This document shows positions 1 through 64,000 of a DNA stretch of 64,000 bases, one piece after another (the first letter of the stretch is position 1; each line of letters opens with the position of its first letter). Position numbers and translations under genes: made by a program. The notes beneath the pieces are model-generated. The model worked only from the letters and a program-made list of their open reading frames with translations, was not told the DNA's origin and searched no databases. The stretch spans positions 62,001-126,000 of the forward strand of contig JAJDUK010000105.1 in NCBI GenBank assembly GCA_022826665.1, in the 5' to 3' direction. Origin of the DNA: Alphaproteobacteria bacterium. Lineage in GTDB: Bacteria; Pseudomonadota; Alphaproteobacteria; UBA828.

Positions 1-845
1 TGACGCCCGCGCTCTCGTCCGTCGGCGCGCTCGCGCGGGCTGCCGACTACGACCGCTACCTCTCTGCCGTGTTCGCACCCGCCAGCCGGCGCGAGGCACT
101 GTTCGCGCTGATCGCCTTCAACCACGAGATTGCGCGCATCCCCGAGGCGGTGAGCGAGCCCATGCTGGGCCGCATCCGGCTGCAATGGTGGCGCGAGGTG
201 CTCGACGCAGCCTATGCGGGCGAGCCCACCCGGCGCCACGAGGTGGCGGTTCCGCTGGCAGACGCGATCCGTGCGTGCGGTCTCGACCGCGCCCCGTTCG
301 ACGCGTTGCTGGAGGCGCGGGAGGCCGACCTGGAAGAAGGCGGTGCGGCCGATCTTGCGGCGCTGGAGCGCTACGCCGCGGGCACGGGGGGAGCGCTGAC
401 GGAACTCATGGTGCGGACCACGGGTGCGGATTCCGGCCCGGCGCTGGAGGCCGGGAGGCAGGTCGGCACCGCCTGGGCGCTGATCGGCACCCTCCGCGCC
501 GCGCCCCACGCGGCCGCGCAAGGCCGGGTCACACTGCCGGCCGACCTGCTCGCCGGCGCTGGGATCACGGCCGAGGATGTGCGGGCGGGCCGGGGGTTCG
601 AGCGCTTCGCCGCCGTCGCCGAGCCGGTGGCCGGCCGCGCCGCCGATCTGCTCACTGCGGCACGGCAGGCCCGGAGCGCTGTGCCCCGGCAGGGCCGCGG
701 CGTTCTGCTGATCGCCCGCCTCGCCGATCTCTATCGTGCGCGTCTGCGCCGCGCCGCATGGGACCCGCGCGATCCCCGTATCTCCGTCGGTCCGCTCCGC
801 AAGCAAGCGGCGATGCTGGCGGGCGCGCTGTCGGGCCGTTACTGA
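1..845 (+). CDS. squalene/phytoene synthase family protein (5' end cut by window)
   Basis: The reading frame is open from base 3, and the first two bases (tg) could be the end of an ATG starting just outside the window, so the protein is about 281 residues. The all-alpha trans-isoprenyl synthase fold is indicated by LFALIAFNHEIARI, the LQWWREVL helix and YAAGTGGALTELM. Active squalene/phytoene synthases carry an Asp-rich DxxxD at the first of these; here it reads NHEIARI, without that pattern. This resembles the NDUFAF6-like branch, whose members act in respiratory complex I assembly rather than terpene synthesis. That role is an inference. An internal GTG at 69 is less likely as start, because homologous residues lie upstream of it. 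It converges on trmFO. Confidence 0.75.
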   Translation, partial: TPALSSVGALARAADYDRYLSAVFAPASRREALFALIAFNHEIARIPEAVSEPMLGRIRLQWWREVLDAAYAGEPTRRHEVAVPLADAIRACGLDRAPFDALLEAREADLEEGGAADLAALERYAAGTGGALTELMVRTTGADSGPALEAGRQVGTAWALIGTLRAAPHAAAQGRVTLPADLLAGAGITAEDVRAGRGFERFAAVAEPVAGRAADLLTAARQARSAVPRQGRGVLLIARLADLYRARLRRAAWDPRDPRISVGPLRKQAAMLAGALSGRY

Positions 846-854
846 CGCCTTTGC

Positions 855-2210
855 TCAGGCTGCCGCGGCGCGGCCCTCGCCCAGCCAGCGGCCGAGACCA
901 GCCCGTGCGCGCTCCACCATCGCGGCCTTGCGTGCGCGCTTGGGCACGCGGCCCGCGAGCGGCGGGAACAGGCCGAAGTTGACGTTCATCGGCTGGAAGG
1001 TCCCGCTCGCGCCCAGGTGTCCGCCGGTGATGTGGCTCAGCAGCGCACCGAACGCAGTGGTCGGCGGCGGGGGCGGGGCGGTGACGCCCGCAACCTCCGC
1101 CGCGGCGAAGCGCCCGGCGAGCAGGCCGATAGCCGCGCTCTCGACATACCCCTCGACGCCGGTGATCTGGCCCGCGAAGCGCACGTGCGGCGCGCGGCGC
1201 AGGCGAAGCTCAGCATCCAGCAGGACCGGGCTGTTGATGAAGGTGTTCCGGTGAATGCCACCGAGGCGGGCGAAGCCGGCCTGCTCCAGCCCCGGAATCA
1301 GGCGGAACACCCGCTTCTGCGCGCCGTGCGTGAGCTTGGTCTGGAAGCCCACCATGTTGAAGAGGGTGCCGAGCGCGTTGTCCTGGCGGAGCTGCACCAC
1401 CGCATGAGGGCGGGCGCCGGTGGCGGGGTCGGTGAGGCCCACGGGCTTCATGGGGCCGAAGCGGAGCGTGTCGCGCCCGCGCGCGGCCATCACCTCGATG
1501 GGCAGGCAGCCCTCGAAGTAGGGCGTGTCGCGCTCCCAGTCCCGGAAGGGGATCGTGTCGGCGGCGAGCAGGGCGTCGATGAAGGCCTCGTAGCGCTCGC
1601 GGTCCAGCGGGCAGTTGATGTAGGCGGCGCGGTCGCCGCCGGGCCCGGCCTTGTCGTAGCGGGACTGGAACCAGGCCCGGTCGAAGTCGATGCTCTCGCG
1701 GTGGACGATGGGCGCGAGCGCGTCGAAGAAGGCGAGGTGCTCTTCGCCGGTGGCGTCCAGGATCGCCTGGCTGAGCCCCGGCGCGGTGAGGGGGCCGGTG
1801 GCGACGATGGCCGGGCCTTCCGCCGCATCCGGCAGGCCGGGGGCCTCCGCGCGGCAAACCCGGATGGCGGGCTCGTCCTCGATCGCCCGCTGCACCGCAT
1901 CGGCGAAGCCCGTGCGATCCACCGCCAGCGCCTGGCCGGCCGGCACCTTGTGGCGGTCGGCGGCGGCCATGACCAGCGAGTCCGCGCGCCGCATCTCCTC
2001 GTGCAGGAGGCCCACGGCGTTGCGTTCGGCATCGTCGGAGCGGAAGGAGTTGGAGCAGACCAGCTCCGCGAGCCGGTCGGTGACGTGCGCCTCGGTGGCG
2101 CGCACCGGGCGCATCTCCCAGAGCTCGACCGCCACACCCCGGCGCGCGATCTGCCACGCCGCCTCGCAGCCGGCGAGGCCGCCGCCGACGATGCGGATTC
2201 GCTGGTCCAC
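855..2210 (-). CDS. trmFO: methylenetetrahydrofolate--tRNA-(uracil-5-)-methyltransferase
   Basis: TrmFO makes 5-methyluridine at position 54 of tRNA, using methylenetetrahydrofolate as carbon donor and FAD/NAD(P)H as reductant. The 451-residue length fits the family. The N-terminal FAD-binding motif [16 protein letters not shown] is intact, followed by the family-typical [12 protein letters not shown] and the C-terminal HITGGHLG...[12 protein letters not shown] region. It faces the squalene-synthase-like gene end to end and lies about 30 bases downstream of the uvrA stop on the same strand, so it may be co-transcribed with uvrA. Nothing looks degraded. Confidence 0.96.
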
Positions 2211-2240
2211 CCTTGTGTGCTCCGCGTTCCGGCGCCGGGC

Positions 2241-5132
2241 TCAGGCCACCTTGCGCCGGGTGCGCCGGGGGCGGCGCGCTCCGTGATGCGCCTGGCGGGC
2301 CAGCGCGGGGCCGAGGGCGCGGCGCAGGAACTGCCCGGTGTAGCTCTCGTCCACCGCTGCGACCTCGTCGGGCGTGCCGGCCGCGACCACGCGCCCGCCG
2401 CCGTCGCCGCCCTCGGGCCCGAGATCGACGATCCAGTCGGCGGTCTTGATCACCTCGAGGTTGTGCTCGATCACCACCACGGTGTTGCCGCTCTCCACCA
2501 GCGCGTGCAGCACCTCCAGCAGCTTGCGCACGTCGTGGAAGTGGAGGCCCGTTGTGGGCTCGTCAAGGATGTAAAGGGTGCGCCCTGTGGCGCGTCGCGA
2601 CAACTCCTTGGCGAGCTTGACCCGCTGCGCCTCCCCGCCCGAGAGCGTAGTCGCCTGCTGGCCCACCTGGATGTAGCCGAGGCCGACGCGCTGCAGGGTT
2701 TCGAGCTTGTTGCGGATCGCGGGCACCGCCTTGAAGAAGGCCGCAGCGTCGTCCACCGTCATCGCCAGCACGTCCGCGATGGACTGATTGCGGTACAGGA
2801 TCTCCAGGGTCTCGCGGTTGTAGCGCCGGCCCTTGCACTCCTCGCACTGGACGTAGATGTCCGGCAGGAAGTGCATCTCGATCTTGATCAGGCCGTCGCC
2901 CTGGCAGGCCTCGCAGCGCCCGCCCTTGACGTTGAAGGAGAAGCGCCCCGGCTTGTAGCCGCGCGCCTTGGCCTCCGGCAGCCCGGCGTACCATTCGCGT
3001 ATCGGGCCGAAGGCGCCGGTGTAGGTGGCCGGGTTCGAGCGCGGCGTGCGGCCGATGGGCGACTGGTCGATGTCCACCACCTTGTCGAGGAACTCGAGCC
3101 CGTCGACGCCGTCGTGGGCACCGGGCTGGACACGGGCTGCGAACATGCGTCGTGCGGCGGCGCGGTAGAGCGTGTCGACCACCAGCGTGGACTTGCCGCT
3201 GCCCGAGACGCCGGTGACGCAGGTGAAGGTGCCGAGGCGGAAGCTGACGTCGATGGATGCGAGGTTGTTCGCCCGCGCGCCCCGCACCGTGACCCGCTGC
3301 CCCTCCTTGCCGGGCCGCGTGGCCTCCGGCACCGGGATCGCCTCCTCCCCACTTAGGTACTGACCGGTCAGGCTCTCCCGGCTCGCGATGATGGCGGGGG
3401 GCTCGCCTTCGGCCACGATCTCTCCGCCGTGGACTCCGGCGCCAGGCCCCATGTCCACGACATAGTCGGCGCTGCGGATCGCGTCCTCATCGTGCTCGAC
3501 CACGAGCACGGTGTTGCCGAGGTCGCGCAGGTTGCGCAGCGTGCCGAGCAGGCGCGCGTTGTCGCGCTGGTGCAGGCCGATGGAGGGCTCGTCGAGCACG
3601 TAGAGCACGCCGGTGAGCCCCGAGCCGATCTGCGAGGCGAGGCGGATGCGCTGGCTCTCGCCGCCGGAGAGCGTGCCGGCGGTGCGCGAGAGCGTGAGGT
3701 ATTCGAGGCCGACGTCCACCAGGAACTGCAGGCGCTCGTTGATCTCCTTCAGGATGCGCCGGGCGATCTCGCGCTGCTTTGGAGTCAGGCTGTCGTCGAG
3801 AGCCGCGAACCAGCGCGCGGCTTCGGCGATCGAGAATTGCGTGACGTCGCCGATGTGCAGGTTGCCCACCCTGACGCACAGCGCCTCCGGCTTCAGCCGA
3901 TGGCCGCTGCAGCTCTCGCACGCGGCGGTGCTCTGGAACTTGCCGAGCTCGTCGCGCAGCCAGGCGCTGTCGGATTCGCGCCAGCGCCGGTCCAGGTTGG
4001 GCACCACGCCCTCGAAGGGCTTGGTGGTGCTGTACTGCCGGATGCCGTCGTCGTAAGTGAAGGTGATCCGCTCCTTGCCGGAGCCGTGGACGATCGTCTG
4101 CCGCACCTTCACGGGCAGATCGCTCCAGGGCGCGGTCATGCGCGCGCCGTAGTGCTCGGCGATGCATTCCAGGGTCTGCCGGTAGTAGGGCGAGGACGAC
4201 CCCGCCCAGGGGGCGACGGCACCCTGGGCCAGGCTGAGGCGCTGGTCCGGCACCACGAGCTCGGCGTCGAAATAGAGCCGGATGCCGAGGCCGTCGCAGC
4301 TCGGGCAGGCGCCGAAGGGGTTGTTGAAGGAGAAGAGGCGGGGCTCGATCTCCTCGATGGTGAAGCCCGAGACCGGGCAGGCGAACTTGGCCGAGAAGGT
4401 CGTCCGCTCGCCGGTGTCAGCATCCTCGGCGACCACCAGCCCGTCGGTGAGCCCGAGCCCGGTCTCCACGCTGTCGGCGAGGCGGGTGCCGAGCGTCGGC
4501 GAGACCACGACGCGGTCCACCACCACCTCGATGTCGTGCTTGCGCTTCTTGTCCAGCGCCGGTGCTGCGTCGATGTCGTAAGTTTCGCCGTCGATCTTGA
4601 CCCTGGTGAAGCCGCGCTTGAGCAGCTCGGCAAGGTCCTTCCGGTACTCGCCCTTGCGGCCGCGGATCACCGGCGCGAGCAGGTAGAGCCGGGTGCCCTC
4701 GGGCATCGCCAGGATGCGGTCCACCATCTGGCTCACGGTCTGGCTCTCGATGGGGAGGCCGGTCGCGGGTGAATACGGCACGCCAATTCGTGCGAAGAGC
4801 AGGCGCAGGTAGTCGTGGATTTCGGTCACCGTGCCCACGGTGGAGCGCGGGTTGCGCGACGTGGTCTTCTGCTCGATAGAGATCGCCGGCGAGAGCCCGT
4901 CGATGGATTCCACGTCTGGCTTCTGCATCAGCTCCAGGAACTGGCGCGCGTAGGCCGAGAGGCTCTCGACGTAGCGCCGTTGGCCCTCAGCATAGATCGT
5001 GTCGAAGGCGAGCGAGGACTTGCCCGAGCCCGACAGCCCGGTGACGACGATCAGGCGGTCGCGGGGCAGGTCGACGTCGACGCCCTTCAGATTGTGCTCA
5101 CGGGCGCCGCGAACGCTGATGGTCTTGGCCAT
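2241..5132 (-). CDS. uvrA: excinuclease ABC subunit A
   Basis: UvrA is the damage-recognition ATPase of nucleotide excision repair. I place the start at the ATG of [17 protein letters not shown] (5132), giving 963 residues; the frame stays open further upstream, but those residues do not resemble UvrA. Two ABC ATPase units are visible, with Walker [10 protein letters not shown] and GVSGSGKST and signature LSGGE motifs. The C-terminal zinc finger is intact (CEACQGDG...CEECKGRRY). In the first finger the usual CPxC reads CPVS, so one ligand is missing, while CPSCDG remains. The C-terminus ends in an Arg/Lys-rich tail. It is divergent from ssb, with 169 bases between the two starts. I found no convincing GTTC-N7-GTTC LexA box. 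Confidence 0.96.
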
Positions 5133-5205
5133 GGGCGCGGACGAAACGGTTCGGGGATCGACTCTGGAATATAGGAGCTTCGCCCGGCGAAGGCGAGAGC
5201 CGCCG

Positions 5206-5224
5206 GTATGCGTAGTCGGCATAC
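5206..5224. promoter_or_regulatory. inverted repeat in the uvrA-ssb divergent region
   Basis: GTATGC at 5206-5211 is mirrored by GCATAC at 5219-5224 with seven bases between. It lies in the intergenic region between the divergent uvrA and ssb genes, so it could be an operator for either. Only the symmetry is visible; no regulator can be named. Confidence 0.3.
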
Positions 5225-5241
5225 GGGGGCCGGTTTGAGGC

Positions 5242-5277
5242 GGCTCCGGCAATGGGCTAAGACTGGCGGCCGGAGCC
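5242..5277 (+). promoter_or_regulatory. 9-bp perfect inverted repeat in the ssb leader
   Basis: GGCTCCGGC (5242-5250) and GCCGGAGCC (5269-5277) form perfect nine-base arms around an 18-base loop. The structure ends about 12 bases before the strong ribosome binding site gaggagg of ssb. It could be an RNA hairpin controlling ssb translation or a DNA operator. No T-run follows, so it is not an ordinary terminator. Confidence 0.35.
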
Positions 5278-5301
5278 TGTTAGCACAGAGGAGGTTGAGT
5301 T

Positions 5302-5766
5302 ATGGCGGGGAGCGTCAACAAGGTCATTCTGGTCGGCAACCTGGGACGCGACCCGGAAACCCGTCAGACCCAAGACGGCAGGCCCATCGTCAACTTTACG
5401 CTCGCCACCAACGAAACCTGGAAGGACCGCCAGACCGGCGAGCGCCGCGAGCGTGTCGAGTGGCATCGCGTCGTCATCTTCAACGAGCACCTCGCCGACA
5501 TTGCCCAGCGCTACCTGCACAAGGGCTCCAAGGTCTATCTCGAAGGCCAGCTGCAGACCCGCAAGTGGACCGATCAGTCGGGGCAGGAGCGCTACACCAC
5601 CGAAGTGGTGCTGGGCCGCTTCCGGGGCGAGCTCACGATGCTGGACAGCCGCGCCGATAGCGGCGGCGGCGGTCGCGACTACGGCGGCGAGCCGGCCGGC
5701 GCCCCAGCCACGGCCCGCGACAGCGGCCCATCATCCACCGACCTGGATGACGATATTCCGTTCTAA
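5302..5766 (+). CDS. ssb: single-stranded DNA-binding protein
   Basis: SSB coats single-stranded DNA in replication, repair and recombination. The 154-residue protein has an N-terminal OB fold ([49 protein letters not shown]) over roughly residues 1-112. A Gly-rich disordered linker follows, then the acidic tip DLDDDIPF that docks partner proteins. A strong gaggagg sits just before the ATG. It is divergent from uvrA and followed by gyrA on the same strand, a common alphaproteobacterial arrangement. Confidence 0.97.
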
Positions 5767-5889
5767 TTGCATGAAGAATCCCGCCCGCCGACGTTGTGAA
5801 TCAAGGGTGTTTCCTGTAGCCTGCGAGGCATGAGGATCGAGTCGCGACGCGCGGCCTAATTCCTTGTCCCTCAATAATCTTTTCGGTCA

Positions 5890-8596
<2,707 letters not shown>

Positions 8597-8604
<8 letters not shown>

Positions 8605-9103
8605 GCGGGTCGGCCTCTATCCCGGAACCTTCGACCCGATCACCACGGGCCATCAGGACATCATCAGGCGCGCGCTCCGGGTGGTCGACAGGCTGGTGGT
8701 GGCGGTCGCCGTCAACGCGGGCAAGAACCCGCTGTTCGACGTGGACGAGCGGGTTGGGCTCACCGCGCAGGACCTCGCAGCGCTCGGGCTCAAGCCGCCG
8801 CAGCTGGAAGTGCGCAGCTTCGACAGCCTGCTTATGCATTTCGTCCACGAGGTGAACGCCACGGTGATCGTGCGCGGGCTCCGGGCCGTTTCCGACTTCG
8901 AGTACGAGTTCCAGATGGCGGGCATGAACGCCCGGCTCGACCAGGGTGTCGAGACCGTGTTCCTGATGGCCTCGGAGCGACACCACTTCATCTCCTCGAA
9001 GCTGGTCAAGGAGATCGCCTCCCTCGGCGGCGACGTGTCGAGCTTCGTCTCGCCGCTCATCGCCCAACGTCTCGCCGAGCGGTTCGGGACGCCGCCTCCC
9101 TGA
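8597..9103 (+). CDS. coaD: phosphopantetheine adenylyltransferase
   Basis: CoaD transfers AMP from ATP to 4'-phosphopantetheine, the penultimate step of coenzyme A synthesis. The 168-residue protein begins with the nucleotidyltransferase motif [12 protein letters not shown] and contains [20 protein letters not shown], both typical of the family, with [15 protein letters not shown] near the C-terminus. Its start lies inside the gyrA 3' end (8-base overlap), so the two are translationally linked. The product also supplies the CoA needed by the phosphopantetheinyl transferase and PKS elsewhere in the window, though that link is only metabolic. Confidence 0.97.
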
Positions 9104-9127
9104 GGCCGGCGGCGCCGGCGGCCATCG

Positions 9128-10156
9128 GTGCGGGTCGACGTCTTCGATTTCGACCTTCCGCGCGAGGCGATCGCGACGCGCCCCGCGCGTCCGCGCGATT
9201 CCGCCCGCCTTCTGGACCTGACCGCCGGCCTCGCTCACCGCAGCATCGCAGACCTCCCGGCCCTGCTGCGGCCGGGCGACATGATGGTCTTCAACGACAC
9301 GCGGGTGATCCCGGCGCGCCTTGCGGGCATGAGGGGCGAGGCGCGGGTCGAGCTCACCCTGCACCGGCGCTTGGGCGACGACCGCTGGTTGGCGTTCGCC
9401 AAGCCCGCGCGGCGGCTCCGGCCGGGCGACACGGTGCGCTTCGCTGAAGAGTTCTCGGCTGCGGTCGAAGCGCGGGACGGACCAGAGGTGAGCTTGGTCT
9501 TCGACCGAGGCGGGGCGGCGCTTGCCGAGACGCTGCAACGCCACGGCGCCATGCCGCTGCCGCCCTATCTCCGCCGCCCCGCAGACGTGCGCGACCGCGA
9601 TGACTACCAGACCGTGTTCGCGCGGTGCGAGGGCGCCGTCGCCGCGCCGACGGCGGGCCTGCATTTCACCGAGCGCCTGCTGCAGGCCATCGATGCGCGC
9701 GGCATCGCGAGGCGTTTCGTCACCCTTCACGTCGGTGCCGGCACGTTTCTACCGGTCTCGGTCGAGGACACCGCCGATCACCTGCTGCACAGCGAGGCCT
9801 GCGTGCTCACGCCCGACACGGCCGCCGCCATCAACCGCTGCCGCGCGGCTGGCGGGCGCATCGTCGCGGTGGGCACCACCGTCGTGCGACTGTTGGAGAG
9901 CGCGGCCCAGCCCAACGGCACCGTCGAGGCGTTCACCGGCGAAGTCGACCTCTTCATCGAGCCGGGCTATCGCTTCAAGGTCGTCGACCTGATGCTGACC
10001 AACTTCCACTTGCCGCGCTCCACTCTCTTCATGCTGGTCTGCGCCTTCGCCGGCACCGAGCGAATGACGGCAGCCTACGCGGAGGCGCTCGCGGCGGGGT
10101 ATCGCTTTTACTCCTACGGCGACGCCTGCCTGCTCACGCGCGGGGAGACAGCGTGA
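9128..10156 (+). CDS. queA: S-adenosylmethionine:tRNA ribosyltransferase-isomerase
   Basis: QueA transfers and isomerises the ribosyl group of SAM onto preQ1-modified tRNA, forming epoxyqueuosine. The start is GTG at 9128 ([20 protein letters not shown]). Family motifs include [33 protein letters not shown] and [19 protein letters not shown]. At 342 residues it is full length. It follows coaD by 24 bases and its TGA overlaps the GTG of tgt, so the queuosine genes form one transcription unit. A peptidyl-prolyl isomerase gene often found between coaD and queA in this class is absent here. Confidence 0.96.
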
Positions 10157-11271
10157 GCCTCGGCTTCACCGTCGAGGCGACCGACGGCCGTGCCCGGCTC
10201 GGCCGGCTGGAGACGGCACACGGGCCCGTACACACGCCTGCCTTCATGCCGGTGGGGACCCAGGCGGCGGTCAAGGGGCTCACGGTCGATACGGTGCGTG
10301 CGAGCGGGGCCGAGATCGTTCTCGGCAACACCTATCACCTGATGATCCGCCCCGGCGCAGAGCGTATCGCCCGCCTTGGCGGCCTGCACGAATTCATGAA
10401 CTGGCCGGGGCCCATCCTTACTGATTCGGGCGGCTTCCAGGTGATGTCGCTCGCCCAGCTCCGCACCGTGCAGGAGGACGGCGTGGTGTTCCGCGCACAC
10501 ACCGACGGCTCCCGCCATCATCTGACTCCGGCGGGCGCCGTGAAAATACAGCACGCTCTGGACAGCGATATCACCATGGTGCTGGACGAGTGCACGCCCT
10601 ATCCGGCGAGCGAGGACGAAGCTGCTGAGTCGATGCGCCGCTCCATGCGCTGGGCCGCGCGCTGCAAGGAGGCGTTCGTGCAGAGGCCAGGCTACGGGCT
10701 CTTCGGCATCGTGCAGGGCAGCGTCTTCCCGGCACTGCGGACGGAATCGGCGGCGGCGCTGACGGAGATCGGCTTCGACGGCTACGCCGTGGGCGGGCTC
10801 GCGGTGGGCGAAGGGCAGGCCCAAATGCTGGCGGTGCTCGACGGGCTCGAGGGCGCGTTGCCGGCGGAGCGGCCGCGCTACCTGATGGGAGTGGGCACGC
10901 CGGATGACATCGTGAAGGCGGTCTGCCGCGGGATCGATATGTTCGACTGCGTGCTGCCCACCCGCTCGGGTCGTACCGCGCGCGCCTACACCGCGAGCGG
11001 CACCCTCAACATGCGGAACGCCCGCCACGCCGAGGACTCGTCGCCGGTCGATGCCGCTTGCGACTGCCCGACTTGCGCGGATTACAGCCGGGCCTACGTC
11101 CACCACCTGTTCCGCACCGGCGAAATGCTCGGCCCCATCCTGCTGAGCCAGCACAACCTCTACGTCTATCAGCGGCTGATGGCCGACCTGCGCGCCGCGA
11201 TCGGTGAGGGTCGCCTCGATGTCTTCGCAGCGGCGCAGGGAGGAGACGGGGACGCCGAGGGAGACGACTGA
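10153..11271 (+). CDS. tgt: queuine tRNA-ribosyltransferase
   Basis: Tgt exchanges guanine-34 of the anticodon for preQ1 in tRNAs with GUN anticodons. I chose the GTG at 10153, which overlaps the queA stop in a GTGA and gives the family-typical start [18 protein letters not shown]; the frame is open upstream, but only as antisense-like sequence. The protein is 372 residues. The nucleophile aspartate is in [12 protein letters not shown] and the second conserved aspartate region is [14 protein letters not shown]. The zinc site is [16 protein letters not shown]. It is the last gene of the ssb-to-tgt run and converges on the enoyl-CoA hydratase 9 bases away. Confidence 0.97.
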
Positions 11272-11280
11272 CCGGAGAGG

Positions 11281-12042
11281 TCAGTCGCCGAAGCTCTTGA
11301 CTCGCTCGGCGGTCTCGGGGTCGAGGAAGCGCCGCACGGTCGCCTCGGTCTCCAGCGCCAACGCGCCCTCGATATCGAAGCCGCCCGCCCGGTTGAGTAC
11401 CCGCTTGAGCTCGCACACCGCTCCTTGAGGCAGGGCGGCGATGCGCGCGGCCGTCTCGTGCGCCGTCTCGAACACCTGATCGTCCGGCACCACGCGCCAG
11501 GCGAGGCCCATCTCGTGCGCTTCCGCGGCGCTGAAGGTTTCGCCGAGCAGCAGCAGTTCGCGGGTCTTCGCCAGCCCCACGATGCGCGGCAGGATCGCCG
11601 TCACGCCGCCGGTCGGGAACATGCCCCACTTGATCTCGGGGAAGAAACATTTGGTGCCTTCGCCGAAGACGGCGAGATCGCAGTTGATCGCCCATTCCAG
11701 CCCGCCGCCCACCGCCCAGCCATGAATGGCGCCGACCACCACCTTGTCGCCCAGAACCAAGCGGCGCGAAACCGCCTGGATCGCCTCGATGAAGGCCCGC
11801 GTCTCCGCCTCGCCGGCGGTCTGGTTCTCGATGTCCTTGAGGTCATCGCCGGAGCAGAAGGCACGCCCTGCGCCGCGCAGGACCAGCGCGCCCACCCCAT
11901 CGTCGGCAAGCACGTCGTCCAGTGCCGCGCAGAGATCGGTGAGCAGCGTGGCGTTGAGCGCGTTGAGCCGCTCCGGCCGGTTGAGCGTGAGTGTGGCGAC
12001 GCCCGCCGTCACGCCGGTGAGGACGGTACCCGCCATCTTCAA
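11281..12042 (-). CDS. enoyl-CoA hydratase/isomerase family protein
   Basis: This crotonase-fold protein of 253 residues should act on an acyl-CoA thioester. The oxyanion-hole region GRAFCSGDDLKDI and the IHGWAVGGGLEWA segment are clear. Both catalytic glutamates of true hydratases appear aligned, one in GGGLEWA and one in FFPEIKWG, so hydratase activity is plausible. Its ATG overlaps the stop of the CoA ligase upstream (4-base overlap), so the two are one operon. The pair probably activates and then processes a carboxylic acid; the substrate cannot be read from sequence. Confidence 0.9.
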   Translation of the reverse strand: MKMAGTVLTGVTAGVATLTLNRPERLNALNATLLTDLCAALDDVLADDGVGALVLRGAGRAFCSGDDLKDIENQTAGEAETRAFIEAIQAVSRRLVLGDKVVVGAIHGWAVGGGLEWAINCDLAVFGEGTKCFFPEIKWGMFPTGGVTAILPRIVGLAKTRELLLLGETFSAAEAHEMGLAWRVVPDDQVFETAHETAARIAALPQGAVCELKRVLNRAGGFDIEGALALETEATVRRFLDPETAERVKSFGD

Positions 12043-13337
12043 TTCTCCCTGATCAGTCGCTGCGTCTTGCCGCCGGTGCGCGGCAGCGAGCCGGGCGGCA
12101 GCAGGGTCACGTTGGCCGAGGTGCGAAGCGTGGCCTTGATTGCCTCTTCCGCGCGCGCAGCCAGCGCTTCCGAGGCCTCGGCGCCTTCCGCCATTTCGGC
12201 ATCCACCGGCAGCCGGTCGTAGGGTCCGTTCCCCTTGAGGCGGATTCGGAACTCACCCGAGAGCGCGTCGAACCCGGCGATCACGCCGCCGACGGCGGTC
12301 GGGAAGATGTTGACGCCGCGCACCACCACCATGTCGTCGCTGCGGCCAAGCACCCGGAAGCGCGGCGTCAAGCGGCCACACGTACAGCGCCCCATGCCAG
12401 TGACCACGATCACGTCGTTGGTGCGAAAGCGCACCAGCGGTTGCGCCTCGCGCTTCAGGTGCGTCAACACCAGCTCGCCGCTTGCGCCCTCCCGCCACGC
12501 CACCGGATCGCCGCTCTCCGGCTCGATCAGCTCCGGGTACAGCACGTCCTCGCCCAGGAAGTGCAGGTCGTTGCTGGCCCAGCACTGGCTCGCGAAATTG
12601 CTGAACACGTCCGAGACGCCGTAGTTGGCGTTGCGCGCGGTAAAGCCCCAGACGTTCTCCAGACGCCCGCGGAAGTTCGGGTCGTCCAGGCCCGCCTCGC
12701 CGCCGAAGAGGCCGAGCGTGAGCCCCAGGTCGCGCGGCGCGAGGCCGGGGAAGTGTTCCGCGATCGTCCGCTCCAGGGCGGCAGGGTAGGAGGGCGTGCA
12801 GTGGATCACACGGACCTTGAGGTCGAGGATCGTGCGTATCAGGAGCTGGCTCTCGCCCGCGCCGAAGGGAATCACCGTCGCGCCTGCGGCTTCGAGGGAG
12901 AGATGGTCGCTCACGCCGCCCATCCACATCCGGTAGTTGAGGCAGTGGACGGTGAGCGTGCCGGTGGTGAGCCCGGCGGCCTGGAAGCAGCGCGCGCCGA
13001 TCGCGGCCGTCTGCGCCACGTCGGCCTCCGTCTGGGCGATGTTCATGGCCTGGCCCGTGGTGCCGGAGGTGCGATGCAGGCGGATGACGAACTCACGCAC
13101 GGCCGCGAGGTAATCACCGAAGGGCGGATGCGCCGCCTGGGATTCGCGCAGCATCGCCTTGTCGCAGAGGGGGAGTGCGGGCAGGTCCTCTAGCCGCTCT
13201 GGCACGTGCCGGCCGGCCCACAGCCGGGCGAAGAAAGGCGATTGGCGAACGACGTAGGCCCGCTGGTCCTGCCACCGCTCTTGCTGGAGCGCGGCAATGT
13301 CCTCAGGCAGCCGAAGCGCCTCGCTTGCAGGGCTCAT
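12039..13337 (-). CDS. phenylacetate-CoA ligase-like AMP-forming enzyme
   Basis: A 432-residue adenylate-forming enzyme of the PaaK type. Visible motifs are the phosphate loop RTSGTTGQA, the NYGVSDVF region and a C-terminal GRSDDMVVVRGVNIFP that carries the hinge and thioesterification loop. CTCGRLTPRF is a PaaK-like cysteine-containing segment. Such enzymes convert aryl or other carboxylates to CoA thioesters using ATP. It is translationally coupled to the downstream enoyl-CoA hydratase-like gene. No other phenylacetate genes are nearby, so phenylacetate itself need not be the substrate. Confidence 0.88.
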   Translation of the reverse strand: MSPASEALRLPEDIAALQQERWQDQRAYVVRQSPFFARLWAGRHVPERLEDLPALPLCDKAMLRESQAAHPPFGDYLAAVREFVIRLHRTSGTTGQAMNIAQTEADVAQTAAIGARCFQAAGLTTGTLTVHCLNYRMWMGGVSDHLSLEAAGATVIPFGAGESQLLIRTILDLKVRVIHCTPSYPAALERTIAEHFPGLAPRDLGLTLGLFGGEAGLDDPNFRGRLENVWGFTARNANYGVSDVFSNFASQCWASNDLHFLGEDVLYPELIEPESGDPVAWREGASGELVLTHLKREAQPLVRFRTNDVIVVTGMGRCTCGRLTPRFRVLGRSDDMVVVRGVNIFPTAVGGVIAGFDALSGEFRIRLKGNGPYDRLPVDAEMAEGAEASEALAARAEEAIKATLRTSANVTLLPPGSLPRTGGKTQRLIREN

Positions 13338-13379
13338 GCGTCGCGCCCCCGCCCACTTGCGGCCCCGTCCGCGACCGGC

Positions 13380-17890
<4,511 letters not shown>

Positions 17891-17894
<4 letters not shown>

Positions 17895-19354
17895 GCGGCT
17901 GCCTCCCTCACGCCATCGCGTTCGTCCGCGTTCGGCTGGATGTAGCGGTGGATGGAGCGCGCGGCGTCGCGCCCGTCCTTGATCGCCCACACCACCAGCG
18001 AGGCGCCGCGCACGATGTCGCCGATGGCGAAGACGCCGTCGAGGCTCGTCATCATGGTGCGCCAGTCGATCAACAGCGTGCCCCAGCGCGTCGTCTTGAG
18101 CGTGGGCTCGCCGAAGAATGTCGGCAGATCCTCGGGATCGAAGCCGAGCGCCTTGATCAGCAGGTCGGCGTCGATGGAGTAGCTCGAGCCGGGGATGGGC
18201 TGGGGCGTCTGCCGCCCGCTCGCGTCGGCGACGCCGAGGTGGATGCGCACCGCGCGCACGCCCTGGACCAACGTATCGCCGAGCACGGCCTCGGGCGCAG
18301 AGAGCCAGACGAACTCGACGCCTTCCTCCTCGGCGTGGCGTACCTCCTGCATCGAGCCCGGCATGTTCACGCGGTCCCGCCGGTAGAGGCAGCGCACCGA
18401 GCGCGCGCCCTGGCGCACCGCCGTGCGCACGCAGTCCATCGCCGTGTCGCCGCCGCCGACGACCACGACATTCTTGCCGCTGGCGTCGAGCGTGCCGTCG
18501 TCAAACGCCGGCACCGCATCGCCCAGCCCCTTGCGGTTGCTCGCGGTGAGGTAGTCCATCGCCTGGAAGATGTTGCCGAGGCCAATCCCAGGCAGGGACA
18601 CGTCGCGCGCCTTGTAGGCGCCGGTCGCGATCACCACAGCATCGTGCTGCGCGCGCAGCTCCGCGAGCGAACAATCGCGCCCGACCTCGACGTTGAGGTG
18701 CATGTGCACGCCGCCCTCGATGAGCAGGTCGGCCCGGCGCTGAACGATGGACTTCTCCAGCTTGAAGTTCGGAATTCCGTAAATCAGCAGTCCGCCGACC
18801 CGGTCATAGCGGTCGTAGATATGGGCCTGATAGCCCATGCGGCGCAGCTCCTCGGCGACCGTCAGGCCACCGGGGCCGGCACCGACAATGCCCACCGACT
18901 GCGGCCGCTCCGCCCTGGGTCTCGGCGGCTTGACCCAGCCATTGTGGAAGGCGGTGTCGGTGATGTAGCGCTCCACCGCGCCGATGGTGACCGACTCGAA
19001 GCCCTTTTCGATCACGCAGTTGCCTTCGCAGAGGCGATCCTGCGGGCAGATGCGACCGCAGATCTCGGGCATGTTGTTGGTCGCCGACGAAATCTCGTAG
19101 GCCTCTTCCAGCCGTCCTTCGGCCGTCAGCATCAGCCAGTCGGGGATGTTGTTCGAGACCGGGCAGTGAATCTGACAAAAGGGGACGCCGCACTGAGAGC
19201 AGCGCGCGGCCTGATCAGCCGCCGCCTCGGGCTGGAAGTCCTCATAGACCTCGCCCCAGTCGCGGCGGCGGAGCGCCGGCGCCCGCTTGTCCGGGTGCTC
19301 TTGCTCCAGCGTCACGAATTTGAGCATTTCTGCGCCCACGCGCTCTCTCCACAA
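17891..19354 (-). CDS. gltD: glutamate synthase (NADPH) small subunit
   Basis: GltD feeds electrons from NADPH through FAD and iron-sulfur clusters to GltB. The 487-residue protein has N-terminal cluster cysteines (CSQCGVPFCQIHCPVSN and CGRICPQDRLCEGNC), then the FAD motif GIVGAGPGGLTVAEEL and the NADPH motif VVVGGGDTAMDCVRTAV. An alternative start at the Met of MLKFVTLEQEHPDK (19327) is possible; the first nine residues are not conserved-looking. It is the first gene of the gltD-gltB operon, with about 300 bases of non-coding sequence before it. Confidence 0.96.
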
Positions 19355-19650
19355 GGTTTCGGCGTGGCAGCCGCTGCCGGCACCGGTCTTGCGCTGTTGC
19401 CCTGCGTACTATAGCGGCAAGCCGGTACACGTGCCAGACAATTCAGCAGTTATAAGGCAGTACTACTGTCTAAAACGCGCGGGTGATATCGAGTCGAATT
19501 TCAGGTCGACCGGTCCGACCAAAGTTCGCGCCAAATTTGGAACCGAAATGCGACGATATGGCGCGAGCGGCGCATCGTGCCTGATCGGGCCAGCGATGGT
19601 ATAAGCGCGCCGCGGCCCGAGTCGGTCGACACTGAGGCAGCAGCACGCCC
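19355..19650. other. intergenic region between gltD and uppP
   Basis: This divergent gap is less GC-rich than its surroundings (notably 19425-19560) and contains no supported gene. Candidate minus-ten hexamers are TATAAG at 19600-19605 towards uppP and, on the other strand, TATAGT near 19408-19413 towards gltD; neither has a good minus-35 match. A short open frame on the plus strand has no recognisable content. Confidence 0.4.
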
Positions 19651-20460
19651 GTGCCGTTCCTTCATATCGTCGTCATCACGATCATTCAGGGCATCACCGA
19701 GTTTCTGCCGGTGAGCTCATCCGGGCATCTGGTGCTCGTGCCATTCGTCACCGGATGGCAGGACCAGGGGCTGGTCATGGACGTGGCGGTCCATGTCGGC
19801 ACGCTGGCGGCGGTGCTGGTCTACTTCTGGCGCGATCTCGGGCAGATCATACTCGGCTGGATCGGCGGGCGCTGGCGGCGGCGGGACCGCCGCCTCGGCC
19901 GCGCGCTCGGCTTTTACGTGGTGGTCTCGGCGGTCCCGGTCATCCTCGCGGGCGGGGCGATCTACGTGCTCGGGCACGAGATGCTGCGCAACCCGGAGGT
20001 CGTCGCCTGGGCCACGATCAGCTTCGGTATCCTGCTCTATCTCGCCGATCGCATCGGGATCACCGTGCGAGAGGTCGAGCACATGACGCTCGGCCACGCG
20101 TTCTTCATCGGGCTTGCTCAGGTGCTCGCGCTCATTCCCGGCGCGAGCCGCTCGGGCGTCACCATGACGGCGGCGCGCTGGCTCGGCTATGAGCGGCCAG
20201 AGGCGGCCCGCTTCGCGATGCTCATGTCGATCCCCGTGATCGCGGCGAGCGGCGCGGTGGCCGGATACGAGGTCTGGCAGCAGGGCGATCCGATCGTTAT
20301 CGGGAGCGCGGCGCTGGCCGCGGCGCTCTCCTTCGTGGTGGCGCTGCTCGCGATCGCGCTGCTGCTCGCCCTGCTGCGGCGCGTGAGCTTCACGCCGTTC
20401 GTGATTTACCGCCTGCTGCTGGGCGGGGCCGTCCTGGTCTGGCTCTACTACTTGTCGTAA
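19651..20460 (+). CDS. uppP: undecaprenyl-diphosphate phosphatase
   Basis: UppP (BacA) dephosphorylates undecaprenyl diphosphate so the lipid carrier of peptidoglycan synthesis can be reused. It is a 269-residue integral inner-membrane protein. The two conserved motifs are GITEFLPVSSSGHL near the N-terminus and IPGASRSGVTMTAARWLGY in the middle, with several hydrophobic helices up to the C-terminus. The start is GTG at 19651. It is monocistronic in appearance and converges on the NDUFA9-like gene. Confidence 0.95.
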   Translation: MPFLHIVVITIIQGITEFLPVSSSGHLVLVPFVTGWQDQGLVMDVAVHVGTLAAVLVYFWRDLGQIILGWIGGRWRRRDRRLGRALGFYVVVSAVPVILAGGAIYVLGHEMLRNPEVVAWATISFGILLYLADRIGITVREVEHMTLGHAFFIGLAQVLALIPGASRSGVTMTAARWLGYERPEAARFAMLMSIPVIAASGAVAGYEVWQQGDPIVIGSAALAAALSFVVALLAIALLLALLRRVSFTPFVIYRLLLGGAVLVWLYYLS

Positions 20461-20484
20461 GGAGCCAGCGTGAGAAAGTGCGGC

Positions 20485-21486
20485 TCAGGTCTCGCTCACC
20501 GGTGCTGATTCGGTGTTGCCGCGGCGGTAATCGCGCAGATAGGTCGGAAGAATCAGTTCGGCCGCCGTCGCGTCGACCCCGAGGTCGGTGAGCCCCAGCG
20601 CGTGCGGGGCAACGACGTTGTCGATCCTTAGCAGCTTGACCTGGTCCGGTGTCAGCGGCGGGATCGGCGCGAACTGTAGAAACTTCGCCATCACCGCCGC
20701 TGCGAAGAACGGGACCGGCACGTAGAGCGCATTGCGGCCGGTCTCCCGCGCGACCAGCGCCATCAGTTCGGCGTAGCTGTAGATCGAGGGCCCGCCGAGC
20801 TCGTAGGTCTTGCCCTGCGCTGCGTCGCCGCTCAGCGCCCGCTGGGTGGCCTCGGCGATGTCACCGACGAAGACCGGCTGGAACTGCGTGGTGCCCGCCT
20901 CGAACTCGGGCGTGAGGAACAGCCCGTCGAGCTTCATCTTCGGCATGCCGTCGAAGAACAGCGGTAGGACCGGGACCAGACGCACCATGGACGCGAAGCG
21001 GTTGAAGAAGTCGTCCTCCGGCCCGAACACCAGGCTCGGCCTGAAGATGGTGGCGTCGGGGAACGCCTCCCGTACCGCCGCCTCGCCGGCGGCCTTGGAG
21101 CGCGCGTAGTCCGAGGGCGAGGCCGCATCCGCGCCGATCGCCGAGACGTGGAGCACATGCGCGACGCCAGCCTCCGCCGCCGCGCGCGCGATGCGGTCGG
21201 CCGACGCCACGTGGACGGCGTAGAAGTTCTGCCGGCCGCGCTCGTAGAGGATGCCGGTCAGATTGATGACGGCGTCCACGCCGGCGACGGCGCGCCGGAC
21301 CGAGTCCTCGTTGCGCACGTTGGCCTGAACCGGGACGACCTGGCCGACATCGCCGCACGGGCGCAGGAAGCCGGCAAGCTCCGGCCGTCGCGTCGCAATA
21401 CGGATGCCGTAGCCCTCCTGCGCGAGCCGCTGGACGATGTGACGCCCGAGAAACCCGGTCCCACCGAAGATTGTGACGATTTGCAA
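20485..21486 (-). CDS. complex I NDUFA9 subunit family NAD(P)-binding protein
   Basis: A 333-residue atypical short-chain dehydrogenase with the N-terminal Rossmann motif TIFGGTGFLGRHIVQRL. The family-typical segments VINLTGILYERGRQNF, HVSAIGADAASPSDYARSKA and IFRPSLVFGPEDDFFNRF identify the NDUFA9 branch. In mitochondria and many alphaproteobacteria this protein is an accessory subunit of respiratory complex I that binds NADPH without known catalysis; here that role is inferred from family membership. It sits alone between convergent uppP and divergent RNase D, away from any nuo genes in the window. Confidence 0.88.
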   Translation of the reverse strand: MQIVTIFGGTGFLGRHIVQRLAQEGYGIRIATRRPELAGFLRPCGDVGQVVPVQANVRNEDSVRRAVAGVDAVINLTGILYERGRQNFYAVHVASADRIARAAAEAGVAHVLHVSAIGADAASPSDYARSKAAGEAAVREAFPDATIFRPSLVFGPEDDFFNRFASMVRLVPVLPLFFDGMPKMKLDGLFLTPEFEAGTTQFQPVFVGDIAEATQRALSGDAAQGKTYELGGPSIYSYAELMALVARETGRNALYVPVPFFAAAVMAKFLQFAPIPPLTPDQVKLLRIDNVVAPHALGLTDLGVDATAAELILPTYLRDYRRGNTESAPVSET

Positions 21487-21613
21487 GTCGGCCCCGCTCG
21501 CTCGTCCCTAGCGTTGACGCGCCCCGACTATTAGCCCGGATGTCTCACCAATGTCACGGCCTCCGTCGCGCAGGCGTTGACCCTGGTGAGAGTTCCGGGC
21601 TAGGCAGCACGCC

Positions 21614-22231
21614 ATGGCTCAGCACCTCCATCGCGGCGACCTGCCGCCGGGGCTCACCTTCGGCGATTCGGTGGCGATCGACACCGAGACGATGGGCCTC
21701 AACCCGCACCGGGATCGGCTCTGCCTGGTGCAGATCTCGCGCGGCGACGGCGACTGCCATCTGGTGCAGCTCCCGCCGGGCGAGCCCGTCGACGCGCCCA
21801 ATCTGGCGGCGCTGCTGGCCGACGAGGCGGTGCTGAAAATCTTCCACTTCGCCCGCTTCGACATCGCGGTGCTGGAACACGCGCTCGGGGTCCACTGCGC
21901 TCCGGTCTATTGCACGAAGATCGCCTCGCGCCTCGCGCGCACCTTCACCGACCGCCACGGCCTCAAGGACCTTTGCCGCGACCTGCTGGGCGTCGAGATA
22001 TCCAAACAGCAGCAATCATCCGACTGGGGTGCGGACCAGCTCTCCTCGAACCAGCTCGACTACGCCGCGAACGACGTCCTCCACCTGCATCCGCTCAAGG
22101 AGAAGCTTGACGAGATGCTCGCCCGCGAGGAGCGGACCGAGCTCGCCGAAGCCTGCTTCGCCTTTCTGCCCCACCGCGCCCGGCTCGATCTCGAGGGCTG
22201 GCCCGAGGCGGACATCTTCGCTCACGATTAG
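21614..22231 (+). CDS. short ribonuclease D-like 3'-5' exonuclease
   Basis: A 205-residue DEDDy-type exonuclease consisting of the catalytic domain only. Exo I is AIDTETMGLNPHRDRLCLVQIS, shown here as AIDTETMGL (Asp and Glu metal ligands). Exo II is FHFARFDIAVLE and Exo III is YAANDVLHL (Tyr and Asp). The HRDC domains of long RNase D are missing, as in the small RNase D paralogues common in alphaproteobacteria. It probably trims RNA 3' ends; the substrate is unknown. The start at ATG 21614 gives the full domain. Confidence 0.9.
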   Translation: MAQHLHRGDLPPGLTFGDSVAIDTETMGLNPHRDRLCLVQISRGDGDCHLVQLPPGEPVDAPNLAALLADEAVLKIFHFARFDIAVLEHALGVHCAPVYCTKIASRLARTFTDRHGLKDLCRDLLGVEISKQQQSSDWGADQLSSNQLDYAANDVLHLHPLKEKLDEMLAREERTELAEACFAFLPHRARLDLEGWPEADIFAHD

Positions 22232-22256
22232 CCTGGTTGTTTCACCGGACTCCCGC

Positions 22257-22273
22257 CCGCCTGCCTCAGGCGG
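22257..22273 (+). terminator. possible hairpin after the RNase D-like gene
   Basis: CCGCCTG and CAGGCGG form perfect seven-base arms around a three-base loop, 25 bases after the RNase D-like stop. No T-run follows, so it is at best a weak or Rho-assisted terminator. Confidence 0.3.
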
Positions 22274-22370
22274 CGAGGGAGCGCGGCGGACCGATCGTAA
22301 GGCCTTGGCAATGCTTCTCTGCCAGCGCTAGCCTTGTTCATCCACCGGGCTGATCGACGGGGGCTGCGCC

Positions 22371-23582
22371 ATGTACGACGCAATCGTTGTGGGGGCGCGG
22401 TGTGCCGGCGCCTCTCTTGCGATGCTTCTCTCCCGCAAGGGCTACCGCGTCTTGCTCGTCGATCGGGCAACCTTTCCCAGCGACCACACCATGTCGACGC
22501 ATCTGGTCTGGCAGAACGGAACGAACCGTCTGCGGAAATGGGGTCTGCTCGACACGGTCGCCGCCTCGAACTGCCCGCCGATGTCTTCCTTCTTCATCGA
22601 CTTCGGGGATTTGCGGCTCGACGGCGAACCGACGCCGGCGGACGGTCAGAAATACGCGTTCTGTCCCAGACGCTTCCTGCTCGACAAGTTCTTGGTCGAT
22701 GCCGCCGCGGCGGCCGGCACCGAGGTGCGGGAGGGCATCTTCGTCCGGGAGCTCGAAGGCGACGGCGACCGTGTGACCGGAATCTCCGGAACCGACAAGA
22801 ACGGCGCCACCGTTCGAGAGACCGCCCGCATCGTCGTCGGCGCGGACGGCATGAATTCGCTGGTGGCGCGCGCGGTTCAGGCACAGGAATACAACGCGAA
22901 ACCACGGCTGCAGAGGACTTACTTCAGCTACTGGAGCGACGTGCCGTCCCATGCCGTGGAGATCTACGTCGGGGAATGGCGGGGGGCTTACGCGTTCCCC
23001 ACCAACGACGGCCTGACGGTGGTCGGCGCGAACTGGACCGCGCGAGACGCTCGCGACGTTAAAGCCGACATCGAGACGAACTACCTCGAAACGTTGGAAG
23101 CCTGGACGCCGTCGCTCGCCGAACGGGTGCGCGATGGCACGCGCGAGGATCGCTGGCTCGGCGGCTCCATTCCGAGCTTCCTCCGCAAGCCCTATGGATC
23201 TGGCTGGGCGCTGGTGGGCGATGCCGGAGTTACCATGGACCCGTGCACGGCGGAAGGCATCACCAACGCTCTGCGCGATGCCGACTTCTTGGCCGATGCC
23301 CTCGACGAAGGTTTCTCCGGCCTGCGACCGATGGATGAAGCGCTTGCCCAGTACGAGCAACGACGCAACGCGGCGATCGTGCCGATCTACGAGCTCACCT
23401 GCGAATTGGCGTCCTTCGCGCCGCTGCCGCCCGACAGGCGACAGCTCCTGGAAGCCCTTATCGACAACCAGCCGGACACCAATCGCTTCCTGGGCTTGAT
23501 CGCCCAGACCGTGTCCATCCCCGAGTTTTTCGCCGATGAGAATGTACAAAGAATTCTGTCCACCGTATCGAATGTGCACTGA
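22371..23582 (+). CDS. FAD-dependent oxidoreductase (PHBH / geranylgeranyl-reductase type)
   Basis: A 403-residue flavoprotein of the aromatic hydroxylase superfamily. The FAD-binding start is IVVGARCAGASLAMLLSRKG, a GARCAG variant of GxGxxG. The middle motif is VVGADGMNSLVARAV, and WALVGDAGVTMDPCTAEG holds the second FAD contact (GD motif). Such enzymes hydroxylate, halogenate or reduce small molecules or protein-tethered acyl groups. It lies about 3 kb before the polyketide synthase on the same strand, with a nucleobase permease between, so membership of the polyketide pathway is possible but unproved. The C-terminus has no extra domain. Confidence 0.85.
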   Translation: MYDAIVVGARCAGASLAMLLSRKGYRVLLVDRATFPSDHTMSTHLVWQNGTNRLRKWGLLDTVAASNCPPMSSFFIDFGDLRLDGEPTPADGQKYAFCPRRFLLDKFLVDAAAAAGTEVREGIFVRELEGDGDRVTGISGTDKNGATVRETARIVVGADGMNSLVARAVQAQEYNAKPRLQRTYFSYWSDVPSHAVEIYVGEWRGAYAFPTNDGLTVVGANWTARDARDVKADIETNYLETLEAWTPSLAERVRDGTREDRWLGGSIPSFLRKPYGSGWALVGDAGVTMDPCTAEGITNALRDADFLADALDEGFSGLRPMDEALAQYEQRRNAAIVPIYELTCELASFAPLPPDRRQLLEALIDNQPDTNRFLGLIAQTVSIPEFFADENVQRILSTVSNVH

Positions 23583-23741
23583 TCCACGCGGTCGCGCGCG
23601 CAGTGACCGCGTGCGACGTTGCGCAGGCTTGGCGAGGACGGGACGTGTGAGAGGCGCTCCCCGCCTGCTACGATTGCCCGCCTTACAAGAGCTTAGCGGA
23701 ACGTAGCGATCGCTCGTTCCCGCGGCACAGGGACGGGCTCC

Positions 23742-25520
23742 ATGAGCACTGCCGCAACCGGCGGCCTCAAAGGTATCCGCTACCAGCCTGACGAGAGGCC
23801 GCCGCCGGCGCTCGCCTTTGGCCTCGGCGCTCAGATCGCCGTGCTCACCATCGCCGGCATCATCCTGGTGCCCACCATCGTGATGCGTGCCGCCGGCGCG
23901 AGCGAGGACTATCTCTCGTGGGCGGTGTTCGGCACGGTCGCGATCTGCGGCCTGACCACGGCGCTGCAATCGATCCGTACCGGGCGGATCGGCTCAGGCC
24001 ACGTGCTCATCATGGGGGCCTCCGGGGCCTTCATCGCTGTCTGCATCAACGCGATTGCGGCCGGTGGCCCGGCCTTGCTAGCCACGCTGGTCATCATCTC
24101 CTCCCTCGTCCCGCTCCTGATTTCCGTCCGCCTCGCGCTCTTCCAGCGGATCCTGACGCCGACGGTCTCGGGCACCGTGATCATGCTGATCCCCGTCACG
24201 GTGATGCCGGCCGTCTTCAAGCTCCTGGGGGATGTACCGGACGAGACCCCCGCCCTGGCGGCGCCGTTGAGCGCGCTTGCGGTGGTGCTCGTTCTGGCAG
24301 CCATCGCGTTGAAGGCGTCGGGCGCGCTCCGCCTCTGGGCACCGGTCATCGGCGTCGTCGCCGGCACGAGCGTCGCCGCCGCATTCGGCCTCTATGACGC
24401 GGACCGCGTGGTCGATGCGCCCTGGGTCGGCGTGCCGGCGGGCGAATGGGCGGGCTTCGATGTCGAATTCGGGCCGTCGTTCTGGGCGCTACTTCCGGCC
24501 TTCCTCCTGGTGGCCGTGATCGCGACCATCCGCTCCATCAGCGGCGCCGTAGCGATCCAGCGGGTCTCGTGGCGGCGGCCGCGGGCCGTGGATTTTCGGG
24601 CAGTGCAAGGGGCGATCACCGTGGACGGGATCGGCAACGTGCTTTCCGGTCTCGTGGGCACGACGCCGAATACGGCCACCACGGTGGGTGCGTCGGTGAC
24701 CGAGCTCACCGGTGTGGGCGCGCGCAGCGTCGGCATCGCATGCGGGGCAGTCTTCTTCGCAGCGGCGTTCCTGCCCAAGCTGCTGGCCCTGGTGCTCGCA
24801 ATACCGGGGCCGGTGATCGCTGCCTACCTCGGGGTCCTGCTGGCGACGCTCTTCGTGATCGGCATGAGGATCGCCATCCAGGACGGCATCGACTACCGCA
24901 AGGGCCTGATCGTCGGCGTCTCGTTCTGGGTCGGGGTCGGCTTCCAGAACGACCTTGTGTATCCCGAGCACATCTCGGAATTCGCAGGCGGTCTCCTGCG
25001 CAACGGGGTCACGGCCGGCGGGGTCACGGCCATCCTGATGACCTTCTTCGTGGAGTTGACCAAACCCCGCCGCAGCCGCATGGAGGAGGCATTCGATCTC
25101 TCGGTCCTGCCGAAGATCAGGGATTTTCTCGGCGCCTTCGCGATCCGCAGCGGCTGGGACGCGGCAATGGCGACGCGGCTGGACGCCGTCTGCGAAGAGA
25201 CGCTGCTGACCCTGATCCGACATGAGGAAGAAGATGAGGAGAAACGGCAGCGCCGCCTGCGACTGGTGGCCTACAGGGAAGGCAATGGCGCGGTTCTCGA
25301 GTTCGTCGTCGCGTCGCGAGAGGACAATATCCAGGATCGCCTTTCGCTGCTCGGCGACGAGCCCGGTGAGGTCTCGGCCGAGCAGGAGGTCTCGCTCCGC
25401 CTGTTGCGCCGGCTCGCTTCCTCCGTCCGCCATCAGCAGTATCATGGCACCGACATCGTGACGATTCGCGTGGCAGCGGTGGTGGCCGGCGAAACAGGGG
25501 CGGCCGGCGAAAGGAATTGA
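23742..25520 (+). CDS. NCS2-family nucleobase permease with C-terminal ATPase-like tail
   Basis: The first about 435 residues are a nucleobase:cation symporter-2 (xanthine/uracil permease) core with many hydrophobic helices and the conserved-looking segments SGHVLIMGASGAFI, TPNTATTVGASVTELTGVGAR and VGVGFQNDLVYPE. The last about 150 residues are soluble. RLDAVCEETLLTLIRHEEED resembles the N-box helix of RsbW-type histidine-kinase-like ATPases, and RRLASSVRHQQYHGTDIVTIRV resembles the terminal strand-helix-strand of that fold. This fusion is an inference from pattern only. The protein should sit in the inner membrane and import purines or pyrimidines, perhaps with cytoplasmic regulation. It is upstream of the PKS, 105 bases away. 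Confidence 0.85.
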   Translation: MSTAATGGLKGIRYQPDERPPPALAFGLGAQIAVLTIAGIILVPTIVMRAAGASEDYLSWAVFGTVAICGLTTALQSIRTGRIGSGHVLIMGASGAFIAVCINAIAAGGPALLATLVIISSLVPLLISVRLALFQRILTPTVSGTVIMLIPVTVMPAVFKLLGDVPDETPALAAPLSALAVVLVLAAIALKASGALRLWAPVIGVVAGTSVAAAFGLYDADRVVDAPWVGVPAGEWAGFDVEFGPSFWALLPAFLLVAVIATIRSISGAVAIQRVSWRRPRAVDFRAVQGAITVDGIGNVLSGLVGTTPNTATTVGASVTELTGVGARSVGIACGAVFFAAAFLPKLLALVLAIPGPVIAAYLGVLLATLFVIGMRIAIQDGIDYRKGLIVGVSFWVGVGFQNDLVYPEHISEFAGGLLRNGVTAGGVTAILMTFFVELTKPRRSRMEEAFDLSVLPKIRDFLGAFAIRSGWDAAMATRLDAVCEETLLTLIRHEEEDEEKRQRRLRLVAYREGNGAVLEFVVASREDNIQDRLSLLGDEPGEVSAEQEVSLRLLRRLASSVRHQQYHGTDIVTIRVAAVVAGETGAAGERN

Positions 25521-25549
25521 AAGTGTCACCGCAATCGACGACAGCCTTA

Positions 25550-25578
25550 GCTTATGTGAATGCCATTGGCCCATAAGC
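25550..25578. promoter_or_regulatory. 7-bp inverted repeat upstream of the PKS gene
   Basis: GCTTATG (25550-25556) is mirrored by CATAAGC (25572-25578) with 15 bases between. It lies 30 bases after the permease stop and about 50 bases before the PKS start. It may be an operator half-site pair or the stem of a hairpin ending the permease transcript; no T-run follows. Confidence 0.35.
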
Positions 25579-25581
25579 GCG

Positions 25582-25594
25582 GGTTAGAATAACC
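25582..25594. promoter_or_regulatory. GGTTA-N3-TAACC palindrome upstream of the PKS gene
   Basis: GGTTA and TAACC arms flank three bases (gaa), making a 13-base symmetric site 31 bases before the PKS ATG. It would overlap the region where a promoter for the PKS is expected. A gaggga-type ribosome binding site (tgagggag) follows before the ATG. Confidence 0.3.
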
Positions 25595-25625
25595 ATTCCG
25601 TCCTCCTGACTGAGGGAGTATCGCG

Positions 25626-28600
25626 ATGGCGGAGCGAGACAGGGCTTGCGGACGCGCGAGCGACGCGCCCGACTTAAACGACGAACGCGCGCCGGAAGTC
25701 TCCGGATCGAACGAACCAATAGCGATCGTCGGCATGGCGTGCCGGTTTCCCGGCGCCAACGGCATTTCCGCCTTCTGGCGTTTGCTTGAGGAGGGCGGGA
25801 ACGCCGTGCAGGAGGGCGTGCCGGGCTCCGGCATCGGGCGCATCGGCGCGCTCTTCCCCGACGATACGGGTCAGATCCAAGCCTGCCGCTTCGGCGCGTA
25901 TCTGGAAGAGCTCGAGCAGTTCGATGCCGCCTTTTTCCGTATTTCGCCGGTGGAAGCGCAACTGCTGGATCCCCAGCAACGGCTGATCCTGGAGACGAGC
26001 TGGCGGGCGCTCGAAGACGCGGGCATCGATCCCGAAGGGCTGAAGGATAGCCGCACCGGTGTCTATGCGGGGATCAGCAACAACGACTATCGGGGGCTGA
26101 TTCTGGCGGCCAGCGAGAACGCGGCGCCTGCCGAACCTGCTGCCAGTCTTTATGCGGTCACCGGCACCTCCCTCAACACGGCCATCGGCCGGGTTGCGTT
26201 CGCGCTCGGCCTCGGCGGGCCGGCGATGGCAGTGGACACCGCCTGCTCGTCCTCGCTGGTCGCAACGCATCAGGCCGTCTCTGGCCTGCAGCGGGGCGAC
26301 GCGGATCTCGCGCTCGCCGGCGGGGTGAACATCATTCTCTCGGGTCGGCTTCTGGAGTTTCGTGCCAACGCGGGGATGTTGGCGCCGGACGGCCAATGCA
26401 AGACCTTTGATGCCTCCGCCAACGGATATGTCAGGGGCGAAGGCTGCGGGATTCTGGTACTGAAGCGGCTCGCCGAGGCGGAGGCGGACGGTGACCGCAT
26501 CTGGGGGGTCATCCGGGGCACGGCACTGAACCAGGACGGCGCGAGCCAGGGTCTGACGGTTCCGAACGGGGCGGCGCAGGAACGGGTGATCCGGGCGGCG
26601 CTCAAGCGGGCTGGAGTCCGGTCATCGGATATCGACTATCTGGAGGCGCACGGGACCGGCACCGAGGTGGGCGACCCGATCGAGATCAATGCGACGGCGG
26701 CGGTCTACGGGCGCGGTCGGGACGCTGGCCGCCCGCTGCTGATCGGCTCGGTGAAAACCAACATCGGGCATCTGGAATCCGCGGCAGGGGTCGCGGGGCT
26801 GATCAAGACCGTGCTGGCGATGAATCGGCGGCTCATCCCCAAGCACCTCCATTTTCGCAACCCCAATCCGGAGATGGACTGGGAGCGGCTGCCATTGCAG
26901 GTGACGTCCGCCCCGACGTCGTGGCCCGCCCATGCAGACCGCGCGCCGCTGGCGGGTGTGAGCGGGTTCGGATGGTCCGGGACGAACGCCCACGTCGTGC
27001 TGGAGGGATATGCCGCGCCGGGCGGTGCCGCGACTGGCCTCGATGGGGGCGATTGGATTGCCAGCGCTCCGCGGCCGATCGCCGTTTCGCTGCCGGCGTC
27101 CGTCGTGCCTTCGCAATCGAAGGACGAGCTTACGCCGCGCGGTACGCGCCTGCTGCCGCTCTCCGGAAAGTCAGACGCGGCGCTTCGCGACATGGCAGGA
27201 CGCTATCTCGCGTGGCTCGACGAACGGGCGGACACGCCGTTGCTCGCCGACTTGGCGTGGACCGCCGCCACAGGCCGGAGCCACTTCGGCCACCGGGCAG
27301 GAGTGGTGTTCCAGGACGCGGAGTCACTGCGGGAGGGTTTGCGGACGATCGTCGAGACGGACGAGAGACCGGCATCGCGCAAGGCGGCGAAGGTCGCGTT
27401 TGCCTACACCGGACAGGCCAGCCAGTGGCCCGGCATGGGCGAGGCACTCTATGCGAGCGAGCCGGTGGTGCGCGCGGTGCTCGACCGCTGCGACCAGGTG
27501 CTCGCGGAGGACCGGGGCGGCGCCTCACTGCTGGACGTAATGTTCGGTAGGCCCGATGCGGCGGGCGAGCTGGACGACCCGCTGTGGAAGCAGCCCGCGA
27601 TCTATGCGCTGGAGTGCTCGCTCGCGGCTCTCTGGGAGAGAATCGGCATCCGGCCGGATGTGGTGCTCGGGCACAGCCTTGGGGAGATCGCGGCGGCGCA
27701 TACCGCCGGCGTCTTCAGCCTGGAGGAAGGCCTGCGCTTCGCAGCGGCCCGCGGGAGCCTGATCGGGGCGCTTCCCGGCGAAGGCGCGATGGCGGCTGTG
27801 TTCGCGCCGCCCTCCCGCGTGGCCGACGCCGTGGGAGAGCTGAACGCCGCCTCCGGCGGGCCGGGCCTGAGCGTCGCCGCGGACAACGGCGCCCACCAGG
27901 TGGTGAGCGGCCCGAAAGTTGATGTGGAGGCATTGCTCGCGCGCTTCGAGGCAGACGTGGTTCGCGTCGCACGGCTGCGCAGGAGCCCAGCCTACCACAG
28001 CGCCATGATCGAGCCGGCGCTGGGCGATCTGGAGGCCGAAATCTCGACGATCGCATTCCAGCCGCCGTCGCTCCCCTTCGTCAGCAACCTGACCGGCCGG
28101 GCGCTGGACGCGGGCGAGGCGCCGGACGCGGCGTACTGGCGGCGCCAGGCGCGCGAGCCGGTGGCTTTCCGCGCCTGCATCGAGACGCTGGCGGAGCTCG
28201 GCGTGGATGCCGTCATCGAGATCGGCCCCCATGCCGTGCTGGGGCCGATGACGACCATGGCGTGGCCGGAGACTGCCGGGACCGCACCGGCGGTTCTCTC
28301 GAGCTTGCAGCGTCCGTCAAAGGACGAGCCACAGCCGGCGTCGGGTTCCGGCGGCGGCTTCGTGGAGGCGGTTGCCGGCGCCTACGAGGCGGGGCTTCCG
28401 CTCCGCTTCGAAGGACTCTTCGCCGGTGAGTCGCGGAGCAAGATCGCGCTGCCGGGCTATCCGTTCCAGCGCGAGCGTTATTGGGTCGAGGCGCCCAAGC
28501 GGCGGCGGCAGTCAAGCGACCACCCGTTGCTCGGCAGCCGCCACGAGTCCGCGAGCGGGGAGGTCGCCTTCGACACGGAGGTCTTCCCCTCCGATCCGGC

Positions 28601-31600
28601 GTGGCTCGCCGACCATCGCGTCTTCGGCCGGCTGATCGCGCCGGGCGCGCTCTACGGCGCCATGGCAGCGTCGGCCACCCTCGCCGAGGGCAGCGACGCG
28701 GTGGTCGTCGAGGACTTCCAGATGCAGAGCGCGCTGGTCTTACCCGACGGGGATGCCGAGGACGGCACCGGCGACGCGGGCCGGCGTGTTCAGGTGCTGC
28801 TCGACGACGCCGAGGACGAGGCGGCTCGCCGGGTCCGCATCCTCAGCCGCGGCGACGCTGAGGACGGGTGGACGCAGCACGCGGAGGGTCGTATTTCGGC
28901 AAGCTCAGCTGGGCAGTCGCAAGCAGCCCCGCCGCTCGATATCGAGGGGCTGAAGGCCGCCCTCACGCCGGTGGACCTCGCGGCCTACTACCGCGCCAAG
29001 GCCGCGGTCGGGATCGATCTCGGCCCCTCCTTCCGCACGGTCGAGGGGCTATGGGCACGGCCGGGTGAGGCCGTCGCCGAGGTGGCGCTTCCGGCCGGTG
29101 TGGAGCGAAACCCGTTCGACGTGCACCCGCTCGTGCTCGACGGCTGCTTCCAAGTCTTCGGCGCGGCGCGCAACCCCGACGGTGGCGAGGAAGGGATCAC
29201 ATATCTGCCCTTCGCGTGGGAGCGGCTGTGGCTGGCTGGCGGCTTGCCGGAGCGCCTGTTCTGTCACGTGACTGTGAAGGAAGGCCGGCCTGGCGAGGAG
29301 GCGGACGCTGAGAGCGGCGGAGTGCCGGAGGTTCATGCCGCCGACCTTCGCCTCTACGACCAAGACGGGGCGCTGATCGGGGAGCTGACCGGCTTTACCG
29401 TGAAGCGGGCAACGCGGGCGGCGCTGCTCGAAGGCGTGGAAGGGATCGACGAGCTTCTCTACGAAGTCGTATGGCGCGACTGCGCCTTGCCGCCCGGCAT
29501 GCTGCCGGCGGACTTCCTGCCGAGGCCGTCGGCCGCGGCGTCCCGCTCGCAGCCCTTCTCCCGGTATCTGACCGATGAGGGAGTCGAGGTCGCGGACGAG
29601 ACCGACCTCCAAGGGGAAATGGGGCGGGCGTCGTGGTGCTATGCGCTCTCGGCGCTGGAAGCGCTCGGGTGGGAACGCACGGCAAGCGCGGTCGTAAAAC
29701 CGGAGGAGTTGCGCGAGCGCCTCGAGGTCCTGCCCGAGCACGCGCATCTGCTCCGCCGGATGCTCGAGATCCTGGCTCGTTCGGGCGTGTTGCAGGCGAA
29801 GGACGAAGGTTTTGTCGTAACGGTTGGAGCCGACGATCCGTTGCCGGACGAAATGCCGCGCGATTCCGAGGCGTTTCTGGCCGAGGTGACGGCGCGCTTC
29901 CCGCACGCGGCGAACGAGATCGGGCTGTTTCGGCGTTGCGCCGGTGCCCTGCCCGAGGTGTTGCGCGGCGATGAGGACCCGCTGTCGCTGCTGTTCGGCG
30001 ATGCAGAGCCGACGGCCGGCGATCTGTATCGGCTGGCGCCGGTCTGGCGGGCGGCGAACCGGATGATTGGCGAGGTGGTTCGCACGCTCGTGGACGACGT
30101 GCCGGACGGTCGACGGTTGCGCGTGCTCGAGGTGGGTGCCGGCATCGGCTCAGCGACCGAAACCATCCTGCCCGAGCTTCCGGCCGGACGGTTCGACCTC
30201 ATGTATACCGACATCTCCGCGGGCTTCTTTGCGGAGGCGGAGTCGCGCTTCGGCGGCGCCGAGGCGTCGATCGACTACCGGGTGCTGGATATCGAGAAGG
30301 ACCCGGTGGAGCAGGGCTTCGAGCCCCACGCATACGACATGGTCATCGCGGCCAACGTGCTGCACGCCACGAGCCATCTGGACGAGACGCTTGCCCACTG
30401 CCGGGCGCTCCTGGCGCCGTCGGGGTTGCTGGTGGCGCTGGAGAACCAGCGCGGCCGGGGCTGGATGGACCTGATCTTCGGCCAGCTGGACGGATGGTGG
30501 CGCTTCGCCGATCGCTACCGCCCGAACCACGCCCTCGCCGGACCCGACGTGTGGCGTCAGGCGCTGGCCGATGCAGGGTTCACGGAAGCCGAAGTTCTCG
30601 GCGTGGACCGGTCGGAGGCGGCCGGCCTGCCGGATCGAGGGGTGATCGTGGCGCAGGGCCCGGCGGAGATCGACCTGCCGGAAGGCGCCTGGATTCTGGC
30701 TGCCGACCGGGGTGGCGTGGCGGCGTCGCTGGCGGCGCAACTCGCGGCACAGAACCAGCGGGTGGTGCTAGCAGGCGGCGATCCGGAGGGCACGGGCGCG
30801 GTGGCGGAGCGCGACGCCGGGATCGTCGCAGTATCAGTCGAGATGGAGCGCCGCGAGTCCTGGCGATCGCTCGTCGAGGGCCTGCCCCCGGACGTGCCTT
30901 TGGCCGGGGCGGTGCACCTCGTCGCGCAGGACGGCCACGGAGCGGACGCGACGACCACAGACCTGGCGGCGGACGCGAAACGCGCGACGGCAAGCGCGCT
31001 CGCACTCGTGCAGGGCATCGCGGACGCGGACGCCGTGCCCGAGAAGGGCCTCTGGTTCGTCACCCGGGGTGCGCAGGTGCTGGAGCGGGAGCGAACCGGG
31101 CAGTTGGCCGGCGCCTCCCTTTGGGGCCTAGGCAAGGTGGTGGTGCGGGAGGCGCCCCAACTGCAATCCCGGATGCTCGATCTCGACCCCGAGGCAGCGG
31201 AGCCGCAGGCCATCCTCGCGGATGAGTTGCTGTTCCCGGATTCGGAGAACCACGTCGCGCACCGCCAGGGGCGCCGCCAGGTGGCCCGTCTGGTGCGGAC
31301 GGGTTCCGGCGCGGAGCGTCTTGCCCTGCCGGAGGAGGCGGACTGGGTGCTGGCACCGGACGAGGGAGGGGCGATCGAGACACTGCGGGTGCAGCCGCTG
31401 GCGGCGCGTGCCCTGGAACCGAAGGAGGTGCGCGTCGCGGTCGAAGCCTGCGGGCTCAACTTCCTCGATGTGTTCCGGGCCATGGGCCTGGTCGAGGAGG
31501 GGCTGCTCGGCGAGGAATTCTGTGGCCGGATTGTCGAAACCGGTTCGGACGTAACCTCCGTCACGGTGGGCGACCGCGTGGCCGGCTTCGCGTTCGGCAC

Positions 31601-34600
31601 CTTCGGGCCGGAGGCGGTGACGCGGGAGGAACTGGTCGCGCTTGCGCCACCGGACGTGTCGGCGACGGCGCTCGCCACCATCCCCTCGGTGTTCGTGACA
31701 TGCGCGCTGTCATACGAGCTTGCCGGGCTGAAGGCCGGGGACCGCGTGTTGATTCACGCCGGCGCGGGCGGAGTCGGCCTTGCGGCCATCCAGCTCGCGC
31801 AAGCTGCGGGCGCGGAGGTGTTCGCCACGGCGAGCGCGCCAAAGCAGGCTTACCTCCGCTCGCTCGGCGTCGACCACGTGTTCGACAGCCGCTCGACCGC
31901 GTTCGGCCAGGACATCCTCGACGCGACAGAAGGCGCCGGGGTCGACGTCGTGCTGAACAGCCTGACGGGCGAGGGCTTCATCGAAGCGAGCCTCGCCTGC
32001 CTCGCGCAGGGCGGCCGCTTCGTGGAGCTCGCCAGGCGGGATATCCTGAGCGAAGACGAGATGGCGGCACTGCGGCCGGATGTCGCCTATTCGATCCTCG
32101 ATCTCTACACCCTGAAACAGCAGGATCCCGCGCGTCCCGGTGCGGCCCTGAAAGAGGTGCTGGCGCGCATCGCTACGGGCGAGCTTGCGGCGCTCAGGCA
32201 CACTAGATGGCCGCTGGCCGAGACGAGCGCCGCGATGGGCTACATGCGCGCGGCGCGGCACATCGGCAAGATCGTGCTGACGACGTCTCCCCTCGGGGCG
32301 GGGCGGCTGCGGCAGGACCGGACCTACCTGGTGACCGGTGGCCTCGGGGGCATCGGCTGTGCGCTTGCCGAGTGGCTTGCCGAGCGCGGCGCGGGCACGG
32401 TCGTGCTGAACGGCCGGCGGGTACCGGACGCGGCTGCCGAAGAGGCGATCGAGGCGCTGCGCGACCGCGGGTTCAGCGTGGAGGTCGAGCTTGCGGACGT
32501 GACGGATCCGGCCGCGCTGGATGCCATGCTTGCACAGATGGATCGGGAGCTTCCGCCGCTCGCCGGGGTGATCCACAGCGTCGGCGTGCTGGCCGACGCC
32601 GCGCTCGGAAACCAGAGCTGGGAGAGCTTCGAGACCGTGCTTTGGCCGAAGATGCTCGGCGCATGGCACCTCCATCGCGCAACCGCCGATCGCGACCTCG
32701 ACCTCTTCGTCATCTTCTCGAGCGTGGCCGGCATCCTGGGCAATCCGGGCCAGGCCAATCACGCGGCGGCCAACGCGTTCCTCGATCAGCTCGCCGCCCA
32801 CCGGCGCGCCCTGGGGCTACCGGGGCAGGCCATCGCCTGGGGTGCGTGGTCGGGGCTCGGTGAGGCGGAAGAGCAGCGCGAGCGGATCGCTCAGCGGCGG
32901 GAGGCATCAGGAACGGGCTGGTTCACGCCGGAGCAGGGCTTCAAGGCGCTCGACCGTCTGCTGCGGCAGGACGCCGCTGCCGCTGCCGTGCTGACGGCGG
33001 ACTGGGCGGCGTTCGGCGAGGCCCTTGAGAGCCGCCCACCCCTGTTCGAGGATCTGCTCTCTGACGCGTCCGCGGACGACGAAGCCGCGGCCTCGTCGGA
33101 AGACCTGCTTGCACAGCTCGCCGCGACGCCCGCGGCGGGGCGCGAGGAGCTCTTGGTGTCCTTCCTGCAACAGGAGGTGCAGGCGGTGCTGCGGCTGCCG
33201 TCGGCGCCGGCGCCGACGGTCGGTTTCTTCGACCTCGGCATGGACTCGCTGATGGCGGTCGAGCTGCGGAACCGCCTGAACCGGGCGTTCTCCGGCGCTT
33301 ACGCTGCGCCTAACACGCTGGTGTTCGATTATCCGAATATTTCCGTTCTCGCTGGTCATCTGGTGGGTGAGCTTGGCGACGAGATCGCGGCCCCAGCCCC
33401 CGAGGCGACGACCGAACCGAGCCGGCAGGCGCCGGTGCAGCGCGAGGACGACGGCATCGCCATCGTGGGGATGGCCTGCCGCTTCCCCGGTGCGGCGGAC
33501 CTGGGATCCTTTTGGCGTCAACTCGAAGCGGGTCACGACGCGGTGACGGACGGGCGTCAGGATGGCGGGACCTGGACCGGTGTTGCTGGCGACCCGGCAG
33601 CCGACGACAGTCCCTGGAGGCAAGGCGGCTTCGTCGACGGGATCGACCGCTTCGACGCGCGCTTCTTCGGCATGACGCCGATCGGCGCACGCATGATGGA
33701 CCCGCAGCAGCGACTGCTTCTGGAAACCACCTGGCAGGCGCTCGAAGATGCGGGGATCGATCCGGACGGCCTGCGGGGCAGCCGCACCGGGGTCTACGCC
33801 GGGGTCTCCACCAGCGAGTACCGCGACCTGATGATGTTGGCCGGCAACGAGAACCTCAGCTATCTCGGTACCGCCAGCAGCACCGCAGTCGGAGGCGTCG
33901 CGTTCAAGCTGGGTCTCACGGGGCCGACAAATCCGGTGATGCTCAACTGCGCGGCGTCGCTGGTCACGGTGCAGCAGGCGGTCGCGGGCCTGCGGCAGGG
34001 CGAGGTGGACATGGCGCTGGTGGGCGGCGTGAGCGCCGTGCTTTCGCCCGGCCTGACCGTCGAGATGGCAGCGCTGGGAATGCTGTCACGGCACGGTCGT
34101 TGCAGGACCTTCGATGCCGCGGCGGATGGTTTCGTGCGGAGCGAGGGCTGCGGCATGGTCGTCCTAAAGCGGCTCGCCGAGGCGGAGGCCGACGGCGACC
34201 GAATTTGGGCGGTGATCCGCGGGGCGGCGGTCAACCAAAACGGGGCGAGCGCGGGACCGACAGTGCCGAACGGCCCGGCGCAGGAGCGGGTGATCGAGGA
34301 AGCGCTCTCGCAGGCGGGGGTCTTGCCGTCGGACGTCGACTATCTGGAGGCGCACGGGGCGGGTTCGGCGCTAGGCGATCCCATCGAGGTGAACGCGGCG
34401 GCGGCGGTCTATGGCCGGGAGCGGAGCCCTGACCGTCCGCTGCTGATCGGCTCGGTCAAGACCAACATCGGCCATCTGGAATCGGCGGCGGGCGTCGCCG
34501 GCCTGATCAAGGTCGTGCTGGCGATGCGGCACGGAACAATCCCGAAGAACCTGCACTTCCGGGACCCCAATCCGCACCTGGAGTGGGACCGACTGCCGGT

Positions 34601-35993
34601 GCTGGTGGTGTCGGAGACGGCGGACTGGCCGCATGCGCCCGGCCGGCCACCAAGGGCAGGCGTCAGTGCATTCGGGATTTCGGGCGTGAACGCGCACGTC
34701 GTGCTGGAGGGGTACGGGCCGACGAATGGCGCATCGGCCGGGACCGATGGCAATAGTTCCCATGCGGGCGCACCGCAGCGCGTCGCGGCGACATTGCCCG
34801 CGCCTGCCGCGAGTTTGCCGCCGTCCGAGGAAGCCTTCTCCGCGCGCAACACGCGGTTGCTGCCGCTCTCGGCCAAGTCTGGCGAAGCGCTCCGGGTGCT
34901 GGCGGGGCGATATCTCGCGTGGCTCGACGAGCACGCCGACGAGTTGGCTTCGGAGGGTGCCGCGTCTGACACCCTGCTCTCAGACATGGCGTGGACGGCC
35001 GCCGTCGGCCGCAGCCACTTCGGCCATCGGGCGGGCGTGGTGTTCCAGGACGCGGAATCGCTGCGACGGAGCCTCACCGCACAGGCGAATGCCGACGAGG
35101 GACTTGGTCCGAAGACGGCGACGAAGGTGGCATTCGCCTACACCGGCGAGACCGACGAGTGGGTCAGCATGGGGGGGGCGCTCTACGCGCGCGAGCCCGT
35201 GGTGCGCGCCGTGCTCAACCGTTGCGACGCCGTGCTTGGGGAGGATCGGGGGGTCTCGCTGCTCGATGCGATGTTCGGCGGTCCCGGCGCCGAGGGGGGG
35301 CTGAGCGATCCAGAGTGGGCGCGGCCCGCAACCTACGCTCTGGCGTGCGCGCTCAACGCACTGTGGGCGAGCGTCGGCATCCAGCCGAGCGTGGTGGCTG
35401 GGCAGGGCGCAGGCGAGATCGCGGCGGCACAGGCCGCCGGCGTGTTCAGTCTGGGGGACGGCTTGCGGCTAGCTGCGGCCGGGAGCGAAATTGAGGCGGC
35501 GCCGGAAGGCGTCGCACTGGCCGCACCGTCGGTTGGTCTGGTGAGCGGCCTCACCGGCCGCGTGATGGATCCGGATCAAGCACTGGATGGGGCGTACTGG
35601 CACCGCCAGGCGGCAGGCGCTCCACTCGCAATCGACGGCTGCGCCGAGACCCTGGCCGCTCTCGGCGTCGACGTCGTCATCGAGATCGGACGGGACTCCG
35701 TGCTGGCGCCGCTGTTGGCAGAGGCTTGGCCGAAGACAGAGGAGAACGCAGCGGCGCCAATGCTGTTGTCGAGCCAGCGAGAGTCGTCGGGTAGCGAAGA
35801 GACGGCGGCAGGACATGCCGACGGTGCCTTCGTGGAGGCGGTCGCCCAGGCCTACGAGGCGGGGCTCGGCGTGTCCTTCGCGGGGCTCTTCTCGGGCGAG
35901 ACACGGCGTCGTATCTCGCTGCCGGGCTATCCCTTCCAGCGCCGGCGCTACTGGCTATCGAAGCCTGGGGGGCACACCACCGTTTCGGATTGA
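25626..35993 (+). CDS. type I polyketide synthase KS-AT-DH-CMeT-ER-KR-ACP-KS-AT(degenerate)
   Basis: A 3455-residue modular PKS. Module 1: KS (about 29-460; Cys207 in DTACSSS, His342, His382), AT (592-875; Ser684 in GHSLGE, His791 in PAYHSAM), DH (966-1265; His997 in HRVFGRLIAP, Asp1172 in LDGCFQ), C-methyltransferase (about 1400-1680; VLEVGAGIGSATE), ER (1905-2220; GAGGVGLAAIQLA), KR (2233-2415; VTGGLGGIG) and ACP (2505-2580; Ser2541 in LGMDSL). The KR tyrosine position reads histidine (His2379, NHAAAN). Module 2: KS (about 2609-3030; Cys2775 in MLNCAAS, His2910, His2950), then an AT whose GHSLGE is GQGAGE (Gly3261) and which lacks about 90 residues including the histidine. No second ACP or thioesterase is encoded in cis. 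It should make a methylated, largely reduced acyl chain. Confidence 0.95.
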   Translation: MAERDRACGRASDAPDLNDERAPEVSGSNEPIAIVGMACRFPGANGISAFWRLLEEGGNAVQEGVPGSGIGRIGALFPDDTGQIQACRFGAYLEELEQFDAAFFRISPVEAQLLDPQQRLILETSWRALEDAGIDPEGLKDSRTGVYAGISNNDYRGLILAASENAAPAEPAASLYAVTGTSLNTAIGRVAFALGLGGPAMAVDTACSSSLVATHQAVSGLQRGDADLALAGGVNIILSGRLLEFRANAGMLAPDGQCKTFDASANGYVRGEGCGILVLKRLAEAEADGDRIWGVIRGTALNQDGASQGLTVPNGAAQERVIRAALKRAGVRSSDIDYLEAHGTGTEVGDPIEINATAAVYGRGRDAGRPLLIGSVKTNIGHLESAAGVAGLIKTVLAMNRRLIPKHLHFRNPNPEMDWERLPLQVTSAPTSWPAHADRAPLAGVSGFGWSGTNAHVVLEGYAAPGGAATGLDGGDWIASAPRPIAVSLPASVVPSQSKDELTPRGTRLLPLSGKSDAALRDMAGRYLAWLDERADTPLLADLAWTAATGRSHFGHRAGVVFQDAESLREGLRTIVETDERPASRKAAKVAFAYTGQASQWPGMGEALYASEPVVRAVLDRCDQVLAEDRGGASLLDVMFGRPDAAGELDDPLWKQPAIYALECSLAALWERIGIRPDVVLGHSLGEIAAAHTAGVFSLEEGLRFAAARGSLIGALPGEGAMAAVFAPPSRVADAVGELNAASGGPGLSVAADNGAHQVVSGPKVDVEALLARFEADVVRVARLRRSPAYHSAMIEPALGDLEAEISTIAFQPPSLPFVSNLTGRALDAGEAPDAAYWRRQAREPVAFRACIETLAELGVDAVIEIGPHAVLGPMTTMAWPETAGTAPAVLSSLQRPSKDEPQPASGSGGGFVEAVAGAYEAGLPLRFEGLFAGESRSKIALPGYPFQRERYWVEAPKRRRQSSDHPLLGSRHESASGEVAFDTEVFPSDPAWLADHRVFGRLIAPGALYGAMAASATLAEGSDAVVVEDFQMQSALVLPDGDAEDGTGDAGRRVQVLLDDAEDEAARRVRILSRGDAEDGWTQHAEGRISASSAGQSQAAPPLDIEGLKAALTPVDLAAYYRAKAAVGIDLGPSFRTVEGLWARPGEAVAEVALPAGVERNPFDVHPLVLDGCFQVFGAARNPDGGEEGITYLPFAWERLWLAGGLPERLFCHVTVKEGRPGEEADAESGGVPEVHAADLRLYDQDGALIGELTGFTVKRATRAALLEGVEGIDELLYEVVWRDCALPPGMLPADFLPRPSAAASRSQPFSRYLTDEGVEVADETDLQGEMGRASWCYALSALEALGWERTASAVVKPEELRERLEVLPEHAHLLRRMLEILARSGVLQAKDEGFVVTVGADDPLPDEMPRDSEAFLAEVTARFPHAANEIGLFRRCAGALPEVLRGDEDPLSLLFGDAEPTAGDLYRLAPVWRAANRMIGEVVRTLVDDVPDGRRLRVLEVGAGIGSATETILPELPAGRFDLMYTDISAGFFAEAESRFGGAEASIDYRVLDIEKDPVEQGFEPHAYDMVIAANVLHATSHLDETLAHCRALLAPSGLLVALENQRGRGWMDLIFGQLDGWWRFADRYRPNHALAGPDVWRQALADAGFTEAEVLGVDRSEAAGLPDRGVIVAQGPAEIDLPEGAWILAADRGGVAASLAAQLAAQNQRVVLAGGDPEGTGAVAERDAGIVAVSVEMERRESWRSLVEGLPPDVPLAGAVHLVAQDGHGADATTTDLAADAKRATASALALVQGIADADAVPEKGLWFVTRGAQVLERERTGQLAGASLWGLGKVVVREAPQLQSRMLDLDPEAAEPQAILADELLFPDSENHVAHRQGRRQVARLVRTGSGAERLALPEEADWVLAPDEGGAIETLRVQPLAARALEPKEVRVAVEACGLNFLDVFRAMGLVEEGLLGEEFCGRIVETGSDVTSVTVGDRVAGFAFGTFGPEAVTREELVALAPPDVSATALATIPSVFVTCALSYELAGLKAGDRVLIHAGAGGVGLAAIQLAQAAGAEVFATASAPKQAYLRSLGVDHVFDSRSTAFGQDILDATEGAGVDVVLNSLTGEGFIEASLACLAQGGRFVELARRDILSEDEMAALRPDVAYSILDLYTLKQQDPARPGAALKEVLARIATGELAALRHTRWPLAETSAAMGYMRAARHIGKIVLTTSPLGAGRLRQDRTYLVTGGLGGIGCALAEWLAERGAGTVVLNGRRVPDAAAEEAIEALRDRGFSVEVELADVTDPAALDAMLAQMDRELPPLAGVIHSVGVLADAALGNQSWESFETVLWPKMLGAWHLHRATADRDLDLFVIFSSVAGILGNPGQANHAAANAFLDQLAAHRRALGLPGQAIAWGAWSGLGEAEEQRERIAQRREASGTGWFTPEQGFKALDRLLRQDAAAAAVLTADWAAFGEALESRPPLFEDLLSDASADDEAAASSEDLLAQLAATPAAGREELLVSFLQQEVQAVLRLPSAPAPTVGFFDLGMDSLMAVELRNRLNRAFSGAYAAPNTLVFDYPNISVLAGHLVGELGDEIAAPAPEATTEPSRQAPVQREDDGIAIVGMACRFPGAADLGSFWRQLEAGHDAVTDGRQDGGTWTGVAGDPAADDSPWRQGGFVDGIDRFDARFFGMTPIGARMMDPQQRLLLETTWQALEDAGIDPDGLRGSRTGVYAGVSTSEYRDLMMLAGNENLSYLGTASSTAVGGVAFKLGLTGPTNPVMLNCAASLVTVQQAVAGLRQGEVDMALVGGVSAVLSPGLTVEMAALGMLSRHGRCRTFDAAADGFVRSEGCGMVVLKRLAEAEADGDRIWAVIRGAAVNQNGASAGPTVPNGPAQERVIEEALSQAGVLPSDVDYLEAHGAGSALGDPIEVNAAAAVYGRERSPDRPLLIGSVKTNIGHLESAAGVAGLIKVVLAMRHGTIPKNLHFRDPNPHLEWDRLPVLVVSETADWPHAPGRPPRAGVSAFGISGVNAHVVLEGYGPTNGASAGTDGNSSHAGAPQRVAATLPAPAASLPPSEEAFSARNTRLLPLSAKSGEALRVLAGRYLAWLDEHADELASEGAASDTLLSDMAWTAAVGRSHFGHRAGVVFQDAESLRRSLTAQANADEGLGPKTATKVAFAYTGETDEWVSMGGALYAREPVVRAVLNRCDAVLGEDRGVSLLDAMFGGPGAEGGLSDPEWARPATYALACALNALWASVGIQPSVVAGQGAGEIAAAQAAGVFSLGDGLRLAAAGSEIEAAPEGVALAAPSVGLVSGLTGRVMDPDQALDGAYWHRQAAGAPLAIDGCAETLAALGVDVVIEIGRDSVLAPLLAEAWPKTEENAAAPMLLSSQRESSGSEETAAGHADGAFVEAVAQAYEAGLGVSFAGLFSGETRRRISLPGYPFQRRRYWLSKPGGHTTVSD

Positions 35994-36035
35994 GCGCGCG
36001 AACGTGCACTGGCCAGGGCGCCGGTCACACGTGCG

Positions 36036-36935
36036 CTACGAGAGGCCGTGCCGCTCCAGGAATTCGCGGGTCACCGCAACGCACTCCGCGGGCTTCTCCA
36101 GTTGCAGGAAGTGCGTCGCCTCGGGGATGAAATCGTAGTCCATGGCCGAGACAATTCGCTGGTCGAGCGTCGGCAGATACGCATGCGGCAGGGTGGGGTC
36201 GGCACCGATGATCTTCGTGGGGCAGTCGAGCAGGTCGAGGTCCAGCAGCGGGAAGAAGCTCCGGGCGTAATCCATCATCTGCGCTTCGTATTCGCGGGGG
36301 CAGCGAAGCTCATAGCCCTCACCGCTCGCGGACCCTCGGAGCGTCGTCCGGGCCATGAGCTCATGTACGCCGGGAGCGGCCCGCTTGAAGGTCGGAAAGA
36401 TTCCCAAAATCTCGATAAAGTCTTCCCGTCTTTTGAAGTGCTGTCCCCGCCGCCGAATCAGGGCTGCCCCGCGCTCGGCAGCGTCGTGAAGCTCCGTCTG
36501 ACTCGCGCCGGGCCTGGTCAGGGGCGGGTCGAACAGGACCAACGCCGAATAGAGTTTGCTGAACGAGAGCAGCGTCACGACCGTGGTGAGCGAGTGAAAG
36601 ATGCCAACGGTCGGCTTGCTTCCATGGGTACGATCGATGGTCTCGAGAATGATGTCGTGATCGCGAATCATGGTCGGAACATTGTGATCCGTCTGGGCGC
36701 CGACGCTGTTCCAGCCGTGGTTCCTGAGGTCGTAGACCATCAGGTCGAAGTCGTCCGCGAGCAGAGACCAGAACGGATAGTAGAGATCGGCGGCGAGACC
36801 GCTGCCGTGGCTCAGGACGATTCTGAGGCCCGACGGATTGCCGTGCCGCCGCACCGTGGTGGTGGTATCGGCGTCAAGGCGAACATCCAGCGTCGAAAGG
36901 GGCTGGGGTATCTCCCAAACCGCTTCTGTCGTCAT
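36036..36935 (-). CDS. alpha/beta hydrolase, possible thioesterase of the polyketide locus
   Basis: A 299-residue alpha/beta-hydrolase fold protein. The oxyanion loop is LSHGSGLAADLY and the nucleophile elbow is GIFHSLTTV (Ser115), which departs from the usual GxSxG at both glycines around HSL. A candidate acid is near Asp246 (GADPTLPH) and the histidine is His275 (PEATHFLQLEKP). There is no signal peptide, so it is cytoplasmic. It is encoded convergently with the PKS, 42 bases from its stop, and downstream of the discrete ACP on the same strand. Since the PKS has no thioesterase, chain release or editing is a reasonable inferred role. A general esterase cannot be excluded. Confidence 0.82.
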   Translation of the reverse strand: MTTEAVWEIPQPLSTLDVRLDADTTTTVRRHGNPSGLRIVLSHGSGLAADLYYPFWSLLADDFDLMVYDLRNHGWNSVGAQTDHNVPTMIRDHDIILETIDRTHGSKPTVGIFHSLTTVVTLLSFSKLYSALVLFDPPLTRPGASQTELHDAAERGAALIRRRGQHFKRREDFIEILGIFPTFKRAAPGVHELMARTTLRGSASGEGYELRCPREYEAQMMDYARSFFPLLDLDLLDCPTKIIGADPTLPHAYLPTLDQRIVSAMDYDFIPEATHFLQLEKPAECVAVTREFLERHGLS

Positions 36936-37077
36936 GGCAAAGGGTCGGGTTTCCTCCCGACGCCGGGCTTTGAACGGAGACGCAACACGGGCCGAATTTA
37001 GCTACGGCCAGTGCCGGAATTGCCGGCGCCCCCGCGTTTGGAGGCGGCCGGCCGTGCTCACTTGGCGCCGGAAAGCA

Positions 37078-37308
37078 TCACCCGGCGCGGGCATCGATAT
37101 ACGTCACAAGCTCCCGTAACGTATTGAACTGCAAACAGTCCTCCGCAACCATGTTCAGGCTGAACTCCTGATTGACCGCCTTGTAAAACGCGACCGCATC
37201 CACCGAAGAGACCCCGGCGTCACTGAACGGCCGATCGAAATCCGGATCGTGATCCAGGTCGAAGCTGTCGTTGATGATTGTCCGCAGGCGGGTTTCCGTT
37301 GACGACAT
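37078..37308 (-). CDS. discrete acyl carrier protein
   Basis: A small acidic four-helix protein of 76 residues. The phosphopantetheine serine lies in FSDAGVSSVDAVAF, where the usual DSL reads SSV (Ser35 from the chosen Met). The C-terminal LRELVTYID helix is typical. Two in-frame ATGs exist, 37314 and 37308; the second leaves nine bases after a GGAG ribosome binding site, the first only three, so I prefer 37308. It sits between the hydrolase and the phosphopantetheinyl transferase on the minus strand. Because PKS module 2 ends without a carrier domain, this protein may serve it in trans; that is an inference. Confidence 0.85.
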   Translation of the reverse strand: MSSTETRLRTIINDSFDLDHDPDFDRPFSDAGVSSVDAVAFYKAVNQEFSLNMVAEDCLQFNTLRELVTYIDARAG

Positions 37309-37314
37309 GCGCAT

Positions 37315-37625
37315 AGTCTCCCTGTCTTTAAGAGCTGAAAGTGAGACCCCACACGGGGCTCAGAAGTGTACAGGTCCGGTTGCATCGACACCATCGTCGA
37401 GACGGAAGGTGCCGCGCAACAACTGCGCCTTATTAGGCGTCGATTATGCCGATTCGGTCAAGCCTTGCCGCAACGTTTGTCTTCGAGGAACCACGCTGCA
37501 ACTTCACGGCGGGATACTTGGAACTGATGGGGCGCCTTGCGGAGCGCGAGGGGGAGGCCGATGAAGACCGTCATGGGCGAGAAGTAATGGGCGGAAAAAC
37601 TCGACATAGGTACGCACCCGCTGCG
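37315..37625. other. intergenic region between ACP and PPTase genes
   Basis: About 310 bases without a supported gene. It is less GC-rich than its surroundings. A small hairpin CGCCT-tatt-AGGCG lies at 37426-37439. It probably carries the promoter of the ACP-hydrolase pair, read leftwards; a clear sigma-70 pair is not evident. A weak plus-strand open frame here has no recognisable content. Confidence 0.4.
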
Positions 37626-38351
37626 CTACGAGCCGCTGCTCTGAGACGGTAGTCGGTAGGCGAGCGCGGCGGCGAAGCGGGGCTCTCCCAAATCCAGGAG
37701 CCGCCATTCGCTCTCCGGCGCGTGCGGGAATCGAAACGAACCCGTCCGGTCGCCCCGCTGCATCGCCTCCGGGATTTCGAATCGCGATGGGCTTAGAGAA
37801 AACCCGGCACCGATCGCCTTGATCAGCGCTTCCTTCATGCTCCACAGGCGATAGAAGAGATGGACCTTTTCCCGACCCGCAGCGGCAGCCAGCAATTGCC
37901 GCTCCGCCGGGCCGTAGACCAGGCTGCCGATGCCTTCCAGGTCGCGCTGCGCGACACGCTCCTCCACATCGACGCCGATCCCGTCATGCGCGGCGATCAC
38001 GATCAAGCCGAGCCTGCCGCTGTGGCTGACGTTGAAGCCGATTTCCACACACGCGCCATTGATCCTGGCGAAGGGTTTGCCGTGTTCGCCGTAGCCGAAG
38101 GAGAGCGCGCGGTCTTCGCAGCCCAACCGATCGCAGAGACTGACGCGGAGCGCAGCGCGGCAGAGGGCGTACTCCCGCCGGGCGCGCTCCGACAGGAAGC
38201 GGCGCCAGCGTGCCTCCTCGTCATCGTCTAGCAGCGAAAGGGCGCGGGCCTCGCGCTCCGCATCCGGCGAGAGGTCCACGTGGAGGATCGTCGCGCCGTC
38301 GACCTCGCGCCAGGGGCTCCACCAGGGGTTGGTCGATTTCGTCATCGCCAA
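37626..38351 (-). CDS. 4'-phosphopantetheinyl transferase, Sfp type
   Basis: A 241-residue Sfp/Gsp-type enzyme that moves phosphopantetheine from CoA to carrier-protein serines. The family signatures are GIGVDVEE (magnesium-binding Asp and Glu) and WSMKEALIKAIGAGF (second acidic ligand and Lys). IGFNVSHSGRLGLI upstream contributes the conserved NxSHS-like contact. It is adjacent to the discrete ACP and the PKS, so it very likely activates ACP Ser2541 of the PKS and the free ACP. It is transcribed leftwards, 70 bases downstream of the leuD stop region. Confidence 0.93.
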   Translation of the reverse strand: MAMTKSTNPWWSPWREVDGATILHVDLSPDAEREARALSLLDDDEEARWRRFLSERARREYALCRAALRVSLCDRLGCEDRALSFGYGEHGKPFARINGACVEIGFNVSHSGRLGLIVIAAHDGIGVDVEERVAQRDLEGIGSLVYGPAERQLLAAAAGREKVHLFYRLWSMKEALIKAIGAGFSLSPSRFEIPEAMQRGDRTGSFRFPHAPESEWRLLDLGEPRFAAALAYRLPSQSSGS

Positions 38352-38421
38352 AGGCGATGTCTGGTAGCGGCAGTCACCTCCGCCGCCATCGAGGGCCGAG
38401 GTGTGGCTCGGAAGGCTCGTC

Positions 38422-39048
38422 TCAGCCGGGGGGCTCGCCCCCGTAGAGCCACGGCTGGGCGGCCTTCTGCGTCGCCTCGAAGGCGTCGATCTCGCCGGCC
38501 TTGGTCATGGTGATGCCGATATCGTCCAGCCCATTCAGCAGCCGGTGCTTGCGGAAGGGCTCGATCTCGAAGCCGATGGTCTCGCCGTTCGAGCGCGTGA
38601 CGGTTTGCGCCTCCAGATCGACCGTCATCCGGCAGGTCTGGGAATTGCCGGCGTCGTCCATCAGCAGATTCGCATCGTCTTCCGGCAGCGGGATCAGCAG
38701 GATTCCGTTCTTGACGCAGTTGTTGAAGAAGATGTCGGCGAAGCTTGGCGCGATCACGCAGCGGATGCCGAAGTCCTCCAGCGCCCAGGGGGCGTGCTCG
38801 CGGCTGGAGCCGCAGCCGAAGTTCTGGCCCGCGATGAGGATGCTGGCCCCGCGCCAGGGCTCCCGGTTGAGGACGAAGTCCGGAAGCTCCTTGTCCTCCA
38901 TGTCGTAGCGGAAGTCGTGGAACAGGCCCTTGCCGAGCCCGGCGCGGCTGATCGCCGTGAGATACTGCTTGGGAATCAGCTGGTCGGTATCGACGTTGAT
39001 CATCGGCAGCGCTGCCGCCGGGCCGGAGAGGGTGGTGAATGTCCGCAT
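38422..39048 (-). CDS. leuD: 3-isopropylmalate dehydratase small subunit
   Basis: LeuD is the swivel-domain partner of LeuC in isomerising 2- to 3-isopropylmalate during leucine synthesis. The 208-residue protein shows [38 protein letters not shown] and [15 protein letters not shown], all typical. A gaggagg ribosome binding site lies between the leuC stop and this ATG (12-base gap), so leuC and leuD are co-transcribed. Confidence 0.96.
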
Positions 39049-39060
39049 GACGGGCCCTCC

Positions 39061-40479
39061 TCAGGCCACGAGTTCGCGGACGTCGACGAAACGCCCGCTG
39101 ACGGCGGCGGCGGCGGCCATCGCCGGGCTCACCAGGTGGGTGCGCCCGCCGCGGCCCTGGCGGCCCTTGAAGTTGCGATTGGAGGTGGACGCGCAGCGCT
39201 CGCCCGGCGCGAGCTTGTCGTCGTTCATCGCAATGCACATGGAACAGCCCGCATCGCGCCACTCGAAGCCGGCCTCCAGGAAGATGCGGTCGAGCCCTTC
39301 CTCCTCGGCCTGCTGCTTCACGAGGCCCGAGCCCGGCACCACCATGGCACCAACGCCTGCCGGCACCTTGCGCCCCTTGGCGACGGCGGCGGCGGCGCGT
39401 AGGTCCTCGATCCGGCCGTTGGTACAGGAGCCGATGAAGACCCGGTCCACGGCCACGCCCTTGATGGGCGTGTCGGCCTCGAGCGCCATGTAGTCCAGGG
39501 CCTGTGCGATCGCCTCGCGGTGCTTCTCGTCCGGCGCCTGGGCCGGGTCGGGGGTCCGCCCCGTCACCGGGATCACGTCCTCGGGGCTGGTGCCCCAGGT
39601 GATCTGCGGCGCGATGTCAGCCGCCTGAATGGTGGCTTCCTTGTCGTAAGCGGCGCCTTCGTCGGAGGCGAGCGTGCGCCAATAGGCCATGGCCTGGTCC
39701 CAGGCGGCACCCGCGGGGGCCATGGGCCGGCCCTTGAGGTAGGCAAAGGTGGTCTCGTCCGGCGCGATCAGCCCGGCACGCGCGCCGCCTTCGATGGTCA
39801 TGTTGCAGACCGTCATGCGCCCTTCCATGGAGAGCGCGCGGATCGCAGGGCCGGCGTATTCCACCACGTGGCCGGTGCCGCCGGCCGTGCCGATCTCGCC
39901 GATGATGGCGAGGATCATGTCCTTGCCGGTGATGCCTGCGGGCAGGTCGCCGGCCACCGTGATGCGCATGTTGCGCGGGCGCTTCTGGTTGAGCGTCTGG
40001 GTCGCGAGCACGTGCTCAACCTCGCTGGAGCCTATGCCGAAGGCGAGGCAGCCGAAGGCGCCATGCGTGGCGGTGTGGCTGTCGCCGCAGACCAGCGTTG
40101 CGCCCGGCAGGGTCAGGCCCTGCTCGGGCCCGATGATGTGGACGATGCCCTGTCGTACGTCGGTAAGCGGGATCAGGGGCACGCCGAACTTTTCGCAGTT
40201 CTCGATCAGCGCTTCCACCTGGCCGCGGCCGAGCGGATCGCCGATACCGTCGACGCCGGCGGCGCGGTTCCTGGTGGGGATCGAGTGGTCCGGCACGCCG
40301 AGGGTGGCATCGGGTCGGCGCACCGGGCGCCCGTCCTCAGCCATCTTCTCGAAGCCGGTCCAGCTCGTGACCTCGTGGATCAGGTGTTTGTCGATGTAAA
40401 GGAGCGTGGTGCCGTCGTCGTTCTCGGCCACCACGTGGCTCTCCCAGATCTTGTCGAATAGGGTCTTGGGGCCGCTCAT
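39061..40479 (-). CDS. leuC: 3-isopropylmalate dehydratase large subunit
   Basis: LeuC is the aconitase-superfamily subunit carrying the 4Fe-4S cluster. I start at the ATG of [17 protein letters not shown] (40479), giving 472 residues; the frame is open upstream into low-complexity sequence that does not resemble LeuC. Cluster cysteines lie in FIGSCTNGR and [10 protein letters not shown], and other typical motifs are [14 protein letters not shown] and [11 protein letters not shown]. It follows rplS on the minus strand by about 30 bases, so it may be read from the ribosomal-protein operon. Confidence 0.96.
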
Positions 40480-40510
40480 CGGTGTCCTCCCGCGGCGATG
40501 GCCGGCGTGC

Positions 40511-40927
40511 TCAGTCCTCGGACGCGGCGGTCTCCTCCGCCTTGGCGGTGACCTTCTTCGCGCCGCGGTCGTCGCGCTTCTCCCGGATGCGCGCCGACTT
40601 GCCGCGCCGGCCGCGCAGGTAATAGAGCTTGGCACGGCGCACCGCCCCCCGCTTCACCACCTCGATCTGCGCGATGCGCGGCGAATGCAGCGGGAAGACC
40701 CGCTCCACCCCCTCGCCATAGGAAATCTTGCGGACGGTGAAGGAGGAGTTGAGGCTGCGGTTTCGCCGGGCGATGCAGACGCCCTCGAACACCTGCACCC
40801 GCTCGCGCGAGCCTTCCACCACCTTGACGTGCACGCGGAGGGTGTCGCCGGGGCCGAAGGTCGGAACCTCCCGCTCTTCCTGGAGCTTCTCCACGGCCTC
40901 GGCATTCAACTGCTCGATCATGTTCAC
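40511..40927 (-). CDS. rplS: 50S ribosomal protein L19
   Basis: A component of the large ribosomal subunit at the 30S-50S interface. The 138-residue protein starts [15 protein letters not shown] and contains [31 protein letters not shown] and [17 protein letters not shown], all standard. It has a Lys/Ala/Glu-rich C-terminal tail beyond the usual end. It belongs to the ffh-rpsP-rimM-trmD-rplS run and follows trmD by 27 bases. Confidence 0.97.
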
Positions 40928-40954
40928 GGCACTATCCTCGCGATCTCAGGCGCG

Positions 40955-41692
40955 TTATCGACGCGCCTGGTGGCGCGCCCACAGGTCGGCACGCCGCGTT
41001 CTGGTTACATGTTCCGCCTGGGCACGGCGCCAGGCATCGATGGCGGCGTGATCGCCGGAGAGAAGCACCTCCGGCACAGCACGGCCTTCGAAAAGGCGGG
41101 GGCGGGTGTACTGCGGATACTCCAGCAGGTCGTCCTCAAAACTCTCCTCAACCAGCGAGGAGGGCCGGCCGACCACGCCGGGCAGCAGGCGCACGCAAGC
41201 ATCGATCACCGCCATTGCCGCGATCTCCCCGCCCGACAGGACGTAGTCGCCGACGCTGAGTTCGGCAGCCCCTCGGCCTTCCAGCACACGCTCGTCGACT
41301 CCTTCAAAACGGCCGCAAATCAGCATGATGCCGGGGCCGTCGGCCAATGCCTTCACCTGCTCCTGGGTCAGCGGGGCGCCGCGCGGCGAGAGCAGGAAGC
41401 GCGGTACGCCACCCTCCGCCGGCCCAACCGAATCGATGGCCGCTGCCAGGACATCGGGGCGCATGACCATACCCACCCCTCCGCCGAACGGGTGATCGTC
41501 GACGGTGCCGTGTTTATCGCGCGCAAAGCGGCGGATGTCCACCGTTTCCAGCCGCCAGAGGCCGGAATCGAGGCCGCGGCCGGCGAGCGCGGCCCCAAGC
41601 GGCCCGGGAAAGACCTCGGGATAGAGGGTGAGCACGTGGACGCTCCAGGGCCGGGCACCCGATTGCCCGCTTTCGCGCCAGTCCGCAGTCAC
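40955..41692 (-). CDS. trmD: tRNA (guanine(37)-N1)-methyltransferase
   Basis: TrmD methylates G37 next to the anticodon, preventing frameshifts. The 245-residue protein shows the SPOUT-class signatures [52 protein letters not shown] and [20 protein letters not shown]. The N-terminal about 15 residues precede the usual start ([13 protein letters not shown]), so a slightly later start is possible, but the ATGA overlap with rimM (41689-41692) supports this one. Confidence 0.96.
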
Positions 41693-42267
41693 GTGCCGTC
41701 CTCCGGGCTGGCAACGACCATGCGGCCGGCCTCGATGTCGATGGCCGGCACGTGCTCCCGCGTGAAGGGGACGAGGGTGGAGGGCCCGTCGGGCGGCTGA
41801 ATCTCGACGATGGGCCCGGCGCCGTGGTCGTGAACGGCGCTCACGCGGCCCAAGGCGGTGCCATCCTCGCTTTCAGCCCGGAGGCCGAGGAGATCGACGT
41901 GGTAGTACTCCTCGCCCTCGGTCGGCGGCAGCGCCGCCCGCGGGACGAAGAGGTCGGTGCCGCGCAGCGCCTCTGCCGCGTCGCGGTCGTCAACGCCCTC
42001 GACGCGGGCGAGCACGAGGCCCTTCACATGCCCCGTCACCGTGACCGTGAGGCGCCGGGTGCCGGCCTCGTCGCTGAGTGCGCCGTAAGCAGTGAGGTCG
42101 TCCGGATTCGCCGTATGGCTCTTGATGCGCACGACGCCGCGCACACCGTGGGCGCCCACGATGCGCCCGAGACAGACCGTCTCCGCCCGCCGCGCCGCAG
42201 CCTCCCCAGGGGCAGCAGCCGCGGCGGGTGCGGCCTCAGCCCTCGGCCTTCTCTTCGCCCTCGCCAT
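41689..42267 (-). CDS. rimM: ribosome maturation factor RimM
   Basis: RimM binds S19 and helps mature the 30S head. The start is ATG 42267 ([17 protein letters not shown]), giving 192 residues, with a GGAGG 12 bases upstream. This overlaps the 3' end of rpsP by 32 bases in a different frame. An Ala/Pro-rich leader of about 28 residues precedes the conserved [18 protein letters not shown]. The PRC-barrel half includes [16 protein letters not shown] and [17 protein letters not shown]. The stop overlaps the trmD start by four bases. Confidence 0.93.
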
Positions 42268-42793
42268 CGTCTGTGCCGGCCTCCGCCGAGGCGGCTTCCT
42301 TGGAGGGAGCCTCTTCGGCGGCGGCGTCCTCGGTAGGCGCGGCTTCCTCAGCAGGTGCCTCTTCAGCAGCGACCTCCTCCGGAGCAGCCTCTTCAGGCGC
42401 AGCCTCCTCAGCGGCGGGCTCAGGGGTGACCTCGGCTTCGGCCTCGGCCGCCGCCTTGGCCTTCTCAGCGCGTGCCGCCTGGCGCTCCAGGGCCTTCGCC
42501 CTTGGCTGGCCCTTCTGCGGGTTGTTGCGCTGCGCCGGCATCGGGATGATCTCGGCGGCGCCGAGGAATCGCGCCACGCGATCCGAGGGTAGAGCGCCGA
42601 CGCCGAGCCAGTGGCGAATGCGCTCCTCGTTGAGGCGCACGCGCTCGGGATGGTCCTTGGGCAGCATCGGGTCGTAGGTCCCGAGACGCTCCAGGAAGCG
42701 GCCATCGCGCGGGCTGCGGGTGTCGGCCACGACCACACGGTAGAACGGGCGCTTCTTGGCGCCGGCGCGGGACAGGCGAATTTTCAGTGACAT
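42236..42793 (-). CDS. rpsP: 30S ribosomal protein S16 with long acidic tail
   Basis: The N-terminal about 85 residues are ordinary S16 ([52 protein letters not shown]). S16 is usually 80-90 residues; here the protein has 185. The extra 100 residues begin with a basic helix ([16 protein letters not shown]), then become Ala/Glu-rich repeats of the type [12 protein letters not shown], which looks disordered and negatively charged. Short acidic extensions occur in other alphaproteobacteria, but this one is long. Its end overlaps rimM. Confidence 0.95.
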
Positions 42794-42826
42794 GCTCTCT
42801 CCAGTCTCCTTGTGGGCTACCTGTGA

Positions 42827-44182
42827 TCAGCGGGGCGGCATGATGCCGGGCATCCCGGCCCGCATCAGGCCCTTCTCGCCCAGCTTGCCGGCCCGCTTCA
42901 TCATGACGTTCATCTGCTTCACTTGCTTGAGCAGGCGGTTGATGTCCTGCACGGTGGTGCCCGAGCCGCCCGCGATGCGCCGCTTGCGCGAGCTGTTGAG
43001 CAGCTTGGGGTTGCTCCGCTCGGCCGGCGTCATCGAATCGATGATTGCCTGCTGGCGGTCCAGCATCTTGATGTCGACGTTGGCCTCGGCGAGCTGGCGC
43101 TTGACCTTGCCCACCCCCGGCAGCATGCCGAGCAGGCCCTCCATGCCGCCCATCTTGCGGACCTGCTGAATTTGCTTGGAGAGGTCGTTGAGGTCGAAGC
43201 CGCCCTTCTTGGCCTTGCGGACCAGGCGCTCGGCCTCGTCCTGCTCGATCGTCTCCTGCGCTCGCTCGACCAGGGAGACCACGTCGCCCATGCCGAGGAT
43301 GCGCGACGCGATCCGGTCCGGGTGGAAGGGCTCGATGGCGTCGAGCTTCTCGCCGACACCGATCAGCTTGATCGGGCAGCCGGTAACCGCGCGCATGCTG
43401 AGCGCGGCACCACCCCGTCCGTCGCCATCGACGCGGGTGAGCGCGATCCCGGTTAGGCCGATCCGCTTGTGGAAGGCGCTGGCGACGTTGACCGCATCCT
43501 GGCCGGTCAGCGCATCGGCGACCAGCAGGGTCTCCGCCGGCACCGTCACGTCGCGGACCGCCGCGCATTCGGCCATCAGCTCCTCGTCCACGTGGAGCCG
43601 CCCGGCGGTATCCAGCAGCACCACGTCGTGGCCCTCCTGGGCGGCGGACTTCATGGCGCGCCGCGCGATCCCGACCGCGCGCTCACCGGGGATCACCGGC
43701 AGCACATCAACCTCGGCCTGCACGGCCAACGCGGCGAGCTGCTCCATGGCCGCAGGCCGGCTGGTGTCGAGCGAGGCCATCAGCACCCGCTTCTTGTGGC
43801 TCACGCGCAGGAAGAGGCCGAGCTTGGCCGTCGTGGTGGTCTTGCCCGAACCCTGCAGGCCCACCATGAGGACAGCGGCAGGCGGGGTGGCTGCGGCGAT
43901 GCCGATCTCGGCGGTCTCGCCGCCCAGCATCTCGATCAGGTGATCGTTCACGATCTTGATCACCTGCTGGCCCGGCGCCACGCTCTTCAGCACGTCGGCG
44001 CCGACCGCCTTCTCGCGCACGCCCGCGACGAAGTCCTTGACGACCGGGAGCGCCACGTCCGCCTCGAGCATGGCGATCCGCACGTCGCGGAGTGCGGCGC
44101 TCACGTCCGCCTCGCTCAGCGCGCCGCGGCGCGTCAGCGTCTCGAAGACCCCGTTCAGCCTGCCGGACAGACTATCGAACAC
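42827..44182 (-). CDS. ffh: signal recognition particle protein Ffh
   Basis: Ffh is the GTPase of the signal recognition particle, binding 4.5S RNA and signal sequences and delivering nascent chains to FtsY. I use GTG 44182 (FDSLSGRLNGVFETLTRRG), which has a GGAG six bases before it; a TTG six codons upstream is the alternative. The 451-residue protein has the N helix bundle, the G domain (GLQGSGKTTTTAKL, DTAGRLHVDEELM, TRVDGDGRGG) and the Met-rich M domain (MGGMEGLLGMLPG, MKRAGKLGEKGLMRAGMPGIMPPR). It is the first gene of the run down to leuD. Confidence 0.96.
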   Translation of the reverse strand: MFDSLSGRLNGVFETLTRRGALSEADVSAALRDVRIAMLEADVALPVVKDFVAGVREKAVGADVLKSVAPGQQVIKIVNDHLIEMLGGETAEIGIAAATPPAAVLMVGLQGSGKTTTTAKLGLFLRVSHKKRVLMASLDTSRPAAMEQLAALAVQAEVDVLPVIPGERAVGIARRAMKSAAQEGHDVVLLDTAGRLHVDEELMAECAAVRDVTVPAETLLVADALTGQDAVNVASAFHKRIGLTGIALTRVDGDGRGGAALSMRAVTGCPIKLIGVGEKLDAIEPFHPDRIASRILGMGDVVSLVERAQETIEQDEAERLVRKAKKGGFDLNDLSKQIQQVRKMGGMEGLLGMLPGVGKVKRQLAEANVDIKMLDRQQAIIDSMTPAERSNPKLLNSSRKRRIAGGSGTTVQDINRLLKQVKQMNVMMKRAGKLGEKGLMRAGMPGIMPPR

Positions 44183-44331
44183 GCCGTTCTCCCGCCCCAA
44201 CGGTCGGCGCGCCAGCGCGCGACACTCGCGGACCGGCGTCCCTCCTCGAAGGGTGGCCTGTTACAACCTCTCGAAGCGGGCGGACCCTAAGCCCGCGCTC
44301 GCACCGGGTCAAGTCGCTACGCTGGCCCGGA

Positions 44332-45192
44332 TCAACCGCGTACCTCAGCGCTCTCATTGTCGGTCGCGCTCGGATTCCATGTCACCGGCGCGCCCAGCGG
44401 TGATTCAGCGGAGTCCGCTTGTCCGTGGGTCACACGATCGAAGACCTCGCGGTAGTTCGGATGCTCCGTGCCGCCCAAGCGATCCCACCAGGTGAAATAG
44501 AGGCCGTAATTGTAGCCCCTGGAGCTGTGATGAAGGTCGTGATGGGTGTTCGTGGTCAAGACACCGAGCACCGCATGCGCCGGCACGCCCCGCGGAAACA
44601 GCTCGAAGCCGCTGTGGCCGACAACGTTGCGGACGATCATGTGAAGCATGAAGAGGTATATGACCGTGACGTGCAGCGGCAGGACGAATATGAGGATCGT
44701 CAGGAACATCGCCTGAATCACGGCTTCCAGGGGCGCAAAGGCGTAGGCCGCCCAGGGCGAAGGGCTGTGCGATTCGTGATGCAGCCGGTGAAACCGGTCG
44801 AACAGGAGCGGATGGTGCATCAAGCGATGGGTCCAATAGAAATAGGCATCGTGAAGCACGATGGTCACGGCTAGACTGAAGCCGCCGTAAAGCCAGCCGT
44901 AATCCGCGAAATCCGTGTAAATGAGCGTCCAGCCGTTCGCCATCGAGACATAGATGAAGACGCCGTTGAGCGCGAAGATGAACGCTGTGAAGAGCGAATA
45001 GAGTACCTCGCGCCGGATCTCGGAAGACGGTGCGAAGCCGGGCTGAATCTTGCGCCTGCGGAAGGGATTACCCTTCCAGATCCAGAGAGCAAGAAACGCG
45101 ACACCGGCCGGAACGACGATGAGCAGCATGTGCGCACCAAGAATCGTGGGCCACGCCGGCAAGGCCGCGATCAGATCGTCGAAAGCGGCCAT
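44332..45192 (-). CDS. fatty acid hydroxylase / sterol desaturase family membrane protein
   Basis: A 286-residue inner-membrane diiron oxygenase. The three histidine boxes are HDAYFYWTHRLMHH, HRLHHESH and HHDLHH, with hydrophobic segments at the N-terminus (MLLIVVPAGVAFLALWIW), around residue 65-90, and in the 155-185 region. Enzymes of this family hydroxylate or desaturate lipids such as fatty acids, sterols or carotenoids; the substrate cannot be told. It lies between ffh and the liv operon, all on the minus strand, with about 150 non-coding bases on either side. Confidence 0.88.
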   Translation of the reverse strand: MAAFDDLIAALPAWPTILGAHMLLIVVPAGVAFLALWIWKGNPFRRRKIQPGFAPSSEIRREVLYSLFTAFIFALNGVFIYVSMANGWTLIYTDFADYGWLYGGFSLAVTIVLHDAYFYWTHRLMHHPLLFDRFHRLHHESHSPSPWAAYAFAPLEAVIQAMFLTILIFVLPLHVTVIYLFMLHMIVRNVVGHSGFELFPRGVPAHAVLGVLTTNTHHDLHHSSRGYNYGLYFTWWDRLGGTEHPNYREVFDRVTHGQADSAESPLGAPVTWNPSATDNESAEVRG

Positions 45193-45344
45193 GTCTGTCC
45201 TGCTTCTTGGGGGCTGGGAACCGCATCGGGCGCGACGCGGGCGGCGGACGTGCCGTCCTCGGTGGCGAGGTCGGCTGGGGGACCTTAGCTCACGCGGCGA
45301 TGGTTAGCTATGCGACGACGACGAAGGCGACGCTCCAGGTTGTC

Positions 45345-46205
45345 TCACGCGCCCAGGAAGAGGCGGCCGACCTCCGGGTCTTCGAGCAAGGCATCGCCGG
45401 GGCCGGCCATGGCGAGTCGGCCGGAGACGAGCACGTAGCCGATATCGGCGAACTCCAGCCCCTTCTTGGCGTTCTGCTCTACCATCACGATGGTCTTGCC
45501 GTCGCGGCGCTGCAGGTCCGCCAGGATCTCGAACACCATGTCGATGAAGCGGGGCTCCAGCCCGATGGAGGGCTCGTCCACCAGAAGCACGTCCGGCTCC
45601 ATAATGAGCGCGCGGGAGATTTCGAGCAGGCGCCGCTCGCCGCCGGAGAGCACACCGGCCCTCCGATGCCGCCGTTGGGCCAACCTGTCGTAACGGTCGA
45701 ACACGCGCTCGGCCGCCTGCTTTGCCGCGCCGCGCCGGTGCAGCAGGAAGCCCCCCATCAGCAGGTTCTCCTCCACCGTCATGTCGGGGAAGACGGAGTT
45801 GTCCTGCAACACGTAGGCCACGCCCGCGTCAGAGAGGCGGCGGCTGGAGGCGAGGCGGGTAACGTCCTTCGCACCCACCTGAATGCTGCCGGCCATCACG
45901 TCGGCGAAGCCGAAGATGGTGTGGAGCACGGTGGACTTGCCGGCGCCGTTGGGGCCGATGAGGCAGAGCGACTGGCCTCGGCCCGCGACGAGGTTGATGC
46001 CGTGGACGATCTCCATGCGGCCGTAGCCTGCGCGCAAGCCCCGGATGTCGATGGCGGGCTCGCCCTGGCAGAGCGCCTCCAGATCATCCCGCGAGGGCCC
46101 TTCGCCGGCCAGTTCGCGCGCGGCCTCCTCCACCGCGTCCACCGAGAGCGCGGTCTCGAAGTCCATCGGCACGTCGGGGCCGGTGCCGGGGGGTGTCGCG
46201 GCCAT
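45345..46205 (-). CDS. livF: branched-chain amino acid type ABC transporter ATP-binding protein (LivF-like)
   Basis: The second ATPase of a HAAT-family importer. The start is ATG 46205, sharing one base with the livG stop, giving 286 residues. The Walker A is GPNGAGKST, the signature LSGGERRLLEISRAL, and Walker B LLVDEPSIGLEP. Compared with ordinary LivF (about 235 residues) there is an N-terminal extension of about 50 acidic residues before IDIRGLRAGYGRMEIV. It is the last gene of the operon binding protein-livH-livM-livG-livF. Confidence 0.92.
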   Translation of the reverse strand: MAATPPGTGPDVPMDFETALSVDAVEEAARELAGEGPSRDDLEALCQGEPAIDIRGLRAGYGRMEIVHGINLVAGRGQSLCLIGPNGAGKSTVLHTIFGFADVMAGSIQVGAKDVTRLASSRRLSDAGVAYVLQDNSVFPDMTVEENLLMGGFLLHRRGAAKQAAERVFDRYDRLAQRRHRRAGVLSGGERRLLEISRALIMEPDVLLVDEPSIGLEPRFIDMVFEILADLQRRDGKTIVMVEQNAKKGLEFADIGYVLVSGRLAMAGPGDALLEDPEVGRLFLGA

Positions 46206-46948
46206 CAGCGCGCGCCCAGGTAGGCGTCGATCACGCGCTGATCGTTGCGCAGCGCCTCGGGCGGGCCGCTGGCGAGCAGACGCCCGTGGGCCAGACAATG
46301 GATGTGCTCGGCCAGGCTCATGATGACGCGCATGTTGTGCTCGATGACGAAGAGCGTGACGCCGAACTCCCGGTTGGCGCGCTGCAGGCGCTCGATCACG
46401 CCGTTGATCAGCGTCGGGTTTATGCCGGCCGTCGGCTCGTCGAGCAGCAGCATGCGCGGGCGCACCATCAGCGCCATCGCGAGCTCCAGCAGCTTGCGCT
46501 GGCCGAAGGAAAGCTCGCCCGCCATCAGGTGGCGCTTGCCGTAGAGGCCGCAGAAGGCGAGCAGGGCTTCCGCCCGCTCGCGCGTCTCGGCCGAAACCGG
46601 CCGCATGAGCCGGAACAGCCCGTGCCCCGCCTCGGCATCGCTGATCGCCATGTTCTGCAGGCCGGTCATCCGCACGAAGACATGGGTCTGCTGGAACGTG
46701 CGAATCAGCCCGAGCCGCGCGATCTCGGCCGTGCGAAGGCGCGTGATCTCGCGCCCCTCGAAGCGGATCGAGCCGCCGTCCACCGGGTGATAGCCGACAA
46801 TGGAATTGAACAGCGTCGACTTGCCGGAGCCGTTCGGCCCGATCAGGCCGATCACCCGACCCTCCGGCACCTCCAGCGAGATGTCCTCGTTGGCGGTGAT
46901 GCCGCCGAAGTGCTTGGTGGCGCCCTGGATCGCGAGTTGCGCGCTCAT
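46205..46948 (-). CDS. livG: branched-chain amino acid type ABC transporter ATP-binding protein (LivG-like)
   Basis: The first ATPase of the importer, 247 residues from ATG 46948. Walker A GPNGSGKST, the LivG-type signature LSFGQRKLLELAMAL and Walker B LLLDEPTAGINP are intact, as is the H-loop FVIEHNMRVI. It overlaps livM by four bases (ATGA) and livF by one, so it is tightly coupled to both. Longer upstream open frame is overlap with livM and not coding. Confidence 0.94.
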   Translation of the reverse strand: MSAQLAIQGATKHFGGITANEDISLEVPEGRVIGLIGPNGSGKSTLFNSIVGYHPVDGGSIRFEGREITRLRTAEIARLGLIRTFQQTHVFVRMTGLQNMAISDAEAGHGLFRLMRPVSAETRERAEALLAFCGLYGKRHLMAGELSFGQRKLLELAMALMVRPRMLLLDEPTAGINPTLINGVIERLQRANREFGVTLFVIEHNMRVIMSLAEHIHCLAHGRLLASGPPEALRNDQRVIDAYLGAR

Positions 46949-47919
46949 GCCCGCTCGCTCCCCTGCTCGCGGGGCTCGTGGCGCGCCGGCCAGCGGGTCC
47001 GCGCCCAACCCAGGATCCCCTGCGGGAAGAACACCACGATGCCAACGATGATCACGCCGAGCGCCACCCGCTGCCAGCCGAGCAGGTGGGTCCAGAGCAG
47101 CTCCTGGGTGATGTGGAAGATGACGGCGCCGAGCACCGGGCCCCAGAGCGTGCCCTTGCCGCCCAGGATCGCCATCAGAACCATCCAGACGCCGAAGGTG
47201 GCACCGGCGAAAGCGGTATCGCGCGGGTCGACGAAGCCCAGCATGTTGCCCATGGCGCCGCCCACCAGCCCCAGCACGAAGGCCGCCATGGTCCATGCCG
47301 TGACCTTGTAGACCCCGGTGTGGAGCCCCATGGCCTCGGCCTTGTCCTCATTGTCGCGGATGGCGTTGAGGGCAAGGCCGAACCGGGTGCGGTAGAGCGC
47401 CGCAAGCAGGACGAAGACGAGCGCGGCAAGCCCGAAGAAGAGATAGGCGAAGAACAGGTTGGCGGTGCCCGGCGGCGCCGGGAATAAGGGCGGTGAGAGG
47501 CCGGAGCCAGCGCCCAGGTAGTCCCATCCGCCCGCGATCTCGCCGGCCGCGATGCCGAGGCCGAGCGTCGCGATGGCGAAGTAGTGGCCCCGCATACGCA
47601 GGATCATCGATCCCAGCAGCACGGCAAGCGCGGCGGCGATCCCCGCGCCCACCACCATGCCGAGCACGAGGCCGGGGAAGTAGTCGAGCCCCACATCCCG
47701 CTGCACGACGACCGAGGCGTACATGCCGACGCCGAAGAAGAGGATGTTGCCAAAGCTATTGTAGCCGGTCTGCCCGCCGGTAATGTCCCAGGTCTGGGCC
47801 ATGATCACGAGCGCCCAGAGCATCGCGATCTGCGCCCGGTAGTCGGGAATCACGAAGGGGAGCGCGACGCCTGCCGCGGCGACGGCCAGCATGAGCAGCG
47901 GCTGGCGGCGGAGCGTCAT
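46945..47919 (-). CDS. livM: branched-chain amino acid type ABC transporter permease (LivM-like)
   Basis: A 324-residue permease with about nine or ten hydrophobic segments. I start at ATG 47919 (MTLRRQPLLMLAVAAAG), which overlaps the livH stop by four bases. The LivM-typical loop is RFGLALNAIRDNEDKAEAMG, the contact with the ATPases, and GYNSFGNILFFGVGMYA is the conserved early helix. It pairs with LivH to form the membrane channel. Confidence 0.94.
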   Translation of the reverse strand: MTLRRQPLLMLAVAAAGVALPFVIPDYRAQIAMLWALVIMAQTWDITGGQTGYNSFGNILFFGVGMYASVVVQRDVGLDYFPGLVLGMVVGAGIAAALAVLLGSMILRMRGHYFAIATLGLGIAAGEIAGGWDYLGAGSGLSPPLFPAPPGTANLFFAYLFFGLAALVFVLLAALYRTRFGLALNAIRDNEDKAEAMGLHTGVYKVTAWTMAAFVLGLVGGAMGNMLGFVDPRDTAFAGATFGVWMVLMAILGGKGTLWGPVLGAVIFHITQELLWTHLLGWQRVALGVIIVGIVVFFPQGILGWARTRWPARHEPREQGSERA

Positions 47920-48818
47920 TTGAGGAACTGCCTGCGCCGTTGCAGCAAGGAACTGCGGATGACGAGGATCACCACCAACAGGATGAAGACGAAGGCCACC
48001 TGGTACTGCACGCCCAGGATGAAGCCCGCGAAATTCTCCGCCGCGCCCAAGCCGAGACCCGCAACGATCACGCCCGGCAGATTGCCGAGGCCCGCCACGA
48101 TCACGATCATGAAGGAGCGCACGGTGTAGGGCAGCCCGATATAGGGGTGGACCGAATAGGCCATCACCACGAGCGCGCCAGCGGCGCCGCAGAGCGCGGC
48201 GTTGATGCCGTAGGTGGCGGCGAAGACGCGGTTGGTGTCGATGCCGAGGATGCGTGCGGCCCGCGGGTTCTGCGCGGTCGCGCGGATCGCCTGGCCCAGC
48301 CTGCTCCTCTTGAGGAAGAGGATCAGCACGCCGCCGATGGCGATGGCGCCGCCGCAGGCCGCGACCTTCATCTGCGAGACGGTCACCGTGTAGTCGAGCA
48401 GGAACCAGGTACCGAGGCCCGATTGGGCGGTCCTCACGTCGCCGCCCCAGATCTGGTTCATCAGCTGCTGCAGCAGGATGGAGAGCCCGAACGTGGCCAG
48501 CAGCGAGATGAACATGTCGCGGTCCGCCACGCGCCGGATCACGACGTGATGCAGGCTGGCGCCGATGAAATAGAGGACGATGGCGGCCACCGGCACGCCC
48601 CAAAGCGGGCTCACGCCCCAGAGGGTGAGCTGGTACGTGATGAAGCCGCCCAGCATGACGAACTCGCCCTGGACGACGTTGATGACGTTCATCACGCCCC
48701 AGACCAGCGCCATGCCGTATGCGGCGACGGCGAAGATGGCGCCGATCATCAGCCCGTCCAGCAACAGCTGGAGGATGAGGAACGGCGCCTCCCCCAGGAG
48801 CGCGACGTTTGCTGCCAT
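47916..48818 (-). CDS. livH: branched-chain amino acid type ABC transporter permease (LivH-like)
   Basis: A 300-residue inner-membrane permease starting MAANVALLGEAPFLILQLL. Conserved LivH features are NVVQGEFVMLGGFITY near residue 47 and the EAA-like loop SRLGQAIRATAQNPRAARILGI, cut here to RLGQAIRATAQNPRAARIL. It overlaps livM by four bases and follows the binding-protein gene by about 80 bases. Confidence 0.94.
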   Translation of the reverse strand: MAANVALLGEAPFLILQLLLDGLMIGAIFAVAAYGMALVWGVMNVINVVQGEFVMLGGFITYQLTLWGVSPLWGVPVAAIVLYFIGASLHHVVIRRVADRDMFISLLATFGLSILLQQLMNQIWGGDVRTAQSGLGTWFLLDYTVTVSQMKVAACGGAIAIGGVLILFLKRSRLGQAIRATAQNPRAARILGIDTNRVFAATYGINAALCGAAGALVVMAYSVHPYIGLPYTVRSFMIVIVAGLGNLPGVIVAGLGLGAAENFAGFILGVQYQVAFVFILLVVILVIRSSLLQRRRQFLK

Positions 48819-48901
48819 GTCTATCCGGCCGGGGTGGGTCTAACGGCCGTGAGAGCTAGCGGATCAGGCCTCCGCGCACCAGAGATGCGCGCGGGCTGCG
48901 C

Positions 48902-50140
48902 TTACCGCTCGGACCACGGCGGGGTCGGGTGACGGACCTCCGAGGCGGCCCACCTGGTCGGCGCGACCACGACATAGGCGCCGTCCTGAATCTGGTAGAG
49001 CACCATGGGCTTCGCGATGTTCTTGCCGGTCTCGTCGAACTTGATGTTGCCGTAGAAGGTCTGCATCTCCGTCGCGGCGAGCGCATCGCGCACCGCGTCC
49101 TTGTCGAAACCGCCGGCGCGCTCGAACGCGTCCGCAAACACCAGCACCGCGGCAGAGGATTCCGCGGCCTGATAGGGCGGCGCGTAGCCGTACTCGGCCT
49201 CGAAGGTGGCGGCGAAATCGGCCGCCGAGCCGAAGACGTCGTCCTGGTAGGAGAGCGTCGGTGCCCACTGGCTCGCGCAGAGCGTGTACTCGGACGCGGC
49301 GCCGAACTTGCCGATCACGTCGGCGCTGTCGCAGTGCGTGATGGCCAGCATCGGCACGTCGACCCGCATCTCCTCGACCTGCCGGATAGCGAGCGCTGCC
49401 CCCTTGGAATGGCCCGAGACGACGAGGATGTCGGGCTTCAGCGCCTTCGTCTTGGCGAGCGTTGCCGCCATGTCGTTGAGCTCGGGCGGCAGCTGGTCGT
49501 CGATCACGACCTGGATGCCGAGCTTCTCCGCATCGGCGAGCACGCCCGCACGGATGTCCTGGCTGAAGGGGTCATTCTCGAAGGCTCCGGCGAGCTTCAG
49601 CGTGGCCGGGTCGCGCCCCTCGCGCTCGGCAAGCTCGGCCGCCAGCGCGACCGCGCTCGCGAGGTACTGCTCGGTGGTGGAGAGCACCGCGAAGAGGTAG
49701 CGGTAGCCCTTGTTGAAGAGCTGGAGCGAGGCGCCGTTGGCCTCCACCATGGGCACGCCGTACTGCTCGGTCACCGGCGCGATGGCCTTGGTGAGGCCCG
49801 AGCTGTACGGGCCCAGCATGAACTCGACGTCGTCCTGATTGATCAGCCGCTCGGCGAGCTGCGCGCCGCGCGCCGGCGTCGATTCATCGTCGTAGTAGAT
49901 GACTTCGAGGCGGTAGGTCTTGCCGCCGACCGTGATGCCGCCGGCATCGTTGATGGTCTTGACGGCGAGGTCGTAGCCCCGCTGGGTGTGCTCGCCGGCG
50001 GTGGTGTACTTGCCCGTCAGCGAGACGGCAGCGCCGAGGTAGACGGTATCGCCTTCCACCTTCGCCTGTGCCTCGCCTGCGGCGAGAACGCTCAGCCCGA
50101 GCGCTGCAATGCCGGCGATGCCGGCCCATGCCTTCACCAT
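48902..50140 (-). CDS. ABC transporter substrate-binding protein (Leu/Ile/Val-binding type)
   Basis: A periplasmic binding protein of 412 residues. The start is ATG 50140; the signal peptide is MVKAWAGIAGIAALGLSVLA followed by AGEAQA and cleavage before KVEGDT. The mature part shows the LivK/amide-binding pattern LGAAVSLTGKYTTAGEHTQR, YDDESTPARGAQLAERLI and FMLGPYSSGLTKAIAPVTE. Ligand class (branched amino acids, amides, urea or aromatic acids) cannot be fixed from this. It is the first gene of the transporter operon, so its level may exceed that of the membrane parts. Confidence 0.92.
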   Translation of the reverse strand: MVKAWAGIAGIAALGLSVLAAGEAQAKVEGDTVYLGAAVSLTGKYTTAGEHTQRGYDLAVKTINDAGGITVGGKTYRLEVIYYDDESTPARGAQLAERLINQDDVEFMLGPYSSGLTKAIAPVTEQYGVPMVEANGASLQLFNKGYRYLFAVLSTTEQYLASAVALAAELAEREGRDPATLKLAGAFENDPFSQDIRAGVLADAEKLGIQVVIDDQLPPELNDMAATLAKTKALKPDILVVSGHSKGAALAIRQVEEMRVDVPMLAITHCDSADVIGKFGAASEYTLCASQWAPTLSYQDDVFGSAADFAATFEAEYGYAPPYQAAESSAAVLVFADAFERAGGFDKDAVRDALAATEMQTFYGNIKFDETGKNIAKPMVLYQIQDGAYVVVAPTRWAASEVRHPTPPWSER

Positions 50141-50236
50141 AACGACCCTCCAATTGGGACTGCTGCCGCTTTCGTCAATCGTGGCGAAGGCCGGCGATGC
50201 CGTCCACCGTGTGCGGCTATATGCGGCTATATCCAA

Positions 50237-51040
50237 TCAGAATTTGTGACGCACGGAGAGACGAAATCCGTGGCTTCGCAAACGGGCCTCGCTCGCGGCC
50301 TGATCGAGCATGAGCGGCTCCCTGCTCCCGTCGCGCCACACAACCCGGCCGCCGCCCGTGGCGGTCTCGGCGGTGCCGAGATCGCTGTACCTCCACGCCA
50401 GGTCGAGCGTCGTGCTCTCGCTTAGCGCCGTCGCGACGCCTGCCGTCACCATCCAGGCGAAATCGGACCGGCGCACGCCCGGCACGATCGTCGTCGTCTC
50501 CGGGAACATCATTCGCGTTTCACCCGTCGCGATCCGGGCGGCGCCGACCCCGACTCCCAGGAAGGGATCGAACGGGCCGAGCCTCGGCAAGCCCAGCGCC
50601 GGGAGGTCCGCGTAGGCGGCAACCATCCCCGACACGACGGAGAGGTCGACTGAGACAGACTGCCGCATCTCGGAGTCCAGATAATTGGCTCGTCCGCTGA
50701 AGGTGAGGTTTGGGCGGACCTCGACCAGAGCCTCGATCCTCACGGCCGGGGCTACGGTGGTGCCGATCCCGACTTCGAGGGCGGCCACCGTGCCGAAATT
50801 CCCCACCGAACGATACGGCGCGCCGTCGGGGGCCGGGCCGCAGCCGTACAGCGGGACCGGCGTCTCGATCTCGCACTTCTTGTCGCGGAACACAGTCTCT
50901 GTCGGGCGCTCGAGACCGAGCCCTGCCCGCAGATAGAGGTCCTCGGCCGTTGCGGTCCCCGCGTTCATCGCCGCCGCAAGCACAACCAGAGCGGCAGCGA
51001 GGCAGTGCCACGCTCTTCGCGCTCTCCTCGGTTGCAGCAC
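50237..51040 (-). CDS. putative outer-membrane beta-barrel protein
   Basis: No specific family is recognised. From a GTG at 51040 the protein has 267 residues and begins with basic RRARRAWHC, then LAAALVVLAAAMNAG and a cleavage-like TATA-ED, a signal peptide. The mature part alternates hydrophobic and polar residues in strand-like runs (VEVRPNLTFSGRANY, FAWMVTAGVATALSE, TLDLAWRYSDLG) and ends RLSVRHKF, with the terminal aromatic typical of barrels. CEIETPVPLYGC could hold a disulfide. The start is uncertain, as no ribosome binding site is clear; the frame extends upstream into the DSD1 gene in antisense-like sequence. It follows that gene by 38 bases. Confidence 0.65.
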   Translation of the reverse strand: MLQPRRARRAWHCLAAALVVLAAAMNAGTATAEDLYLRAGLGLERPTETVFRDKKCEIETPVPLYGCGPAPDGAPYRSVGNFGTVAALEVGIGTTVAPAVRIEALVEVRPNLTFSGRANYLDSEMRQSVSVDLSVVSGMVAAYADLPALGLPRLGPFDPFLGVGVGAARIATGETRMMFPETTTIVPGVRRSDFAWMVTAGVATALSESTTLDLAWRYSDLGTAETATGGGRVVWRDGSREPLMLDQAASEARLRSHGFRLSVRHKF

Positions 51041-51078
51041 GTAGGAATCGGAAGGGAGCGATCCGGTCGGGCATCTCT

Positions 51079-52224
51079 CTACCACTGAGAGCGGGCCTCG
51101 ATCGGCCAAATGTCCACCAGCGTGTCGCCGCGCACGCAATGATAGACGTCGTAGAGCAGGAGCGTCTGGTAACAGTGCGGCGCGATGCATTCCAGCGCGT
51201 CGCCCACCTGCGGAAGGCGCTCGCCCTCCGGCACGGTGAGGCGGCCCATGTCGTCGCCGACCAGCTCGTAAAGGGAGTCCGGGTGCGCGCCCTGGGCGAC
51301 GCGGGGCGGGAACTCCTCGCGCTGAAGCTCCTTGATCCCGGCGTCGGTGACGGCGAACTCGTCCCGCGCGCTGATCACCGTGGTGCGGACGAAGAGCGAG
51401 GTTTCGAAGGGATGCGGGTTGTCGGGCTCGAAGGGGGTATCGGCGTAGTTCACGTCCATGAAGATGTAGCTTCCGGCCTGGCACTCGGTGAAGAGACCAT
51501 TGGCCGCATCAATGGCATAGGTGCCGGTACCGCCGCCGGAGACGATCTCCGGGGCCAGGCCGGCCTCCGTGAGGCGTCCGCAAAGCTCGGCCAGCGGCGC
51601 CGTGCAGCGCTCCTGCTCGGCGCGGCGGGCGTCGCGGTCGGGCTCGCGCTGGAAGGAGCCGTTATAACCCTGCACGCCGGCATAGATCGCGCCCTCGGTC
51701 CCGGCGATATGCCGTGCGAGCGCCAAGGCATCGTCCACCGCGACGAGGCCGGTGCGCCGGCCACCCACCTCGAAGTCCACCAGCATGCGGAGCGGCTCGC
51801 CGGCTTCCAAAGCGGCCGCGGCCAGCCGGTCCACCACTGCGGCATCGTCCACGGCGACGAGCAGTCCTTCGGCACGGGCGTTGAGCCGGGCGAGGCGGGC
51901 GATCTTGGGCTCGGTCACGACCTGGGAGAACAGCAGCACGCCCGGAATGCCGGCGTCGGCCATGACCTCGGCCTCGGCGAGCGTCGCGCAGCACTGGCCC
52001 AGCGCCCCGGCTTCGATCTGGCGCTTCGCCACCTCGACCGACTTGTGAATCTTGGCGACGGGCCGGACCCCGTGGCCCGCCTTGCCCAGGTAGCCGGCAA
52101 GATAGGCGATGTTGCGCTCCAGACGGTCGAGGTCGAGCACCAGCGCCGGCGTCGACAGCGCCGTGCGCGAGCCCTGCTGGCCGATGAGCGGTTCGTTGGG
52201 GCCGAGCGTTCCGATAGCGCCCAT
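51079..52224 (-). CDS. DSD1-family PLP-dependent enzyme (D-serine dehydratase / D-threonine aldolase type)
   Basis: A 381-residue alanine-racemase-fold enzyme. The PLP lysine is in VRPVAKIHKSVEVAK and the phosphate-binding loop is SGGGTGTYAI. The C-terminal IAPHCYQTLLLYD carries a His-x-Cys-like pair that could hold the metal used by DSD1 enzymes. Members remove or cleave D-amino acids such as D-serine, D-threonine or beta-hydroxyaspartate. It is transcribed leftwards ahead of the barrel protein gene and divergent from the NYN gene. Confidence 0.85.
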   Translation of the reverse strand: MGAIGTLGPNEPLIGQQGSRTALSTPALVLDLDRLERNIAYLAGYLGKAGHGVRPVAKIHKSVEVAKRQIEAGALGQCCATLAEAEVMADAGIPGVLLFSQVVTEPKIARLARLNARAEGLLVAVDDAAVVDRLAAAALEAGEPLRMLVDFEVGGRRTGLVAVDDALALARHIAGTEGAIYAGVQGYNGSFQREPDRDARRAEQERCTAPLAELCGRLTEAGLAPEIVSGGGTGTYAIDAANGLFTECQAGSYIFMDVNYADTPFEPDNPHPFETSLFVRTTVISARDEFAVTDAGIKELQREEFPPRVAQGAHPDSLYELVGDDMGRLTVPEGERLPQVGDALECIAPHCYQTLLLYDVYHCVRGDTLVDIWPIEARSQW

Positions 52225-52313
52225 GACTCTTCCTCGTTCTCAGTTGGCTGACACTCGCCCCAGCGCGGAGCGAGCATAGCGATTGTTAAGGTTTCGTCAG
52301 ACGAATTCCCGGC

Positions 52314-52343
52314 TTGACGAGCCGATGCCCGGACCCATATCGT
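52314..52343 (+). promoter_or_regulatory. candidate sigma-70 promoter before the NYN gene leader
   Basis: TTGACG at 52314-52319 and TATCGT at 52338-52343 are separated by 18 bases. This would start a transcript near 52350, about 70 bases before a strong terminator hairpin. Confidence 0.4.
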
Positions 52344-52349
52344 AGCGAC

Positions 52350-52421
52350 CTTCTATGGACCCCATCGTTCCCTTGGGCACGGTGGGTATTGAATGGGGCC
52401 GGCACAAGCCGGCCCTTTTTT
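52350..52421 (+). ncRNA. possible short leader RNA or attenuator
   Basis: The candidate promoter and the intrinsic terminator bracket a stretch of about 70 bases with no gene ending in it. It contains a short open frame beginning MDPIVPLGTVGIEWGRH at 52355 that runs through the terminator, so it might be a leader peptide, a small RNA or a transcription attenuator for the NYN gene. It matches no RNA family I recognise. Confidence 0.25.
52396..52421 (+). terminator. intrinsic terminator 14 bases before the NYN gene
   Basis: GGGCCGGC and GCCGGCCC pair perfectly over eight bases around an ACAA loop and are followed at once by six T residues. It is oriented with the NYN gene, whose ATG is at 52435, and there is no upstream plus-strand gene for it to end. 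Confidence 0.7.
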
Positions 52422-52434
52422 CGAAGGGGCGTCG

Positions 52435-52995
52435 ATGTCAGTTACGGCGGTCTTCATCGACGGCGGTTACCTCGACAAGGTCCTGTACCACGATCACGGC
52501 AACCAGCGCATCGACTACGCCCGTCTCGTCGAGGCCATGACGGGCGAAGGCGAACTGTTGCGCGCCTACTACTACCATTGCCTGCCGTATCAAGGGAGCC
52601 CGCCCACCGAGGAAGAGAAGCGTCGCTACGCGGCCAAACACCGCTTCATCACCGCTCTCCTTCATCTGCCTCGGTTCGACGTGCGATTGGGCAAACTCGC
52701 GTACAGAGGGCAGGACGAGCGTGGCAGGCCGATCTTTCAACAAAAGCGGGTCGATCTCATGCTCGGGGTCGATATGGCTCTCCTCGCCGGCAAGGGCCGC
52801 ATTGCTAGGGTTGCGTTGCTAGCTGGAGACAGCGATTTCACGCCGGCGATCGAAGCCGTCAAACGCGAAGGGGTTCTCACCACTCTCTGGCATGGCAGTC
52901 GTTCCGATCAGACGGCACCCAGCCGCGAGCTGGTGGAGATATGCGATGAACGCCACGAGCTTACTGCCGAGCTCATTGGGTCGATACGACGTTGA
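52435..52995 (+). CDS. NYN-domain (LabA/DUF88-like) putative RNase
   Basis: A 186-residue protein with a PIN-like NYN domain. The start is ATG 52435, giving AVFIDGGYLDKVLY with the first acidic metal ligand. KRVDLMLGVDMALLAGKGRI and VALLAGDSDFTPAIEAVKREG supply the further conserved aspartates (the GDSDF motif). NYN proteins are thought to cleave RNA with magnesium. It sits alone, divergent from the DSD1 gene, behind an intrinsic terminator that may control it by attenuation. Confidence 0.88.
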   Translation: MSVTAVFIDGGYLDKVLYHDHGNQRIDYARLVEAMTGEGELLRAYYYHCLPYQGSPPTEEEKRRYAAKHRFITALLHLPRFDVRLGKLAYRGQDERGRPIFQQKRVDLMLGVDMALLAGKGRIARVALLAGDSDFTPAIEAVKREGVLTTLWHGSRSDQTAPSRELVEICDERHELTAELIGSIRR

Positions 52996-53068
52996 ATTTA
53001 CGTGCGGCACTGAGCGTCACCTCTAGTGCGGCCGGGCGCCGAACGATAGAGGCAGCCGGCTAGGGAGA

Positions 53069-53629
53069 ATGGACATGACGGACGAAGCAGGTTCAGCAGA
53101 AGGACAACGTGGCCCGACGGCTCCGGCGGAGGGGCCGGCGCGGGCGCTCGATCACGTCGGCATTTCGGTGCCCGACATCGACGCGGCCGTCGCCTGGTAT
53201 CGCGACATCCTCGGCTGCTACGTGCTGATGGAGCCCGTGGAGGGCTACGCCGACGGCAGCTACTTCGGTCAGATCGTCGCCGACATCTACGGTGCGGACT
53301 TTCAGGGGATGAAAATCGCCCATCTGGCGACGGCCGACGGGGTCGGAATCGAACTCTTCCAGTTTGTCGCCAACGAGCGGCAGGAGAACAACTTCGCCTA
53401 CTGGAAGGACGGTATCTACCATATCTGCATCCTCGACCCCGACATCGAGGGCCTGGTGAAACGGATCGACGAGAGCGGCGGGAGGCAGCGCAGCAAGGTC
53501 TGGAAGCTCTGGCCCGACAAGCCCTACCGGATCTGCTATTGCGAAGACCCTTGGGGCACCATCGTCGAGGTCAGCTCCCACCCCTACGTCATGGCCTGGT
53601 CGAACTTCATCCCGCGGCACGGGGATTGA
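53069..53629 (+). CDS. VOC-superfamily (glyoxalase-like) protein
   Basis: A 186-residue protein of the vicinal oxygen chelate fold. The two beta-alpha-beta halves are seen as LDHVGISVPDIDAAVAWYRD and GIYHICILDPDIEGLVKRID. Candidate metal ligands are the His of DHVGI, Glu of GIELFQF, His of GIYHICI and Glu of TIVEVSSH, so the metal site looks complete. Function could be lactoylglutathione lyase, dioxygenase or epimerase-like. Met at 53069 or 53075 may start it. The aminotransferase follows closely on the same strand, so they may be an operon. Confidence 0.82.
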   Translation: MDMTDEAGSAEGQRGPTAPAEGPARALDHVGISVPDIDAAVAWYRDILGCYVLMEPVEGYADGSYFGQIVADIYGADFQGMKIAHLATADGVGIELFQFVANERQENNFAYWKDGIYHICILDPDIEGLVKRIDESGGRQRSKVWKLWPDKPYRICYCEDPWGTIVEVSSHPYVMAWSNFIPRHGD

Positions 53630-53678
53630 ACGGCCGGACACGGCCTTGGCGGCGGCCAAGCACCGTGGCCAGCAGACG

Positions 53679-54842
53679 ATGACGGTATCGAGGCTGCGCG
53701 ACATTCCTGGCATCGGCGTCGACCGCATGGGCGATGCGGCGGACGCCGCGCGCGATCCGGACATGCTCCGGCTGGAGAACCTGGATACCGACATCCCGCC
53801 ACCGCAAGCTGCCATCGACGCCACGCGCGCGGCCGCGTCCCGCGATGACGCCAACAGCTATCTGCCCTTCCTGGGCACCGACGAACTCAGGCAGGCGGTA
53901 GTGGCGCGGCTCGAGGGCGACACCGGCATCGTCTACGACTGGCGGGCGCAGTGCGTGATCTCGGCGGGCGGGCTTTCCGGCATCCTCAACGCACTGCTCG
54001 CCATGCTGGAGCCCGGCGACGAGGTGGTCATCAGCGACCCGGCTTACGCGGGCCTCATCAACCGCATCCGCCTCGCCGGCGGCGTGCCGCGCCTGGTGCC
54101 GCTCAGAGTGGTGGAGGGCGGCTGGCGGCTCGATCTGGAGGCGCTGGCCGAGGCCGCGAGTGGGAAGACCAGGGTCGTGCTCACCATGAGCCCGTCGATG
54201 CCGAGCGGCATTGTCCACACGGCCGAAGAATGGCAGGCCATCGCCGCCGTGGTGCGGCAGACCGGCGCCTGGCTCCTGCACGACGCGGCGATGGAGCGGC
54301 TTCTGTTCGACTCGGCGCCGGCGCTGCACCCGGCTCGGATACCGGGCTTAGCCGAGAGGACCGTGACCGTCGGCAGCGTCTCCAAGGAATACCGGATGAT
54401 CGGCTGGCGCGTGGGTTGGATTGTGGGACCCGCGGGGATCATGCGGGACATCGGGCTGGTCAGTCTGACCAACGTGGTCTGCCAGGTGGGCATCGGCATG
54501 CCGGGGGCGGCCGCGGCGCTCACCGCAGAGGATGACGGCATCGCCGCGGCGGTTGCCGAATTGCAGGCGAGGCGGAACGTCATTCTCAAGGAGCTGTCGG
54601 ACCTGCCCGTGGTCCGTCCCGACGGCGGCTGGTCGCTCCTGATCGATACGGTCGCGCTCGGCATGAGTCCTGCGGATGCGTCGCAGCGGCTGTTCGAGCA
54701 GGGCAAGGTCGCCGCGACGCCGATGACCGGTTGGGGCAGCGACGATCATGCCGGCCGCTTCCTGCGCTTCGTCTTCGCCAACGAGCCGTGCGAACGCCTC
54801 GCCGGCCTGCGCGAGCGCCTCCGCACCGCGTGGTCGCTCTGA
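53679..54842 (+). CDS. class I/II pyridoxal-phosphate aminotransferase
   Basis: A 387-residue fold-type I aminotransferase. The PLP lysine is in GSVSKEYRMIGWRVGWIVGP; SPSMPSGIVHTAEEW aligns with the NPxNPTG substrate loop but is divergent, and ISDPAYAGL holds the aromatic that stacks on the cofactor. FLRFVFANEP carries the substrate-carboxylate arginine. A TTG at 53646 is an alternative start 11 codons earlier. It lies close behind the VOC gene; the substrate is unknown. Confidence 0.85.
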   Translation: MTVSRLRDIPGIGVDRMGDAADAARDPDMLRLENLDTDIPPPQAAIDATRAAASRDDANSYLPFLGTDELRQAVVARLEGDTGIVYDWRAQCVISAGGLSGILNALLAMLEPGDEVVISDPAYAGLINRIRLAGGVPRLVPLRVVEGGWRLDLEALAEAASGKTRVVLTMSPSMPSGIVHTAEEWQAIAAVVRQTGAWLLHDAAMERLLFDSAPALHPARIPGLAERTVTVGSVSKEYRMIGWRVGWIVGPAGIMRDIGLVSLTNVVCQVGIGMPGAAAALTAEDDGIAAAVAELQARRNVILKELSDLPVVRPDGGWSLLIDTVALGMSPADASQRLFEQGKVAATPMTGWGSDDHAGRFLRFVFANEPCERLAGLRERLRTAWSL

Positions 54843-54964
54843 GGCACGGGCGACTCTCCGCCTCCGGCCCGCACGCATAACGGACTCGCACCCGCTAGTC
54901 CCTGCGATATACTCCGCCCCCGGATTCTGCCTCCCGCCCCGCAATCACCGAGACGCGCCCGGCG

Positions 54965-55246
54965 ATGAACGCGTTGGCCGACCTCATCCACGCCGTCTTC
55001 TCGATCTACATCTATCTGCTGATCGCGTCGGCGGTGTTCAGCTGGCTGGTGGCGTTCAACGTGATCAACACGAGCAACCGCTTCGTGTTCACGCTGCTGA
55101 GCTTCCTTCACCGCATCACCGAGCCCCCGCTCCGGCCAATCCGGCGCATCATCCCCAACCTCGGCGGCATCGACATATCGCCGGTCATTTTGATTCTGAT
55201 CCTCTACTTCCTCCGCGATCTCATCGTGAGCAACATCGTTCCATGA
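54965..55246 (+). CDS. YggT family membrane protein
   Basis: A 93-residue inner-membrane protein with two hydrophobic stretches ([20 protein letters not shown] and [17 protein letters not shown]) flanking [21 protein letters not shown], the conserved YggT loop. The family is linked to cell-envelope and osmotic functions without a firm mechanism. It lies 71 bases before folD; the DUF167 (YggU) gene often found next to yggT is absent here. Confidence 0.93.
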
Positions 55247-55316
55247 CTCGTCCGAGCCCGGCGCGCCCCTGCGCCTGCCGGGTCGGATCGTGTTCAGCCC
55301 CAGACGAGGAACACCC

Positions 55317-56198
55317 ATGAGCGACGCAGTTATCATCGACGGCAAGGCATTCGCGGCCGACATCCGGGCCGAGGTCGGGCGCAAGGCGGCGATCCTGAAG
55401 GAGAGCCACCGCCTCGTTCCGGGGCTCTCGGTCGTGCTGGTGGGCGACGACCCCGCGAGCCACGTCTACGTCCGCAACAAGGGCAAGGCGACCGTCGCCG
55501 CCGGCATGGACTCGCAGGAGTACCGCCTGCCTGATACCGCGAGCCATCAGGAGGTGCTGGAGACGGTCGAGAGGCTGAACGCCGACGATTCCGTGCACGG
55601 CATCCTGGTGCAGCTTCCGTTGCCGGATCAGGTGGACTCAAACGCGATCATCAACGCCATCGACCCCGACAAGGACGTGGACGGCTTCCACACCACCAAC
55701 GTGGGCCGGCTCACCACCGGGCAGGACAGCCTGGTGCCGTGCACGCCGCTCGGCTGCATGCTCATGCTGCGTCACTTCGTGGGCGAGTTGAAAGGCATGC
55801 GGGCGATGATCGTCGGCCGCTCCAATATCGTCGGCAAGCCGATGGCGTCGCTGTTGCTGCGCGAGCACTGCACCGTGACGGTGGGCCATTCGCGCACCCA
55901 GGACCTGCCCGGCGAGTGCCGGCGTGCCGACGTCCTGATTGCCGCCGTGGGACGAGCCGAGATGATCCGGGGCGACTGGGTCAAGCCGGGTGCTGCGGTC
56001 ATCGACGTCGGCATCAACCGCGTGCCGGCGGGCGAGAAGACCCGATTGGTGGGCGACGTCTGCTTCGAGGAGGCGGTGGAGAACGCCGGCTGGATCACGC
56101 CTGTGCCGGGCGGCGTCGGGCCCATGACCATTGCGTGTTTGCTCAAGAACACGCTGACCGCCGCCTGCCGCCGCCACGGGATCGAAGAGCCGGAGTAA
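55317..56198 (+). CDS. folD: bifunctional methylenetetrahydrofolate dehydrogenase/cyclohydrolase
   Basis: FolD interconverts methylene-, methenyl- and formyl-tetrahydrofolate, supplying one-carbon units. The start is ATG 55317 ([20 protein letters not shown]) after a gagga site, giving 293 residues. The catalytic lysine lies in YVRNKGKA, and [32 protein letters not shown] and [16 protein letters not shown] are standard. It may be co-transcribed with yggT. Its product also feeds TrmFO, encoded at the left end. Confidence 0.96.
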
Positions 56199-56251
56199 GG
56201 TGCCAACGCGCTGCTGCGCCCGACGCCGGTTTCCCCGCCTCCACAATCGTC

Positions 56252-56281
56252 TTGCTACATCAATCGAAATGTCAATATAAT
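56252..56281 (+). promoter_or_regulatory. promoter of the RES-Xre toxin-antitoxin operon
   Basis: TTGCTA (56252-56257) and a perfect TATAAT (56276-56281) are 18 bases apart in an AT-rich pocket. An imperfect palindrome centred on AGCGCT (56293-56298) lies just downstream and could be the antitoxin's autoregulatory operator. Confidence 0.5.
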
Positions 56282-56388
56282 ACGCAATATGAAGCGCTAT
56301 ATCTATGCCGTGATGGAGGGCGCCCTCGTAGCGAGTGTCACGTGGCGGACGCGACGGTTGACAGCGTACCAAGCAGGGTAAGCGGACA

Positions 56389-56751
56389 ATGGCAGGAGCA
56401 AAAACGACGCCTGTGAGCGGTGCAATCGCGAAGCGATTGGGGTCGATCTCCGCCAAGGGTGCAATGCGGCATGTCGAGGTGGCCAACCTGCTTGGGACAC
56501 GTCCAGAGACGGTGTCGCGCTGGAATCAGGGCCGCGCCTATCCGCACGCGAGAACCGAGAAAACTCTTCTGGAGCTGGAGTTCATCGTCGACCAGCTATC
56601 GGACTTCTACGAACCGAACGAAGCTCGTCAGTGGATGTTTGCGCCGCAAAAGCTCTTGCGCGGGCGGTCGCCGGCAGAGCTGATCCAGGCCGGGCGAATC
56701 GATGACGTACGACGGTTGGTCAACCAGCTCCGCGACGGTGTGTACGTCTAG
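56389..56751 (+). CDS. Xre/MbcA/ParS-type antitoxin
   Basis: A 120-residue antitoxin. Residues about 20-60 form a helix-turn-helix (HVEVANLLGTRPETVSRWNQ), and the C-terminal half carries the toxin-binding ParS/MbcA pattern (WMFAPQKLLRGRSPAELI, then GRIDDVRRLVNQL). It should bind the RES toxin encoded 19 bases downstream, block its active site, and repress the operon through the upstream palindrome. The AT-richer promoter region and its place between housekeeping folD and argG suggest horizontal acquisition. Confidence 0.9.
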   Translation: MAGAKTTPVSGAIAKRLGSISAKGAMRHVEVANLLGTRPETVSRWNQGRAYPHARTEKTLLELEFIVDQLSDFYEPNEARQWMFAPQKLLRGRSPAELIQAGRIDDVRRLVNQLRDGVYV

Positions 56752-56770
56752 GCGGTATTGATTTTCCACC

Positions 56771-57325
56771 ATGATCCACGATCCGGATCTTCTGGATCGC
56801 CTGAGCGCATTTCACCCGGAACGTTTCGAGGGTGAGGTATTCCGGGCAACACGCACAAATGCGGATCCGATTGCCGCATCCATCAGCGGCGGTCGGTGGG
56901 CGGCGCCGCCCGACGGCAATGTCGGGCACTCCGTTCTCTACACCAGTCTCGAACGCGATGGGGCGATCGCCGAGGTAGCCTCGTTTCTGGCGGAACTGAC
57001 GCCGATTCCAGGCCCCCGTCCGATCAGCGTGACGCGCCTGGCCGTCTCGACATCGCACACGCTGCAGCTTGTGAGGACCGATCTCGCTACGCTCGGGGTG
57101 GACTTGGCCCGTTACGGGGAGCGGGACTACGACCGAACGCAGGAGATCGGTGCGGCTCTGGTCTTTCTCGGCTTCGACGGGCTCATCGCGCCCTCGGCTC
57201 GCTGGCCTTGCGACAACCTGATGATATTTGGAGACAACCACGCGTTGACCGAAAAGCTCGAGGTGGTGGGCGAAGAGCTGTTTGAGTGGCGAGTGTGGGC
57301 AGAGACCCACGGAATCATTGCCTAA
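56771..57325 (+). CDS. RES-domain toxin
   Basis: A 184-residue RES-family toxin. Known members (ParT, MbcT) attack NAD+. The conserved arginine lies in VFRATR (Arg25), GGRWAAPPDG follows, the Tyr/Glu block is VLYTSLERDGAIAEV, and APSARWPCDNLMIF gives the Ser/Asn region. All expected positions are present, so the toxin looks intact. It follows its antitoxin by 19 bases and converges on argG. Confidence 0.9.
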   Translation: MIHDPDLLDRLSAFHPERFEGEVFRATRTNADPIAASISGGRWAAPPDGNVGHSVLYTSLERDGAIAEVASFLAELTPIPGPRPISVTRLAVSTSHTLQLVRTDLATLGVDLARYGERDYDRTQEIGAALVFLGFDGLIAPSARWPCDNLMIFGDNHALTEKLEVVGEELFEWRVWAETHGIIA

Positions 57326-57400
57326 GCGTCGAACGAAGACGCGGAGACGAGTGACACCGGGAGGTGATAGCCGTGAGCGGCCCCGCGATGGGGATGCGGA

Positions 57401-58612
57401 TTAAGTGTCCTCGCCCGTCTTGCCCAACCGCAAGCGCAGGGCGTTGAGCTTGATGAAGCCCTCGGCGTCGCGCTGGTCGTAGACCGAATCCGCCTCGAAG
57501 GTGGCGTGCTCCGCGCTGTAGAGGCTGGTCGGCGCCTTGCGGCCCTCGACCGAGACCGAGCCCTTGTAGAGGGCGAGCCGCACCGTGCCGGTGACACCCC
57601 GCTGGCTCTCGTCGATCGCTGCCTGCAGCATGCGGCGCTCGGGCGCGAACCAGAAGCCGTTGTAAACGAGCTCGGCGTAGCGCGGCATCAGCTCGTCCTT
57701 AAGGTGCGCGGCGGCACGGTCCAGTGTCAGGCTCTCCATGGCGCGGTGGGCGGCGATCAGGATGGTGCCGCCGGGGGTCTCGTAGACACCGCGCGACTTC
57801 ATGCCGACGAAGCGGTTCTCGACCAGGTCGACCCGGCCGATCCCGTTGGCGCCACCCAGCTCGTTCAGCCGTTCAAGCAGCGCCGCCGGGCTCAGCGCCT
57901 CGCCGTCTACCGCAACCGCATCGCCGGCCTGGAACTCGATCTCGACGGTGGTCGGCCGGTCCGGTGCTTCTAGGGGTGAGACCGAGCGGGTGAACATGCT
58001 CTCGTCCGGCGCGACCCACGGGTCCTCCAGTGCCTTCCCCTCGTAGGAGATGTGCAGGAGGTTGGCGTCGGTGGAGTAGGGGGGCTCGCCGCGCTTGTCC
58101 CGCGGGATCGGGATCTGGTGCTTCTCTGCGTACTCGACCAGCGCCTCCCGCGAATCGATGTCCCACTCGCGCCACGGCGCGATCACCCGGATGCCGGGGT
58201 CGTGCGCGTAGTAGCCGAGCTCGAAGCGTACCTGGTCGTTGCCCTTTCCGGTGGCGCCGTGGGCGACTGCATCGGCGCCGGTCTCGCGGGCAATCTCGAT
58301 CTGACGCTTGGCGATAAGCGGTCGCGCGATCGACGTGCCGAGCAGGTAGACGCCCTCGTAGATCGCGTTGGCCCGGAACATGGGAAACACGTAGTCGCGG
58401 ACGAAGGTCTCGCGCAGGTCCTCGATGCGAATGTCGCGCACGCCGAGGGTTTCCGCCTTGGCGCGCGCCGGCTCCAGCTCCTCGCCCTGGCCGATGTCGG
58501 CGGTGAAGGTGACCACCTCGCAGCCATAGGTTTCCTGCAGCCAGCGCAGGATGACCGAGGTGTCGAGCCCGCCGGAATAGGCAAGCACCACCTTCTTCGG
58601 CGCCTCATTCAT
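57401..58612 (-). CDS. argG: argininosuccinate synthase
   Basis: ArgG joins citrulline and aspartate using ATP in arginine synthesis. The 403-residue protein begins with the PP-loop [19 protein letters not shown] and contains [20 protein letters not shown] and the [20 protein letters not shown] region. The start overlaps the stop of the small membrane protein gene by eight bases. It converges on the RES toxin gene. Confidence 0.97.
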
Positions 58613-58982
58613 CGTCTCGTCTCCTTACCAGACGGCGGGTGATCCCGCGGCTCCTCCGGCGCGCCGTCTCGCTCGGCCGTGTGGCTCGTCTGAAGCGGCC
58701 CGTGAAGCGTTCGGGCTCCGGCGGATCGTAGCCCGGCGTATCGGGGAGCGGGCGTGGGTTGTCGATCGATGGCCACGGCACGAACGCCAAGACCCAGATC
58801 ATGACCACGGGTACGCCGATCAGGAGGCCCAGTCCAACCGTGACCGGCGGGATGAAGAGCCCCACGATGGGGAGCAGCATGAGATACGCCCACCAGGGGT
58901 TGCGCCCGGCCTTGTTGAAGATGCGCCAGAACATCCAGAGCATGATGACCGTGACCGCGAGGTACTGGAGGACGCCGACCAC
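58605..58982 (-). CDS. small membrane protein of unknown function
   Basis: A 125-residue protein I cannot assign with certainty. Two hydrophobic helices are visible ([16 protein letters not shown] and the long LIVGLF-to-FVPW stretch), joined by [19 protein letters not shown], a loop pattern seen in DUF805- or phage-holin-like small proteins. The C-terminal 35 residues are Arg-rich and cytoplasmic-looking. It overlaps argG by eight bases, and the next small membrane gene ends three bases away, so the two may act together. Confidence 0.65.
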
Positions 58983-58985
58983 GGT

Positions 58986-59177
58986 TCAGCGCTTCCCGTA
59001 GGGATCGCTCGGCCAGATCATGAAGGCGAGCAGCGCGAGTAAGATTAGCGGCCCGACCAGGGGCACGAACACCACGAGTGCGAGCGGCCAGCGCAGGCCC
59101 GCACGCCGACAGATGCGCAGAGCCGGATAGAAGAGTATGGCCCCGAGCGCGAGGCCGACGACGATTTGGACAGGCAC
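58986..59177 (-). CDS. small two-helix membrane protein
   Basis: A 63-residue protein with two hydrophobic segments (VVGLALGAILFYPALRI and WPLALVVFVPLVGPLILLAL) ending IWPSDPYGKR. It pairs with the following small membrane gene in both position and composition (both have a CRRAGLRWPLALVVF / [14 protein letters not shown]-like loop and an aromatic-Pro end), as if the two arose by duplication. Function unknown. Confidence 0.55.
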   Translation of the reverse strand: MPVQIVVGLALGAILFYPALRICRRAGLRWPLALVVFVPLVGPLILLALLAFMIWPSDPYGKR

Positions 59178-59249
59178 GGCCGCCGCGCGGTTGCGGTCGT
59201 TCAGGCGGGATGGGCGCGTTCGGCGCGCTGCGTCGTCCGCGCCCCCCGC

Positions 59250-60659
<1,410 letters not shown>

Positions 60660-60725
60660 TTCACTGCTCCGTCGCCCGCTCGGTCTGTCCTCATGGCGCC
60701 TGCATCCGGCAGCGCGCTGGCGCGC

Positions 60726-61780
<1,055 letters not shown>

Positions 61781-63433
61781 ATGCAGGTGGTGGTCGTGGA
61801 GTCTCCGGCCAAGGCGAAGACGGTCGGCCGGTATCTGGGCGACGGCTACCGCGTGCTCGCGACGCTCGGCCATGTCAGCGACCTGCCGGCGAAGGAGGGC
61901 TCGGTGAGGCCCGCCGAGGGCTTCGCGATGACCTACGCCACGGGGGCGCGGGCGCGCCGGGCGCTGGGACGGATCGCGGCGGCGCTGGAAGACGCGGACG
62001 GGCTGATCCTCGCCACCGACCCCGACCGCGAGGGCGAGGCGATCGCCTGGCAGGTGCTGACCTGGCTGCGCGAGAGGGGCGCGCTCGGCGAGCGTCCCGT
62101 GCAACGCGTGGCGTTCCACGAGATCACGCCCGACGGCGTGCGCGCGGCGATGGCAAGCCCGCGCGGGCTCGACATGGACCTGGTGCGCGCCCAGCAGGCG
62201 CGGCGCGCGCTGGACTACCTGGTCGGGTTCCACCTGTCCCCACTGCTGTGGCGCAAGCTGCCGGGGAGCCGGTCGGCGGGACGCGTGCAGTCGGTGGCGC
62301 TGCGCCTGGTCTGCGAGCGCGAGGCGGAGATCGAGGCCTTCGTCCCCCGCGAATACTGGACCGTCGAGGCCGGCGTGATGGCGGACGGCGGCGGCACGTT
62401 CACCGCGGAGCTGAGCGGGCTCGACGGGTCGGAGGCGGGCCGGCTCGCGATGGAGAGCCGAGCGATGGCCGAGGCGGCGGCGGAGCGCATCCGCGCGGCC
62501 CGGTTCTCGGTCGGGACGGTCGAGAACGATGAGCTGCGGCGCAACCCGGCGCCCCCCTTCACCACGTCTTCGCTGCAGCAGGAGGCCTCGCGCAAGCTCG
62601 GCTTCGAGGTGCGCAAGACCATGCGCCTGGCCCAGGCGCTCTATGAGGGCGTGGAGACCGGCGCCGGCGCGGAGGGCCTCATCACCTACATGCGCACCGC
62701 CGGCACCGCCATGGCCCGGAGCGCGGCGGGCGCGGCGCGGGAGGTCGTGCGGGAGCGTTTCGGCGGGGACTATCTGCCCGGCCGGGTGCGCGGGTACCAC
62801 CTCGGCGCGGGCAACGCGCGGGAGGCGCACGAGGCGATCCGGCCGACAGAGTTCACACGCACGCCCGAGGCGCTCGCGGGCGCGCTCGGCGAGGACGAGG
62901 CGCGGCTCTACGAGCTGATCTGGCGGCGCGCCCTGGCGAGCCGGATGGCGGCGGCGCGGATCGCCCGGACCCGGGTCGCGCTGGTCTCGGAGGGCGCGGA
63001 CATCGTGCTGGGCGCGTCCGGCGCGGAGACCGCGTTCGACGGCTTTCTGCGGGTCTACCGCGAAGGGCGGGAGGAGGAGGACCGCGACGAGGACGGGCCG
63101 GACGTGCGCCTGCCGGAGATGGCGGAAGGCGAGCGGGCGTTCGTTGGCGAGGTGCGCACGGCGCAGCGCTTCACCCGCCCGCCGCCGCGCTACACCGAGG
63201 CGGGGCTGGTGCGGACGCTGGAGGCGCTCGGCATCGGCAGGCCCTCGGTCCGCGCGCCGGGCCTGCCCGGGAGTGCCGCCGCCGGCGTCGGGGGGGAGAC
63301 CGGCAGGCGTCCGGAGCGGTTGGCATCCGGCCTGCCCGCTTCGCCAGGATCACGGACCGGGCCGGCATTCTCCGTCCATCCGGCTCGGGCTCACACAGGC
63401 AGGAACAGACCATTGGGAAGCGAGGCGGCATGA
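61781..63433 (+). pseudogene. topA: C-terminally truncated DNA topoisomerase I
   Basis: Residues 1-489 follow type IA topoisomerase: Toprim VVVESPAKAKTVGRYLG with ATDPDREGEAIAWQV, then SAGRVQSVALRLVCERE and the active-site GLITYMRTAGT (Tyr303), where the usual MRTDS has lost Asp and Ser. Homology stops at EALGIGRPS (about 63247), just where STYA normally continues; the last 61 residues are unrelated Arg/Pro-rich sequence, and no other frame restores TopA. Full enzymes have about 850 residues. A good ggaggt precedes the ATG. It is probably a remnant of a second topA; a short functional form cannot be excluded. Its stop overlaps the next gene's ATG. Confidence 0.75.
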
Positions 63434-64000
63434 ATCCGGACGACGCCTTCGAGCGCATCCTTGCGTCGCTGTACGAGGCCGCCCTCGACGACACCCGCTG
63501 GTCCGCCGCCACGTTGCTGATCGAGGAAGCTCTCGACGCTTCCGGTACCGCCATCGGCGTCGTCGAAGTGGGGGACGACGACGTGCTGAACGCGCGCGTC
63601 CATTTCGCCCGCTTTCTCCGGCGCGGCGAGAGCGTCCAGGACCTGATGCACGAGTATTTCACCGTCTACCACCCGATCGACGAGGCGATGCCCCGCGCCA
63701 GGCGGCTTCCCCACGCCCGGCTGGTCCATGTCCGCGAGCTCTACACCGAAGACGAGTTGAAGACGTCGGTGGCCTACAACGAGGGGCTGGCCCGCCTCGG
63801 AGGCCAGAACGGCCTGCAGACGCAGATGCGCGGGCCGGACGGAACGCGCATTGGCTGGGTCATCAGCGACCCCGACCGCAGCCGCGTCTGGGAGTCCGCC
63901 CAGCTCCGGTTCATGGAGCGCCTGCTGCCGCACATCCGCCGGTCCGTCATCATCCGCCAGACGCTGGCGGCTTCCGAGGCGCTGGGCACCGGGCTGGCGG
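63430..64000 (+). CDS. LuxR-like transcriptional regulator (3' end beyond window)
   Basis: The frame is open from ATG 63430 to the end (190 codons), beginning MNPDDAFERILASLYEAALD. The segments HEYFTVYHPIDEAMPRA, LYTEDELKTSVAYNEGLAR and MERLLPHIRRSVIIRQTLAA are the pattern of the N-terminal sensing region of alphaproteobacterial LuxR-type regulators; the DNA-binding helix-turn-helix would lie beyond the window. The name is therefore provisional. The ATG overlaps the stop of the truncated topoisomerase frame, probably by chance. It is the only evident regulator at this edge. Confidence 0.65.
   Translation, partial: MNPDDAFERILASLYEAALDDTRWSAATLLIEEALDASGTAIGVVEVGDDDVLNARVHFARFLRRGESVQDLMHEYFTVYHPIDEAMPRARRLPHARLVHVRELYTEDELKTSVAYNEGLARLGGQNGLQTQMRGPDGTRIGWVISDPDRSRVWESAQLRFMERLLPHIRRSVIIRQTLAASEALGTGLA

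Follow-up and report, generated by a model that had tools for sequence, protein, structure and literature searches.

The polyketide synthase (PKS) encoded in a 64,000-nucleotide stretch of an alphaproteobacterial genome, hereafter called the window, ends in a ketosynthase–acyltransferase half-module (KS2-AT2), and a discrete acyl carrier protein (ACP) is encoded nearby on the opposite strand. This ACP is probably the missing carrier of the terminal half-module and acts in trans, most likely in a single condensation with malonyl that is followed by release of the product by a hydrolase. The preliminary description of this DNA had proposed that the ACP completes module 2 in trans. The association of the ACP with the PKS has become strongly supported, while its service to KS2 is a step that we infer. 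The features that are needed to follow the argument are as follows:

22371–23582 (+): geranylgeranyl-reductase-like FAD oxidoreductase, upstream of the permease, as in relative L066; possible cluster member
23742–25520 (+): NCS2-type permease (PF00860) with a C-terminal extension, adjoining the PKS in several relatives; possible SupE counterpart
25626–35993 (+): PKS, 3,455 aa, KS1-AT1-DH-MT-ER-KR-ACP1-KS2-AT2 by Pfam domains, ending at the post-AT linker
33162–33362 (+): ACP1 of module 1 (PF00550, motif GMDSL), the sole integral carrier of the PKS
33450–34706 (+): KS2, with Cys2775, His2910, His2950 and Lys2945 kept
35124–35990 (+): AT2° (non-catalytic AT2) and post-AT linker
36036–36935 (−): alpha/beta hydrolase (PF12697), 299 aa, with a Ser115-Asp246-His275 set as putative triad; candidate thioesterase for product release
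37078–37314 (−): discrete ACP, 78 aa (PF00550), likely start at 37308
37626–38351 (−): Sfp-type 4'-phosphopantetheinyl transferase (PPTase, PF01648), 311 bp beyond the discrete ACP

Anatomy of the terminal half-module

The PKS has only one PF00550 match, at residues 2513–2579 (ACP1), and none in module 2 (KS2-AT2). The absence of a carrier from module 2 was thus noted correctly in the preliminary description, and it recurs in every relative. The relatives are alike in architecture and length, and all of those examined end at the post-AT linker with no carrier after AT2. An assembly break that hides the carrier of module 2 was rejected as an explanation because the PKS of the relatives ends at the same place. 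The half-module is about 60% identical to KS1-AT1. The KS2 copies form one clade (98/98), and the half-module therefore arose once, most simply through a KS-AT duplication inside the PKS. Such a single ancient duplication would have left the PKS with a C-terminal half-module that stops at the very point at which a carrier domain would start.

The two halves of this structure differ in the state of their active sites. In KS2, the catalytic cysteine, both histidines and the lysine are invariant columns in all copies examined, and the residues around the nucleophile are altered (LNCAAS or similar, against TACSSS). In AT2, the GHSxGE motif has become GQGAGE, and residue 3261 is glycine instead of serine. 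The nucleophile position is never serine in any copy (it is glycine, or aspartate in L064), and the YHS-type histidine motif is absent from all of them. An intact Cys-His-His triad joined to a non-catalytic AT (KS-AT°) is therefore found in all copies examined. AT1, in comparison, keeps both its nucleophilic serine and its histidine motif. Since AT2 lacks nucleophile and histidine, the extender for module 2 must be loaded by another enzyme; judged by its residues, module 2 is expected to be unable to do so itself. For this reason, the earlier label of a split cis-AT module is misleading. The dead AT2 had been overlooked there, as had the hydrolase that lies between the ACP and the PKS. A fold model of KS2-AT2 was too poor to use, with a pLDDT of about 30 in the KS half.

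The discrete carrier and its association with the PKS

The small gene opposite the PKS encodes a genuine member of the carrier family, as had been proposed, with a PF00550 score of 39.2 bits against a cut-off of 20.8. It lies 1,085 bp from the PKS stop (35993), close to the 1.1 kb given before. Position 37308 is the second in-frame ATG, and the start that it gives (MSSTE) is kept across relatives. The atypical motif, previously given as VSSVDAV, reads GVSSVDAV. It contains the attachment residue Ser37 (codon 37206–37204), which is invariant in 17 aligned relatives. The usual aspartate of the DSL motif is absent from all family members aligned, and serine, threonine or alanine is found in its place. 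The predicted model has an ordinary carrier fold (pLDDT 83), and among solved structures, type II carriers come closest to it. The gene is under purifying selection, with dN/dS values of 0.07–0.24 in most pairs.

Four carriers were found by a PF00550 search of the whole genome: the fatty-acid carrier AcpP, ACP1 of the PKS, the discrete ACP and one in a second, SwfA-type PKS. In the tree, the discrete ACP forms its own clade (98/97), apart from AcpP and ACP1. There is moderate support for a position nearer to assembly-line carriers, and the deep forks are uncertain because the alignment has only 85 columns. As for AcpXL, the lipid A carrier, no model match was reported for the discrete ACP, and the tree was built without identified AcpXL sequences. 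No relatives of the discrete ACP were found in viral contigs.

The distribution of the two genes is strikingly congruent. The KS2-AT2 half was searched for in 385 alphaproteobacterial genomes and is present in 8 of them. A profile search of the same-class set of 385 recovered members of the ACP family, all scoring at least 125 bits, in the same 8 genomes and in no others; the next match outside the family scored 44 bits, and the rest were at or below about 40. The genomes come from uncultured bacteria, apparently sponge symbionts, and belong to 4 genera, each of a different family; counted as independent evidence, they are a handful of lineages and not eight. In a wider-phylum sample, only the genome of the window itself matched. 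The genes are also linked: in each complete locus, the ACP gene adjoins that of the PKS and is encoded on the other strand. It stands directly after the KS2-AT2 end, at a gap of about 150–270 bp, in L059, L064, L069 and L071; the hydrolase sits between the two in the window and most other loci; and in L060 and L062 the ACP is found at the other end, before KS1. Taken as comparative sequence evidence, this strongly supports the view that the ACP belongs with the PKS and is not a chance neighbour. Coevolution with KS2 or AT2 in particular was also considered and was not retained, since the correlation of distances is not specific: those of the ACP track AT2 (0.58) and KS2 (0.42) no better than they track other PKS domains.

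Several genomes carry a second ACP copy. L014, L015 and L016 (around 9223–11300) are second, degenerate copies of the cluster with KS1 relics and an intact ACP. The second-copy ACPs have dN/dS values of 0.10–0.23, against 0.7–1.4 for the adjacent KS1 relics. The hydrolase at these copies is intact in L014 and decayed in L015 and L016. An ACP that is independent of the PKS, which these loci with no PKS nearby might suggest, was rejected because a PKS is present elsewhere in those genomes and the KS1 relics are decayed.

The conserved cluster comprises the PKS, the ACP, the hydrolase, the PPTase and sometimes the permease. The steadiest neighbour of the ACP is the hydrolase and not the PPTase. 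A close hydrolase match is present in 12 of the 13 PKS genomes (the exception, G004, is 93% complete), every close and intact copy that was located adjoins an ACP copy, and the putative Ser-Asp-His triad is kept in the intact copies. No solved relative of the hydrolase was found by sequence. The PPTase that the preliminary description placed beside the ACP is indeed there, but its proximity is not telling: there is one copy in 12 of the 13 PKS genomes, and it is often unlinked from the PKS. A Rieske ring-hydroxylating oxygenase follows the ACP in L059 (14279–15541), L063 (15192–16484) and L071 (15165–16430, assigned by its sequence likeness to L059), and none is found beside the PKS in the window.

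Possible roles of the discrete carrier

KS2 is intact, AT2 is dead, and the half-module has no carrier in cis while a dedicated one is available in trans. Together, these features are most simply read as a system in which KS2 uses malonyl on the discrete ACP to extend the chain. In such a pathway, module 1 would make a reduced chain, probably iteratively and probably with methyl branches introduced through the MT domain. AT2, with its catalysis lost, would survive as a scaffold, and KS2, which keeps the condensing triad, would receive the chain from ACP1. The discrete ACP would be loaded with malonyl by AT1 or FabD, KS2 would most likely condense the chain with it once, and the neighbouring alpha/beta hydrolase would free the product. 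More tentatively, the locus may be a hybrid of the cis-AT and trans-AT types in which the fused terminal KS-AT° recruits the discrete ACP and carries out a last condensation that is left unreduced, and the hydrolase then releases a beta-keto acid or a methyl ketone derived from it.

A comparable arrangement is found in mupirocin biosynthesis. In MmpF, a KS with the Cys-His-His triad is joined to an AT that is truncated and dead, and the protein condenses in vitro onto malonyl carried by MacpA or MacpB, which are discrete ACPs (PMC10098928). The intact KS triad fused to a non-catalytic AT is shared with KS2-AT°, which is known here from its sequence. The two systems also differ. MmpF is a free didomain of a trans-AT pathway, whereas KS2-AT° forms the C-terminal part of a protein that begins with a complete cis-AT module. 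KS2-AT° also retains most of the AT region, of which only a remnant is left in MmpF.

Instead of condensing, KS2 might act as a transacylase that hands the finished acyl chain over from ACP1, with the discrete ACP serving as an off-loading shuttle from which the hydrolase or lipid-making acyltransferases would take it. This is rather unlikely, although the altered context of the KS2 cysteine could reflect transacylation rather than condensation, the dead AT2 leaves no loader in cis, and the constant pairing of the hydrolase with an ACP copy is what release from that ACP would predict. Both catalytic histidines and the lysine used in decarboxylative condensation are nevertheless invariant in KS2, whereas known non-elongating KS domains usually lose the histidine of the HGTGT motif. 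A role at the opposite end of the PKS appears improbable. There, the discrete ACP would supply KS1 with a starter acyl group, and KS2-AT° would be a structural element or a chain-length gate. The location of the ACP at the KS1 end in L060 and L062 fits this role, as do the lack of a loading module ahead of KS1 (by Pfam domains) and the precedent of MacpD, a discrete starter carrier in the mupirocin pathway (PMC10098928). Against it, the ACP has no recurrent neighbour in the loci of the relatives that would make a starter or act as an adenylating enzyme, and the presence of a full KS2 triad without a carrier would be left unexplained.

The preliminary description had also allowed for an extender carrier, which is now disfavoured. 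Discrete ACPs carry unusual extenders in some cis-AT PKS clusters, as in the methoxymalonyl-ACP systems, and the ACP could hold a special extender for AT1 in a similar manner. No extender-building genes, however, recur in the conserved cluster or beside the ACP in the relatives' loci, which makes this role very improbable. Least credible of all is a housekeeping carrier of fatty acid or lipid synthesis that is located here by accident. The discrete ACP shares with AcpP the fold common to all ACPs and the phosphopantetheine serine, and there is a weak similarity to the AcpP model (26.9 bits), which stays below the cut-off of 66. The genome has a separate AcpP, and the discrete ACP differs from it in its separate clade, in the lack of the DSL aspartate and in its presence only with the PKS. 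A housekeeping role was thus rejected by tree and distribution, and the clustering with fatty-acid carriers that had been considered earlier was not found.

Probable sponge-symbiont context and mosaic structure of the PKS

A second PKS in the same genome offers a clue to the lifestyle of the host. Locus L115:6550–13638 (−) on contig C74 of genome G000 holds an open frame of 2,363 codons with the motifs HATGT and QCALVEL, and a large reading frame follows it in the place of swfB. Both motifs are signatures of swfA, and swf (sponge widespread FAS) has been reported to be specific to sponge symbionts (PMC3908369). Provided that swfA is indeed confined to sponge symbionts, the host very likely lives in symbiosis with a sponge. 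The swf PKS is, like that of the window, reducing, but it is single-module: SwfA is KS-AT-DH-ER-KR-ACP with HATGT and no second KS, whereas the window PKS has an MT domain, HGTGT in KS1 and the terminal KS2-AT°.

A second group for comparison is the sup (sponge symbiont ubiquitous) PKSs. These have been reported as small type I PKSs specific to sponge symbionts, and fatty acids with mid-chain methyl branches have been proposed as their products (PMC4245539). They occur in several phyla, among them Proteobacteria (PMC9426513). The permease SupE (ABE03914) belongs to one published sup cluster (PMC3908369). Apart from the extra KS-AT°, the window PKS (KS-AT-DH-MT-ER-KR-ACP) is a reducing PKS suited to methyl-branched fatty acids. 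The swfA-type gene, the reducing architecture with MT and the permease together indicate that it probably belongs to the sup family. SupA is called mono-modular in the sup literature examined, to which the founding paper (Fieseler 2007) does not belong, and neither a terminal KS-AT° nor a discrete ACP is mentioned there.

Sup-type PKS genes are reportedly the predominant type in PKS screens of sponge metagenomes, and their products have only been guessed from domain order. If the dead-AT terminal module, the discrete ACP and the hydrolase belong to these systems, both the predicted product and the minimal set of genes for expression would change, and heterologous expression without the ACP or the hydrolase could fail. 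A final unreduced condensation, if true, would mean that the predicted product of this abundant group of sponge-symbiont PKSs is not a plain branched fatty acid. The locus would also be a natural case of a cis-AT module that lost its AT and took up a carrier in trans.

Two further observations concern the PKS genes themselves. Genome G061 has two KS2-AT2 ends on different contigs (L021 and L061), one of them with an in-frame TAG. When the domains of L060, L069 and L070 were compared with those of L063 and L066, the PKS appeared as a mosaic: in the window, MT, ER, KR and KS2 are more similar to those of other families than to those of some members of its own genus, whereas AT1, DH, AT2, the hydrolase and the ACP conform to the genus. 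This pattern suggests that domains have been exchanged between lineages.
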